From NCBI GenBank assembly GCA_017506865.1, contig JAFCMP010000212.1:496001-560000 (forward strand): a DNA stretch of 64,000 bases. The letters are read 5' to 3'. The position numbers and the translations under genes are program-made. The notes beneath the pieces were generated by a model. That model ran no database searches. It was not told the DNA's origin and saw only the letters and a program-made list of their open reading frames with translations. Below are positions 1-64,000 of the stretch, piece by piece. The stretch comes from Tribonema minus. Lineage: Eukaryota; Sar; Xanthophyceae; Tribonematales; Tribonemataceae. Within the stretch, counting starts at the first letter, position 1; each line of letters opens with the position of its first letter.

Positions 1-2422
1 GCAGAGTGTTCAACCGCCCAGCCGCCACATCGTCATCACTGCCGACCACCCGGCCACGGGTTCCAAAAGGGCTGAATCGCGATAGGCTCGCAGTAAGCAG
101 GTGCCTTAGTGAGCCCTCTGCACTGGCACCCTTACTGACAGTCTGCAGTGGTATCTGGGCAGCTTGAGCCAGCCTCAGAGACGGCAGCGCCAAAAGAAGG
201 CGGAGGAGCCTCATCTGCGCGGATACAAGAATTTCAAGACGGGAATGTTTGGTTCAGCACCTAATAGTAGTTGTCCAGACTGAAACGCACCTGAAGGGGT
301 CAAGTGCTACTAGAAATTCAAGGACTCCGGTTCCAAGATATCGAGCGTGGTGTTGGGCAGCAGCGAATCCAACGGCTTCAACTTGAAGTCACTGGCAGAT
401 TTAAATACTCTCTGACTAACTGGCAGACTGATTGATTCAGAAGTGGGAGTTTATGTGTGCATCGATGCCATCAGTGAGCGCACCGTCGTCACAGTGACAT
501 GCCATCAGTGACTCAGTCTGGTGAACACCATGTGCTTGTTAGTACTAGTGGTCCTTACCGTCTACTTTATGTCTAAATCATCTAGTGAGTCACAGCTACA
601 TTAACTGTGGAGTGCATGTCACTGAGCTGAGCTGTGCAGAATACAATCTGCGGCATTCAATTTGGCAGGGGCAAAGCACGTCACAGCTGATTGTTGCCAA
701 TTGTCGGACGACCATGCAGTGTTCACAAGAAACTTTCAAAGTGCGCGCATCGCAAGGAGCACTGAGTATACTAGACTATTAGTGAGTGCAACTGCCAGTA
801 AGCGCTGTGCAGTGAAGTGAAGGATTGAATGCGAAAACAGGACCTGAATGGGAAACATGACCCAGCATCAAGCCACTTTGGCGAAGTCTGCTTGAACCCT
901 GCTACGCTGAGCGTTTGCTGCTTAATTTAAACATGATGTTGAGGTCGTTAGGTGAAGTGACCAATGGTCAGCATTCCATGATCAGCACTGAGCACTTTCA
1001 ATTTAGAGTTGAACTTGTGTACTAAGCCACCAAAGTACATGGTTGAGTTAATGTCTAAGTCCAAGTGCACATGATCCTGAGCGTTGAATTTGCTTTTTGC
1101 TACATTATTTATTGACCAGCACACCCACATCATCACAACTGAGATATTCCATTTGCAAATTTCACCCTGTTGCTCCGTTTTGAATAATTCAGGTCCCGGC
1201 CCGGGGTTTTTGAAATCACAATCTACGCTGTGGTGCTTCCGCCCAGACTCGGTGTGATCATGATGGCAGCAGTTTTAATTACAATTGAGTGGTGGAGTTT
1301 GATGCATTGGAGGCCACTGGCCAGTCAAGCCAGTCTGAAGCACTCAGCTGCTGCTGTGCGCATACCTTATAACCCACTAGTATCATAACAGTTACTGTTA
1401 CAACACCGTGAACGTTAAAACTCTATAGCATTGCAGTTAGCACAGTCCTACAGCAATAGTCAACATGAGATTCCTGAAGACTGAAGGCAACAAAGACTGG
1501 CCCTCCATGAATCAGAAGTAAGCTTCAATATCGGCTGCCTGCCGCAAACAAATTTTATTTGCGGGAGGCAAAAGCATGACAGCATGACGATCATGACACC
1601 CTACATGAAATGGCTTAGCGCACCGCCGGCGGCGGAGATCACGGCAGTACCCGACGATAGATAACGAAGTTAACCGGCGTCAGTGACTGATAGTCAGCTT
1701 GCTTATTGGCCTTGTCAGCTTCTTGACCTTCTGCCTTTGCCTTCGTGGGAGCAAGGCCGTTTTGCTGGCGGCAGGCAGCAAACAAACTTTTTGGAACAAA
1801 CATGACGCAACGTATGACGACCTACTGCCGAACTTGGAGCATTGAGCGACTGTGCAGCATGAGGCTGCGACTATGCGATATGCAGCAGATGACAACCAAC
1901 GAGAAGGATATTCTACGGCTGTATCCACTAGCTTTGCATCTGAGATACTGTTGCAAAAGCAAAAATTGTGTCGCGTGAAGACTGTGACCTGTGACTTGCT
2001 GGTTTGAGCAGAAACCAGCGCCAGGCACGACCGAGCCGCGCGCTTCCCGCCCTTGCGCCCTTGTCGAGCAGGCCTTCCAGCTGGCGCCGAGAGAGAGTGT
2101 GTGTGTTCAGCAGCAGAAATGATCCGAAGCGTGCATCCCTTCGGCGCATTAAGAATCCCGGGAAATCCGCAATGGGCTCATACTTGCGCTACTTCGGCAC
2201 ATTAAGATCTTATATTTGTTTATGGACCACCATCCACCATGTATATAGAGCGTCCCGCCGTGCGCACATGTATATGTAGACGGAGGACTTCAATTCTTGT
2301 ATGTACAAAGTTGCCACCCTCACTGCAACCACCTACAGCTAGCAATTGTGAAGATCCCCCATGTATCGATTCAGACCTGCAATTGCCTATGAAGAGCACA
2401 GTAGTCAGATGCATGGTAGCAT
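1..2422. other. Intergenic sequence, no gene recognised
   Basis: Only short open frames occur on either strand and none resembles a known domain. Micro-palindromes of the kinds seen throughout the window are present, for example a CTTCAACTTGAAG-like block near 372. A short inverted repeat (CCGCAAAC / TTTGCGG) lies near 1541-1566, and the GGCAGGCAGCAAACAAA-like stretch near 1770 resembles it. No splice-bounded exon could be supported. Confidence 0.5.
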
Positions 2423-4012
2423 CTGGAAGCCTGCAGTCATGACAACTGCAGACAACTTACACCATGTGCCACTGTTCACTTACTTTGTTTCTCATACAGG
2501 TGTGCCAAATCCACTGGCTTTCAGGCTGCTTTCAGATGGCCGCCACTGGCATGCAGTCCAACCACCCCCCCGCCAGGGGAACAATTCACAATTGGGACGA
2601 GACAAGTCATTTACTCGTTACTCGTACTCATAGAAGCACTCGTGCGCAAGTACTCGTCCTGTACGAGTACTCGTACATGATTTCGGAGGCCGTACTCGTA
2701 CAGGACTAGTACTTTTTATTAATTCTCGCTCAGGGCGCGAAAAAGCCCAGATGATTGGCATCTAGCTGTAAGGAATCTACATGTCGTATGACAGTCTGAA
2801 AGTGTCGCAACGACAACCACTCAAACGCCACCGCCGCCAAATGGCATCTCGGGGTCCTCCCCTACGTCCTCCTCCATGTGCCCCCCCCCCCTGGATTCTG
2901 CCATGTGTGTCATGACAGGGCCAGAGTACGCCATGTGGAGCGCTGCCGACAGTGCCGAGCGTAAGCGCGCCAGGGCGATGCCCTTGAGAGCTTTAGGGCG
3001 CGCTCCTCCGGGCACTGACATCCTGCTGGCATACTCCGTCGCCACAGCCTCCAGCAGCTTCCGCCCCTGCTCCCCGATGCTGCCAAATGACCCTATTGCC
3101 AAAGTGGCAGGTTTGTAGCAATTCTGATCATAATGACCAGAATAGTGGGTAGTCTTGGCGGCCTCCTGGTCGCGGCAGCATCGCTCAGGGTCTGCTGCAG
3201 TCTTCGCCCCCCGCGACCTGGAAGCCTGCAGTCATGACAACTGCAGACAACTTACACCATGTGCCACTGTTCACTTACTTTGTTTCTCATACAGGTGTGC
3301 CAAATCCACTGGCTTTCAGGCTGCTTTCAGATGGCCGCCACTGGCATGCAGTCCGACCACCCCCCCGCCAGGGAAACAATTCACAATTGGGACGAGACAA
3401 GTCATTTACTCGTTACTCGTACTCGTAGAAGCACTCGTGCGCAAGTGCTCGTCCTGTACGAGTACTCGTACATGATTTCGGAGGCCGTACTCGTACAGGA
3501 CTAGTACTTTTTATTAATTCTCGCTCAGGGCGCGAAAAAGCCCAGATGATTGGCATCTAGCTGTAAGGAATCTACATGTCGTATGACAGTCTGAAAGTGT
3601 CGCAACGACAACCACTCAAACGCCACCGCCGCCAAATGGCATCTCGGGGTCCTCCCCTACGTCCTCCTCCATGTGCCCCCCCCCCCTGGATTCTGCCATG
3701 TGTGTCATGACACGGCCAGAGTACGCCATGTGGAGCGCTGCCGACGGTGCCGAGCGTAAGCGCGCCAGGGCGATGCCCTTGAGAGCTTTAGGGCGCGCTC
3801 CTCCGGGCACTGACATCCTGCTGGCATACTCCGTCGCCACAGCCTCCAGCAGCTTCCGCCCCTGCTCCCCGATGCTGCCAAATGACCCTATTGCCAAAGT
3901 GGCAAGTTTGTAGCAATTCTGATCATAATGACCAGAATAGTGGGTAGTTTTGGCGGCCTCTTGGTCGCGGCAGCATCGCTCGGGGTCTGCTGCAGTCTTC
4001 GCCGCCCGCGAC
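2423..4012. repeat. Tandem duplication, 795-bp unit, two copies
   Basis: The segment beginning CTGGAAGCCTGCAGTCATG at 2423 begins again at 3218, giving a period of 795 bp. Every landmark inside (the TACTCGTAC block, the AATAAAAAG-like LINE tail on the minus strand, the poly-C run, the end of the LINE fragment) recurs at the same offset. Only scattered substitutions separate the copies, for example one or two bases near 2920 versus 3715, so the duplication is recent. Each unit contains one LINE 3' fragment in minus orientation plus the minisatellite that follows its tail. Confidence 0.9.
2709..3217 (-). pseudogene. LINE-like retroelement 3' end, 5'-truncated copy 1
   Basis: Read on the minus strand, this encodes the C-terminal part of a LINE-type polyprotein: a run including SFGSIGEQGRKLLEAVATEY, an Arg/Ala-rich helix, a Gly-rich end, a stop at about 2821, then a short 3' untranslated region ending AATTAATAAAAAGTAC. 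The overall pattern resembles the region after the reverse transcriptase in many algal and invertebrate LINEs, where an AVETxGxxG-type motif is followed by a leucine-rich helix. There is no upstream RT here, so it is a 5'-truncated relic. Seven related ends occur in the window. The family assignment rests on remembered motif layout, not on a search. Confidence 0.6.
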
Positions 4013-4190
4013 GCCACCTGTGCCTCGAAGCAGGTAACGTCCACCATGAGCGGTAGGTGGCGTGTCGGGTCGTCGTAGCCGGTCACCGGGAAGGCGTCGG
4101 CAGGCAGCACGATGTCCATCCTGCGACTCCCCGGCGGCCCGGCGGACCCCAGAAACGGCGTGTAGTCCTCGTCCACCAGTCCCGTTTTGT
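3504..4190 (-). pseudogene. LINE-like retroelement 3' end, longest copy
   Basis: The minus-strand ORF 4176-3616 (186 residues) is the longest intact piece of this LINE family. Its first third contains RRMDIVLPADAF and LPLMVDVTC, which fits the R/K-D ... D-V-T pattern of the C-terminal domain (possibly a degenerate PD-(D/E)XK nuclease) found after the RT in several LINE clades. Next comes a basic region with Cys-Cys-Arg and QEAAKTTHYSGHYDQN, then the GSFGSIGEQGRKLLEAV motif and a Gly-rich C-terminus. The 3' untranslated tail runs to about 3504 and ends in the reverse complement of AATAAAAAGTACTAG. The ORF start is not a true gene start, since sequence homology is lost at about 4190. It lies in the second unit of the 795-bp tandem duplication. 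Confidence 0.6.
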
Positions 4191-4309
4191 ACTAGTACTC
4201 GTACTTTTATTATATTCCACTTGTGGCTGTGGAAATGCCATGTTGTAGGTGTGTCGCCTTGTTCTCACTCTTGGATGTAGCATGCAAAGCTTGCACGCCA
4301 CACCCGCCC

Positions 4310-4957
4310 CCCACATCACCCCCAATAAAGCACCCGCAAGCGACTGTCCCCCACATACTAGCAGGGATACCAAACAAAGCTACAAGACTCCCCCCACAGA
4401 CCCGTCTTAGGGCCACCCAGCTCCGCGCAGACTCCATCTCAAAGTTTTCATGCAGGCCAAGGTCACCATAATGGGCCCTGAACTGGAGATTGTGGCTATC
4501 TACGTGAACCCCGATATCATAAAGATAAGCAGAGGGAGTCACTGGGCGCCAGGCGCTGACGCTAGAAAGAAAGGCTATATAACTAAGCAAAGCATTGCCT
4601 CCTTGATGAGCAGGACGGTGGTTCACCGCCCCCCCCCTATCACCCCCAACAAAGCATCCGCAAGCGACTGTCCCCCACACACTAGCAGGGATACCAAACA
4701 AAGCTGCAAGACTCTCCCCCCACAGACAGACCCTTCTAAGGGCCACCCAGCTCCACGCAGACTCCATCTCAAAGTTTTCATGCAGGCCAAGGTCACCATG
4801 ATGGGCCCTGAACTGGAGATTGTGGCTATCTACGTGAACCCCGATATCATAGAGATAAGCAGAGGGAGTCACTGGGCGCCAGGCGCTGACGCTAGAGAGA
4901 AAGGCTACATTACTAAGTAAAGCATCGCCTCCTTGATGAGCGAGGTCACGGCTCACC
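4310..4957. repeat. Tandem duplication, 324-bp unit, two copies
   Basis: GCAAGCGACTGTCCCCCAC at 4336 recurs at 4660, and about 320 bp following match closely, with scattered substitutions and a few short indels such as an extra CAGA. The duplicate is contained in long open frames on both strands (minus 5223-4210, plus 4450-4920). The period, 324, is a multiple of three, so both frames stay open through the junction. I therefore do not take openness alone as evidence of a gene. Confidence 0.85.
4450..4920 (+). pseudogene. Possible LINE endonuclease fragment, internally duplicated
   Basis: The 156-residue plus-strand frame contains, twice, MGPELEIVAIYVNPD followed by an acidic-basic stretch. 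A hydrophobic strand leading to a Y-V-N/P-P element is reminiscent of the N-terminal apurinic-like endonuclease of LINEs. It lies upstream of, and in the same orientation as, the LINE 3' end at 5300-5828, so both could belong to one internally deleted element. The link is weak: no catalytic Glu, Asp or His motif can be placed, and the minus-strand frame across the same DNA is even longer (337 codons). I regard either reading as unproven. Confidence 0.25.
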
Positions 4958-5299
4958 GCAGGCTGCAAGCCTGACAAGATATTGCCATATACCGCTGCGA
5001 GTAACTTGTGGCTGGTGCCGTGGCGTGCAGCCGACTCCGCTTGCTCTCCAAGCACGCCAAGCCGCTGCCTGTCCCTCCTCCGCACGCCAGCCAGGGCTTC
5101 CGAGACACCACCACACGTTTGAAGTTCTCTCGAAGGAGCTACGCACATTGGCATCACCTGAGGGCCGCTGGTGCTAGCTCCTGCAAGCCCTGCAGCCCAG
5201 CCCACCCACCAAACCAGCCGCATTCGCTGCCACGCCTCTCGGCGTTAACGAGCTCTGTGTGTACTCGTACATGATTTCGAAGGCCGTACTCGTACAGGA

Positions 5300-5828
5300 C
5301 GAGGCGTCGCGGGCGGCGAAGACTGCAGCAGACCCTGAGCGATGCTGCCGCGACCAGGAGGCCGCCAAGACTACCCACTATTCTGGTCATTATGATCAGA
5401 ATTGCTACAAACTTGCCACTTTGGCAATAGGGTCATTTGGCAGCATCGGGTTGGCAGCATCGGGGAGCAGGGGCGGAAGCTGCTGGAGGCTGTGGCGACG
5501 GAGTATGCCAGCAGGATGTCAGTGCCCGGAGTTGAGCGCCCTAAAGCTCTCAAGGGCATCGCCCTGGCGCGCTTACGCTCGGCACTGTCGGCAGCGCTCC
5601 ACATGGCGTACTCTGGCCGTGTCATGACACACATGGCAGAATCCAGGGGGGGGGGGCACATGGAGGAGGACGTAGGGGAGGACCCCGAGATGCCATTTGG
5701 CGGCGGTGGCGTTTGAGTGGTTGTCGTTGCGACACTTTCAGACTGTCATACGACATGTAGATTCCTTACAGCTAGATGCCAATCATCTGGGCTTTTTCGC
5801 GCCCTGAGCGAGAATTAATAAAAAGTAC
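5300..5828 (+). pseudogene. LINE-like retroelement 3' end, plus-strand copy
   Basis: This is an inverted copy of the fragments at 2709-3217 and 3504-4190. It begins at GAGGCGTCGCGGGCGGCG, carries the same QEAAKTTHYSG and EQGRKLLEAVATEY segments, and ends AATTAATAAAAAGTACTCG. The coding frame is broken near 5450 by a short duplication of TTGGCAGCATCGGG, which moves the reading from the frame starting at 5259 to the one ending at 5716. The 3' tail runs straight into the GTACTCGTAC minisatellite, as in the other copies. Confidence 0.65.
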
Positions 5829-6690
5829 TCGCACATCATTTCGGAGGCCGTACTCGTACAGGACGAGTACTCATACATAAATGCGCTACCGTACAAGTAA
5901 TGTCTCGTACTCGTCCATGTACGAGTATCACGAGTGCTTGTACGAGTACCACGACCGGAGCTTGGAGAGAGCGTTTCGCTGAGACCTCGCGCTACAGAAG
6001 CGGCTGCTCAGTGTGTGTCAATTGTTCGAAACATGAGCCGGTCGGGCGGAGGTCACGGTGGTACAGTGCTAGACTCATCTCCATAGGACTATTTAAAGGA
6101 CTACAGTAGCCTTGGACTATGCGCACATGCTTGGGGAATGAGAAAAGCCGCGCATCAAGGTTGAGGTACCAGCTGAGCATGACGACGTCTGTGGGTCTGT
6201 GCATGGCGACAGTACGCTGACGTGCTCTATCAGCAACCTCCTTCAAGGGAGTCAAGAGCATCAACGCCACAGTACTATGTGAGCATGTCCCACGCCGCGC
6301 GATCAATCGCTACGGCAGAACCCGCACCACCTTTCGCATAATCAAACATGAAGAGGCATTTACTCGTTGAAACACTCGTACTCGTACTCGTAGAACACTC
6401 GTACAGAGATACTCGTACTGTACGAGTACTCGTACATGATTTCGGAGACAGTACTCGTGCAGTACGAGTGCGCCCTGAGCGAGAATTAATAAAAAGTACT
6501 CGTACATGGATCTTAGGGCGGTACTCGTACAGGACGAGTACTCGTACATGATTTCGGAGGCCATACTCGTACAGGACGAGTACTCGTACATCATTTCAGA
6601 GGCAGTACTCGTACAGGACGAGTACTCGTGCACGATTGACATACCAGTACTCGTACAGTCCTCGTACTCTTTTACTCGTCTCGTCCCAAG
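5825..6690. repeat. GTACTCGTAC-rich minisatellite
   Basis: Units of roughly 40-45 bp built from GTACTCGTACAGGACGAG, TACTCGTACATGATTTCGG and AGGC are repeated imperfectly, most regularly from 6490 to 6680. Shorter blocks occur at 2625-2712, 3410-3505 and 5258-5300. The core GTACGAGTAC / GTACTCGTAC is an inverted repeat, so each unit can fold. Several blocks start directly after the AATAAAAAG tail of a LINE 3' end (3500, 5828, 6490), suggesting that the satellite is the tail of the element or grew from it. The plain tail sequence GAGCGAGAATTAATAAAAAG at 6478-6497, without coding sequence upstream, supports that link. The stretch 5960-6350 between blocks shows no gene. Confidence 0.75.
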
Positions 6691-7142
6691 TGTGGAACAA
6701 TTGTTTAAAAAACACTGGCAGTTACTGCATAAAATATCAAACTTGACCATGCATGGTGTTGGGCGTTCAGCTAGACTAAGTGGGATACGGATGGCAATCA
6801 GAACGGAGTACCGCAGAGCTGTGTAGCCGCCGGTGGGGACGTAGGTGGGCCCCTGTGACAGCAGCTTAAAGTAAACTTTGTGGAAGCATCATGGCTGCTG
6901 CAGCAGCACATGTGCAGGGAAGCTGGACCAGGTGCAGGCGCCGCGGCGGGCCAGGGGCTTAATTTGCATAGCAATTAGCGCACCTAATATCTCCAACGGC
7001 CGGGCTATGTCTAGATTACTGCGCTACTGCGTGGTGCCTCACATGACTGACTGCCTGGCAGCGCACCCGGTGCCATTCCCAGGTGGCACTTACTAGTAGT
7101 ACCGTAGTACTTCAAGTTGCTGAGACTCTCGGAGACAGTCAC
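6691..7142. other. Spacer upstream of the 5' LTR
   Basis: No gene recognised. Sequence after 7090 contains CTTACTAGTAGTACCGTAGTAC and CTTCAAGTTG micro-palindromes immediately before the LTR match begins. The true LTR edge could lie a few tens of bases further left, because the alignment with the 3' LTR fades gradually. Confidence 0.4.
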
Positions 7143-7653
7143 TGTGGGGATCCTCGAGTGTGCATTTTGCTTGCAATGTTGAACTTCCCTGTCATTGAAT
7201 TTCTATGAGTTAGTTTAGCTGCCTTGCAGGGTGCTTGGCAGTTACACAGTTGTCAGCACTGCAGTGGCACTAACTGCTTCAAGCTGGTGCCTGTTGATTG
7301 CAAGAATTGGTGGGAAAGTTCTTCTTGCTTCAATAACTTCAAGGTTCAGAAGGCCGCCCTTAAGTATACCTTTTTGCAGTTGCCAATGGAATTGGTTTCA
7401 GTCTAGTGGCGCTGAGAGCATCTGGTGATTGGATACATAGTTTTGGGGTTGAAGACACTGTTGGCAACTTGAAGCTCTGCCTTCTGCTTTTGCTGCTTCA
7501 AGTTCAAGTTGGGGTGTCAGCATATGATAGCTCAGCAGTATACTAGTAGCCTACTGAGTAGTAGTTGGTGTCAGGCTTCAAGTTGATCAATTGATAGTAA
7601 CCTGGCTCAACTGCTGCTGCTGCAGGTTAACTGAAGGGAGGACAGGCTCTTTA
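7143..7653 (+). repeat. 5' LTR of the chromovirus
   Basis: It begins TGTGGGGA, as the downstream copy does, and matches it through TTAGTTTAGCTGCC, AAGAATTGGTGGGAAAG, GGATACATAGTTTTGGGG and CTCAACTGCTGCTGCTGCAG to GGCTCTTTA. It is about 125 bp longer than the 3' copy. The difference consists almost entirely of discrete short inserts of about 6-24 bp, many palindromic (near 7246, 7342, 7379, 7455, 7498, 7540 and 7580). Neither end could be fixed exactly: no clear CA terminus or target duplication was found, and no standard tRNA primer-binding site was recognised after 7653. Confidence 0.75.
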
Positions 7654-8884
7654 GTTGGAGGAGTCTGTTTGTGTTTCGAACCTCAGGCGCGCAACAAGCG
7701 CAATGCCGTGTGGGTTGAGGCATAGGGAGTAGCTGCCAGTGCAAGCAGCCCGGGGCTAGCGCCGCTGCAGCCTGAGTGTCAAGCGGATACTTGTCGGGTC
7801 GCAACCACAAGTTAATTCAGTGAAAAACTCGGTGTCCGCCATGCACGGCAACAACGAGTGCCGCCACTGGCAGGTATACTATAGCCGGAGCCTCTGAGAG
7901 AGCGCCGCCGCGGATACGGCGACCTTGAAGTTCAACTTGAAGTTCAGGGCCGCCCTGACGGAGGACGCAACCACGCTGCGTGGGGAGGTCGGCGCTCTCG
8001 CGTGCCGATCAGAGGAGGGCCTCATAATGATTTATCATAACAATTAGCTCGCCAACATTGGGCGACCTGACACCGTGATGCCAGCCTGATGGCGCTCATG
8101 GCCCGCGACGCGGCAGCTAGCCTGAGGGAGCTGAGCACGCGGCGCGCGACGCAGCGGCCCGGAGTCAGAGACCACTGGCAGGCGGCGCGCGAGCGCGAGG
8201 CCGCGAGGGACGCGGCAATGCAGCGCACGTTGCTGCAGGCACTGCAAGCAGCCATCATGATGGGAGGCGCGGCGCGCGCCGCGACAGCCTGAGGGGGGGC
8301 GTTGAGCCGCAGGCGGCGGTGCCGCCAGCGCACCGCCCATATGAGACAGCAGCGCTCAGGAGGACAGCGCACTGTTCGGCATAGGCTACCTCGCCGGCAG
8401 CGGCGACGGCGACGGTGGCCCGGGGGACGGCGGCAGCAGCGGCGGGCCGTCGTCGGACGACGGCAGTGGCCGCAGCGACAGTGGCTTCAGCCGCAGCAGC
8501 GGTGCGAGCTCGCTCTCTGGCGGCGCGACACACGTGCAGCGCCAGCACGCAGGCGCCGCCGCGAACGCCGCAACAGTTGCGATGCCGAGCGCAACTTGAA
8601 GGCTGCTAGGAGCAGCTTTGCGGCGCCGTCACCTATGGCCGGGGGCGTCAGCAGCGGCGGCCGCCGGTGGGGCCGTTGCGACCGCCGCATGCCGTCACCG
8701 GACGGCGAGGGGGCGACTTCTTGTCAGCCGCATCGGCCGCCTTCAACTCGATGATCCCGGAGCTGGAGCGGAGGGAGGGCACTTGGGGTCAGGACCGCCA
8801 AGTCCCCGAACAGGAGCCGACTAGTCATGACTCACCTCCTGGGGGACCGTTAATAACCTCAGTGAGGGGGAGACGGCTGCGCTG
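7654..8884 (+). other. Retrotransposon leader and start of the Gag region
   Basis: The first 400 bp have no persuasive coding frame. From about 8050 the base composition becomes very G+C-rich and Ala/Arg codons dominate; a frame starting at 8089 reads MALMARDAAASLRELSTRRA and stays helical-looking to a TGA at 8290 that lies in a CAGCCTGAGG block. From 8300 to 8884 long Arg-rich frames exist on both strands, but these are typical shadows of G+C-rich DNA and I do not call them. This is probably the N-terminal Gag region of the element, too damaged to translate. Confidence 0.4.
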
Positions 8885-9370
8885 ATGGCGTACCAGGTGC
8901 TGCAGCAGGACGACACGCGCCTGGCAGAGGCAGGCGACGCTCGCCGGCATAGCAAAGAGGGGGCCGTAGTCCTAATTCCTGGAGGCCGGAGGGACTTGCC
9001 CGGCACTGGCTGGCCGGTGCACGAGGAATCCGTGAATCGCAACACGGCGAGGGACCACCTCGTGCGCGTCGAGGAGACGCCAAGCGGTGTCGTGCAACTG
9101 CTGCGGTAGCTGGGCTACTAGTAGTACTACCGCGTAAACGTGCGGCCGACGGCGCAGCAGCGGCAGCGCGAGGACTCGGAGCGCGTGGACGCCGCAGCGC
9201 CGGGCTCAATGGCAGAACGGCAGCTGCGCCGCAGGATGTAGCTACTGCACGCGTACGCCGCCGTGCTGCGGGCGTCGAAGGATGGCGCGCTTCAGCAGCA
9301 GCCTGAGTACGTCCCCGGCTTCAAGAAGTTCGTCAGGAGGCTGGCGCGCTGCAGCAGCGTGTCACACTGA
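8885..9370 (+). pseudogene. Gag-like segment with micro-insertion stops
   Basis: One frame (first base 8885) carries a plausible helical, charged protein through several stops: it opens MAYQVLQQDDTRLAEAGDAR, passes an isolated TAG at 9107, meets two consecutive TAG codons at 9119-9124, then continues through VNVRPTAQQRQREDSERVD and a TAG near 9238 to a region around VPGFKKFVRRLARC. Continuity of amino-acid character on both sides of the double TAG indicates that these six bases were added to an open frame. The position is upstream of the CCHC knuckle, as expected for Gag, but no capsid motif was recognised. Confidence 0.45.
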
Positions 9371-10800
9371 CAAACATCTTGAAAAGGGGGGGGGCGTCCC
9401 ACCCCTCAACAGCAAGTTGAACGCAACTTACTTCGATTGCGAGAGGAGGAGGGCGTTGGCGGATCGAGCGGAGTCTGACAGTGTGTGGAGGCTATGGCTC
9501 CACCTTGGCGACGCCGACAACGAGGACTTGCGGCTGCAGCACGCACGCGCGGAGCGCAAGCGCGAGAGGGAGCGCGACGACCGACGTCGCATCCAATTGA
9601 GTCACCGCCCACTACGAGGACGGGCTGCGCACCGCCACCGGCAGACTCACTGCCGCGAGCAACGCTCTGCAAGCGGCGGAGATCAGCTACAGCTGCGGCA
9701 ACTCACACCGCAAGCCCAACACCGCCGCCGAGGCGACGCTACGCGGACTGCGCGAGAGGGTCGACGACGAACAGTACGCCTACGACGAGGTCACCGGTCG
9801 CAAGAGAGTACTGGCGCGCAGCCGCCGAGGGCATCATCACCCCCGGCAGACGCGCGCTGGCCGGTCGCTCCGCTGCCCGGGTGGGTGGTGGCAAAGACTC
9901 CTGCTGGCGCGCGCGCCGACGCCAGCAGCAGCACGGCGGCGGCGGCGGCGGTGCGCGGCGCCAACGCGCTCGCCGACACCAGCAGTCACTGCCAGTGGCG
10001 ACAGCGGCGCGCAGCGCTGACGCGCGCGCCTACGACATCGCTGAGACTGCTGCTGCGGCCGCTGCTACCGCGGCAGCAGCCACGTACAACAGCGCCGCCA
10101 ACGCTGCAGTAGGCGGCAGCGGGTCACCACTGACGGAGGAAGAGCGTATCGTACTGGGGGTAGGCAGCGACATGACCGCCGCGGTGCTGCGGGAGCAGGC
10201 GGCTCCGTGGAGCGGCCAGGCAGCGAGGGGAAATGGGAGGAACCACGTACCACGCTCTCATCAGCCTGAGGGGCAGTTCGACGCCAAGAGGCGCTTGACA
10301 CCAACTGGCGCCGCCGGTATTTCAACTGGTGGGACCGCCGGACGCTCGCCATGGGGGACGAGGGGAGCGCTGCGCAGCTAGCGCGGCGCCACGTCAAAGC
10401 GCACTGGCAGCTGAGGCAGCCTGAGCGCGCGCGGGACATGTTGGTGCCACAGTGTGCGCTGATCACGGCGACTGCGACGAGAGCGGGCAGTCGAGCGATG
10501 ACTGCCTCTGAGTCAGTGACATGATGGAGCAGCAGGAGCTACGCCGCAGGGAGGCGCGTAGCCGCAGCGATGGCGCCGCCGGCCCTTCTGCCCGCGGCCG
10601 CACGGGTGCGGCGGCGGTGGACTTGGGGAGCGGGGGGGGGGCGCGCGCCTGATGACCTGCGGCCGCGCCGCGGGGAGGCTGCGCAGCACCAGCGCGCGCC
10701 TGATGACCTGTGGCAGCGCCATGGGGAGGCAGCGCAGCACCACAAGCGCGCGCGCGTAGCCCGGGGGTGGCGCGCACCCGTGAGGAGATAAATCTCGACT
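9371..10800 (+). pseudogene. Gag-like Ala/Arg-rich coiled region, frameshifted
   Basis: Coding-like stretches change frame repeatedly. Around 9420-9590 the frame contains RRRALADRAESDSVWRLWLH and a long Arg/Glu-rich helix. At 9615-9830 another frame reads YEDGLRTATGRLTAASNALQ and LRGLRERVDDEQYAYDEVTG, with heptad-like spacing suggesting coiled coil. At 10020-10260 an Ala-rich segment ends in EEERIVLGVGSDMTAAVL. The region also holds repeated GATGACCTG..CGCGCGCC blocks (10630-10760). It probably encodes a multimerising Gag portion. There are no homology-grade motifs, so the name rests on position. Confidence 0.4.
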
Positions 10801-11972
10801 GCTTGCAAAACGACGAGGAGTTCCCGGGCCGAAGATAGGAGGAGAGGGCGGAGCGTGAGGAGGCGCGCCGACAGGAGGAACTGCGAGCGCACGTCGAACT
10901 CCTGGCAACACTCTTGCCTGAGGACGACACGCCCCAAATCCCTTTCGAGCGGAGACTTGCGCCGGTCACGGTGCTGGACGGCCCCGGGGGTACTACTAGT
11001 AGGGAGAGCTCTGCGCAGCCGGCGAGCCGAGTTGCAGCGGCGGGTCACGGTGGAAAGGCGGGGCCTTCCCCTTTCGCCGCGCCATAACGGCTACTACCAC
11101 GACTTCCCTGCCCTCCCTGTCCGTATAGACGAGGGCGAGGGCGCGAAAGAGGCCACGCTTGACGACAAGCGGCGAATGCCGGAGCTGGCGGCAGCCCTTG
11201 CCCTAGAACAGCAACAGGATCCCGCCTAGAGCTGAGCGCAGCCCTAAGACACATCACCTCCCAGCGCAGCGCAGTGGAGCTGGGCGCGGGGGGTCAAGCG
11301 CTCTTGACGGTCAGGGAGCCGGAGGCGCACGTGGAGGCAAGCAATGCGGCGGAGCGCACGGCTGTGCTCACGGCGGAGCTACAGAACCTGCAGCACGCGG
11401 CGGCCCTCGCGGGGCGCGGCCAGGCGGCTGATGCTGCTGCCGCGCGCCGCAATGCCGCGGCTGCCGCGCACCGCTACTAGTAGTACAATGCTGCTGTCGC
11501 GGCGGCGCCGGCGGCAGCTGAAGCGGCGGCGCAGGCGGCCGCGCCAGCAGGCGCGCAGCACCACAGCGCAGCCGCTCAAGCTGCTGCGGCAGCACCTGCG
11601 GCGCGCGGGACTGCGGCCGACAGCCTTGGCAAGCTGTACGAGGAGAAGGCTGTGACAGTCCTCCACGCGCGGCTCAACAGCATAGCCAAACAGCGCCGTG
11701 TGATGGAGAGGGCGGAGTACACACTCGCCCAGGAGGACAGACTGGCGGCGCTGATGGCATGTCAGATCGAACTACAATTGGTGCTGCGCAGCGTCCGACT
11801 CGAGAATAGCATCCAGAAGCAGAAGCGCGCGCGCAAGCAGAGTCGCGGGATGGCCTGCCGCGTGGCGGCAGGCGCCATGCCAGACGGCAGCGGCAGCGAT
11901 GACTCAGACGGCGACGACAGCATGAACGGTTGCGGCGCGGGCGCGGGGCGCCCAAGGGGGGTCCTGGGGTGA
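10801..11972 (+). pseudogene. Gag-like coiled-coil segment, nearly continuous frame
   Basis: The best-preserved part of the Gag region. From about 11220 to 11972 one frame is open except for a TAGTAG at 11478-11483. It contains an Ala/Glu-rich helix (ERTAVLTAELQNLQHAAALA), an Ala-rich stretch, and then KLYEEKAVTVLHARLNSIAK and ALMACQIELQLVLRSVRLEN. The whole reads as a long amphipathic coiled coil ending in a basic RKQSRG patch and an acidic SDDSDGDDS patch. Between 10840 and 11220 the frame shifts at least twice. No known domain is recognised; a Gag multimerisation role is inferred from position. Confidence 0.45.
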
Positions 11973-13216
11973 TCCCCACTGGCAGGGGGGGGCGGCGGCG
12001 GCGGCGCTGGGGGCGGCGGCGGCGGCGCAGGTGGGGGTGGCGGCGGCGACGGCAGCGGCGGCGCTGGTGACCACCGCGACTATGGTGACCCACCTGCAGG
12101 GGCAGGTGGGGGAGGGGGGGGGGCCCGGGGCGGCGGCAGCTCAGACCCCACTATGGACGACTCGGCAAGCACGGTAGGCTCGCTCTCATCCGCGCGTCTG
12201 CTCTTGCTCATGTGCACGCAGCTGCAGGCGATTGCCAATGGGCCCTTAGGCCCTCTGGCGGCGGCAGGCCGTGGGTGGACTTCAACAGTGCGAAGAAGCC
12301 CGCTAACCTGTTCTGCCCCCTCGAGACTACCAAAAAGACCCTGCCAGTGCATGGCCCATCGAATTCTCCAAAGCAACTCGCAGGTTGCTTGCCAAGTGAG
12401 CAGCATGCCAAACCCAGCTAGCACAGTACAACATTCGCAAGCTGAGCGCGAGAGCCAACCCCTAAAGCTCCGAGAGTCTACACTGAACTTGAAGCTGACA
12501 TGCAGTATGTGGTGGTTGTCGCTTACTCCACCTTCATTAGGCCCCCCCCGGGGTTTTTTCAGCACACACTCCCCCGAACACGCCAAAGCCTCAAGCGATA
12601 TAAGCATGGCAATGGACAGCGCACTGGAGACGGCGAAGGACAACGCCGCAACAGGCATGCCTGCCACTGCAGTGACAACATCTGCCTGAAGATTTGAGGA
12701 AACTCTCACATATGTCGTATATGTCACACGGTGGCTAACCCTGGCCTCTTCGTAATGCAGGTGGAATTACTGAGAGTTAAAGTAGGCGTAGCCCTGCGTG
12801 ACACACTGTCACCGTGACCAGTAACAAGATTGATCCTGCAGGCAGAGGCACACGTGCCTGCGAATGACAGCGCCTACAAGACTTAGTGGAGGATGCACAT
12901 TCCCCTACTCAATTTTTTCAAACTTTGAAGGCCACATGCCATTGGGTAGCTCTGCAACCACTGGCACCGTGACTATGTGACAGGAGTTTAATCAACTCCC
13001 TGCGTACAGGCTGCACACGAAGGGGCCGTTCTATATTACACTATTACAAATTGTAAATGAAGTACGGAACGAGAGGGGGGCACTGCACTAGCGCACTTGT
13101 CAGTGTCATACAACCCCCTTGACGATGGTAGGGGGGGAGGGGGGTACCCCCCCCCTTACAATAAAAAAGGAGAACACCAGGGCGCCTGTCGGCGGCATGC
13201 CTGCGGGCAGGCCTGC
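11973..13216 (+). pseudogene. Gly-rich tract and degenerate Gag middle region
   Basis: 11973-12125 is a GGC/GGG-rich simple tract encoding poly-Gly. Downstream, one frame around 12265-12420 reads PWVDFNSAKKPANLFCPLET and continues to a stop at 12419, looking like genuine protein. Another frame, 12430-12688, contains DISMAMDSALETAKDNAATG. From 12700 to 13216 there is no convincing coding frame. A run of C and G homopolymers surrounds 13130-13160. A Gag capsid would be expected about here, but no major-homology motif could be found. Confidence 0.35.
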
Positions 13217-13530
13217 TATGCCTACAGGCACCCCCTGGGCCAAGAGATAGGTTCAGGCCAACGCGTATCAACTACATGATGAAAGAAGGCCATGGGCGCA
13301 ATGACTCGTTGGACACGTTGGAATGGATGAAAGAGGTCACCTGCACTAACTGCAACGAGAATTCTTAAGGGCACATCAGCCACTGTTGCAAGGTGTAGCA
13401 CAAGAACCCTTACAACGCTGACATCCAGAAATCTAATGCAGACCAGCGGGGCATGGCTAAAACTGAGCAGCACTATGATTTTTTGAACCAAATCTGGCAG
13501 GACTGGTTGGATTAAGACCCCAGCCAGACC
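13217..13530 (+). pseudogene. Gag C-terminal zinc knuckle (CCHC)
   Basis: In one frame a basic-acidic lead-in (NDSLDTLEWMKEVTC) is followed by Cys codons at 13342 and 13351, a Gly-His pair, and Cys codons at 13384 and 13387. A hexamer TCTTAA, which contains the stop TAA, sits between NEN and GH at about 13361-13366. Without it the spacing is exactly C-X2-C-X4-H-X4-C, the retroviral and retrotransposon nucleocapsid knuckle that binds RNA. The frame continues after the knuckle through KNPYNADIQ and HYDFLNQIWQDWLD, with one further TAG at 13396. This fixes the end of Gag and the direction of the element. Confidence 0.7.
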
Positions 13531-13689
13531 GAAGAGGGTACTTTAAGGAGCGAATGAATGCCAAATACGCAAATAGGAGACGCCCATAGGATGGCCACCC
13601 GGGGGACAACGCTCCCGCCCCCGGGGAAGCAAAGAGGGAGGGCCTAGGAGTAGGCAGTAGAGGAAATAGGAGGGCTGACGCAGCGCCAA

Positions 13690-14159
13690 GCACATGCACG
13701 CGGCAGTCCAGGCGCGGGCGCTTGGCTGCACAGATTTTGAAAGAAAAGCAGGAGCTTGCTGCGGTAGCCGTAGCAAGCCCCCCAGCAACTTCAACTGCTG
13801 ATGCGTCACGTGCAGTAACTGAAACGCAACAGGGTAGCGGCGCAGGCGCCGCTGCAAAACAACGAAATGTATCACGGCATAGGGTGTCGTGGGCGGACGA
13901 GTCTGACGTAGAGACTGTCGCTAATAATGACTTCATCTCGCAGGCTGCGCAGGGGCGCAGCACTCTCTCTGAAGGGGGGGAGGGACCTCAGGCGCCCACA
14001 GTAGCACCTGGTTTTAGCGACGATGGATTTGCGAGAGCATACACTAGCGACAGCGAGTGTAACGACTCTGACTATGACTCAGACCATAATGACACAACTC
14101 CAACACATAGAGTTGATGTGTGGAAAGACCGGAAACCCACAACAGCGTGTCTGAGGGTG
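13690..14159 (+). pseudogene. Gag-protease linker, acidic/Ser-rich
   Basis: The frame from 13722 encodes an Ala/Thr-rich segment (MAAQILKEKQELAAVAVA), a WADESDVETVANNDFISQAA stretch and a strongly acidic tract including SDSECNDSDYDSDHND before the frame shifts near 14120-14160 into that of the protease. It is probably the spacer at the start of Pol that precedes the protease. The acidic composition resembles linkers seen in other gypsy polyproteins. No enzymatic motif. Confidence 0.5.
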
Positions 14160-14830
14160 ACAACGACCCCCCAGCGGCATCAGTTCACCACAATGTCACT
14201 CACGCTGACCCCTTCATTTCAGCGTTGCATAGCGAGATTCACCTTGACCCTGCAGAGCGCAATCTCAACATCGCGCACGTGCAGGAGATGGAGGAATTGC
14301 GAGCGCTGCGCATAGGTGCAGCATCGCACCAACAGCGAGGACTACGGCCAGGCACCATCACGTGCTATGGCGGAGCCAAGATGCTGTTCGACTTCGTCGA
14401 CGACGCCCCGGCGGCAACTTCAGAAATTCAACATCGCATACCACCTGAGATCTGCGGCAGCTCATACGACACTGGCTGCGGCGCATCGTGCGTCGATGGC
14501 GTGCTCGTGAAGCGGCTACTCGACGGCGGCTCCATGGACCTAGACTCCATACACATCATGGAGCACCCACGCATTCTGACAGGGTTCGACCTCGCCAAAG
14601 GAAGCACGCACGTCCACAAGACGGCCACGCTGAGCATCACCTTCCACACGGCAAGACCCCACGCACCAGTAAAGCTCACTTGGATTTTCCTGGTGGTGCC
14701 AAACCTGGGGGTACCCATGCTGCTGGGGGGCGACGTCATACACTCCACAACGTCGACCAGCGCCAAGAAGAACACGCCGGCACAGTGGACCTGCACTTCC
14801 TCGCGGGCCACAAGCCGATGGCGCTGGCGT
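14120..14830 (+). pseudogene. Retropepsin-like aspartic protease
   Basis: The frame opened at 14120 contains ICGSSYDTGCGASCVDGVLV, which carries the retropepsin active-site loop D-T-G followed by A-S. Between DTG and AS there are two extra residues, Cys-Gly (six bases), relative to the usual DTGAS order. About 80 residues later IFLVVPNLGVPMLLGGDVIH matches the second hydrophobic strand and the I/L-L-G-x-D segment that closes the retropepsin fold. The enzyme would cleave the Gag-Pol polyprotein. The frame is open through both motifs (to about 14830), then becomes noisy. With the inserted residues in the catalytic loop, activity is doubtful. Confidence 0.75.
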
Positions 14831-14910
14831 CAAGGGGGTCGGCGCACGCGGTTGTGCCGACCCTCAGCCCCGGGGTGCACCATGGTGGCAGGGGGGGATC
14901 CTACTGAGCA

Positions 14911-15210
14911 GTGGGTGGCGGTGGCGCGCGCACGGCGGACATAGGGGGCGACCGGCCGCGTTGGCCCGCGGTTAGCGTGCGTGTATGCCATGCTGATGGC
15001 GAGACGCCGGTGCGGTCCACGGACGCTAGCGCGCACGCGGGCATGCGCGTGGAGGTGCACGTGCGGCACCCCGAGCTGGCAGCGGATAGGCTGCTGGTGG
15101 AGTTCACGCCGGACGGTTCGGTGCCTGTGGTGCTGCAGTCTCTAGGGGGGGACGTGAGACTGCGGCCGGGCACGGGCCGTGGTGGGGCATGCCCTAGGCA
15201 TGCAGCCTGA
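14911..15210 (+). pseudogene. Protease-RT linker region of Pol
   Basis: An open frame of about 99 codons with alternating Val-rich strands (MRVEVHVRHPEL, RLLVEFTPDGSVPVVLQSL). In Ty3/gypsy elements a beta-rich segment of this kind normally follows the protease and leads directly into the reverse transcriptase. Here it is instead followed by the methyltransferase, which marks the likely insertion point of the captured gene. The frame ends at a TGA embedded in GCAGCCTGAGG at 15200-15211, one of the recurring micro-insert types. Confidence 0.5.
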
Positions 15211-15239
15211 GGAGACTCCGGCGGAGTAGCTCCCCTACG

Positions 15240-16201
15240 ATGCAGTCGGAACGGCAACCCATGCCTAGGCGCCTGCGCAAGCCCGTAGCAATGGAGATGT
15301 ACTGCGGAGCGGGGGGGTTCACGCACGGAGCCACGGAATTCTTAAACACAGCGCTGGCTACGGACTTCAGCCAGAGCGCGTGCGCACTCTGTGCGCGGAA
15401 TCACCCCAGGCAAGCGGGAGACACAGGAGGGCTGGCAATGCGTGCTCAGCATGCTGCTGGTGCACGCTGTGATTCCGTCGCTGCGCATGGCCGTTCTGGA
15501 GAACATTCTTGCGTTCATGTCCACGCCGCAGTGGCAGCACACGCTCGCTGCCCGCGCACGCGCTGGGCTTCAGCTTCCGAAGTCAGCCACCACGTCGTCA
15601 GGGGCGACGACTGCGGGCTACCCACTAAGCGGCGGCTCGTATTCCTAGTGTTCACGCGGGGGCGTCCGGCGGGCGGCGGGCTCGCGGAGGAGGACGTGGC
15701 AGACTGGGCGGGGGTTCATGCTCGCCGGCGGCTGCAGACGCTGCTCGCGGCCGAGAGGGGGGTGGAGAGGTCACCCGGTACTGCAGCGACGCGGAGGCGA
15801 CCGACGTTAGCGACAAGCAGGTGCCTTTCTACCGCTTCTGCACGCGCAACGTTGCGGCGCCGGAGCTGCTGTCCACGCGGCAGCCGTGCCCCACGCTGCG
15901 TAGCTTGTGTCTGCGGTTGCCGTACAGCGGCTCTGACGGCGGCAGCGGCATGCTGCGGCACAACGCGCGGAACGCAACAGAGCACCCCGCAGAAGTAGCA
16001 GCGGCGCGTCACCTCACGTGGCAGCAGCTACTGCAAGTTTGCACGTTCGAGGGCTACAACTGGCTGGAGCCAGCGCTGGGCGTGCGCAGCGACAACATGC
16101 GCATGCTCGCCAACACGGTGCCGCCGTGTATGCCGCGATATGTGTGGGAGGCTCTGTTTAGAGCGGGCGCACTGCACCTGGCGGGGAAGCAGCGCGCGTA
16201 G
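15240..16201 (+). pseudogene. C5 cytosine DNA methyltransferase domain within Pol
   Basis: Motifs occur in family order across three frames. Motif I: EMYCGAGGFTHG (15291-15326), the S-adenosylmethionine loop, with an Asp and NHP following. Motif VI: MAVLENILAF (15488-15517), the E-N-V/I element. Motif VIII: DCGLPTKRRLVFLVF (about 15608-15650). Target-recognition region: LLSTRQPCPTLRSL. Motif IX: RHLTWQQLLQV (about 16006-16038). Motif X: MLANTVPPCMPRYVWEALF (16103-16160), ending at a TAG at 16199. Motif IV with the catalytic Pro-Cys-Gln should lie between NHP (about 15405) and the start of motif VI, but the DNA there is only about 90 bp and has no PCQ in any frame, so that segment seems deleted. 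Frame changes near 15410, 15590 and 15770. The family transfers methyl groups to C5 of cytosine. Retrotransposon-encoded homologues are known in dinoflagellates and charophytes. Confidence 0.85.
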
Positions 16202-16966
16202 GGGGGCGCTGCAGCTGAGCAGCTCAGCGAAGGGGAGGTTCTTGACGCGCTGGCGGCGTGCGTGGAGCCGGTGGCGGTGCGGCAGGCGCAGCTGCGCCGC
16301 CGCGAGACGCGCAGCCCCTGGCGGGTTGAGGCTAGCGCCATGGTGGACCGCGCACTGGCGGCGCTGGCAGCGGCGGACAAGGAGATGTACACTGCGTACA
16401 GGGCGGCTTGGCGGGAGCCGCTCATTGGTGCGGAGGAGCACTACTGCATGTGCAGCGCGGAGGGCGTGGCGCGGCATGGCACTGAGGTGGGCGCCTTGGC
16501 GCCCACTCTTCAGCTCACGCGCCATATAGCGGATAGGCGAGAGGTTGATCTACGGGTGGCCGGCAGCGCGTCAACCCCCTACAACGGCGGCTTCTGCGAC
16601 ATCATGCACAGGGGGCTCACACATGTGCGCGCGGCGCACTCTGAGTGGAGCAAGGTGGGCTCTGTGGGCGCAGGGGGCCCCGGGGACCTTGCGTACATAA
16701 TGGAGCGCTGCATCAAGATGTGGCATCGCGACGTCGCGCACGATGCGCGCGCGGGCGCGCGCGACGCTGCCGCTGCTGCCGCTGCTGCTGCGGAGGCACT
16801 CGGCGGCGGCGCAATCGCTGCCACTGAGGGCAGCGGCAGCGGCGGCGCGCACGACGCGCGCGCGGGCGCGCGCAACGCTTCCGCTGCTGCCGCTGCTGCC
16901 GCTGCTGCCGCTGCTGCCGCCGCTGCCACTGACGTCGCGGCGCGGCGTGCCGCTTCTGCGGCGTAG
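16202..16966 (+). pseudogene. Unknown Pol domain between methyltransferase and RT
   Basis: The same frame as the methyltransferase C-terminus continues past the TAG at 16199 for about 250 codons. A leading helix (LSEGEVLDALAACVE), a basic-acidic segment with ASAMVDRALAALAAADKEMY, then EEHYCMCSAEGVARHG, STPYNGGFCDIMHRGLTHV and LAYIMERCIKMWHRD look like a folded, Cys/His-containing module. It then dissolves into Ala repeats. I recognise no family. It could be a C-terminal extension that came with the methyltransferase, an RT-thumb-independent tether, or a second captured domain. One open frame of 234 codons from 16262 makes it the least damaged part of this region. Confidence 0.5.
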
Positions 16967-17378
16967 CACTGCAGCGCCGCCGGGCAGTACGGCGCCGCGT
17001 CGGTGGCTGGACGCGGGAGCGCTGCAGCCGCCGCTGCGCAGCGCGGCGCGCACGTCACCGCTGAGCACTCAGGCTGCAGCGCCGCCAAGCAGCGCGGCGC
17101 CGCGGCAGCGGCTGGATGCGGGAGCGCTGCTGCCCGACGCGGCGCGGGCGTCACCGCTGAGCACTGCAGCGCCGCTGAGTAGCGCGGCGCCGAGGCGGCG
17201 GCCGAACGCGGGAGCGCTGCTGCTGCCGCTGCGCGGCGCTGCACGGCCGTCGCCGCTGAGCACTGCAGCACCGCCGGGCAGCACGGCGCTGCAGCGGCGG
17301 CTGAACAACTTGAAGGGAGCGCTGCTGCCACCGCCGCGCGGCGCAGCGCGAGCGCCGCCGCCGCCGCCTAGCCCTTGG
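16740..17378 (+). repeat. Ala-rich GC-trinucleotide repeat tract inside pol
   Basis: CGACGCTGCCGCTGCTGCC-like blocks encode poly-Ala, punctuated by DARAGARD/N motifs at 16742-16880. From 16960 on, imperfect units of about 100-110 bp contain CACTGCAGCGCCGCCGGGCAG, a GCGGCGGCTG stretch and GGGAGCGCTGC. Long frames exist on both strands for this reason. The tract lies between the unknown domain and the RT and probably grew by replication slippage or unequal exchange. It would encode a flexible linker. Confidence 0.7.
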
Positions 17379-18493
17379 CGTTGAGATTGACAGCACGGAG
17401 CGGCAGGCGGCAACGCTGCTGCACGTGGGGGCGTTCGTGGGGCTGTTTGACAGCATCACGGCGCCAGCGGAGAAGCTCGAGGCTCCGCTTGGCGAGGCAG
17501 CCTGAGTCAGCAGCGACCCGGCGGTCGCGGCGGTGCTGGCGACGGCGCGGGAGGAGCTCGCACCACACCTGCTCGAGGTGAACGTGCAGATAGAGGGGTG
17601 GTCGGCTGACCAGGTGGCGCAGCTGGTGTTTGAGCTTGCGCTCTTCAAGTTCACCAACGACTTCTCAAAGGACAAATGGCCCCGGGACTTGGGGTACTGC
17701 ACCACGCTGCCTTTCCGCATCGCGCTGCACGACGGCGCGCATCCGGAGTCCCGTGGCGGACCGGCCGTACTGATACAGCCCGCAGATGACAGCGCTCATC
17801 CGTGTGGAGGTGCCACGGTGGACAAACTGCTGGCGGCGGGCATCATACGCCCTTTGCAGTCGGAGTGGAGCTCGCCCGCGGTGGGCGTGATGAAGCCTGA
17901 CGGCTCGGCGCGCATCACGGTCAACTACAGGAAGCTCAAAGCCATGTTATTGAGCATTATTCCCAAGGTGCCTCTGCCCATGACAGAGGACATCTTCAAC
18001 GCTCTTGGCGACGCGCGGCTCTACCTTGGCATTGACATCAGCGGCGCATTCTTCGTGTCGGCGATTGACGCGGCAGCGGTGCCGCTCACCGCTATGGCCA
18101 TGTCATTCGGCTTGTACGAGTTGACGCACTGCCCGCAGGGCGCGGCCTGCGCACCTGGCCACTTCACGCGGCTGATGGAGATCGTGCTGCAGCTGCCTAG
18201 GGCATTGAGCGCGCGCAGTCACTCATTCAATTGACGACGTGATCGTGCACTCACCGGACGTTGACACGCACCTTGACGACCTACACGCGCTCATGCTGCG
18301 CAGGCAGGAGCACGGCATCAAGCTGGCGCCAGCGAAGATGCACGTCAACTGCACGCGCATCAAGTTCCTGGGGCACGTAGTTGAAGTTGGCGGCATCCGA
18401 CCTAACCCTGCCAAGGTCACTGCGCTTATGCAGATGCCGGTGCCGGAGGACATCAGATTCTCCGCCCTGCGCAGCTGGCTGGGGCTGGCGAAC
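17379..18493 (+). pseudogene. Reverse transcriptase (Ty3/gypsy)
   Basis: The frame with first base 17533 contains the upstream FVGLFDSITAPAEKLEAPLG (interrupted by a TGA in a CAGCCTGAG block at 17500-17508), then LLAAGIIRPLQSEWSSPAVG, SARITVNYRKLKAM, the catalytic strand LYLGIDISGAFF (Asp at 18034-18036), FGLYELTHCPQGAACAPGHF and FTRLMEIVL. The frame then shifts by one near 18210-18228, and the I-D-D box (Asp codons at 18233 and 18236) followed by VIVHS lies in the next frame, which continues through GIKLAPAKMHVNCTRIKFLG to RSWLGLAN at 18493. All three catalytic Asp codons are therefore present, but the protein is interrupted. Motif order and the LGLANYY end are typical of gypsy RTs. Confidence 0.88.
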
Positions 18494-18499
18494 TAGTAG

Positions 18500-19090
18500 T
18501 ACTACAGGCAATGTGTCCGGGAGATGGCGGAGGTTATAGCGCCTTTGACGGCGCTGATGGCAAAAGACGTACCCTTCCATATGGGGGAGGCGCAGCTGGC
18601 GGCGCTGGAGGAGGTCAGCACGGCGCTGTCGCTACACGCGCTGATGACCTTTCTGGACCATGCGGCTGCTGGGGACGGCACGCAGCCGTTCATCCTAGTC
18701 ACGGACGCGTCGAAGCTTGGCTTTGGCGCGGTGCTGTCGCAAGCAGACGCGGCGGGAGTGGAGCACCCCATTGCGTTCAGCAGCCGCGCGGCGTTAAAGC
18801 ACCAACAGAATTGGATCACCACGGACCTGGAGGCAGTCGGGGTGGTGTTTGGGGTCAAGAAGTTTTGGCACCTGCTTTGGGGCACGCCATTCATCATTGA
18901 CACCGACCACCGCGCGCTCTTGTGGCTCGAGAGCTGCAGAGACAAGACGGTGCGGCTGGCGCGATCATTTGAGTTTTTGAGGGCATTTCCCCATACCGTA
19001 TATGGTATAACGTGGGCACGCGGAACGGCAACGCGGACGGCTTTAGCCACAACCCCGGGTTCCATACTGGCAACGGCAGTAGTTGCCGCA
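18500..19090 (+). pseudogene. RNase H domain of Pol
   Basis: After two TAG codons at 18494-18499 the RT frame resumes with YYRQCVREMAEVIAPLTALM, the usual tether. RNase H follows: FILVTDASKLGFGAVLSQ (first catalytic Asp), ITTDLEAVGVVFGVKKFWH (Glu) and FIIDTDHRALLWL (Asp). The closing G-x-x-N-x-x-A-D motif (GTRNGNADGFSHNPG) is present but in a different frame, from about 19012, so a small indel lies near 19005. The enzyme would degrade the RNA strand of the RNA-DNA hybrid during reverse transcription. Confidence 0.85.
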
Positions 19091-20643
19091 GCAGAGTCTC
19101 GGAGGAGGTGGCTGATGAGCCGGTTGAGGCGTACCGCGTGGCCGACGCCGCGGCGGCAGCGCCGGGGTCCTCTGATCGCGCGGCGCGCGTCGCTGCAGCG
19201 ATGATCTAAGACTTGTGCACGCGCATTCATTGTGCGCTGGAGGCCGTCGGGGAGGGCGACGGCGATAGCCCACACGGGGGCGGGGGCCGCTCTGGGGCGA
19301 TTCAATCAATTTGGTCTTGGGCGGACGCGCGTTCAGCGGGCGCAGGCGCTACGCATGTCCACATGATGGAGCTTGGGCGCACGTGCGCAGCGTCGCGCGC
19401 AGCCTCACAGGCGGCTGCGGCGACAGCCGCTGCGGCGCAAGCTGCGCCGCCGGAGCGTGGCGGGGCGGAGGGCAGCGGTGCGGCGACGGCGTGCAGCAGC
19501 GCCGCTGCTGCTGCCGTAACTGGGCGCAGCGGCGCGGCGGTGGCATGCGGCAGCAATGTCGCTGCTGCCGCTGCTGCTGTTGCAGCCGCTGACCGCAGCG
19601 GCGCGGCGACGGCGCGCAGCAGCAACGCTGCTGCTGCTGCCGTCGCTGGGCGCAGCGGCGCGGCGGCTGCGCGCGGCCGCGATGCTGCTGCTGCTGCCGC
19701 TGCTGCTGCTGGACGCAGTGGTGCTGCTGCTGAGCGGCGCAGCACTGGAGCTGCTGCTGGCGGTGATCACAGCGGCGCGGTGGGCAGCAGCAGGGCTGCG
19801 GCAGGCCGCGGCGCAGCGGGCGCCGCGGCGGTGAGGAGCGACGCGCCGGGCGCGGAGCACGGTTATGGGACCAGCCTGAGAATGGGTGGGCGGAGCGGCG
19901 CTGCTGGGGCAGCGCCACTGCCCGTCACTGATACAACAGCGGTTCAAGTTGCGGGGCAAAGCTCGATCGCGGGGGCGTGGGGACTGCTGCCGCCGTCGGG
20001 CGCCGCAGCGCCGCCACTGCGGCTGAACGCGGCGCTGCTGCGGCGGCATGGCGCAGCAGCGCTGCTGCCGCTGCCGAGCAGCACGGCGTGGCCGCCACCA
20101 CGGATTATGACGGTGCTGCTGCGAGGAGCGCGCGCGGCGCCGCGGCAACAGGGCGCACAGTGACTGCAGCAGCGCTGCTGTCGCTGCCAAGCAGCGCGGC
20201 GCCGCCGCCACCGCTGATTACGGCGGTGCTGCTGCGAGGGGCGCGCGCGGCGCAGGGGAGGCGGCTCCTTCTCCGTCACAGCAGGGGGGTTTTAGGGGGG
20301 CGTGCGGCGCGGAGGAAGCGGCTCCTTCGCCAACACAGCGACCGCCTGCACTGTAGCCATCAAGCTTGAGCGCTGGCGACGCTGCCGCGGTGGCCGCCAA
20401 GGTGGCTGCGGCGGGCGTCGCGGCCACGCATAGGCGCGCCGCTGATCAGTCAGCACTGCAGGTGCCGACGCGATGCTGAGCGGTGACTTCCGCACGCTCG
20501 GCGCCATGGCAGCCGCTGCGGCAGACTGATGCGCAGGCCAGGACGCAGACCCGTTCTGCAGCGCCATAATCTCCAACAGTTACTGCGGCGACTCTACTGT
20601 TTTTCCCCAGCGACAAGGAGCTGCTAGCTCTTGTCCGAAAGCA
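19091..20643 (+). repeat. Ala-rich spacer between RNase H and integrase
   Basis: About 1.5 kb of GCTGCTGCC and CGCAGCGGCGCGGCG repeats. One plus frame (19213-20163) runs 316 codons with a recurring GRSGAA..AAAAA pattern every 17-20 residues from about 19510 to 19740. A second repetitive block (20010-20260) contains GCGGTGCTGCTGCGAGG twice. Minus-strand frames are long as well, as expected of trinucleotide-repeat DNA. In canonical gypsy Pol, RNase H is followed closely by the integrase zinc-binding domain, so this tract is an expansion particular to this element or copy. Confidence 0.6.
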
Positions 20644-21745
20644 TGGAGAGGCGTGCTGCATGGAGTGGGGTGGGGGGGCGAGGCTACTATGCCGGCGCAA
20701 ATGCGGGCCTGACGGCGAGCTCCGCGGCGCTGTGCTGGTCATACCGCTCGCGCTGCGCGACAAAGTGCTCCACTGCTTGCACGGGGTTGTGTGGGCGGGG
20801 CACCACGGGGTCAGGCGGGTCATGGAGCTGGTACAGCGCCATGCGTGGTGGCCAGTGTGGAGCGTCTCAGTCACTCACTGGGTTGAGCACTGCTGGCCGT
20901 GCCAGGCTCGCAAAGGGAGCGGCAAGCGTGCGCGCATGCCCACCATCTACAGAGAGCTACCGCCGTACCCCTTCCACACAGTGTCGACGGACTGCTTCGG
21001 GCCACTGCCAGTTTCGGCCAGCAGCAACATGTACGTGCACGTGCTCATGTGCCTGCTGACGTCACACGTCGCAGTGTACGCAGTGCGCGAGGGGGAGAAC
21101 ACGGCGGTGAGGGCGGCCGAGCTGCTGGTGGACAAGTACAGCACGCTTTACGGCATGCCCCACACACTGTTCAGTGACGGGGGGTCGAAGTACACGGCGG
21201 AGGTGGGGCGCGAGGTGTACGCACTCCTGGGGGTGAGGAAGCTTTACACCACGGCGTACCACCCACAGGCGAACGGCCAGGCGGAGCACTTCATGAAGTC
21301 GCTCGCGCAGATGCTGGCGAAGGCGGTGAGCAGCCCTCAGAGCGACTGGGATCGGTGGATCAACCACGTCGCCTTCGCGCACAACTCGCATTCAAACTGC
21401 GAGCGCGGCTGCTTGCCGTTCTTGCTGGTGACTCATCGGATCATCGGGAGGGAGCCGCGGGTAGCGCTCTACACCATTTTGGGGCAGGTTGCTGAGGGGG
21501 AGGGACGGTGCGCTACCGACAGCACCTGTGCAATCCTCGCAGAGATGCGAGAGCGGCAGTCATCTGCCATGACGATGCTGCACACGCGCGCGAAGCTTAA
21601 GCGCGAGCGCATTATGCGCGGCAACGCGGCGCTGGCGCGTGCATTCAACTTGCGCAGCAAGCCGGAGCGGGCTGACCTTGTGTGGGCGCATTCCAAGCCC
21701 ATCATGCACACGGCGACTTCCAGCACGGAGCACGGCGACACGTGA
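20644..21745 (+). pseudogene. Integrase (zinc-binding and DDE core)
   Basis: The longest undisturbed Pol piece, 361 codons from 20660. The N-terminal HHCC domain is visible as GHHGVRRVMELVQRHAWWP followed by HWVEHCWPCQARK. The catalytic core has Asp at 20990-20992 (VSTDCFGPL), Asp at 21176-21178 (LFSDGGSKY) and Glu at 21284-21286 (NGQAEHFMKSLA); the second spacing is 35 residues, the classical D-X35-E. YHPQANGQAE is the conserved loop of Ty3/gypsy integrases. The enzyme would insert the cDNA into the genome. Intact catalytic residues contrast with the damage elsewhere. The frame closes at a TGA at about 21743, just before a CAGCCTGAG block. Confidence 0.92.
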
Positions 21746-22242
21746 CGCGCAGCCTGAGTGCTCAGCAGGAAGATGCTAGATCAAGACTGCAGTGGGTGGG
21801 GCCTTGCAGGGTTATAGCGGTGGGGCCAGTGTATCAAGGGGATATGCTGGTACAGTCAAACGTGGTGCTGCTGGAGATGGACTGCGGTCCAACTCGGGTC
21901 ACGATGTGGCACGTCAAGCTGTGTCGTGACCCTAGCGGAGTCAGCGGCAAACCCGTGAGGCTGCATGAGGGCTATGCGCGCTACTTGCTCAGCAGAAACC
22001 CGCTCGCGGCGCCGGCGCCGCGATCGGTCACGGAGGACGACGTCACGTGGGCTTCGGATCGGCATGGGGTAAAAGCGGTGATGGGGCACAGGGTTGTGCG
22101 CGACCGCAGGGGCAGGCCGGGGGAGTTACGGTATCTGGTGCGCTGGGAGGGCGCACACGTGGCAGGTACCTGGGAGGCAGCCAGCCTCCTCGACGCGTGG
22201 AGCATGCAACGACGGAGAACACGGCGAACGCTGCGGGCGTAG
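21746..22242 (+). pseudogene. Integrase C-terminus: GPY/F-like module and chromodomain
   Basis: Frame 21682-22242. LQWVGPCRVIAVGP and VTMWHVKLCRDP correspond to the GPY/F region that ends gypsy integrases. Near the end, RYLVRWEGAHVAGTWEAAS is a chromodomain core, with the Y-L-V-x-W-x-G and T-W-E signatures, followed by a helix (LLDAWSM) and a basic tail to the TAG at 22240. Chromodomains of chromoviruses bind modified histones and steer integration towards heterochromatin. The frame differs from that of the integrase core. The junction lies at GCGCAGCCTGAGTGCTCAG near 21750, a typical micro-insertion. Confidence 0.85.
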
Positions 22243-22884
22243 CCCTTGCCGACGCCCTCACATCGGTGATGCAGGGCGCTTATGGCGGCGCGGCAGCGCG
22301 CCAATGGCGGCGGGCCTACAATGAGGCTTGCGTGGGGCAAAAACAAGTTGCCACAGGGGGTTCAGCGGTTTAGGGGGGTACCTACTGCAGAGTTGCTTTC
22401 TGGCCCTGAAATCATGGGGGCTAGGGTATGAATGCAGCGGCACTTTCCTGAGCTACCAGAGGGGGAGCGGCTGCAGTGGCGCAGGTGCGAGGGGATTGTG
22501 CGCAGGGGCGTATCTACACTGCGCCGCCGGCGCAGTGCGCAAGAGCAGCGGCGCTTAGAGTAGGTGTGCACGGGGTAGCACCCTGAACATTTATTGGTTC
22601 GGCGATCCGGGCGCGCGCGGACCGCCGTTACTGTTGGACAAGTACTTGGACAGCAATGAGTTTGCTGCACCTAAGGACTCAGTGGTTTCTCATCGGGGGT
22701 GAGGAGCAATTGAAGACATGCGGCAAGATGGTCAGTGGGGGATAGTGTGCGCGGCACATACATGACAGACTTCTAGTTGCACAGGGTGAGGGGGGGGGGC
22801 AATATGACATTTTGCAAATTCTTTCATGGGAGTCTTATTTGAGCTCCCTGCTTGTAGGGGCACAAGCGGAGCATCGTGGGCGAC
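22243..22884 (+). other. 3' untranslated region with G-rich purine tracts
   Basis: No protein domain is recognised after the chromodomain stop. A purine run GGGTGAGGGGGGGGGG lies at about 22784-22799 and could be a polypurine tract priming plus-strand synthesis, but it is about 85 bp before the point where the LTR match becomes clear. Either the LTR begins earlier than I place it, or the true tract is the poorer AGCGGAGC stretch near 22875. A stretch at 22460-22560 encodes short Arg-rich frames only. Confidence 0.4.
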
Positions 22885-23270
22885 TGTGGGGAGTGTGCAC
22901 GTTCCCTGTCATTCTATGAGTTAGTTTAGCTGCCAGTGCCTGGCAGGGTGCTTGGCAGTTACACAGTTGTCAGCAGTAACTGCTTTGTGCCTGTTGTTTG
23001 CAAGAATTGGTGGGAAAGCTCTTCTTGCTTCCAGAAGGCCCTTAAGTAGCTTTTTGCAGTTGGAATTGGCTTCAGTCTAGTGGTGCTAGGAGTATCTGGT
23101 GCTTGGATACATAGTTTTGGGGTTAAAGACAAGCTCTGCCTTCTGCTTTTGCTGCTTGGGGTGTCAGCATACTGTTAGCTCAGCAGTAGTTAGTTGGTGT
23201 CCGACAGGCTTGATCAACCTGGCTCAACTGCTGCTGCTGCAGAACAACAGGAGGGAAGACTGGCTCTTTA
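22885..23270 (+). repeat. 3' LTR of the chromovirus
   Basis: It begins TGTGGGGAGTGTGCAC and shares the whole backbone with 7143-7653, ending at TGGCTCTTTA before the two sequences diverge. It is shorter and lacks most of the small palindromic inserts of the 5' copy, so it is probably closer to the ancestral LTR. One insert is private to this copy: CAGTGC within GCTGCCAGTGCCTGGCAG near 22933. Confidence 0.75.
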
Positions 23271-24430
23271 AGACAACGCCAGTCGTCAACTTTCTTGAAG
23301 GAGTGGGATCGGATCTCGCAGTGGGTGCTTGGATACTAATTGGGCCTGCAGCCACCAGGCTAGACCTGGGCTTCCATCTGGCAGCGAACGGCGCAGCCTT
23401 ACAACAAGCACGACTCCCAACACGGCATGATGGCGGCCTTGGCATTGCCAGTGCCTACGACATCTCTGATGCTGCATATGTGGCGGGCACGCTGCAAGGC
23501 TTAGCGCTGCAACTTCAAGTTGTTGAACCAGCACTCTCTGCCAGTGGGTGGGCGGGGCTCACAGGTACTCAGTCTGCAGCAAATTGGATGCAGGCGCCGC
23601 TTGAAGTTCCTCAACTTGAAGCCGCAGGCAATCGCGCTGAGAATGCGGCAACACAAGCGGCGCTGGCTGCAGCGGCACTGCAGCAGCACTAGCACCAACT
23701 GCTGCTGCTGCAGCAGCGGAGGCAACAGCGGCATTGGCGGTTAGAGGCGCAACCGCGCGACTGTCCACCTCCGAATCGGCAGCGGCAACTGTATCAGCCT
23801 GAGTGGCAGGCCGCGCTCAGGCTGCCGCCCCCGCGGCGGCATGCGACGGTTACAGAACTAGCGGACGCCACAGTGGCTGCAGGCGGCACAGCCGCTCCAG
23901 TGCCGGCCGCTAATGGCGCAGCCGTTCTGGCGGCACACAGCGCAGGCCGCAAGAGCTGCTGCTGAACCACTGGCAGTGGCCGCAGCGGCGCTGGCAGCCT
24001 GAGCACAGGCGGCACTGCCAGCAGCAGCCTGCTGAGCGGCAGTGCACAGCCTGAGGCCGGGTCGGGCGCAACTTGAAGTACGCCCGGGCCGGCGGCAGCA
24101 GCAGCAGCTGCTCCAGCGTCAGAGGCAGCAGCAGCGCCGCCTGCCGTTGCGGCAGCAAATATCGCACCTCAGGCTGCCTCGGCGGCATCATTATTAGCAT
24201 CAACAGCAGCTGCTGCAGGCATAGACAACACAGCTGCTCCAGGCCGGGCCCCTAGCCTAAGGGCTGCTGCAGCACCTGCAACAGCCTGAGGGCAGCGACA
24301 CTGGCAGCAGGCGGCTCAGGCTGCCGTCCAGCCACCGTGACGGCAGCGGCGGCGCCTCCGCCACCGTGCTGCCACCGCCGCAGCCGTCACTGCCAGTGCC
24401 AGCCTGAGCCTGTGTAGTCCAGCAGTGCCC
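23271..24430 (+). pseudogene. LINE C-terminal fragment abutting the 3' LTR
   Basis: A frame open from 23099 through the LTR edge to 23692 contains LEGVGSDLAVGAWIL, then ALQQARLPTRHDGGLGIASA followed by YDISDAAYVAGTL. The sequence L-P-x-R-x-G-G-L-G-I/L-x-S-A followed by A-A-Y-x-A is the hallmark of the segment after the RT palm and thumb in many LINEs. Downstream (23700-24430) there are only Ala/Gln-rich broken frames with repeated CAGCCTGAG blocks (23797, 23998, 24050, 24283, 24402). No RT catalytic motif is present, so this is a fragment. It is not part of the chromovirus. Confidence 0.55.
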
Positions 24431-24970
24431 CCACTGTGTCAAAGAACTGGAGGAGCGTTGTGTGCGCCCAGGTGTTCAAGTTATCGATGCAACGCATCTC
24501 GGTACCTGTACGAGACAGTGCCCATGGGCGATGCAACTTACCTCATTACCTGTATGAGACAGTCACTGTGCCCATGGACGCACAGTTGTGAGCGTCTTCA
24601 AGTTGGCGAAGTCGTTGGGGTCGATGCCCGGCAATACCCATGGGATGCGTACGGCAACAAATGTGTCTACTTGCAATTGAGACTGGTGTTACACTAAAAT
24701 GTGTGCTTCATAGTTATTGAGCATCCCCATCACCGTGACCTTGTGGACTTTAAGCCGCGAGAGCGCAAGACATGCACAGCGCACAAGGGAAGGGTGCTGG
24801 TTATGCACACAGCGCAAAGTGAGCCTGAGGTGATAGCGTCACGGTCTACCAGTTCAAGATAGTATTTGTTGTGCCAACTTGAATATCCCATATGAACTAC
24901 TTGCCAAGTGACGAATTGTAGTATTCGAAGCATCTTCAGCACCACAAGCAGCTCACGTTCAATAGTCAAT
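24431..24970. other. Spacer with a short tandem duplicate
   Basis: Two adjacent imperfect copies of about 55 bp start TACCTGTACGAGACAG (24504) and TACCTGTATGAGACAG (24548) and reach TGCCCATGG. The second copy has an extra TCACTG between GAGACAG and TGCCCATGG. The block GTGCGCCCAGGTGTT..TCGATGCAACGCA at 24463-24498 also occurs at 31062-31092, where it lacks the CAAGTTA present here. No gene recognised. Confidence 0.5.
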
Positions 24971-25560
24971 AAATTATCATATACGTTTTGAATTTCAACC
25001 GCGAGTACTATGCGAGACGCGCGAGCGCGCGCGGACTGATCGCCAAAAAAAAAACGCTGTGCCGCACATGCTCTGCACTCTCAGCCTTTTGTAAAAATCG
25101 ACAGTCGGCATTCTGGGCTTCATTCTGCTCCACTTCTGCTGGGGGGTGACTCGATTTCTGGGACGGATCTGCTCCATTTCTCCCGAGACCGCGTGATTTG
25201 AAGTTGGCCAGAGTGGGCGTTCTGGCCACAGTTTCATTCTGCAGACAACTTGAATCTAAACAACATCCTGGGCCACTTCTGCCCTGCGCTCTGCCCTCGC
25301 CTGGCACAGAATGTTACTTCTGCATTGATTCTGGGGCATTTTTCGGGTCTGAACCTGCCTAGAACGAGGGCAGACTCAAGCTGCTTACTGCCCAGAGCTG
25401 GCCCAGCATCAAGCCCAGATTGCTGCCAGAAAACCTCATCTGCCTTGACCTTTTCTGCTGTGGCGTCATGTGCATACCCACACAATACATGCTACACGAT
25501 AAATACAGATTGCAGTGTGCCAGACATACATGCAGTGCGTCAGACATATTGTGTGACAGC
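24971..25560. repeat. Degenerate CATTCTG-rich repeat block
   Basis: From about 25100 to 25470 phrases such as GCATTCTGGGCTTCATTCTG, TGATTCTGGGGCATTTTTCG and CCACTTCTGC recur at irregular 30-40-bp intervals, as in a decayed minisatellite. Open frames exist on the minus strand (25307-25008, 25485-25234) and repeat peptide words such as QKWPRM and QKSSHPP, but they look like a translated repeat, not a domain. No gene called. Confidence 0.4.
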
Positions 25561-28500
25561 ATCGTACTGAAGTCCAGCTAATCGTCAAAGCGCATGTCAC
25601 TGCAATGACTGTGACTGTAGTGGTAGTATAGTATTTTATTATACTATAAAAACTGTAGTTAATTGGGCCTGCAAAGGTGGGAGTGCTGCCAGCGTGCTTA
25701 TACTTACGCAGCTGCCCTCACTACACAGTGACTGGTCAGCCGTACTGTCACACGGTGTTGATCTCTGTAAACTATTATATGCCCACTGCGGGCAGCGGCA
25801 GTGCCAGTGGCACTATGGCTGTCACTATGCTGCATGCTACTGTACAACCACCATCAGCTTTGCGGAATACCTGAAGCAATACATTGCTTGTTACTACTGT
25901 TATGCCAAAAATAGAAGTCACCACAGCCCCATCCCACCACTGCTGCTACTCGTCATCACGTCGCCATGTTCATTACAGTGTCCGAGTACGCCCCACCTCC
26001 ACATCTGCCCGGCCAGTGCATCCGATGTCTGCGCTTATGTGGACATCATTGACAAGCTCCACAGGCAGGCTCATGCTGGATTCACTGGGTGCTGCAGCAT
26101 GTTGCTGTGATGAGGCTGGTGACAAGTGCTCAAGCTTTACGTGCGCGCCTGCCCCACTTGTCCAGTTGCTGAATGCCTGCAGAAGCAAGAAAACCAGCGA
26201 ACGATTTTAGTCAGACGCGACAGCAGCCGCCATTGCATCATGCTAGCTCGAATGTGCCAGTGACTGCAGTGCTGAACAAGGTTGCCAGTGCCTGTGCATT
26301 AACAATTGTCAGAAGCCTCTGAAATTGCAATTCACTATGATAGCACAGCTACTGCACAGAGACAAATTGTCAATACTTCGAAGTTATAGTATGTGCCTGG
26401 CGTATTGAGGTTTTGCATAAATTATTGGTTAAAATGCTGTTCAAGTTAAAACACTTCGATATATTCACCAGGCTGAGTGCACCCATGGTCTAACAGTAAT
26501 TCCGAAGTTCAGAATCTCATTTTCATTGAATATCAGCGTGACCAAACTTACATGTACTACTAGATGAATGTCAGCATGACCATTTTGAGACTTACAAATA
26601 GTTGATGAATGTAATCACAAGTAAAGCACTGCAGCAAAGCAATTTCCAAGTACATGCTTGAGGTACATCACGAAGACATACGTGCACACGGTGTGTACGG
26701 TAGATTAATCTGCAGGACATGCTTGACAGTGAAGTGATTGCAGTGTCATCAACTGGTCACCAACAACTAACCCAGTGAATGCATGCTGATATTCTGCCCC
26801 TTCTACTACTAACCTACGGGCTGTACACATTTCATACATTATCAAGGACTTTGTTGAGTGACTGTCGTGGCAGACCAGCTGCATCATGATCATCAGTAAA
26901 TGACTCAAAGCTAGACTCACTGATACAACTTGCAAGATGAACAACAATACTTGAAGTGGTATCTATGATACATAGCACTGCCACATCAGATACACTTTGA
27001 GCGCTGGGTACAGTGGAAATTGGCAATGATGCTGTCAACATACCTGCGCTTCCAAAAGTCTCCGTTCATGAAGTTGTATCAACCTTACCTTCAGCAAGGC
27101 TCAAGGAGTCCGCTCAGGACATGCCAGTTTGACGCGGAGTGCGACCAGTGCCTCAGAGCTTACTGACAGGTTGATGGCTACTTTGAGCTGATGCGCGATG
27201 GCATCACGATGAACGCACAGGGTACCGCTTCCTGCAACTCTACGTCTTCAGAAAAAATATATATTATATGGGGCGGTAGCCATCAGCTGGATTGCCATCA
27301 GATCCTGGTTCATTAAACGTACTGAAGTGCAATAACTTAAAGTAGCATTGAGTACTTTGTCCACTGGCAGCAGATGTTTTGGCGCCCCCAGTTTCCACAT
27401 CAAGCAGATACTGAGGTGCACCAGCTTTGATACACTTCTGGAAACTACATGATTTCAGAGCACCTTTGCCACATCATGCAGAGCAATGCGGGCCCGCCAC
27501 GCTCTGCTGCGCAGGCAGCATACACAATCAGACAGCTACCTGTTGACTTTGACATCATACTGCAGTGCACAAGTGTACTGTCAATCTACAGCATATGTGA
27601 TGTGTTGACTTTGACTTACTGCAGTACACCACTGTACTGTCAATGTACTGTATCCAGTTCAGCGCACCTTCGCTGCGCCGTCGTGACCAGCTCCCCCCTC
27701 CCTGGGGCCCCCTCCCCCTCGCTACCCCCGCCGCCCCCCCGCTACCCCCCCCCTCACCCCCCTCCGCCAGTTGCTGCAGCCATGATACATCCCAGACCGC
27801 ACCCGCCTAGGCGCCTGCTCCTCCTCGTCGAGCACCAGAGCCTTCATGGGCACAGGGTCGGCGGGCAGGCGGCTACGGCGCGACATTCAAGTTGCCGGAG
27901 AGGCCTGGAAAACGGGGGGGGGCAATCGATGCAGCTGAGTGAGCAAAGCGGAGGAGGTGTTCGCTGGAACACAAGTCAGAGGGGCGTGTGCAGCCAATTA
28001 TGATGCTGCAGCACATGTGGGAGCTGCAGACATGGCCTGAAGAGGCAGTGCTATTATGGGGAAGACACCGTCGCGTCACGCGTGTCAGTTTCAGAACTTC
28101 AGAGTTTTAGTTCAGGCTGAAGTTTCTGCGAGTTTGTTCTCGACAATCGGGTTTGAGTGTCGCAGCAGACCTGCAGATATATCAACAGCTTTAGAATATA
28201 GATGCAGATTTGGTGCTTCATAATGGTAGTGCGCGTGTCGCTCATGAGATTCAACTGTAGCTGCGCCCAAAAGTTGCCAAGTACAGCTGTCGAGTGCGTA
28301 AAGAATAAGACAGGCGCGATGATGATGGAATACGGCACAGTCCTCACCGGTGGTTGCTGATTGTCATCATCACGCGCTGCAGCGCGTTGTTGCGGCTTGG
28401 CGTTTGGCGGTGCGGTGCTGTGCGCATGCGCGAGCACGAGCACACGTTGATGAACGGGCTGCATGGTGATGATACGCGGCGCGGCAGCGGCTTTTAACCC

Positions 28501-29900
28501 CAACCCTAACCTTAAGACGGGGTACATTCCTGCAAGCAATGGCCGCCAGGTGATGAGGGAAAGCATGCGGCAATTTCGGAAGGTCACGGTGCATCATGAT
28601 GTGTACGCGGCGTGGCAACGGCCACTGACATGGACTTTCTGTTACTTTTGCGCGCTTATGTGCGGCACGCGAGTGGCGGCGACCGCTGCGATGCGGATAC
28701 ATTGCATTCCGTGCGTGCCATATGGTGACTACATGACATTGTCTTTGTTGTGCACTTGTGCGGTCGCAGTCACTGTGCCGTGTGCGACGCAGGCACTTGG
28801 ACATCGCTGCCGCCGTTCTGCATCAGACCGGACACTACGACACGGACCCCCCCACCCCCCCCTTGTCTGCACCATGGTCGACTCAGAGGCACCGGCTGCT
28901 TTTTGTGGGGGCTCCTTCTTCCTCGCCCCCTCTGGGGGCTCGTTCTTTTCAAAGTTTCTGTGGGTTTTTTTGTGCGCAACCCAGTGCGGGTTGCGCCAGG
29001 CGTTCCCGTGGGGTTGGTTTTTTTTCCCCCCACAATGCACACACATTCTCAAGTTTCTGTTTCTCTGCACTACCTTGCTCGTATCCTGCCGACCAGTCTT
29101 ACTAAATCTTGCTAGTTCGGTCACGTACCATGATGGTGACGGTCCCGGCGACGCCAAACGATGGCGTTCTTCGACCCGCACTCTGGTGCAAGGTGACTTT
29201 CAAGGTGCACATTTTCCCCGTGAGTTTTATGCCACTGGCACCCGCTGGGGCCGTGCACATTGGTCGTGTGTTGCGACATGCGGCGCGGTTTGACAAATAC
29301 TTCGTACAACGTATAGACTTGAAGGAAGGAATGGAGCCCTGCGCTCGCGGAGCATGTGGTCTTGCAGGCAGCTGTGACGTGAAGCGTTGATGAGTGGAGG
29401 CTGGTGGCCAGCTGCGCCAGCTGAGCAATGCTCTTGTGCCATTTCACGGCTCTGCACATGCTGAGGCAAACTTAAGCACAAGCACCTACTAAGTAGTAAA
29501 GGTCACATTTGTCAACATTTGATGTCGATCATTGCGAGCTGGTGAGCACTGTTGTACGCGTTAATGGATAGCTTCTTGAGCATCATGTAAAACTTGATAC
29601 GCTTGTGACAGAGCCTATCCCGAAAGCGGACAAAGGCATGCATGGGAGCTTGGAAGGTTGATGTTCACGTATGCTTCAGTGCAGCCTCCCACATGATGAG
29701 TACCGCGTGTGCTTTCCATCATGATGTTGTGCAAGCGCTCACCAAAACTGCTGCAACGGCGGCAGTATCGTGCAACATACGTAGGCAAGAAAGTGAGCGC
29801 TTGCATCATGACATGGAGCATGGTTCTACTGCTAGTCATTTTAATAGCTGTGAATACGGCCGCTGCTGCACACATTCAATTTGCTTTAGTGCATGCACAA
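25561..29900. other. Long spacer, no gene recognised
   Basis: Features seen: an A+T-rich hairpin at 25627-25650 (TAGTATAG / CTATA arms), a near-tandem 60-bp repeat at 27540-27655 (TGTTGACTTTGAC twice, each followed by CTGTCAAT), a C-rich tract 27690-27770, and a telomere-like CCCCAACCCTAACCTTAAG at 28498-28516. The 276-codon frame 28463-29293 crosses homopolymer tracts, has no domain and is rivalled by minus-strand frames, so I do not call it. No splice-bounded exon could be defended. Confidence 0.4.
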
Positions 29901-29939
29901 TTAATACATACATTCCTGAATCGATTTTGCTATGCTGAT

Positions 29940-29998
29940 GGTGCAGCATGCGCGCTCTATGTGTGTACGCCATGATGCGCTCTGCCAACTCCCGTTGT
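29940..29998 (-). pseudogene. Short LINE relic
   Basis: GTGTGTACGCCATGA..CGCTC.GCCAACTCCCG at 29962-29996 is nearly identical to 38969-39001, which belongs to the minus-strand LINE C-terminus (peptide ELAERVMAYTRGARM). The match is short, and the sequence towards 29300 on the minus strand shows no continuous homology, so only a scrap of the same LINE family is supported. Confidence 0.45.
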
Positions 29999-31339
29999 GT
30001 ACTACTGTTGGCTTACCAGTGACACATGCCAAGTATGTATACAGCTGCAGCTGTCAATACATGCCAGTGGCCGCATGTTCTGAACGAGTGACTTTGGCTT
30101 GTAGCCTCCTGAAGCCAGGATTTGGTAAGAATATCATGCGTTCAGCGTCCATGTCCCCTACTGCACACTGCACGGAATCAGAGACGCCATTTGTCCCACT
30201 GCCGCGCACACCTCCGAGTCAAGCAGCCTCTGTTTAGCTCATTATGATTGGCAGAGTCTCACATGATGTCTTGCTCATCACACTTCAGCCACTGTACTCA
30301 GGGTTAGCAGGGGCTGCTGCTCACGCTGTGATGAGGCACATGGTTGAAAGTGGAGCATGCTAATAGTATGTATACTAGTAGGGATCATGATGAGGCATCG
30401 TGACGGTGCAGCCCGCCCTTCCCTTCCCCCCCCCCCCCCCCCCGTCCCATGCAGCTGAAAGCATGCAGTACATATGCCCATGCGCTCAAGACTCTCAACG
30501 CCGCCATCCACCCCTTCCCCTGTGCTTTGGTTGTAGGTGATAGGAAGCAGTCTGAAAGCGTGCGTTCAAATTGCCTTCTTGCACAATGAACTTCGGGTAC
30601 TCAATGACTGCCACGTGGATGAGGTGTGCCCACCTGCAGGCTTGCAGAAGCAGGCTGAAGTGATGGTAATCTGACCTGTTAGCGCGGAACCCAATTTGAC
30701 GCATGCATGTGCACCGAGGTTGTGGCTCTGTGCAATAGGCCACGCTTGGATCACAAGAGTAGCATCAGGTTGATGTAGCCATCCCCGACTTGCTGACATG
30801 CCGGTGTCGTGAACAGCCATGTGCCCCACTCGCATGCAGGCCGTGCGCCGCGCAGGTTTGCGATGCGATGCTCCGTAAGGTCGCGCCAGCGGGTCACATT
30901 GGTAATGTACTTGCTCTTCTGGTGAGCAGTCTTGCGGAAATCATGCCTGCCAATGCCATCAGCGCGTACAGATGCAATGATTGTGCGAGCCTGCTGGCGA
31001 TGTGCTGCCATTGCACCGCAATTCATTCTAATTTATTTTTCAAACATGTTTAGTTATTCCAATGTGCGCCCAGGTGTTGTCGATGCAACGCAGCTGAGAG
31101 CGAGGCTGCAGTGCTGGTGCTGTCCTGCACGCCACAGTCGCCAGCGCACGTACTACTAGATAAAAACGCCGCAGCTGCCGGCGCTGAAAGCGCAGCCGAG
31201 CTGCCGCTGCTGCCGTGCACGTCCCTGTCACGAGCGCTCGTAGATGATGGTGCCGCCGCTGGTGCTGCGGTGAGCGCCTCATGCAGCTGTACCTGCGTGG
31301 ACACCGAGCGGACCGGCGCAAGCTCAACCTGCGTGGACG
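29999..31339. other. Spacer with weakly coding-like minus-strand frames
   Basis: An 18-base poly-C run lies at 30426-30443. On the minus strand the frames 30743-30495 and 31026-30751 have non-repetitive, balanced composition (for example MRQIGFRANRSDYHHFSLLL, TRWRDLTEHRIANLRGARPA) and may be remains of one old coding region, but no family is recognised and each frame is under 95 codons. Block 31062-31092 recurs at 24463-24498. Confidence 0.3.
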
Positions 31340-31807
31340 CTCAGCACACCAGAGCCAGCTCAACCTCAGGCTGCGTTGAGCTGTTGCCAACTCACGCTGC
31401 GGCAGCTGCTGAACCTGCTGAAGCTCGCTATCCAACTCTGCAATCCGCGTCTGAAGCAGCGTTTCTTTGCTATTGGCTGCTTTCAGAGCTGCCTCGAGGC
31501 ATATTGCTTTAAACTTTGTCTCCCTGAAAGCTGTGGCTGCCAGTGCCTCGCGCAACTTGCTGTGCAGCTCGTCGTCGTGCATGCCCAGCACCTCCGTGAA
31601 AAAAACGCCACTGCGGCCGGCCAGATCCAGTAGGTCGAGCATTGGCTCTCCCCATGCCCAAAGCTGCGACTCTGTCAGAGCACGCTTAACGACATGCTCG
31701 TGCCACTTGTTTTGCAGCTTGTATATGCCGTAGAGGTGACAGTGGTAGGGTAGACTCTCCCCCCTCGCCTCCATTCTCGAGCGCAGCTTGAGGGTAGTGG
31801 CGTCCAC
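31340..31807 (-). CDS. Hypothetical coiled-coil protein fragment
   Basis: The first 150 or so codons of the minus-strand frame 31807-31040 look like real protein: SLPYHCHLYGIYKLQNKWHE, LTESQLWAWGEPMLDLLDLA, VFFTEVLGMHDDELHSKLRE, then a Leu/Ala/Glu heptad pattern through KETLLQTRIAELDSELQQVQ, suggesting a coiled coil. After about 31340 the frame becomes Arg-rich and a second frame becomes Ala/Ser-rich, so the C-terminus is lost or spliced. There is no ATG close to the open start; an in-frame stop lies just upstream at about 31820. It is either an internal exon or part of a mobile element. No function proposed. Confidence 0.35.
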
Positions 31808-33644
31808 GCTCCCACGAAGCTAACAGGCTGCTTGCTGCTGCTGCTGTTGCTGCTGGTTCTGCAGCTAAAATTGAGAGCAGAACGAACTGCTAACAAGAGA
31901 CGAGGTGCGAAGCCTCACTCCCGTTGAATAGCAGCGACCACCAGAGGGAAGCCGAACTCCGTTGGTGCTGCTGCTGATTAAGTGCTGCTGGATAGAGCTG
32001 CAAGCGCCACTTGAAGAAGCACGCCTCAGCTGAAATGCGAAGCTCAACGAGAAGCTGAGCCAACCAGGAAAGCTCCAGGTCGACTATAGAAGCTCCAAAA
32101 GCGAGGGCACTGCGCTCTACCAGCACAACGTCCTCATTTAGCGAGCTGTGGCAAAGCGAAAGCTGCTCCTCAAGATAGGCCGAGAACCTCGGACGATCCT
32201 CCGCCCCTGCTCGTACAGGCGGAAGCTGAAACAGGCTCTAGCACCTGTCTTAGATGCCAATGTGGGAACTGGGGTGCGCCAGTCTCCTGATGTGTGTGTA
32301 TCGTGTGTGTAGCTGCTACCAGCCGCTGTCGACTACCCGACCCGCTCCTACCTCGACCCAGAATGACCCGTGATGCCGTGACAACCAGCACGCACGGAAC
32401 TGTGTCAACTTCAAGCTTCAACTTCAACACGCACGGTCCGATCACTTACTTGGGAGCACCCACTTGGGCCACTTGGCTCCATTGGACCATTTATCTATGG
32501 AAAATCCAAATTAACGATCTTTCGGTATTCTTGTTTTAACCAGAAGCTCCATGAAGCCAGGCAACACCTGCAGTTGACCTACCGAAACTGCGAAGGCGGC
32601 AAGCCGCAAGATGCCATAGCTGTATTCGTCAGGGCACGGGCACCAAGCTGTTGTGGCCAAGGACCCCGTATTGAAAGCTTTGGACCGACCGGCAAAGAGA
32701 ATTCAAAGACAATCTACCAGATACGGACGCCACGACGAGTGACACACGGTGCGCTAGGTTCTGCTGTTGAACTTTGCTGCCGATGATCTGTTTTCCCTGA
32801 TTCTTCTGGCTGTGTCACAATGCAAAGGGCGTTTCTCTGCTGTGTGCTGGCCAATTTTTCAGCTGACAGGCAGCTGGCACTGGTTTCACAGCCATGATGT
32901 ATTGATTGCACTTGCTTGAATGCCGTAATCAATCCGCCCCCTCTCCTCTATGTCCCCGCTTCCGTGACACTGCACAGCTGCCCTGCTAGCAGGAAGATCT
33001 TTCGTGCAACACAGTCAAGGTCGGAGGAGGGCGTAATGATTGTGCAAGGATCGTGGGAGGTGCACTTCCACGTGCAACACATGGTCATGGACAAAAGTCT
33101 GCTGCGGTGCCAGGTGCACAGGGTTGTTCAGTTTGACCGTGTGTTTGAATCAGAGAGTACATGTGCATATAAATCGCCACTACATACACATCCGGGAAGG
33201 GTTATAATCTACGTCCATCACATTTGATAAGACGTGGTACCAATCATGTATGCCAGCTCATGATTTCGCAGGCAACATACTATATGACACAGGCGCATAG
33301 TCTATGAAGGTGCCACTAATATGCGCTGAACTAGCAACTGCACGCCAGCGCACAGGAGAGAAGTTACCACACCCTCTTACCTAAGGCCCGTCTATGCATC
33401 TTGAGTACCAGCATATGCCATTGCTGCGATGCTCCAGTTGACACGCACAATTGTGTTGGCAGTGCCCTGTAGGGTGCCGCATGCATGTATGCACATGCAC
33501 ATACATGTGCTCACCATTTGTATAAGGCCACGATCAACCATTGATGGGACGCATTCATTAATGCAGCGCCATGTTGTCAAGTTGGTGGCACAGTTCGTTA
33601 ACGTGCTTTACTTTTGCCTCATGGGTCAAAGGTATGTATTTCAA
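31808..33644. other. Spacer, no gene recognised
   Basis: The minus-strand frame 32126-31890 (LVERSALAFGASIVDLELSW) has balanced composition and may extend the hypothetical protein below it, but the frames do not join. CTTCAAGCTTCAACTTCAAC at 32404-32423 is a cluster of the CTTCAAGTTG micro-repeat type. Nothing else could be supported. Confidence 0.35.
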
Positions 33645-33870
33645 GTACTTTCATGAATTCCCGGTCAGGGCGTGAAAAAGTTCAGATGGTGGATGTCGAT
33701 GGACGTGCAACCAGAATCTATATGTGTCTTTGTGAACACCTTGACAGTGTCTCAATGGACAATGCCGATCACTTCTAAACGACATCACAATATGGCATCT
33801 CCCCTCTTTGAAGTCCTCGTCCATCTGCCCCCCCTTGCACTCCGCCATGTTCAAGACATGAGTTAAACTG
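33645..33870 (-). pseudogene. Old, diverged LINE 3' end
   Basis: Reading the plus strand: CAGGGCGTGAAAAAG, CAGATGGTGGATG, ATGGCATCTCCCCTC, TGAAGTCCTCGTCCATCTGC, CCCCCCCTTGCACTCCGCCATG. These follow the same order and spacing as the minus-strand LINE ends at 2730-2910 and 3525-3700, with roughly one base in four changed. It is an older insertion of the same family and shows that the family has been active over a long period. Confidence 0.6.
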
Positions 33871-36800
33871 TATCAAGGCATGGTCATGGAATCTGGTAGT
33901 TGTTGAAGTTCTAGCCGTAATTTGAGCTTGTTCTGATTTGCCGGGCAGCCCAGACCCTCATGTCCGCCACAGTTGCTTCCAGCAGCTGTACGTAAGAGCT
34001 CATCACAGCCTGAAGTAGCTTGAATAAGGCTAGTGCGACCTGCAGCTGCTGGAGCAGGTGCAGTGCCAGCAAACACCAGTGCTGTATTGCTCTGCTTCAC
34101 ATGCGCAAGTTGGCGATGCACTTCTGGGTGCCGCGGTTGCTTTCAGAAGCTTTCACATGTAGAGCTCATCGCAGCCTCCGGCAGCATGGAAAACGCCAGC
34201 GCAAAATGCAGCCGCTGAAGGAGCTGCAGGTCTTGGAATGGGGCTGTGGTTGTCAACAATGAGCCGATGGCTTGTTTGATGTAGGGCTTAGCACTTGGTC
34301 AGGATGAGGACTAGCATTGTTGCGGCTGTGATCTCCACAAAGCTTATACAACAAAGTGTTGCACGTGAATCCAAAATCACACAAAACAAAAATAAGGCTG
34401 GAACCGATACGTTTTTTCAAAGAGAATTAAAATGAGGGCAGGTTTTTGTTGAATCGACTCAGGGTTGTTGCTCCGCAACCTTTCCGAGGGTGGCGCGGTT
34501 TGCAAAACTACTCGCAAAACAAGAGCAGCAAAGCTGAACCGTTAAGCTTGAAAACTTCTTTGTTTGATTTCGTCGCTTGTGCAAAAAACCCATCAAGTGA
34601 CACATGTTCTAAGTTCTGGGCGCTAAATTACTTCACCTCATACACTTGCGCTATGCCTGGTTGGGCACGATCGAGGAGTTGCGAGCAGCCCTGGAGTCAT
34701 TTGACTTGACCTGCTGCACTTGAACGCGATGCCTGTGACTACATTGGCGGCAACGCGCTGCCGCCGCCTGCCGCTGCCAGAGCACAGGCGAGCAGTGACA
34801 TACTTAATGCTTTATCCCTGCCCTGCCTCTCACAAGAAAGCTCTTGAAACAATGAAGATTAACCATTGTCACCACCACCACCACCACTGCTGCGCACCCC
34901 ATCGCTGGTACTGCTGCTTGGATTGGCCTGATTTGACGTACGCACAACACAGTGTGGCACCATGGAGCAGGGTACTGAGTCACTTTTGTTAACAGCTGCT
35001 GCATATTGCGCAAGCATGTTTTGGTGAGTCATACATTTTCCACATGATTTTGAGCACCTGCATTAATAGCACGGGGGGGGGGGGGGGGGGGGGGGGCACA
35101 GCTCGCAAGTGCAGCAGCATGGCGAGCATGCCACCTGCTGCCGTGGGCAGTCGATGCACTGCAATCACAAAATTTTGCTAGCAGCAGCTCCTGGGGCTCC
35201 TTCCTGGCACACATGATGACGACTTTTCACCTCCAGCCAAACGCAAAGGCCGTGGAAGGCCGTGCTCCCACGCTTAGCTTGAAACTAGACTCGCCTGCGC
35301 ATTCAAGCTCGAGCCAATGAAGATAGATGGTATCACTGTTTGTTAATGCTATTTCATCGCAAACTGCCAAAATGGCTAGTCATGACTGTGTTTATACGAT
35401 GCTAATAAAATAAATGACACTGCAGGACTCCAGTTCCGCATACCCCCTTCCCCCCCCCCCCGAGCTATCCTACGTCCCGCCCCCCCCGCCGCCATTGCAT
35501 ACATGCCACAGTGAGCCACTGCAAATCAAAAAATGGATATCTTGGGGGAGTATTCAACCCACTGGCAGGTAGCACGCCCCGAGCTAGTCAAGGGGGGAGG
35601 GCTATTTGAGGGTGAAGACGGTGCTTCGAGTTTGACAGATGCTGTCATCAGTGACAGAGCACTGTATGCATGCGGACCTGAGAGCTGCTTCAACCTTGCA
35701 GGGAGCGCGCGGCGCAACAGCTATCTCGAGCTGCTTTGAAGAGTGAAATACTGTTCGCTGACCTGAGCGCTGCATCATTTTGACAGGTGGCGCCAAGCGT
35801 GTGGACTCCAAGCATGCCATGTCAGTGACCGCACTGCACCCGGTGACGCCTAGGCTGTCATGGAAGGGACCTTGAGCGCTGATGCATCTCTCTTGGCCCG
35901 GGCTGTGCCCGGAAGCCGTCTACAGCAACTTTGGGCGGCCGTGCTTGCGTTAGCATGCAGCATGCACATGGCGCCACCGAGCAGGTATGCTGGGGTACTA
36001 AACTTCAACTTGAAGTCATGACCACTCACAGAAACTATGCCTTGCATTGCCAACAGCTACAGTAACTGGCGGCTGCTAATGTGCTTGCATTCTTAATAAA
36101 ATATTCTGCGCAGCCAGTGTTGGAACATATTCATGCTTCAGAAGTACATCTGCTGCTGTGTGTCGGTCGCATCAATCTGCTGTGCTTTTGACCAGTGATA
36201 CATGATGTGAAGCCGATATACAAGGAAGCCATGGATTACACAGCTTATGACACCAGATTGGCCTGAGAGGTGAAGTTGACATGACTCTGACCTGTTCATG
36301 TTTGATAGGCGCACTGGTGGGATGTTTAAGCACAGCTGGTTGACTACTAGTAGTACTTGCCTGACCTGGTGCATGCAGAACGCGTGTGTGCCCTCGGTTT
36401 CTGGCAACGCAACTGTTAAGTACGACAGTCACTGTTGCGCAAATTACAACACCCGGCCAGCGACTACGACAAAGACCGTCATGGCCTGATGAGGACAGAG
36501 GCGGAAGCACACACTGCAGCCGAAGCTGGAAATGCGGTTATGTTGACACGTGAAGTTGAAATATATAATTGATTTTTTTTTTTTACGCTCAGGATCTTGA
36601 GCTACACCATGTTAAACTTGACTTTAACTTTAACTTCAAATGTGAAATTTGGCTAAGTACAGAAGTTCATCTCCAAATTGCAATTTGAAAAGTGCTCGTG
36701 CTCATCATGGTATCCTAACCAACTTCAACACTGGTCCCTTCACCTAATAACTTCAACATCATGTTGAAATTCAGCAACGAACGCTGGCAGGGTTCAACCA

Positions 36801-38448
36801 GACTTCGTCAAAGTGGTTTGATGCTGGGTCCCGTTTTCCCAATTCAGGTCCCGTTTTTCGCAATTCAATCCTGGCTGACAATGGGTTTACCCTAGCCATA
36901 ACTCAAAGTTCACTTGACAGGCACTGACTGTGTCCAAGGTTGAAAGTGGTCAGGACAGTAGGGCAGGGAGAAGGCTCAAAGTTGCATATGGGCGACTGTG
37001 CGAAATGTGTAACGACTAGGGCAGATCAGGAGGTTGAGCAAAGTGTTTGCCATATAGGGTAGGGATACTCGGATACTCAGACCCTAAGTTCAAGTTGACT
37101 TGAAGACCCGCGCCACATTTATGCTTGCTCCTTGAAGTTTAAGTACTACCTAGCTCTAAAGCGCATGTTTGATGTGAAGCAAAGGTGGCGTGAGGGCCAA
37201 TATTGCATGGGTTGCTAAGTCAGTTCAGCCTTACACTCAGTTATCATGCTGCAACACCTCTTGCGTGGATAACTGTTGAACCTTGCAGGCAGGGTTGGAT
37301 CAATGGAAGCCCCCCCTATTGAAGTTCTTAGCTCTTGAGTCAGGGGTGACACCCACAATACCTCAATGACCGGCACTCTGCATGCTCATCACCTTCAAGT
37401 TGAAGACATCGTGAATTTAACAAGATCATATGCTGCAAGCACGCATGCATGAATGTTATGTGCGGGCCTCGCTCTCATTCCGAGTCAGTGACCACAGCTA
37501 GTAGTTGGCTCGGTTACGCTTGACATGCTGCAGATGTGATGCTGCCACAGCCTGAGGCCCTGGGATATCCCAGGATGTTTTATCGCAAACCCACATTTGT
37601 CACCGCAGTGCTCCGAGTCTTCGCAATGATCGGAATCCAATGTGTGTACCCATGGCATGCTTTGTGCTAACAGAATACGCATATTGACCGTAGTACCCAT
37701 ACTCTAACTTAAAGTTTGATACATACTTCAAATTGAAGCTTCAAATGTGCCCACATGTAGGCGCAATCACTCGCCGCGCAATGCGTGAAGTTCAACGTCA
37801 CATGCATAGTTACTGTACTGAAAAAATTTCCATGTCGCCTGACTTAGAATGAAACTTGGCTAAGAACTTTCAAAGTTTCAGACAGTCACTGCGGTCTTGA
37901 AAGCATTTGCCAACAGTGTCTTTGCAAACATGTGCACGGTGCCGTCGCAGCTGCAGCAATCACTAATTGTTGACGGTACCATCATGCCTGCGCGAACGTG
38001 TGATCTTGCATCTGTACTCTGACAGCTCCAAATAAGTCAAAGCAGCCTGAGCCTCTGAGGTTCTTGTCACTCCCAGTCAGTCTCAGGCTGGCATATGACA
38101 TCTGAAAATTTAATGACAGATCTCTCACACTTTGCAGTGCATTTGATGTCAGGTGCAGTGCTCACAAAGCTGAGGTCACCATGCTTCTAGCTATCATAGA
38201 AGCAGGGATAATCAATTCAAGTTGTCAAAGATATGTTCAACTGAACTTGAAGTTGTGGCTTATAGATGGTGCTGCTGCAATGTTTAATTTCAAGTTGCAT
38301 TCGATGGAGTCCTCACACCACAATTTTCAAGGATGCTGCAGACGGCAGTGCTGTCACCACTGTCACACGGTATATGCATACTGTTGGAGCATGGCACTGC
38401 CAGTAACGTGCTATTTGCTGTTTGCACGCTTGACGGGTAGTACTACGA
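33871..38448. other. Long spacer, no gene recognised
   Basis: Contents seen: a 24-base poly-G run at 35073-35096; a CCACCACCACCACC microsatellite near 34878; C-rich tracts at 35445-35495; and a region 36590-37130 dense in CTTCAACTT/AAGTTGAAG words. Paired segments 33920-34060 and 34075-34240 share GCTTCCAGCAGC / GCTTTCAGAAGC-type and GAGCTCATC.CAGCCT words (33988 and 34162), suggesting an old local duplication. Open frames are below 115 codons and unrecognised. Confidence 0.35.
35073..35096. repeat. Poly-G tract, 24 bases
   Basis: Longest homopolymer in the window. Similar C runs occur at 30426-30443 (18) and 48032-48050 (19). Such tracts can form four-stranded structures and are prone to length change and sequencing error. 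Confidence 0.9.
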
Positions 38449-38884
38449 CTAAACTTTTCGATTGCATAGGCAATCCGGCCTCCTATGGGCCTTTCTAAAT
38501 ACAAGTCCACAAGTACTACGACTCTCACAGGTAGCTGAAGTCACACTTGCCAGCACACAAACCACAATACATTGTCAATCACTTTTAGCACAACACGAGT
38601 GACGTCGCGATCTTCTGTTGCATTAGATTAGGCACCTTGATGTCTATGTGATGGGAGCTGCATACAAGGCAGTTCCTGACTATAGAAGCGACAGCAGAAC
38701 ATTCGAATCGAGGATCCTGCCAGTCTCCTCAGACAGTTTGGAATCCGTTTTAGTGGAGCGTCATCATCACAGAGCCTCTTAAGACTAGCTTGTCAATGAA
38801 TTGTTGACACGCCTAGTAGTACGTATGGACTTGTATTTATAAGGGCCCAAGGGAGGCCGGGTTGCCTATGCAATCGAAAAGCTT
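38449..38884. repeat. Inverted-repeat (foldback) element, about 62-bp arms
   Basis: CTTTTCGATTGCATAGGCAA at 38453 runs to TAAATACAAGTCCA at about 38508. The reverse complement of the same sequence, with a few substitutions, occupies 38826-38883 (TGGACTTGTATTTATAAGGG to TTGCCTATGCAATCGAAAAG). Arms are separated by about 320 bp with no open frame. TAGTACTAC words flank both arms. This is compatible with a foldback or MITE-like element, or with an inverted duplication of the 3' flank of the adjacent LINE. No clear target duplication was seen. Confidence 0.65.
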
Positions 38885-38900
38885 GCGTCAACGCAGCAGC

Positions 38901-40339
38901 CTAGTCTGCGCTGTGTCCTAGGAGCTTGGATTCCGGCGCTGAAACACAGCCCAGCATTCGCGCTCCGCGTGTGTACGCCATGACGCGCTCCGCCAACTCC
39001 CGCGCCAGCGACATGCTCAGCTCAATGAGGATCTGACGCTTAGCTGACCCGGCCTTGCGTAACACATCTGCCTCCCCCCCCCTGAGCACAGTGCTGAATG
39101 CATTGCCAATTCCTTGACAAAAAGTCTTGTCTGCTTGCCCAGCCGTCCGTACGACTCCTGCACAAATGGTACAAAAGCCCAAGATGATGTCAAGGTGCCG
39201 GTGTGGTGCTTGACCTTCGCGTCCTCCCCCACCGAAGCAGCATAGCCGTCCGTGTTCGAGGCAATTTTTTTGCCTGTCAGGTACGAGCTCGCTGTGGGCG
39301 CGCGCACACTTGTGTCTAGCACTAATCCCTTGTTACGGTATGCACTGCTAAAGTGCAGACACCCTGGGTCAATGACTGTGTCCGCCCGATACCCCGGTAC
39401 CTTGAAGACGCTAGCGTCCTCATTGCGGACAATAGAGACATGGTGCTGTCTCACGATGCGCTGCAGGCACCGCTTTTGGGCAGTGTGTGTCGCGTTGTGC
39501 CCCCGTATGTGCTGGCTGGGGCAGCTGATCGCATGGCATTGCGTGGAGGTGGGGCTCACGTCACTGCACCGCCATGGGCATACCTCGCCCTGTATGCCCC
39601 ACCCGTCTATGAAGATCGCAACCAAAATCATCGTGGCTGCTGCCATACTGGACATGGGCGCCGCACCCGGGCGGTCATTGGCAGCGGATGGCACGCTCAT
39701 CCACGCCATTGCCCCGGACGCACGCTGGCTGCGCAGCTGCGCCAGGACCCGCGCGCTAGCCTGTTGGCGGCGGCGGCTGGTGTCGCGCGAGTCACCAATA
39801 GGTGCAGCCTGCGTCAGCTTGCCCTCGGCACCAGCCGAGGCAGCCGCTAGGTCCTTCACCAGGCAATCCTCGTATTGGCGTCGAAGAACATTTGAAAGGC
39901 CGGCCTGTAGTCCGTGTGTGAAGTGACCGCGCCGGCGGCGGGGCACTACCTTCCTGCAGATCTCGTCAGCATAGGCCTGCCAGTCATCGTCGTCGTCCTC
40001 CTGCCCGCCGCTGCAGTTGCTTTCTTCCGCGCTAGTTTGTGTTTTAGCGGGCGTGGAAGAGGCAGCCGCGGCAGCGGCTTGAGGGCCAGGTACGGTCGCC
40101 GCCGCAGTGGCCGCCTCGGCGCCAGGCGCAATGCCGTGGGTGTGTGGGGCTGGCTCAGTGGTCACCGTCTCCGTGACGGCAGTTGCGGCGTACATCGCTT
40201 GCACCGCAGTGGGGAGCGTCGACGGTGCGGCCGTCGTATCTGCTGCCCACCGTAGCAACGATGCTGGGAGCTGCTCGGCCACAGCTGTGCGTGATCTTTC
40301 GCCGCCATCAGCTGTCAGCGCTCGCGTAGAGCGTCGCAC
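38901..40339 (-). pseudogene. LINE C-terminal region (post-RT zinc and nuclease-like domain)
   Basis: The minus-strand frame 40339-39017 (440 codons) starts in an Ala/Thr-rich linker and an acidic block (GGQEDDDDDWQAYADEICRK). It then matches the tail of a known LINE organisation: GAMAWMSVPSAAND, a Cys/His cluster (CHAISCPSQHIRGHNATHTA), a basic helix (RCLQRIVRQHHVSIVRNED), YRADTVIDPG, NKGLVLDTSVRAPTASSYL and KVKHHTGTLTSSWAFVPFVQ. The A/P-D ... D-T-S-V ... K arrangement resembles a PD-(D/E)XK nuclease. Homology resumes in another frame at 39090-38950 (AKRQILIELSMSLARELAER), so a frameshift lies near 39060. RT itself is absent, so the copy is 5'-truncated. It differs from the LINE family at 2.7-5.8 kb. 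Confidence 0.6.
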
Positions 40340-40796
40340 GGCCTTGATGATTGGCGGCAGCCCCTGGTCCTCGCGCCTAGTAGTACTAGTAGTACATAGC
40401 GGACTCCCGGAGCTACAATTGACAAGGTAGCGAGCCCAGCCGCCGGAGTTACTGTAGCTCCCTTAGGCTAGCCCCCAAGGCAACCTCCTGCACCAAGCCC
40501 CCAACTCTGGCCAGCTAACTTTGAATTGCGAGTGTTACACACCATACATCCTGCCAGTGCCAGTGGTCTCTACTTTCTGAATGTTGCTCTGCCGTACAAG
40601 CTCGCTATGGCCTGTACCACCCGGCCCCTGGCACGCCTGTTTTGTGTCCATAGTGCCCAGGGCCACATTTTCGCTTGCTCATCTATGATAATCTCTGCTG
40701 GTGTCCACGTGGTGCAACAGGCTGAGCCTGACGTTATAAGTATACTGAGCAACTCAGGCTGTGACAGCTCTCTATATTGCATCACATACTATAATA
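40340..40796. other. Spacer between LINE fragment and hAT-like element
   Basis: Contains CCTAGTAGTACTAGTAGTAC at 40377-40396, the densest example of the TAGTAG micro-repeat. The frame 40526-40828 is unrecognised and not called. Confidence 0.4.
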
Positions 40797-41629
40797 GTAG
40801 GGTTGCAAAACTCCGTATGCGTACTTAAGTACGGGGGCGTATATGCGTATTTAAATACGTATCTGTGTGAGCAAATACGCCGCAAGTACGGTGTTGTCGT
40901 AGACCTGTTAACTGCGCTTCTTTGCTGACGCTGACAGCAGCAGCGAGACAGCAGCACCAGGAACTGGCACGTGTTTTTGAAAAACCTCACGCCTGACCCG
41001 TTTCCAAAAGGCCACGGAGTGCTTGACAAGGCAGTATGGGCAACGCCGCATCCGTCCCCCTTGCTGCACAGGTCGGCACGCCGCCCTTGCCCGTGCCCGC
41101 CCTTGCCCTTCGATGATCAATTAAGCCGAACTTCAACCAAAATCGTTTATTCTGTGCACGAACGCGCGCATTTTTCGTCAACCGATGGATGGATGGCCTC
41201 ACAGCCGATGGATGGCTGCACAGGCAGCAATGCTCGCTCGACAGAAATTGTTGCAGGTACAGCAGCCTCGCCAGTACCGCTACCGGCATCATCAGAGGTG
41301 TCTGCCATCGCCACCTCACGATTTGGTGCGCACATGTAAACGCCACCCTCATCGTCGTCGCGGCTGCTCGAGCTCCTACACCTAACCCTGACCCTCATTC
41401 TAACCCTGCCCTTAACCCTGAGCGCCTACTAGTGGACGAGGCATAGTACAGTGCGTCAAACCTCAACTTGAACTTGAGGTTGCACACCAGAGAGCTGTGT
41501 CTGCTGTAGCTACATTGCGTGTGCCAGCATTTTCCCAAATACGCCAACTACGTCAAATACGTACCGGAAATACGGCGTATTTAAATGCGGCGTATTTGTG
41601 TGGGGAAATACGCTTTTTTGCAACCCTAC
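40797..41629. mobile_element. Non-autonomous hAT-like DNA transposon, 833 bp
   Basis: Terminal inverted repeats GTAGGGTTGCAAAA at 40797-40810 and its complement TTTTGCAACCCTAC at 41616-41629. TAATA is present directly outside both ends (40792-40796 and 41630-41634) as a probable target duplication. Subterminal zones carry many short inverted AAATACG / CGTATTT words (40830-40890 and 41535-41610), typical of transposase-binding arrays. The TAGGGTTGC end resembles hAT-superfamily termini, although hAT duplications are normally 8 bp and only 5 match here. No transposase is encoded. The interior holds a degenerate telomere-like CCCTAA tract at 41380-41422. Confidence 0.7.
41380..41422. repeat. Degenerate telomere-like tract
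   Basis: ACCTAACCCTGACCCTCATT followed by CTAACCCTGCCCTTAACCCT gives six CCCT repeats at 6-7-bp spacing, similar to TTAGGG/TTTAGGG telomere repeats on the other strand. It lies inside the hAT-like element, so it may have been captured or may be part of its structure. A shorter similar tract lies at 28498-28516. Confidence 0.5.
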
Positions 41630-41634
41630 TAATA

Positions 41635-43140
41635 GTATGCACGTTTGAAGCTACATCACATACTATAATAGTATGCACGTTTGAAGCTACATACTACTGC
41701 TAGTGGTAGCTGCACAACCATGATGTCATGTGATGAGTCACTGATGACTGAATTGTGTTTGTTCATGTGCACAAAGTTACTGACATGGCATGTTAACGTG
41801 CTCCTCGCTGCCTCACGGGGCACCTGCAGCATACGCGCTGAACAAGAGCTCGACAGCAGCACGTGCTGTGCAAGTGCTGCCGCAGCCTTAATTCAATTGA
41901 GGCCCTGGGGGCCGCCGCGGTGGATTGCTGCAGATAGAACCCGAAACTTGAAGGTATCATACCGCTGGCTCAATCGGATGTGCATGCATGTCACTACGCA
42001 GATGCAAAACATAATTGTAGTTAAACCATTTGTATACTACTACTACGGCGGACCCAAATTGACAGTAAAGCATGCATGGTGCAACCAGACTGAGTCATGA
42101 TGCCTAGGGGTGCTAAACAAGTCTGGACTAACCCCGTGCTACTAGTAACCACAGTGACTGTTGTGCAGACGTATAAGAGCCTGCAATCCCAACACAACAT
42201 GCGAGCAGTCAAGGCTTACTAATAGAGCGCAGCGCAGGCATCACATTATTATGTTGAACATTATGTTGAACTTGAATGTGTACGGTACTCAAATTTTCAT
42301 GTGTGAGTTCATGGCACTCAATTCACGGTTCTGGACGTGTCTACGAGTGCACGTGCATGCATGCGCGTGCTTTGAATGCTTATGTGCATTTGCATATAAA
42401 TGCTTGTCATTGCCCCTGTGCATCCACAGTGTTATGACATGGGTATTTGGGGGTCTAGCACAGTGGCAGTTACATTTACGCCTTGGATCGTTCGTGTAGT
42501 CAGGGCAATCCCGGGTGAACTGGTCCTCCGGCGACGTCATTTAGTGTAGCCCTGCATTTAGGGGGAACCTAGCCCCCTGTTCGAACTACACAGCTGTGTC
42601 TTGATTCACTCTCTCATCCTTGGCACCAATACAGCACCACCTGGTAAGCCCCTACATACTGTGTGTGTTAGTGCTGCCTGTGCCTCTGCTCTGAGATTGT
42701 CTGGAGGAGTCAGCCTGTACAAGGCGTACAGTTGCATTTGGTGTGTGATCCATTGCATCCGCCTGGCCAGCGTATGTTCATGTTATCACAACAGTCACTG
42801 TGACTGTGTGCTCAGAGACTCAGTCTGCAGCCGCTCTGTACGTGCCACGTGTACTGCAGTGGTCTCCACCGCTTCATGGTATTGTTCAAAGTTTGCCTGC
42901 ACATGTGTGCACAGACGAGCCCTCAGAGGCTCAGGCTGACTGAGTGTACGCCATGCCACAAGATTTGCCAACTTGAAGTCAGTGAAGGCTTAAGGTCCTG
43001 GTGACATGATGCTCTAGGCCTTACATGCTTGTATACCTTGCTCAGTGTGCTGCATGGTTGAGCCCGCACAGCGTCACGGTTTGTACCTTCTGCCACTGGC
43101 AGTGTACTACTAGCGCTTAGCCTACTAGTAGTACATACTA
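41635..43140. other. Spacer, no gene recognised
   Basis: Immediately after the hAT-like element, GTATGCACGTTTGAAGCTACAT is repeated at 41636 and 41671, a local tandem duplication of about 35 bp. The rest holds micro-palindromes (ACTACTAG, CAGTGACTG) but no recognisable coding sequence or RNA gene. A GTTCGAACT at about 42579 is not embedded in a cloverleaf. Confidence 0.4.
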
Positions 43141-44001
43141 TCGAGATGCCATTTGGCGGCGGCGGCGTTTGAGTGGTTGTCTTTGCCAAGTGAGACACTA
43201 AGTCTTTCAGACTGTCACACGACATGTAGATTCCGTACAGCAAGCTTAAAGTTATACCAACATCTGGGCTTTTTTGCGCCCTGAGCGCGACAAACTTGCC
43301 ACTTTGGCAATCGGGTCATTTGGCAGCATCGGGGAGCAGCCTGGGGCGGAAGCTGCTGGAGGCTGCCAGTGTGGCGACGGAGTATGCCAGCAGGATGTCA
43401 GTGCCGGGAGGAGCGCGCCCTAAAGCTCTTAAGGGCATCGCCGTGGCGCGCTTACGCTCGGCTCTGTCGGCAGCGCTCCACATGGCGTACTCTGGCCGTG
43501 TCATGACACACATGATGGCAGAATCCGGGGGGGAGGGGGCACATGGAGGAGGACGTAGAGGATCCCTCGAGGATCCCGAGATGCCATTTGGCGGCGGCGG
43601 CGGCGTTTGAGTGGTTGTCGTTGAGACGCTTTCAGACTGTCACACGGCATGTAGATTCCATACAGCAAGCTTCGAGTTAGATGTCATTCATCTGGGCTTT
43701 TTCGCGAAGTTCGCGCCCTCAGCGAAAATTAATAAAAAGTACATAGCTCGGCTCTGTCGGCAGCGCTCCACATGGCGTACTCTGGTCGTGTCATGACACA
43801 CATGGCAGAATCCAGGGGGGGGGGGCACATGGAGGACGACGTAGTGGAGGATCCCAAGATGCCATTTGGCGGCGGCGGCGTTTGAGTGGTTGTCGTAACG
43901 ACACTTTCAGACTGTCACACGACATGTAGATTCGGTACAGCTAGATGCCAATCATATTATGGGCTTTTTCGCGCCCTGGGCGAGAAGTAATAAAAAGTAC
44001 A
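43141..44001 (+). pseudogene. Three consecutive LINE-like 3' ends
   Basis: Three partial copies of the 2.7-5.8 kb LINE family lie head to tail: 43141-43289 (from GAGATGCCATTTGGCGGCGG to the GCCCTGAGCGCGA tail), 43290-43742 (from ACTTGCCACTTTGGCAATCG through EQPGAEAAGG-type coding to AATTAATAAAAAGTAC) and 43747-44001 (ending AGTAATAAAAAGTACATAGC). The middle copy contains several short inserts absent from its relatives: CCTG after GAGCAG, CCAGTG in GGCTGCCAGTGTGG, a GGATCC palindrome at 43558-43580, AAGCTTCGAGTT near 43668 and AAGTTCGCG near 43705. Frames are broken accordingly. Confidence 0.65.
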
Positions 44002-44033
44002 TAGCTCGGAGTCCCCTGTGCTGGACCTGTGCC

Positions 44034-44330
44034 GGCACGGTGGTCCTCAATCCTTCAAGTGACAGCCCCCTCAAGCATCATCATGGTAGCCCACTTACAG
44101 TACTGTAAGAGTACTCTAAATACTGTTGCAGGGGGACCTCAACCCCACTTGTATACCCTCCCTCCGCACCCCTCCTGCTGCAACGACCGAAAATCATTCA
44201 AATGCTGTTCGGCAACAACAACAGTGATCACAACTTGTGAATGGGAGCTCCACACACCGGTCACATGCAAATCTGTCCTGTCCTGGCGACAAACATGTGT
44301 CATTTTTTAAAGCGATGTTTTGGCTTGACA
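44034..44330 (+). repeat. Direct repeat upstream of the 423-residue ORF
   Basis: GGTCCTCAATCCTTCAAGTG through CCACTTACAGTACTGTA, CCCCTCCTGCTGCAACGACC, ATTCAAATGCTGTTCGGCAA and CAAATCTGTCCTGTCCTGGC to ACATGTGTCATTTTTTAAA. It recurs in the same orientation at 45863-46160. Weaker similarity (GTGGCAAG..TCAGCTTGGTCTTC versus GTGCCGGGTGTATCTGGTCTTC) continues for another 50-70 bp in both. The two copies may be terminal repeats of a small non-autonomous element. Confidence 0.7.
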
Positions 44331-44583
44331 AAACAAGTTTTTGGGGAACCAAAAGTGGCAAGTTCAGCTTGGTCTTCAAGGAGTCCGTTATTAAGGGACT
44401 CGTCGCCTACGGCCCACCGGAGCTGTTTGGGAGACTGGCGAGAACAAGCAGCAGCCAAGGTGACGGAGATCAAGTAGAATAAAAACCATGGAGATGTTGT
44501 GGCAGCCCTCTTAGCGGAGTAGATGGGCGCAGGCGCAGCACCTCCAGTCGTAGTTGTAGGACAGCCTGACTCTTCTGCAAAGG

Positions 44584-45855
44584 ATGGCAGCCAGGGAGAT
44601 GCTGATGCAGGCCAACTTTGCTCAGCAGGCACAGAAAGGGGGTGGCGGCGCAGCGGCTAACGCGGCTGCCGCGAAGCAGCGGGGCGTGCAGTGGCAGTCT
44701 GCAGCGTTCCGAGCGCATGTGGTGCTAGCGGAGGGGAGACCACCGCGATTTGCTAGTGCCATCACTGGCACGGACGCAGACAAGATCCGTCGCGTAACGC
44801 AGGCGTTAGGCGTGAGCAACACCACGCGCATCACGGCGGCCATGGTGTCCGCAATCGTGAACGTGCACTCATGGGCAAGAAGGCGGAGGCGGGCACGGAG
44901 CAGACCAGCACGGAGCAGCTGGTGTGGGGGGGGGAGCAGTGCGCGCAGCTGGCGACGGGGGTCGAGGGGGGACTTGCGGGGAGGGGCGGGGGCAGGGGGG
45001 TCACCACTCGACAAACCCACGGTTATGGATTGCGGTGAGTCAACATATGATCCAGCGAACTCGTTTGCAGTTGCGCAAGAAAACAGCGCGAGTAGAACGA
45101 TGAATGCGCAGAATGCTTACAATGCTGGTGATGTGTTGTCTCACGGAGTGGCCCACTTCATATGTGGCACTCCGCTGGGCACGCAAAGCTCGGCGATGCG
45201 TAGAAGTGTAGATGCCCATAATTTGGGAAGGGTTATGCATGATAGTTCGATGCATGATAGTTCAATGAAAAGTGCAAATGCACCAGGTGAGGTTCTGCAG
45301 GATCATCGCTTGATGGCAATTGCAAGTGTGCCACGTCATATCGTGCAAAGTGCCTTAGGTGATGTTGTGCAAGATGCACCACGTGATGTTATGCAGATTG
45401 CACCAGGTGATGTTGTGCAAATTGCACCAGGTGATGTTGTGCAATTGGCACCAGGTGATGCTTTGCATGTCGCACCAGATGATGTTATGCAAACTGCACC
45501 AAGTGATGTTGTGCAAATTGCACCAAGTGAGGCTGTGAAAATTGCACCAAGTGATGTTGTGCAAGTTGCACCAAGTGATGTTGTGCAAATTGCACCAAGT
45601 GAGGTTGTGCAATCTGCACCAGGTGATGCTCAAGGACACATGTTTAAGAGTGGTGATGTATGTGTGTCGCACCTCAGGCATGGGCATGCAGAGCTACGCG
45701 ATGACGTGCGCGGCATCTCTCAGGAGAAACCCCAACTTCAAGTTGATGTGATTGAAGAGAGCAGCTGTTGTCTTAGAGAGGGGGGTTATGCATGCATTGA
45801 TGTCATTTACATTGCGGAGGACGCGGGTTGTTTGCGGCACAGCAGGGGAATATAG
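44584..45855 (+). CDS. Hypothetical protein with octapeptide repeat
   Basis: An uninterrupted 423-codon frame starting at an ATG, the longest clean ORF outside repeats in the right half of the window. Residues 1-90 are Ala/Gln-rich then helical (MLMQANFAQQAQKGGGGAAA, ITGTDADKIRRVTQALGVSN). Residues 95-140 are Arg/Gly-rich. About 140-245 is Met/Ser/His-rich. Residues about 248-351 are 13 tandem octapeptides of consensus I-A-P-S/G-D-V-V-Q, encoded by a 24-bp minisatellite at 45325-45636. The tail contains KPQLQVDVIEESSCC. No domain is recognised. Flanking direct repeats suggest that it is the cargo of a mobile unit. The minus strand of the minisatellite is also open (LHNITWC repeats), so part of the ORF length may be due to the repeat. 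Confidence 0.45.
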   Translation: MAAREMLMQANFAQQAQKGGGGAAANAAAAKQRGVQWQSAAFRAHVVLAEGRPPRFASAITGTDADKIRRVTQALGVSNTTRITAAMVSAIVNVHSWARRRRRARSRPARSSWCGGGSSARSWRRGSRGDLRGGAGAGGSPLDKPTVMDCGESTYDPANSFAVAQENSASRTMNAQNAYNAGDVLSHGVAHFICGTPLGTQSSAMRRSVDAHNLGRVMHDSSMHDSSMKSANAPGEVLQDHRLMAIASVPRHIVQSALGDVVQDAPRDVMQIAPGDVVQIAPGDVVQLAPGDALHVAPDDVMQTAPSDVVQIAPSEAVKIAPSDVVQVAPSDVVQIAPSEVVQSAPGDAQGHMFKSGDVCVSHLRHGHAELRDDVRGISQEKPQLQVDVIEESSCCLREGGYACIDVIYIAEDAGCLRHSRGI

Positions 45856-45862
45856 CGGAGTA

Positions 45863-46160
45863 GTGGCACGGTCCTCAATCCTTCAAGTGACAGCCCCCTC
45901 AAGCGTCATCATGGTAGCCCACTTACAATACTGTAGTACTCTTAATACTGTTGCAGGGGGCCCTCAACCCCACTTGTATGTATGGACTTGTATACCCTCC
46001 GCACCCCTCCTGCTGCAACGACCGAAAATCATTCAAATGCTGTTCGGCAACAACAGTGAACAACTTGTGAACGGGAGCTCCACACACCGGTCACACATGC
46101 AAATCTGTCCTGTCCTGGCACAAACATGTGACATTTTTTTAAATGTGCTGTTGTTTCCCC
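45863..46160 (+). repeat. Direct repeat downstream of the 423-residue ORF
   Basis: Second copy of 44034-44330, starting GGCACGGTCCTCAATCC directly after the ORF stop. Differences are mostly short indels: AGAGTACTCTAAATACTG versus GTACTCTTAATACTG, an extra TGTATGGACT at 45976-45990, and ACAACAACAGTGATCACAAC versus ACAACAGTGAACAAC. The indel-dominated divergence matches that of the LTR pair. Confidence 0.7.
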
Positions 46161-47755
46161 CGTGTTGGTGCCTGGTGCGGGGGGCTCAGTTTGTGGTTAA
46201 ACTTTGCAAAACAAAAAAAGTGCCGGGTGTATCTGGTCTTCTGAACGGGGACCTACGTACTTCGAGCTGTTGTGAGTCGGACGTGCTGCTGCAGAGCAAC
46301 ACAGACTTGCGGAAAAGCAGCACTTCGGACCTGCAGCGAGCCGCGGAATGTATTGGCTGCCTGCTTGCATGCTGCTTCAGGAAGTAAACGTGAGCTCAAT
46401 CGCCATCAGCTGATGCCCCGAACCGATGCACTTCTTCGGTCTCTCTCAGATGTCCCATTGTGCCGATGCTGCATCAGCTAGGTCAGCCACACACGCAGAC
46501 GCAGCGGCATCACCGCAACGCTGTGCGCCAGCCATATCGTGCATTGAGAGCTCGATGCCGTGTGGGCAGCGCACGCGTGCAGGCGTGCGAGCTGCTGTAA
46601 CGGGAGCTCATGGATCAGGATCATCATCCCGCAGCGGGATCGCACAGGTGCGCGCGGGCTCTCATTAAGTTGTGAGTTGAGTCGTGGAGGCCATCAAACA
46701 TTACTCGGTGTGTGCTCCACAGGTGCGCTCCAGCCCAGGGGGCTTACAACGTGTTGTGTCTGCAAAGTCGGGGCCGTGGAAATCTTATTCGGCGTGCTCC
46801 TGATATTCTGGAGCATCAGGCCTGCTGCAGTTTGAAGCATCTGATGATTCAGCACATTGCTCTACTGACTGGTACATTCGATTCGATCGCACACAAAGTC
46901 ACCATCACAGGCACTCTGGTCCACAGCTGATCTTGGCAAGGCCGTGGTGTAATTTCAAATCTGGCTTTGTGTAAGATTTTGAGCAGCCCTCTGACCGTGC
47001 TCCTCGCAGCTCGTCCAACTTGAATACATTTCACTCATATACCATGGCAGATACAGTAACTGTCACCCTAGTAGTTCACATCGTCGAGAAAGGCTCAGAC
47101 AACATTCTGCTTTTTGTTTGTTCAGCGGAGCGCCGAGATGCATCGCGGCTGCCGTGACCGCAGTCACAGCCACTGTGCTTAATTACAGTGCGTAATTTAG
47201 TGAAACTTCTCGGCGGGAAGCGCGAACTGTTACAGCTGTTTCGGATAGCTCGAGATACGGCTTGACAAGAGAATGAGCCCAGCAACGTTGATCAGCTTGC
47301 CTCGATATCAACCCTCAGGCTGCCAGACTGAGTGACAGTGTGAGTCACTGTGACTGGTACTTCGAAATGAAATAACGGCACACTTTGCTGACAGTGTCTG
47401 CGCGCGAAGTGGACCACACCTGAAGTCCTGGACGTGGTCCACCTTTACCACGATTATTGCAAAACACGGAGCACTGCCAATAGTATATGTGGGGCAAACT
47501 TCTCGATGAGTCATAGTGGATGCTGCAACAGCGGTTGCAGGCACAGGTGCAACTTGCAAGTGGTTGCGGCAGCAGTTATCGCGACGCTCTCACTCAGTCA
47601 CTACTAGTATGCCAGGTACTGGATTTGAGCGGCCCCTCAAGTCATCATTGTGCTCCTGGCACCACTGGCTTAGTATTTAATGCCATGCAGGGCGGAAGGC
47701 CCTGAGGTTATCTTACGGGATTCACCGGCGGACCGGGTGCCGCAAAGAGTGCTAC
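46161..47755. other. Spacer, no gene recognised
   Basis: The frames 45752-46387 and 46426-46835 show no domain. A CCACTGTGACTG / CAGTCACTGTG-type cluster lies at 47138-47355. No splice-bounded exon could be supported. Confidence 0.4.
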
Positions 47756-47763
47756 GATATCAA

Positions 47764-48830
47764 TAAAGTTGGCAAAGACCGTACATTGAGATTTCATATA
47801 TGGCTAGAAATACGCATATAAGCGTATTTTCCGTATATACGCATGCGAAATCCGTATCGGACAATGTGAAACCCAAACCGACACTATGACAGGCACTTCC
47901 TGGCGTATCTTCAAGCTGAAAGTCAAGGGTGATTTGAATGCAGTATGAGATGATCGCACAGGCAGAAAGTTTATTGAAATTATGATGCTGTTGACGTGTT
48001 TAATGGGCACATGCCCAATACTTCCGTCCATCCCCCCCCCCCCCCCCCCCAATACATGCACATGCCCATCTTACCTGAGACTCGCAACTAAAACACTGGA
48101 GGGATGGACTGAACTCTCGAACGCTCTACCCATGCGCTTGTTTCTTTTGCCCATCAACTAGGCAACCAAATATGTGCATATTGAGGCAATGACAAAACAG
48201 TGGGGTCGAAGCCATCATAATCAATCTGAAACAAGCTAGATAGTGATCTTAAAGCTTGTTTAATCGCCACAGCGGACTCGCAAACACACTGTCCGGCGTA
48301 CGTGGCTGTTCACGCTAGCTATGCAACTCGCATCGTATCGTCGCCGCCACACCACAGTAGCGGCTGACAGGCTGTGACAACACACACCTTTCTTCTGTTA
48401 CTGTAGCTGCATCAGATTCTGTTGTTGAGCTGCCAGGCGCAGCCCCAGCCCTGCGGCCAATACTGCACGAGTAGCACCAGCTGCCATGCTCAGTATTTCA
48501 CTGATATCCAGTTGCGTAGAGGTGTGCAACACAATTGCAGCCAGCGCTCAACTTCAAGAGAGAAGAAACTAATGAGCCGAGAGGTCAGAGACCTCAGAGT
48601 CTCTGGAGGACGTGTCTGCTGCAGCACGCGGGCTCGTTGGCTCAACCAGAGACAGGATGAGCGGTAGTGCCCATCGCGATGTGCATCACGCGGCCAAACG
48701 GCTGATGAAGTCCACAATATGGATCTATACGGATTTAGCAGGCCAAATTTCAGATACGGATATATATGTATACGCATATATACGGATATACCGTGGATAA
48801 TCTAGGGAATTCGGATTTGCCAACCCCCTA
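47764..48830. mobile_element. Second non-autonomous hAT-like element, about 1.07 kb
   Basis: The right end reads CGGATTTGCCAACCCCCTA, whose complement TAGGGGGTTGGCAAATCCG is a typical hAT-like terminus. The left end, AAAGTTGGCAAAGACCG at 47766, matches its inner part but has decayed at the tip. GATATCA flanks both sides (47756-47762 and 48831-48837), a probable 7-8-bp target duplication. Subterminal arrays of ATACGGATATA / TATACGCATA words occupy 47810-47870 and 48720-48795. It has the same architecture as 40797-41629 but different sequence. The interior carries a 19-base poly-C run (48032-48050) and no transposase. Confidence 0.65.
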
Positions 48831-48837
48831 GATATCA

Positions 48838-49216
48838 TACTATCATAGTAACAGTTGATGCAGCTACAGTTATTGTAACCGTTGTAACTTGCAGTCTGAG
48901 ATCCATAAAAGTGCCTGTTGTGGACGGTTTGAGCTAAAGAACATGACAGTGTCACTCTGAGTCTGAGGCACAGATGACATCGTCCAGTTTTGAAGTTTTT
49001 GTGGGTCATGTAATACCAGCAGTCTAGTAAGCTGAGATTTCAAAGCTTGTTAGCCTTACAACTTTATAACTGTGACAGTAGTGGGCAGAACACATGCACG
49101 TACTCAGTCTGCAAGACAGGGCTGTGGGCACCTCAAATTATTAGCTGATTTTTTGTTCGCAAATCAAGCTCCAGCCAGTAAGCCTATCTCTGCTGTTGTT
49201 GTCATTGTCATTGCAG
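48838..49216. other. Spacer upstream of the candidate secreted-protein exon
   Basis: No gene recognised. The last 40 bp are pyrimidine-rich (CTCTGCTGTTGTTGTCATTG, then TCATTGCAG), so they read as a 3' splice site rather than as a promoter. Confidence 0.4.
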
Positions 49217-49540
49217 ATGCGGCACTCAATGGCAATTGTCCACCTCTTGATATTGGCGACATCCGCTGCTCAAGCCATCGAGTTTCCATGGAAAAATCAG
49301 AACGCTGTTGCCAGTGCGGAGGGGCCGCTGAGTCTGTTGCGCAGGCTCACAAGATTTGACTTGACCTTGTTCAGGTCTCACAACTCTGCCGCTGGCAGCA
49401 TTCAACTCGGTGACAATTTTGATGCTCAGCCAGTCAAACTGCAGCATGTGGACACTACTGATGTTGTGACCGTGACGGCACCATCTGGCACACCAGCATT
49501 TGCAAAGACGTGGTCTGGTGCACGTCACCTGCAGGAAGTG
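49217..49540 (+). CDS. Candidate exon with signal peptide, host gene
   Basis: 324 bp (108 codons) bounded by a strong acceptor (GTCATTGTCATTGCAG) and a donor (GAAGTG|GTACGTCAAG), phase 0 at both ends. It opens with ATG and encodes MRHSMAIVHLLILATSAAQA, a textbook signal peptide with an A-Q-A cleavage site, then a mature segment containing RRLTRFDLTLFRSHNSAAGS and VKLQHVDTTDVVTVTAPSGT. No family is recognised. It could be the first coding exon of the gene whose PTAE exons follow, since phase and strand agree, which would make that protein secreted or cell-wall-bound. The join is inferred, not shown. Confidence 0.4.
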
Positions 49541-50975
49541 GTACGTCAAGTCACAATATGCACTGATGTTTTGTAGCACTGCAATTGAAAGAGTCTCAGT
49601 GTAAGAGTACTCGTGACTGCAATAGCTTGATTTGCAGTGACTGCAATAGCTTGATTTGCAGCCACCGTCAGTCAGCAAATACAAATTTGAGAGGGAGTGT
49701 CCACGTCTTATCTCATTCTCCATTTCAGTTTCATAAAAATGTAATGAAGAATTTCAATTTTGATTACACTTTCATTGAATTTTATGATATTTTCTCCAAT
49801 TCATAGCACCTGGTCCACAAATTGCACTTGGTCTCATTTTCCAATTCATGGCAATTGGCCTCGGCAGACTTCCAAAACATTCCAGGACCTCAGGCTTGCT
49901 TCACCGTGCCTAGGTGTAACCTCGACATTTTACAACACCATTTCTGTCTATTTGTCTGCCAGCCACTGTGATATCTTCGTCCTTTATGTTGCATGTGCGC
50001 GGTTTCAACATATCATGTCAGACTGGTCATTGACAATCAGACCTGTGTTCAACTCAGCTGAGATGGAAGGCAACCGTTTAATCCTAAGTAGTTTGTGAGC
50101 CTATTCTATCCTACAGTACTTCTGTATTTCTATTTCTGCTCAGAAACTTAAGGACACTGCCTGTATTGCCGCATGTTTGCTGTGAGTAGGGACCGCGTTA
50201 CACTTTCAGCGCAGTACAGCCCGTGGGGGGGGGGGTGAAATTTCCATCCCTGGGCCACCAGCCTGACAGATCTCATCATGCGATGCTCATGAACATCCGG
50301 GCTTCAAGTAGGGTTGGGAAGAGTCCTAAGCCAACCGTAGTCTACGAGTGTTCAAAATAATGAAGTATCGCTAGTGTTTCAAATCTGAACAATGTAGCAA
50401 ATACAGACGGAATGAAATCGCACAGGACCTGCGGCCCAGGCATCATGATGTGTGCATGATCCGCTTTGGTGTCATTGAGCATTATTCCTTTAAATAACAT
50501 AATTCGCCTACCGGGCTGATCGACAGGATTCAATGTCCGGCGCACAAAGTCGATGCTGTACATGCACGCATGCATGAACAGTGGGCGATCATGCCATCTT
50601 GGTGGAGCACACGCAAGGACAGGGCAACTACAATCATGTGTTGCTCGCAGTGTCAACATTGCAAGTGTCGCCTGTCAACTGTCACTGCTGGCCGTGTCAG
50701 CGACAGACTGACTTTTGATGATACCACCAGTGGCAGCTACCAGACTGACGTGGCACTTGCTTTGCTTCTCAGTCGAACAGCAATCCGCATGATGCATCGT
50801 CATGAATATCAAAACTGTCATATTTTTACCCCAGGTTTGACCCTTGTTCATACATCATGCTGCCAACTCTGCATACGAGCTGGTCGTAGACTGTGGCCCA
50901 TACTGGATACACGCGAACATATGTGCCTCAAATGTGCAAGTTTAAATGTTACTTTCTCTGGTGCCCACTGCTCAG
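49541..50975 (+). other. Probable intronic region with undefined small exons
   Basis: The 1.4 kb between the signal-peptide exon and the first PTAE exon contains plausible acceptors, for example ATTTTCTCCAATTCATAG ending at 49806, followed by an open stretch (HLVHKLHLVSFSNSWQLASA). It also has a tandem 24-bp duplicate AGTGACTGCAATAGCTTGAT at 49613 and 49637. The frame 50570-51022 is Cys/His-rich but has no clear splice boundaries. I could not build a consistent exon chain. Confidence 0.3.
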
Positions 50976-51251
50976 CAGACTTCGCAGCCAACTGCGGAGC
51001 CTACCGCCCAGCCTACCGCTGAGCCCACTGCCGAGCCGACTGCAGAGCCCACTGCAGAGCCCACAGCTGAGCCCACCGCTGAGCCGACTGCTGTTCCTAC
51101 TGCCAAGCCCACTGCTGAACCGACAGCAGAGCCCACAGCTGAGCCCACTGCGGAACCCACTGCGAAGCCTACTGCAGAGCCTACCGCTAAGCCAACTGCG
51201 GAACCCACCGCTGAGCCCACTGCCGAGCCGACCGCAGAGCCCACAGCAGAG
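50976..51251 (+). CDS. First PTAE-repeat exon
   Basis: The acceptor TTACTTTCTCTGGTGCCCAC followed by TGCTCAG ends at 50975. The donor GAG|GTAAGC lies at 51251/51252. The 276-bp exon is phase 0-0 and encodes 92 residues: QTSQ, then 22 tetrapeptides, mostly P-T-A-E with P-T-A-Q, P-T-A-K and P-T-A-V variants. Proline-threonine repeats of this kind are usual in secreted, O-glycosylated stalk or wall proteins. It is longer than the 147-bp exons in the array downstream but ends with the same sequence and the same donor, so it is the likely founder or edge copy. Confidence 0.65.
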
Positions 51252-54200
51252 GTAAGCTGTTCATCTGTTGTGCAGTGATCATTTCCACATGAGCATGGAC
51301 GGCATCGTGCGAATGTGTGTCATGGATTCAAGTATTTGCTGAGCACTTTCTCTGGCGTCAGTAATGCCTTTGTAGCAACTTCTGCGCTTCATTGCAGATG
51401 ACAACCGCTGCGGTGGACAGGTATCATCAGTGGCAGTCCAATCGTTCGTGATGTTTACAGTTGAACTTGTGATTGTTGCCATTAGCTTGACAGTCGCCTG
51501 AGGCACTGTTATTGCTAGCTGTTGGCAGTGCCCCTGTTAGGTGCTGCCAGGCACCTGCGTACACAAATTGCAAAGAGGCTGAGGCCGCCGCAGTCAATTG
51601 TGAAGCCTCTGGGCTAGCACACTGATATGGTGACCGTTCTTAGTGGGCAAGTCCATGCTGGCTGGGGTTGTATCTTGTGAATCAGCTCGAGTTTCACACG
51701 GCTTTGGCTGGCCAGGAAATGCACGCGCTGTGAGGCCTGCCATTCATGAATACATGAATACATGGTTATCATGCGCCCGAGACGGTTCTGAATGCAAGGC
51801 GCCACCTGCAAGTATTAATGAAAGAAACTGCTGCCACTGTGATGCCGCCACAGCCGACCACGGCCGAGCCGACAGCTGAACCTACGGCAGAGCCCACAGC
51901 TGAGCCTACTGCAAAGCCTACCGCTAAGCCAACTGCGGAACCCACCGCTGAGCCCACCGCTGAGCCCACTGCCGAGCCGACCGCAGAGCCCACAGCAGAG
52001 GTAAGCTGTTCATCTGTTGTGCAGTGATCATTTCCACATGAGCATGGATGGCATCGTGTGAATGTGTGTCATGAACAACCGCTGCGGTGGAAAGGTATCA
52101 TCAGTGGCAGTCCAATCGTTCGTGATGTTTACAGTTGAACTTGTGATTGTTGCCATTAGCTTGACAGTCGCCTGAGGCACTGTTATTGCTAGCTGTTGGC
52201 AGTGCCCTACTAGGTGCTGCCAGGCACCTGCGTACACAAATTGCAAAGAGGCTGAAGCCGCCGCTGTCAATTGTGAAGCCTCTGGGCTAGCACACTGTTA
52301 TGGTGACCGTTCTTAGTGGGCAAGTCCATGCTGGCTGGAGTTGTATCTTGTGAATCAGCTCGAGTTTCACACGGCTTTGGCTGGCCAGGAAATGCACGCG
52401 CTGTGAGGCCTGCCATTCATGAATACATGGTTAGCATGCGCCCGAGACGGTTCTGAATGCAAGGCGCCACCTGCAAGTATTAATGAAAGAAACTGCTGCC
52501 ACTGTGATGCCGCCACAGCCGACCACGGCCGAGCCGACAGCTGAACCTACGGCAGAGCCCACAGCTGAGCCTACTGCAAAGCCTACCGCTAAGCCAACTG
52601 CGGAACCCACCGCTGAGCCCACCGCTGAGCCCACTGCCGAGCCGACCGCAGAGCCCACAGCAGAGGTAAGCTGTTCATCTGTTGTGCAGTGATCATTTCC
52701 ACATGAGCATGGATGGCATCGTGCGAATGTGTGTCATGAATTCAAGTATTTGCTGAGCACTTTCTCTGGCGTCAGTAATGCCTTTGTAGCAACTTCTGCG
52801 CTTCATTGCAGATGACAACCGCTGCGGTGGACAGGTATCATCAGTGGCAGTCCAATCGTTCGTGATGTTTACAGTTGAACTTGTGATTGTTGCCATTAGC
52901 TTGACAGTCGCCTGAGGCACTGTTATTGCTAGCTGTTGGCAGTGCCCCTGTTAGGTGCTGCCAGGCACCTGCGTACACAAATTGCAAAGAGGCTGAGGCC
53001 GCCGCAGTCAATTGTGAAGCCTCTGGGCTAGCACACTGATATGGTGACCGTTCTTAGTGGGCAAGTCCATGCTGGCTGGGGTTGTATCTTGTGAATCAGC
53101 TCGAGTTTCACACGGCTTTGGCTGGCCAGGAAATGCACGCGCTGTGAGGCCTGCCATTCATGAATACATGGTTAGCATGCGCCCGAGACGGTTCTGAATG
53201 CAAGGCGCCACCTGCAAGTATTAATGAAAGAAACTGCTGCCACTGTGATGCCGCCACAGCCGACCACGGCCGAGCCGACAGCTGAACCTACGGCAGAGCC
53301 CACAGCTGAGCCTACTGCAAAGCCTACCGCTAAGCCAACTGCGGAACCCACCGCTGAGCCCACCGCTGAGCCCACTGCCGAGCCGACCGCAGAGCCCACA
53401 GCAGAGGTAAGCTGTTCATCTGTTGTGCAGTGATCATTTCCACATGAGCATGGATGGCATCGTGCGAATGTGTGTCATGAATTCAAGTATTTGCTGAGCA
53501 CTTTCTCTGGCGTCAGTAATGCCTTTGTAGCAACTTCTGCGCTTCATTGCAGATGACAACCGCTGCGGTGGACAGGTATCATCGGTGGCAGTCCAATCGT
53601 TCGTGATGTTTACAGTTGAACTTGTGATTGTTGCCATTAGCTTGACAGTCGCCTGAGGCACTGTTATTGCTAGCTGTTGGCAGTGCCCTACTAGGTGCTG
53701 CCAGGCGCCTGCGTACACAAATTGCAAAGAGGCTGAAGCCGCCGCTGTCAATTGTGAAGCCTCTGGGGTAGCACACTGTTATGGTGACCGTTCTTAGTGG
53801 GCAAGTCCATGCTGGCTGGAGTTGCATCTTGTGAATCAGCTCGAGTTTCACACGGCTTTGGCTGGCCAGGAAATGCACGCGCTGTGAGGCCTGCCATTCA
53901 TGAATACATGGTTAGCATGCGCCCGAGACGGTTCTGAATGCAAGGCGCCACCTGCAAGTATTAATGAAAGAAACTGCTGCCACTGTGATGCCGCCACAGC
54001 CGACCACGGCCGAGCCGACAGCTGAACCTACGGCAGAGCCCACAGCTGAGCCTACTGCAAAGCCTACCGCTAAGCCAACTGCGGAACCCACCGCTGAGCC
54101 CACCGCTGAGCCCACTGCCGAGCCGACCGCAGAGCCCACAGCAGAGGTAAGCTGTTCATCTGTTGTGCAGTGATCATTTCCACATGAGCATGGATGGCAT

Positions 54201-57200
54201 CGTGCGAATGTGTGTCATGAATTCAAGTATTTGCTGAGCACTTTCTCTGGCGTCAGTAATGCCTTTGTAGCAACTTCTGCGCTTCATTGCAGATGACAAC
54301 CGCTGCGGTGGACAGGTATCATCAGTGGCAGTCCAATCGTTCGTGATGTTTACAGTTGAACTTGTGATTGTTGCCATTAGCTTGACAGTCGCCTGAGGCA
54401 CTGTTATTGCTAGCTGTTGGCAGTGCCCCTGTTAGGTGCTGCCAGGCACCTGCGTACACAAATTGCAAAGAGGCTGAGGCCGCCGCAGTCAATTGTGAAG
54501 CCTCTGGGCTAGCACACTGATATGGTGACCGTTCTTAGTGGGCAAGTCCATACTGGCTGGGGTTGTATCTTGTGAATCAGCTCGAGTTTCACACGGCTTT
54601 GGCTGGCCAGGAAATGCACGCGCTGTGAGGCCTGCCATTCATGAATACATGGTTAGCATGCGCCCGAGACGGTTCTGAATGCAAGGCGCCACCTGCAAGT
54701 ATTAATGAAAGAAACTGCTGCCACTGTGATGCCGCCACAGCCGACCACGGCCGAGCCGACAGCTGAACCTACGGCAGAGCCCACAGCTGAGCCTACTGCA
54801 AAGCCTACCGCTAAGCCAACTGCGGAACCCACCGCTGAGCCCACCGCTGAGCCCACTGCCGAGCCGACCGCAGAGCCCACAGCAGAGGTAAGCTGTTCAT
54901 CTGTTGTGCAGTGATCATTTCCACATGAGCATGGATGGCATCGTGCGAATGTGTGTCATGAATTCAAGTATTTGCTGAGCACTTTCTCTGGCGTCAGTAA
55001 TGCCTTTGCAGCAACTTCTGCGCTTCATTGCAGATGACAACCGCTGCGGTGGACAGGTATCATCAGTGGCAGTCCAATCGTTCGTGATGTTTACAGTTGA
55101 ACTTGTGATTGTTGCCATTAGCTTGACAGTCGCCTGAGGCACTGTTATTGCTAGCTGTTGGCAGTGCCCCTGTTAGGTGCTGCCAGGCACCTGCGTACAC
55201 AAATTGCAAAGAGGCTGAGGCCGCCGCAGTCAATTGTGAAGCCTCTGGGCTAGCACACTGATATGGTGACCGTTCTTAGTGGGCAAGTCCATGCTGGCTG
55301 GGGTTGTATCTTGTGAATCAGCTCGAGTTTCACACGGCTTTGGCTGGCCAGGAAATGCACGCGCTGTGAGGCCTGCCATTCATGAATACATGGTTAGCAT
55401 GCGCCCGAGACGGTTCTGAATGCAAGGCGCCACCTGCAAGTATTAATGAAAGAAACTGCTGCCACTGTGATGCCGCCACAGCCGACCACGGCCGAGCCGA
55501 CAGCTGAACCTACGGCAGAGCCCACAGCTGAGCCTACTGCAAAGCCTACCGCTAAGCCAACTGCGGAACCCACCGCTGAGCCCACCGCTGAGCCCACTGC
55601 CGAGCCGACCGCAGAGCCCACAGCAGAGGTAAGCTGTTCATCTGTTGTGCAGTGATCATTTCCACATGAGCATGGATGGCATCGTGCGAATGTGTGTCAT
55701 GAATTCAAGTATTTGCTGAGCACTTTCTCTGGCGTCAGTAATGCCTTTGCAGCAACTTCTGCGCTTCATTGCAGATGACAACCGCTGCGGTGGACAGGTA
55801 TCATCAGTGGCAGTCCAATCGTTCGTGATGTTTACAGTTGAACTTGTGATTGTTGCCATTAGCTTGACAGTCGCCTGAGGCACTGTTATTGCTAGCTGTT
55901 GGCAGTGCCCCTGTTAGGTGCTGCCAGGCACCTGCGTACACAAATTGCAAAGAGGCTGAGGCCGCCGCAGTCAATTGTGAAGCCTCTGGGCTAGCACACT
56001 GATATGGTGACCGTTCTTAGTGGGCAAGTCCATGCTGGCTGGGGTTGTATCTTGTGAATCAGCTCGAGTTTCACACGGCTTTGGCTGGCCAGGAAATGCA
56101 CGCGCTGTGAGGCCTGCCATTCATGAATACATGAATACATGGTTATCATGCGCCCGAGACGGTTCTGAATGCAAGGCGCCACCTGCAAGTATTAATGAAA
56201 GAAACTGCTGCCACTGTGATGCCGCCACAGCCGACCACGGCCGAGCCGACAGCTGAACCTACGGCAGAGCCCACAGCTGAGCCTACTGCAAAGCCTACCG
56301 CTAAGCCAACTGCGGAACCCACCGCTGAGCCCACCGCTGAGCCCACTGCCGAGCCGACCGCAGAGCCCACAGCAGAGGTAAGCTGTTCATCTGTTGTGCA
56401 GTGATCATTTCCACATGAGCATGGATGGCATCGTGCGAATGTGTGTCATGAATTCAAGTATTTGCTGAGCACTTTCTCTGGCGTCAGTAATGCCTTTGTA
56501 GCAACTTCTGCGCTTCATTGCAGATGACAACCGCTGCGGTGGACAGGTATCATCAGTGGCAGTCCAATCGTTCGTGATGTTTACAGTTGAACTTGTGATT
56601 GTTGCCATTAGCTTGACAGTCGCCTGAGGCACTGTTATTGCTAGCTGTTGGCAGTGCCCCTGTTAGGTGCTGCCAGGCACCTGCGTACACAAATTGCAAA
56701 GAGGCTGAGGCCGCCGCAGTCAATTGTGAAGCCTCTGGGCTAGCACACTGATATGGTGACCGTTCTTAGTGGGCAAGTCCATGCTGGCTGGGGTTGTATC
56801 TTGTGAATCAGCTCGAGTTTCACACGGCTTTGGCTGGCCAGGAAATGCACGCGCTGTGAGGCCTGCCATTCATGAATACATGGTTAGCATGCGCCCGAGA
56901 CGGTTCTGAATGCAAGGCGCCACCTGCAAGTATTAATGAAAGAAACTGCTGCCACTGTGATGCCGCCACAGCCGACCACGGCCGAGCCGACAGCTGAACC
57001 TACGGCAGAGCCCACAGCTGAGCCTACTGCAAAGCCTACCGCTAAGCCAACTGCGGAACCCACCGCTGAGCCCACCGCTGAGCCCACTGCCGAGCCGACC
57101 GCAGAGCCCACAGCAGAGGTAAGCTGTTCATCTGTTGTGCAGTGATCATTTCCACATGAGCATGGATGGCATCGTGCGAATGTGTGTCATGAATTCAAGT

Positions 57201-60200
57201 ATTTGCTGAGCACTTTCTCTGGCGTCAGTAATGCCTTTGTAGCAACTTCTGCGCTTCATTGCAGATGACAACCGCTGCGGTGGACAGGTATCATCAGTGG
57301 CAGTCCAATCGTTCGTGATGTTTACAGTTGAACTTGTGATTGTTGCCATTAGCTTGACAGTCGCCTGAGGCACTGTTATTGCTAGCTGTTGGCAGTGCCC
57401 TACTAGGTGCTGCCAGGCACCTGCGTACACAAATTGCAAAGAGGCTGAAGCCGCCGCAGTCAATTGTGAAGCCTCTGGGCTAGCACACTGATATGGTGAC
57501 CGTTCTTAGTGGGCAAGTCCATGCTGGCTGGGGTTGTATCTTGTGAATCAGCTCGAGTTTCACACGGCTTTGGCTGGCCAGGAAATGCACGCGCTGTGAG
57601 GCCTGCCATTCATGAATACATGGTTAGCATGCGCCCGAGACGGTTCTGAATGCAAGGCGCCACCTGCAAGTATTAATGAAAGAAACTGCTGCCACTGTGA
57701 TGCCGCCACAGCCGACCACGGCCGAGCCGACAGCTGAACCTACGGCAGAGCCCACAGCTGAGCCTACTGCAAAGCCTACCGCTAAGCCAACTGCGGAACC
57801 CACCGCTGAGCCCACCGCTGAGCCCACTGCCGAGCCGACCGCAGAGCCCACAGCAGAGGTAAGCTGTTCATCTGTTGTGCAGTGATCATTTCCACATGAG
57901 CATGGATGGCATCGTGCGAATGTGTGTCATGAATTCAAGTATTTGCTGAGCACTTTCTCTGGCGTCAGTAATGCCTTTGTAGCAACTTCTGCGCTTCATT
58001 GCAGATGACAACCGCTGCGGTGGACAGGTATCATCAGTGGCAGTCCAATCGTTCGTGATGTTTACAGTTGAACTTGTGATTGTTGCCATTAGCTTGACAG
58101 TCGCCTGAGGCACTGTTATTGCTAGCTGTTGGCAGTGCCCCTGTTAGGTGCTGCCAGGCACCTGCGTACACAAATTGCAAAGAGGCTGAGGCCGCCGCAG
58201 TCAATTGTGAAGCCTCTGGGCTAGCACACTGATATGGTGACCGTTCTTAGTGGGCAAGTCCATGCTGGCTGGGGTTGTATCTTGTGAATCAGCTCGAGTT
58301 TCACACGGCTTTGGCTGGCCAGGAAATGCACGCGCTGTGAGGCCTGCCATTCATGAATACATGGTTAGCATGCGCCCGAGACGGTTCTGAATGCAAGGCG
58401 CCACCTGCAAGTATTAATGAAAGAAACTGCTGCCACTGTGATGCCGCCACAGCCGACCACGGCCGAGCCGACAGCTGAACCTACGGCAGAGCCCACAGCT
58501 GAGCCTACTGCAAAGCCTACCGCTAAGCCAACTGCGGAACCCACCGCTGAGCCCACCGCTGAGCCCACTGCCGAGCCGACCGCAGAGCCCACAGCAGAGG
58601 TAAGCTGTTCATCTGTTGTGCAGTGATCATTTCCACATGAGCATGGATGGCATCGTGCGAATGTGTGTCATGAATTCAAGTATTTGCTGAGCACTTTCTC
58701 TGGCGTCAGTAATGCCTTTGCAGCAACTTCTGCGCTTCATTGCAGATGACAACCGCTGCGGTGGACAGGTATCATCAGTGGCAGTCCAATCGTTCGTGAT
58801 GTTTACAGTTGAACTTGTGATTGTTGCCATTAGCTTGACAGTCGCCTGAGGCACTGTTATTGCTAGCTGTTGGCAGTGCCCCTGTTAGGTGCTGCCAGGC
58901 ACCTGCGTACACAAATTGCAAAGAGGCTGAGGCCGCCGCAGTCAATTGTGAAGCCTCTGGGCTAGCACACTGATATGGTGACCGTTCTTAGTGGGCAAGT
59001 CCATGCTGGCTGGGGTTGTATCTTGTGAATCAGCTCGAGTTTCACACGGCTTTGGCTGGCCAGGAAATGCACGCGCTGTGAGGCCTGCCATTCATGAATA
59101 CATGGTTAGCATGCGCCCGAGACGGTTCTGAATGCAAGGCGCCACCTGCAAGTATTAATGAAAGAAACTGCTGCCACTGTGATGCCGCCACAGCCGACCA
59201 CGGCCGAGCCGACAGCTGAACCTACGGCAGAGCCCACAGCTGAGCCTACTGCAAAGCCTACCGCTAAGCCAACTGCGGAACCCACCGCTGAGCCCACCGC
59301 TGAGCCCACTGCCGAGCCGACCGCAGAGCCCACAGCAGAGGTAAGCTGTTCATCTGTTGTGCAGTGATCATTTCCACATGAGCATGGATGGCATCGTGCG
59401 AATGTGTGTCATGAATTCAAGTATTTGCTGAGCACTTTCTCTGGCGTCAGTAATGCCTTTGTAGCAACTTCTGCGCTTCATTGCAGATGACAACCGCTGC
59501 GGTGGACAGGTATCATCAGTGGCAGTCCAATCGTTCGTGATGTTTACAGTTGAACTTGTGATTGTTGCCATTAGCTTGACAGTCGCCTGAGGCACTGTTA
59601 TTGCTAGCTGTTGGCAGTGCCCCTGTTAGGTGCTGCCAGGCACCTGCGTACACAAATTGCAAAGAGGCTGAGGCCGCCGCAGTCAATTGTGAAGCCTCTG
59701 GGCTAGCACACTGATATGGTGACCGTTCTTAGTGGGCAAGTCCATGCTGGCTGGGGTTGTATCTTGTGAATCAGCTCGAGTTTCACACGGCTTTGGCTGG
59801 CCAGGAAATGCACGCGCTGTGAGGCCTGCCATTCATGAATACATGGTTAGCATGCGCCCGAGACGGTTCTGAATGCAAGGCGCCACCTGCAAGTATTAAT
59901 GAAAGAAACTGCTGCCACTGTGATGCCGCCACAGCCGACCACGGCCGAGCCGACAGCTGAACCTACGGCAGAGCCCACAGCTGAGCCTACTGCAAAGCCT
60001 ACCGCTAAGCCAACTGCGGAACCCACCGCTGAGCCCACCGCTGAGCCCACTGCCGAGCCGACCGCAGAGCCCACAGCAGAGGTAAGCTGTTCATCTGTTG
60101 TGCAGTGATCATTTCCACATGAGCATGGATGGCATCGTGCGAATGTGTGTCATGAATTCAAGTATTTGCTGAGCACTTTCTCTGGCGTCAGTAATGCCTT

Positions 60201-63200
60201 TGTAGCAACTTCTGCGCTTCATTGCAGATGACAACCGCTGCGGTGGACAGGTATCATCAGTGGCAGTCCAATCGTTCGTGATGTTTACAGTTGAACTTGT
60301 GATTGTTGCCATTAGCTTGACAGTCGCCTGAGGCACTGTTATTGCTAGCTGTTGGCAGTGCCCCTGTTAGGTGCTGCCAGGCACCTGCGTACACAAATTG
60401 CAAAGAGGCTGAGGCCGCCGCAGTCAATTGTGAAGCCTCTGGGCTAGCACACTGATATGGTGACCGTTCTTAGTGGGCAAGTCCATGCTGGCTGGGGTTG
60501 TATCTTGTGAATCAGCTCGAGTTTCACACGGCTTTGGCTGGCCAGGAAATGCACGCGCTGTGAGGCCTGCCATTCATGAATACATGGTTAGCATGCGCCC
60601 GAGACGGTTCTGAATGCAAGGCGCCACCTGCAAGTATTAATGAAAGAAACTGCTGCCACTGTGATGCCGCCACAGCCGACCACGGCCGAGCCGACAGCTG
60701 AACCTACGGCAGAGCCCACAGCTGAGCCTACTGCAAAGCCTACCGCTAAGCCAACTGCGGAACCCACCGCTGAGCCCACCGCTGAGCCCACTGCCGAGCC
60801 GACCGCAGAGCCCACAGCAGAGGTAAGCTGTTCATCTGTTGTGCAGTGATCATTTCCACATGAGCATGGATGGCATCGTGCGAATGTGTGTCATGAATTC
60901 AAGTATTTGCTGAGCACTTTCTCTGGCGTCAGTAATGCCTTTGTAGCAACTTCTGCGCTTCATTGCAGATGACAACCGCTGCGGTGGACAGGTATCATCA
61001 GTGGCAGTCCAATCGTTCGTGATGTTTACAGTTGAACTTGTGATTGTTGCCATTAGCTTGACAGTCGCCTGAGGCACTGTTATTGCTAGCTGTTGGCAGT
61101 GCCCCTGTTAGGTGCTGCCAGGCACCTGCGTACACAAATTGCAAAGAGGCTGAGGCCGCCGCAGTCAATTGTGAAGCCTCTGGGCTAGCACACTGATATG
61201 GTGACCGTTCTTAGTGGGCAAGTCCATGCTGGCTGGGGTTGTATCTTGTGAATCAGCTCGAGTTTCACACGGCTTTGGCTGGCCAGGAAATGCACGCGCT
61301 GTGAGGCCTGCCATTCATGAATACATGGTTAGCATGCGCCCGAGACGGTTCTGAATGCAAGGCGCCACCTGCAAGTATTAATGAAAGAAACTGCTGCCAC
61401 TGTGATGCCGCCACAGCCGACCACGGCCGAGCCGACAGCTGAACCTACGGCAGAGCCCACAGCTGAGCCTACTGCAAAGCCTACCGCTAAGCCAACTGCG
61501 GAACCCACCGCTGAGCCCACCGCTGAGCCCACTGCCGAGCCGACCGCAGAGCCCACAGCAGAGGTAAGCTGTTCATCTGTTGTGCAGTGATCATTTCCAC
61601 ATGAGCATGGATGGCATCGTGCGAATGTGTGTCATGAATTCAAGTATTTGCTGAGCACTTTCTCTGGCGTCAGTAATGCCTTTGTAGCAACTTCTGCGCT
61701 TCATTGCAGATGACAACCGCTGCGGTGGACAGGTATCATCAGTGGCAGTCCAATCGTTCGTGATGTTTACAGTTGAACTTGTGATTGTTGCCATTAGCTT
61801 GACAGTCGCCTGAGGCACTGTTATTGCTAGCTGTTGGCAGTGCCCCTGTTAGGTGCTGCCAGGCACCTGCGTACACAAATTGCAAAGAGGCTGAGGCCGC
61901 CGCAGTCAATTGTGAAGCCTCTGGGCTAGCACACTGATATGGTGACCGTTCTTAGTGGGCAAGTCCATGCTGGCTGGGGTTGTATCTTGTGAATCAGCTC
62001 GAGTTTCACACGGCTTTGGCTGGCCAGGAAATGCACGCGCTGTGAGGCCTGCCATTCATGAATACATGGTTAGCATGCGCCCGAGACGGTTCTGAATGCA
62101 AGGCGCCACCTGCAAGTATTAATGAAAGAAACTGCTGCCACTGTGATGCCGCCACAGCCGACCACGGCCGAGCCGACAGCTGAACCTACGGCAGAGCCCA
62201 CAGCTGAGCCTACTGCAAAGCCTACCGCTAAGCCAACTGCGGAACCCACCGCTGAGCCCACCGCTGAGCCCACTGCCGAGCCGACCGCAGAGCCCACAGC
62301 AGAGGTAAGCTGTTCATCTGTTGTGCAGTGATCATTTCCACATGAGCATGGATGGCATCGTGCGAATGTGTGTCATGAATTCAAGTATTTGCTGAGCACT
62401 TTCTCTGGCGTCAGTAATGCCTTTGTAGCAACTTCTGCGCTTCATTGCAGATGACAACCGCTGCGGTGGACAGGTATCATCAGTGGCAGTCCAATCGTTC
62501 GTGATGTTTACAGTTGAACTTGTGATTGTTGCCATTAGCTTGACAGTCGCCTGAGGCACTGTTATTGCTAGCTGTTGGCAGTGCCCTACTAGGTGCTGCC
62601 AGGCACCTGCGTACACAAATTGCAAAGAGGCTGAAGCCGCCGCAGTCAATTGTGAAGCCTCTGGGCTAGCACACTGATATGGTGACCGTTCTTAGTGGGC
62701 AAGTCCATGCTGGCTGGGGTTGTATCTTGTGAATCAGCTCGAGTTTCACACGGCTTTGGCTGGCCAGGAAATGCACGCGCTGTGAGGCCTGCCATTCATG
62801 AATACATGGTTAGCATGCGCCCGAGACGGTTCTGAATGCAAGGCGCCACCTGCAAGTATTAATGAAAGAAACTGCTGCCACTGTGATGCCGCCACAGCCG
62901 ACCACGGCCGAGCCGACAGCTGAACCTACGGCAGAGCCCACAGCTGAGCCTACTGCAAAGCCTACCGCTAAGCCAACTGCGGAACCCACCGCTGAGCCCA
63001 CCGCTGAGCCCACTGCCGAGCCGACCGCAGAGCCCACAGCAGAGGTAAGCTGTTCATCTGTTGTGCAGTGATCATTTCCACATGAGCATGGATGGCATCG
63101 TGCGAATGTGTGTCATGAATTCAAGTATTTGCTGAGCACTTTCTCTGGCGTCAGTAATGCCTTTGTAGCAACTTCTGCGCTTCATTGCAGATGACAACCG

Positions 63201-64000
63201 CTGCGGTGGACAGGTATCATCAGTGGCAGTCCAATCGTTCGTGATGTTTACAGTTGAACTTGTGATTGTTGCCATTAGCTTGACAGTCGCCTGAGGCACT
63301 GTTATTGCTAGCTGTTGGCAGTGCCCTACTAGGTGCTGCCAGGCACCTGCGTACACAAATTGCAAAGAGGCTGAAGCCGCCGCAGTCAGTTGTGAAGCCT
63401 CTGGGCTAGCACACTGATATGGTGACCGTTCTTAGTGGGCAAGTCCATGCTGGCTGGGGTTGTATCTTGTGAATCAGCTCGAGTTTCACACGGCTTTGGC
63501 TGGCCAGGAAATGCACGCGCTGTGAGGCCTGCCATTCATGAATACATGGTTAGCATGCGCCCGAGACGGTTCTGAATGCAAGGCGCCACCTGCAAGTATT
63601 AATGAAAGAAACTGCTGCCACTGTGATGCCGCCACAGCCGACCACGGCCGAGCCGACAGCTGAACCTACGGCAGAGCCCACAGCTGAGCCTACTGCAAAG
63701 CCTACCGCTAAGCCAACTGCGGAACCCACCGCTGAGCCCACCGCTGAGCCCACTGCCGAGCCGACCGCAGAGCCCACAGCAGAGGTAAGCTGTTCATCTG
63801 TTGTGCAGTGATCATTTCCACATGAGCATGGATGGCATCGTGCGAATGTGTGTCATGAATTCAAGTATTTGCTGAGCACTTTCTCTGGCGTCAGTAATGC
63901 CTTTGCAGCAACTTCTGCGCTTCATTGCAGATGACAACCGCTGCGGTGGACAGGTATCATCAGTGGCAGTCCAATCGTTCGTGATGTTTACAGTTGAACT
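51252..64000 (+). repeat. Tandem array of about 741-bp units, each with one PTAE exon
   Basis: The donor sequence GAGGTAAGCTGTTCATCTG recurs at 51251, 52000, 52665, 53406, 54146, 54887, 55628, 56377, 57118, 57858, 58599, 59340, 60081, 60822, 61563, 62304, 63044 and 63784 (last exon base), giving periods of 740-741 bp except 749 twice (an extra ATACATGA, starting near 51750 and 56127) and 665 once (loss of about 75 bp after 52071). Copies differ by only a few bases. Two alleles of one spacer site alternate: CCCCTGTTAGGTGC and CCTACTAGGTGC. The array is still continuing at the window end, so its copy number is unknown. Spacer between exons: about 594 bp. Confidence 0.95.
51854..63784 (+). CDS. 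Repeated 147-bp PTAE exon, 17 copies
   Basis: In each unit an acceptor (ATGCCGCCACAG) is followed by 147 bp encoding 49 residues, P-T-T-A-E then 11 tetrapeptides (nine P-T-A-E, two P-T-A-K), ending at the donor GAG|GTAAGC. Exon starts: 51854, 52519, 53260, 54000, 54741, 55482, 56231, 56972, 57712, 58453, 59194, 59935, 60676, 61417, 62158, 62898, 63638. Length is a multiple of three and both boundaries are phase 0, so any number of copies can be joined, skipped, gained or lost without a frameshift. A second acceptor-like site (CTTCATTGCAG|ATGACAACC) occurs in most units about 130 bp after the donor but does not join the next exon in frame through a simple 23-bp exon. The strand choice rests on the splice sites; the complementary GSAV repeat frame has none. 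Confidence 0.6.

Follow-up and report, generated by a model that had tools for sequence, protein, structure and literature searches.

The DNA analyzed here, a stretch of 64,000 nucleotides that we call the window, holds a Ty3/gypsy LTR retrotransposon copy that is dead and in which a DNA cytosine methyltransferase (DNMT) forms a regular domain of pol. The order of its parts is N-terminal part (gag by position), protease, DNMT, reverse transcriptase (RT), RNase H, integrase, and chromodomain. We are nearly certain that the DNMT is a resident domain that was once functional. The sequence-only reading had placed a DNMT before RT in the pol region of a chromodomain-bearing Ty3/gypsy element, and this placement was borne out by the same layout in many genomic copies. 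Retrotransposon DNMTs are far more widespread than the window available to that reading could show.

The window copy and its element

The DNMT domain of the window lies at positions 15270 to 16231 of the plus strand and is frameshifted. The motifs that had been named from the sequence were all located, in the claimed order and on the claimed strand, between the protease and RT and within the LTRs. They are motif I, AMEMYCGAGGF, at 15288 to 15320 (frame 3); motif VI, MAVLENILAFMS (LENI), at 15487 to 15522 (frame 1); motif VIII, TKRRLVFLVFTRGR (TKRRLVF), at 15624 to 15665 (frame 3); motif IX, STRQPCPTLRSL (PCPTLRS), at 15872 to 15907 (frame 2); and motif X, NMRMLANTVPPCM (MLANTVPP), at 16094 to 16132 (frame 2). 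Membership in the DNA_methylase family held by way of a relative, while the direct profile match was weak. In the Pfam scan of the piece at 15198 to 15998, the top-ranked family was a tRNA methyltransferase (E = 0.021), and PF00145 came next (E = 0.092, under the cutoff and on motif I only); PF00145 was unmatched in the two other window pieces scanned. A copy on the same contig (C212:60029-61036, in a 1071-aa frame) aligned to 15270 to 16231 by tblastn (E = 2.5e-101); over the C-terminal half the two are 79% identical. Judging from this relative, we take the homology as settled and the window domain as a decayed C5 cytosine methyltransferase.

Domain residues ∼49 to 91 (∼43 residues, including motif IV, GGPPC) are deleted between 15404 and 15409 of the window, which is why motif IV was missing from the earlier list of motifs, and the reading frame changes several times. 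Because motif IV is catalytic and is lost, and because the frame is broken, the window copy is dead, a pseudogene incapable of activity. The earlier picture of a working chromatin-writing module therefore fails for this copy.

The enclosing element is flanked by LTRs whose recognizable parts lie at 7185 to 7653 (5′) and 22902 to 23270 (3′). The pair aligned with 337 of 477 columns identical, 116 gap columns, and 24 mismatches in 361 aligned bases, so the element, which is ∼16 kb long, is probably not young. Between the LTRs, all on the plus strand, we identified an aspartic protease relic at 14462 to 14746 (SYDTGCGAS from 14462 and PMLLGGDVIHS up to 14746), recognized by these motifs and by the same motifs in relatives; the stretch had no Pfam protease match. 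It is followed beyond the DNMT by RT in two frames at 17890 to 18379 (RVT_1, E = 8.5e-08 and 4.3e-04, the second under the cutoff), RNase H at 18680 to 18988 (RT_RNaseH, E = 2.2e-29), and the H2C2 zinc-binding part and core of the integrase at 20741 to 21265 (H2C2, E = 3.2e-13; rve, E = 5.5e-05, under the cutoff). C-terminal to the integrase, at ∼22069 to 22200, is a chromodomain (ELRYLVRWEG...TWEAASLL; Chromo, E = 3.2e-04), which at 21 bits is under the cutoff of 25.1. No clean target-site duplication was found by eye at the LTR ends, and tRNA and Rfam scans of the window gave no matches. Direct repeats with GTACTCGTAC-rich units lie directly 5′ of the element (6384 to 6665). GC-rich low-complexity repeats, alanine-rich when translated, occupy 16728 to 17306 in the DNMT-RT stretch and 19472 to 20264 in the RNase H-integrase stretch.

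Intact frames and copies across the genome

An intact copy, on contig C340, has a frame of 2936 aa with no stop that includes protease, DNMT, RT, RNase H, integrase, and chromodomain. Its DNMT (residues 867 to 1179) matched positions 3 to 316 of the 324 in PF00145 (E = 2.6e-18). In the Pfam scan, RT was at residues 1753 to 1910, RNase H at 2006 to 2108, H2C2 at 2282 to 2340, and rve at 2370 to 2456. The chromodomain, at the C terminus of the integrase (residues 2724 to 2779), is over the cutoff in this copy (E = 1.1e-06; 28.9 bits versus 25.1). The protease precedes the DNMT at residues ∼625 to 712 and was assigned by its motifs (WDTGAS ... IIGRD; Pfam E = 0.06, under the cutoff). Protease matches were below the cutoff in every copy scanned with Pfam, including that of the related C66 copy (E = 3e-5), and neither the C212:60k copy nor the window gave any match. 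The LTRs of the C340 copy are ∼212 bp long and differ by one base and one gap; a TGG-containing, primer-site-like stretch follows the first, and a purine run precedes the second. Thus protease, RT, RNase H, H2C2, and rve lie in order inside LTRs, the arrangement by which we assign the element to Ty3/gypsy. A second partial copy on the same contig (G000:C340 14710-19323) starts 762 bp past the 3′ LTR with AGTATCA at both junctions and is either a tandem duplication or an assembly effect.

The DNMT-bearing elements fall into two clades. Intact copies of clade I, the clade of the C340 and window copies, have motifs I, IV (PC), VI (ENV), VIII, IX, and X complete and in order. Clade II (C89, C4, and C23) has the order N-terminal part, DNMT, protease, RT, and RNase H, followed by H2C2 and rve in C89 and C23; the C4 frame stops before the integrase, and no chromodomain was detected in these three. 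RT identity is ∼62 to 85% to the C340 RT within clade I, 59 to 60% to the C89 RT within clade II, and ∼28 to 34% between the clades, and the DNMTs diverge in the same ranking, at lower identity. The DNMT follows the protease in clade I and precedes it in clade II, and was therefore either caught twice or moved. The N-terminal parts of the C340, C89, and C4 frames had no Pfam match that would identify gag; a CCHC-like motif was seen in the C75 copy.

The genome in which the window lies (554 contigs, 158,181,000 bases) was searched with the DNMT family or DNMT proteins, and the results were merged; each search scored only its best candidates, so that all counts are lower bounds. At least 325 distinct DNMT loci were found, at least 222 of them in frames of 1000 aa or longer and at least 126 in frames of 2000 aa or longer. 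RT lay downstream on the same strand within 8 kb of at least 196 of the 325 listed loci, and among the matches listed none of the 325 had RT solely upstream. The DNMT shared a frame with the downstream RT at no fewer than 125 loci ("same frame" meaning frames of identical listed length), and at least 96 of these frames were 2000 aa or longer. A downstream chromodomain was also present at 52 or more of the DNMT-RT loci, with all three domains in one frame at 21 or more. As a strand control, in an earlier set of 234 DNMT loci, 135 had a same-strand downstream RT, and 6 had an opposite-strand RT within 8 kb. One open frame of 6208 aa, on G000:C311, is twice the usual length and contains both a DNMT and an RT match.

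Viewed from the RT side, with counts drawn from the best 150 of 1416 RT candidates, a DNMT lay upstream of 124 of the 150 PF00078 matches. All 77 matches in frames of 2000 aa or longer had a same-strand upstream DNMT, and the 26 matches without one were all in shorter frames. In a separate listing of 150 rows, 85 were taken as the window clade, after removal of rows with <44% identity and of minor fragments into which a single element had been split; a few low-identity rows were added back as RT partners in the genome-wide DNMT-RT pairing. Among the matches listed, a same-strand upstream DNMT accompanied 70 of the 85 rows and none accompanied 15, some of which may be real DNMT-free copies. Copia elements served as a control: of 82 matches in the genome, 59 were checked, none shared a frame with a DNMT, and 2 had a DNMT within 8 kb.

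Selection, kinship, and host genome

We computed dN/dS for 33 pairs (19 DNMT and 14 RT). In eight pairs of diverged copies or families, two of them within-family (C212_60k versus C75 and C89 versus C13), DNMT dN/dS was 0.084 to 0.259; several of these have dS of >1, and the values are therefore rough. A further pair (C312 versus C212_394) gave 0.254, three were saturated and gave no value, and two pairs with high dS gave 0.58 (C340 versus C212_60k) and 0.36 (C89 versus C204). For RT, six family-level pairs gave 0.046 to 0.168, and three were saturated. Near-identical or decaying DNMT copies gave 0.43, 0.59, 0.99, 1.19, and one undefined value, and five near-identical RT pairs gave 0.58 to 1.83; a drift toward 1 in near-identical copies, in DNMT and RT alike, is expected after insertion. 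Seven pairs at the family level have values for both domains, and in these the dN of the DNMT was 2.2 to 5.6 times that of RT. The DNMT domain is under selection in the pairs measured and is kept, less strictly than RT.

Fold comparison found the C5-methyltransferase fold in a close relative. A PDB search with a profile of 48 sequences (E ≤ 1e-3) returned DNMT2, DNMT1, related plant and fungal enzymes, and bacterial enzymes, with no DNMT3-named entry, and the best-scoring solved relative of both clade profiles was DNMT2. DNMT3 did not appear among the 50 matches listed by Foldseek or among those from VIA-align, where absence is no exclusion. A tree built from 50 DNMTs recovered clade I (100/100), clade II (100/97), and clade II with a third group (99/94), and all retrotransposon DNMTs were joined at a modest 87/62. 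Forcing the 17 retrotransposon and contig rows into one clade was not rejected (p-AU, 0.197); given its opposite positions relative to the protease, the DNMT may still have been captured twice. P0124, a 527-aa DNMT from an lgn/ena contig of 14 kb, fell within the retrotransposon DNMTs in this tree and is perhaps a host source or another element.

Relatives outside the genome came from an alignment search with the isolated domain, in which P0001 to P0007 matched at E values of 3e-149 to 2e-58 and P0121 to P0123 at 5e-119 to 9e-59, all in jgi/ena contigs that are probably metagenomic. Both clades are represented among these proteins, so such elements probably live in other genomes as well. The DNMT part of the whole 2936-aa frame, used as the query against a set of 5.8 billion proteins, returned nothing at E ≤ 0.001, and among viral contigs 51 stretches matched a pattern and none encoded a relative. 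P0125, P0126, P0129, and P0132, weak matches to the clade II profile, are DNMTs fused to MerR-type DNA-binding domains.

The host genome has other DNMTs. A DNMT2 exon (L004) was placed apart from the retrotransposon DNMTs in the tree. L001, L002, and L003 (G000:C223 and C181) are short single-frame DNMTs of 367 to 390 aa with the top PF00145 scores in the genome search; they form their own branch, near long branches, and had no downstream RT among the matches listed. L001 and L002 are two kinds of short HhaI-like DNMT, and among solved structures M.HhaI is closest to L002. Searches of the host genome for SRA and DNMT1-RFD were without a match; control genomes were equally silent, so that no match does not mean absence.

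The genome also carries a decayed rbcL fragment (L073:1480-1668, on G000:C334), a nuclear insertion of plastid DNA between apparent exons of one gene, which is presumably phosphatase-like. Compared with Rubisco large chains, this relic scored 95 to 100 bits with nine, 81 bits with two, and ≤67 bits with the others shown. We take the nine best to be diatom and red-algal chains and the plant and green-algal chains to be among those at ≤67 bits. These scores suggest a red-type plastid origin of the relic, so neither a charophyte nor a dinoflagellate host is indicated. A green-algal host, which the G+C content had at first suggested, was rejected on the same scores. Brown algae have a red-type plastid.

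Possible roles and known systems

Hosts routinely use cytosine methylation to combat retrotransposons, and here every long Ty3/gypsy frame examined (the 77 among the best 150 of 1416 RT candidates) carries the enzyme that writes the silencing mark. Why a parasite would encode its silencer's enzyme becomes a testable question with intact frames at hand and with related sequences in further contigs, which hint at additional hosts; the Copia elements of this nucleus, apparently DNMT-free, are a built-in control. The enzyme is likely active on DNA during retrotransposition. Its selected role may be self-methylation, the likeliest role in our view and one that we favor tentatively. The DNMT would be packaged together with RT and integrase, the protease would release it from the polyprotein, and it would methylate either the element cDNA or, after integration, the new copy along with its surroundings. 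Where a chromodomain is present, as in clade I, the integrase would be steered to marked chromatin. A methylated newcomer would resemble silent resident DNA, so that the host would tolerate copies and the element would avoid harm.

CpG signals bearing on self-methylation are mixed. Observed/expected CpG ratios were 0.91 to 1.11 in clade I elements and 0.79 to 0.82 in clade II. The rest of the window gave 0.70 and 0.80, and four other loci gave 1.00 to 1.16; by this comparison no clear CpG depletion was found in either clade. C-to-T singletons at CpG were in excess in one family (11 of 691 versus 4 of 1447 sites, P = 0.0013), and weakly so in two window-clade sets (P = 0.012 and 0.055), whereas the C89 family showed no excess (P = 0.53); the test covered only DNMT-bearing families. 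In three sets, most of the singletons come from one copy each (L039, L065, and L021), probably because its ends are ragged or it is older; these copies were kept in. Under another filter, the CpG ratios were 1.11 in the C340 family, 1.48 in C89, 5.75 in C66, and 3.31 in the window clade RT. The target may be other than CpG, or the mark may be short-lived. The higher dN of the DNMT relative to RT and the dead state of the window copy also weigh against the favored reading.

Among other targets, host chromatin near the integration site or other elements, with the DNMT as an epigenetic weapon or antiviral tool, would make a credible if rather less probable alternative to the element's own cDNA. 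Recruitment by a chromodomain such as that of the C340 copy would put the enzyme on host chromatin, clade II retains the DNMT with no detected chromodomain, and an antiviral role has been proposed for accessory domains of retrotransposons (PMC6338049); against this, clade I shows no diversification of the target-recognition stretch, whose conservation is similar to that of the remainder. Methylation of RNA in the manner of DNMT2, whether of element RNA or of a primer tRNA, could aid packaging or reverse transcription. DNMT2 is the top-scoring solved relative, and RNA methylation was raised for SymbioLINE by de Mendoza et al. (PMC5890265), but fold and profile match DNA enzymes too and the host's own DNMT2 exon lies elsewhere in the tree, and we consider an RNA target improbable.

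That the DNMT was caught once, is no longer needed, and is copied along as a passenger is a view to which the near-identical recent copies, with dN/dS near 1 in DNMT and RT alike, lend some color. The values well below 1 in diverged copies make it very unlikely, and the catalytic residues are retained in aligned copies; moreover, none of the 77 long RT frames (among the best 150 of 1416 candidates) is DNMT-free. A one-time insertion of a host DNMT fragment into this element alone has a negligible chance. The window copy taken by itself, with its weak profile match, would allow it, but many copies and families, including 70 of the 85 window-clade rows, have a DNMT in this same position, which rules out a single host-gene insertion. 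The multicopy elements of the same domain order that the sequence-only reading had proposed to look for were found. Active methylation of DNA, and self-methylation as its likeliest purpose, remains our preferred reading. A bolder view, for which we see perhaps a slim-to-modest prospect, would make the DNMT a standard and ancient pol domain of the whole Ty3/gypsy population, as regular as RNase H, located on either side of the protease in the two clades and so perhaps acquired or relocated repeatedly, in a host that, like the control genomes, gave no SRA or DNMT1-RFD match. In that case the genome would owe most of its cytosine methylation to these elements, a self-contained write-and-read system (DNMT and chromodomain) carried by parasites.

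Bacterial C5 methyltransferases (M.HaeIII, M.HhaI, and the prophage enzyme 3g7u) have motifs and fold in common with the DNMT described here; they are free-standing enzymes, whereas ours is a domain of a retrotransposon polyprotein and is ∼20% identical to them. A chromodomain after the integrase of Ty3/gypsy elements is known from the brown alga Ectocarpus, in lineages reported outside the chromoviruses (PMC12477816). In the available text of that source, no DNMT is mentioned in Gypsy elements, and the Ectocarpus DNA methyltransferase belongs to a Sola1 family and is predicted to be of the N4/N6 type (PMC12477816). Our element would count as a chromovirus by its integrase C-terminal chromodomain only; the criterion of RT clade stands apart. 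Among the open-access titles and abstracts listed, none reports a DNMT in Ty3/gypsy elements from an alga with a red-type plastid, or one accompanied by a chromodomain.

DIRS and LINE elements of dinoflagellates and a Gypsy element of a charophyte are known to carry DNMTs (PMC5890265), and a 2025 study, in which Copia and DIRS elements are mentioned, reports this again (PMC12344493). SymbioDIRS-Dnmt3 and SymbioLINE-Dnmt of Symbiodinium resemble the present case in their hundreds of retrotransposon DNMTs and, for DIRS, in two domain orders in one genome; their carriers are DIRS (with tyrosine recombinase) and LINE elements, whereas ours are Ty3/gypsy elements with an rve integrase (PMC5890265). 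KnitGypsy-Dnmt3 of Klebsormidium nitens is likewise an LTR Gypsy with an intronless DNMT in the Pol frame, multicopy and under purifying selection (PMC5890265). It differs in being Dnmt3-related, from a charophyte, and DIRS-like in its repeat arrangement, with no chromodomain named in the available text (PMC5890265). The elements described here have plain ∼212-bp LTRs in the intact copy, a chromodomain in one clade, and two domain orders, in a genome whose plastid relic looks red-type, and no DNMT3 is among the solved relatives listed. The enzyme appears to lie near bacterial, DNMT1, and DNMT2 enzymes, and nothing among the listed relatives hints at a Dnmt3 affinity like that of the Klebsormidium element. 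With an rbcL relic that points to neither group, the charophyte and dinoflagellate frame of the earlier reading is not indicated here. To those cases the present one adds a host genome with a relic that looks like red-type plastid DNA, a DNMT without an evident resemblance to Dnmt3, loci numbering in the hundreds, domains arranged in two different orders, and a polyprotein in which a chromodomain accompanies the DNMT.
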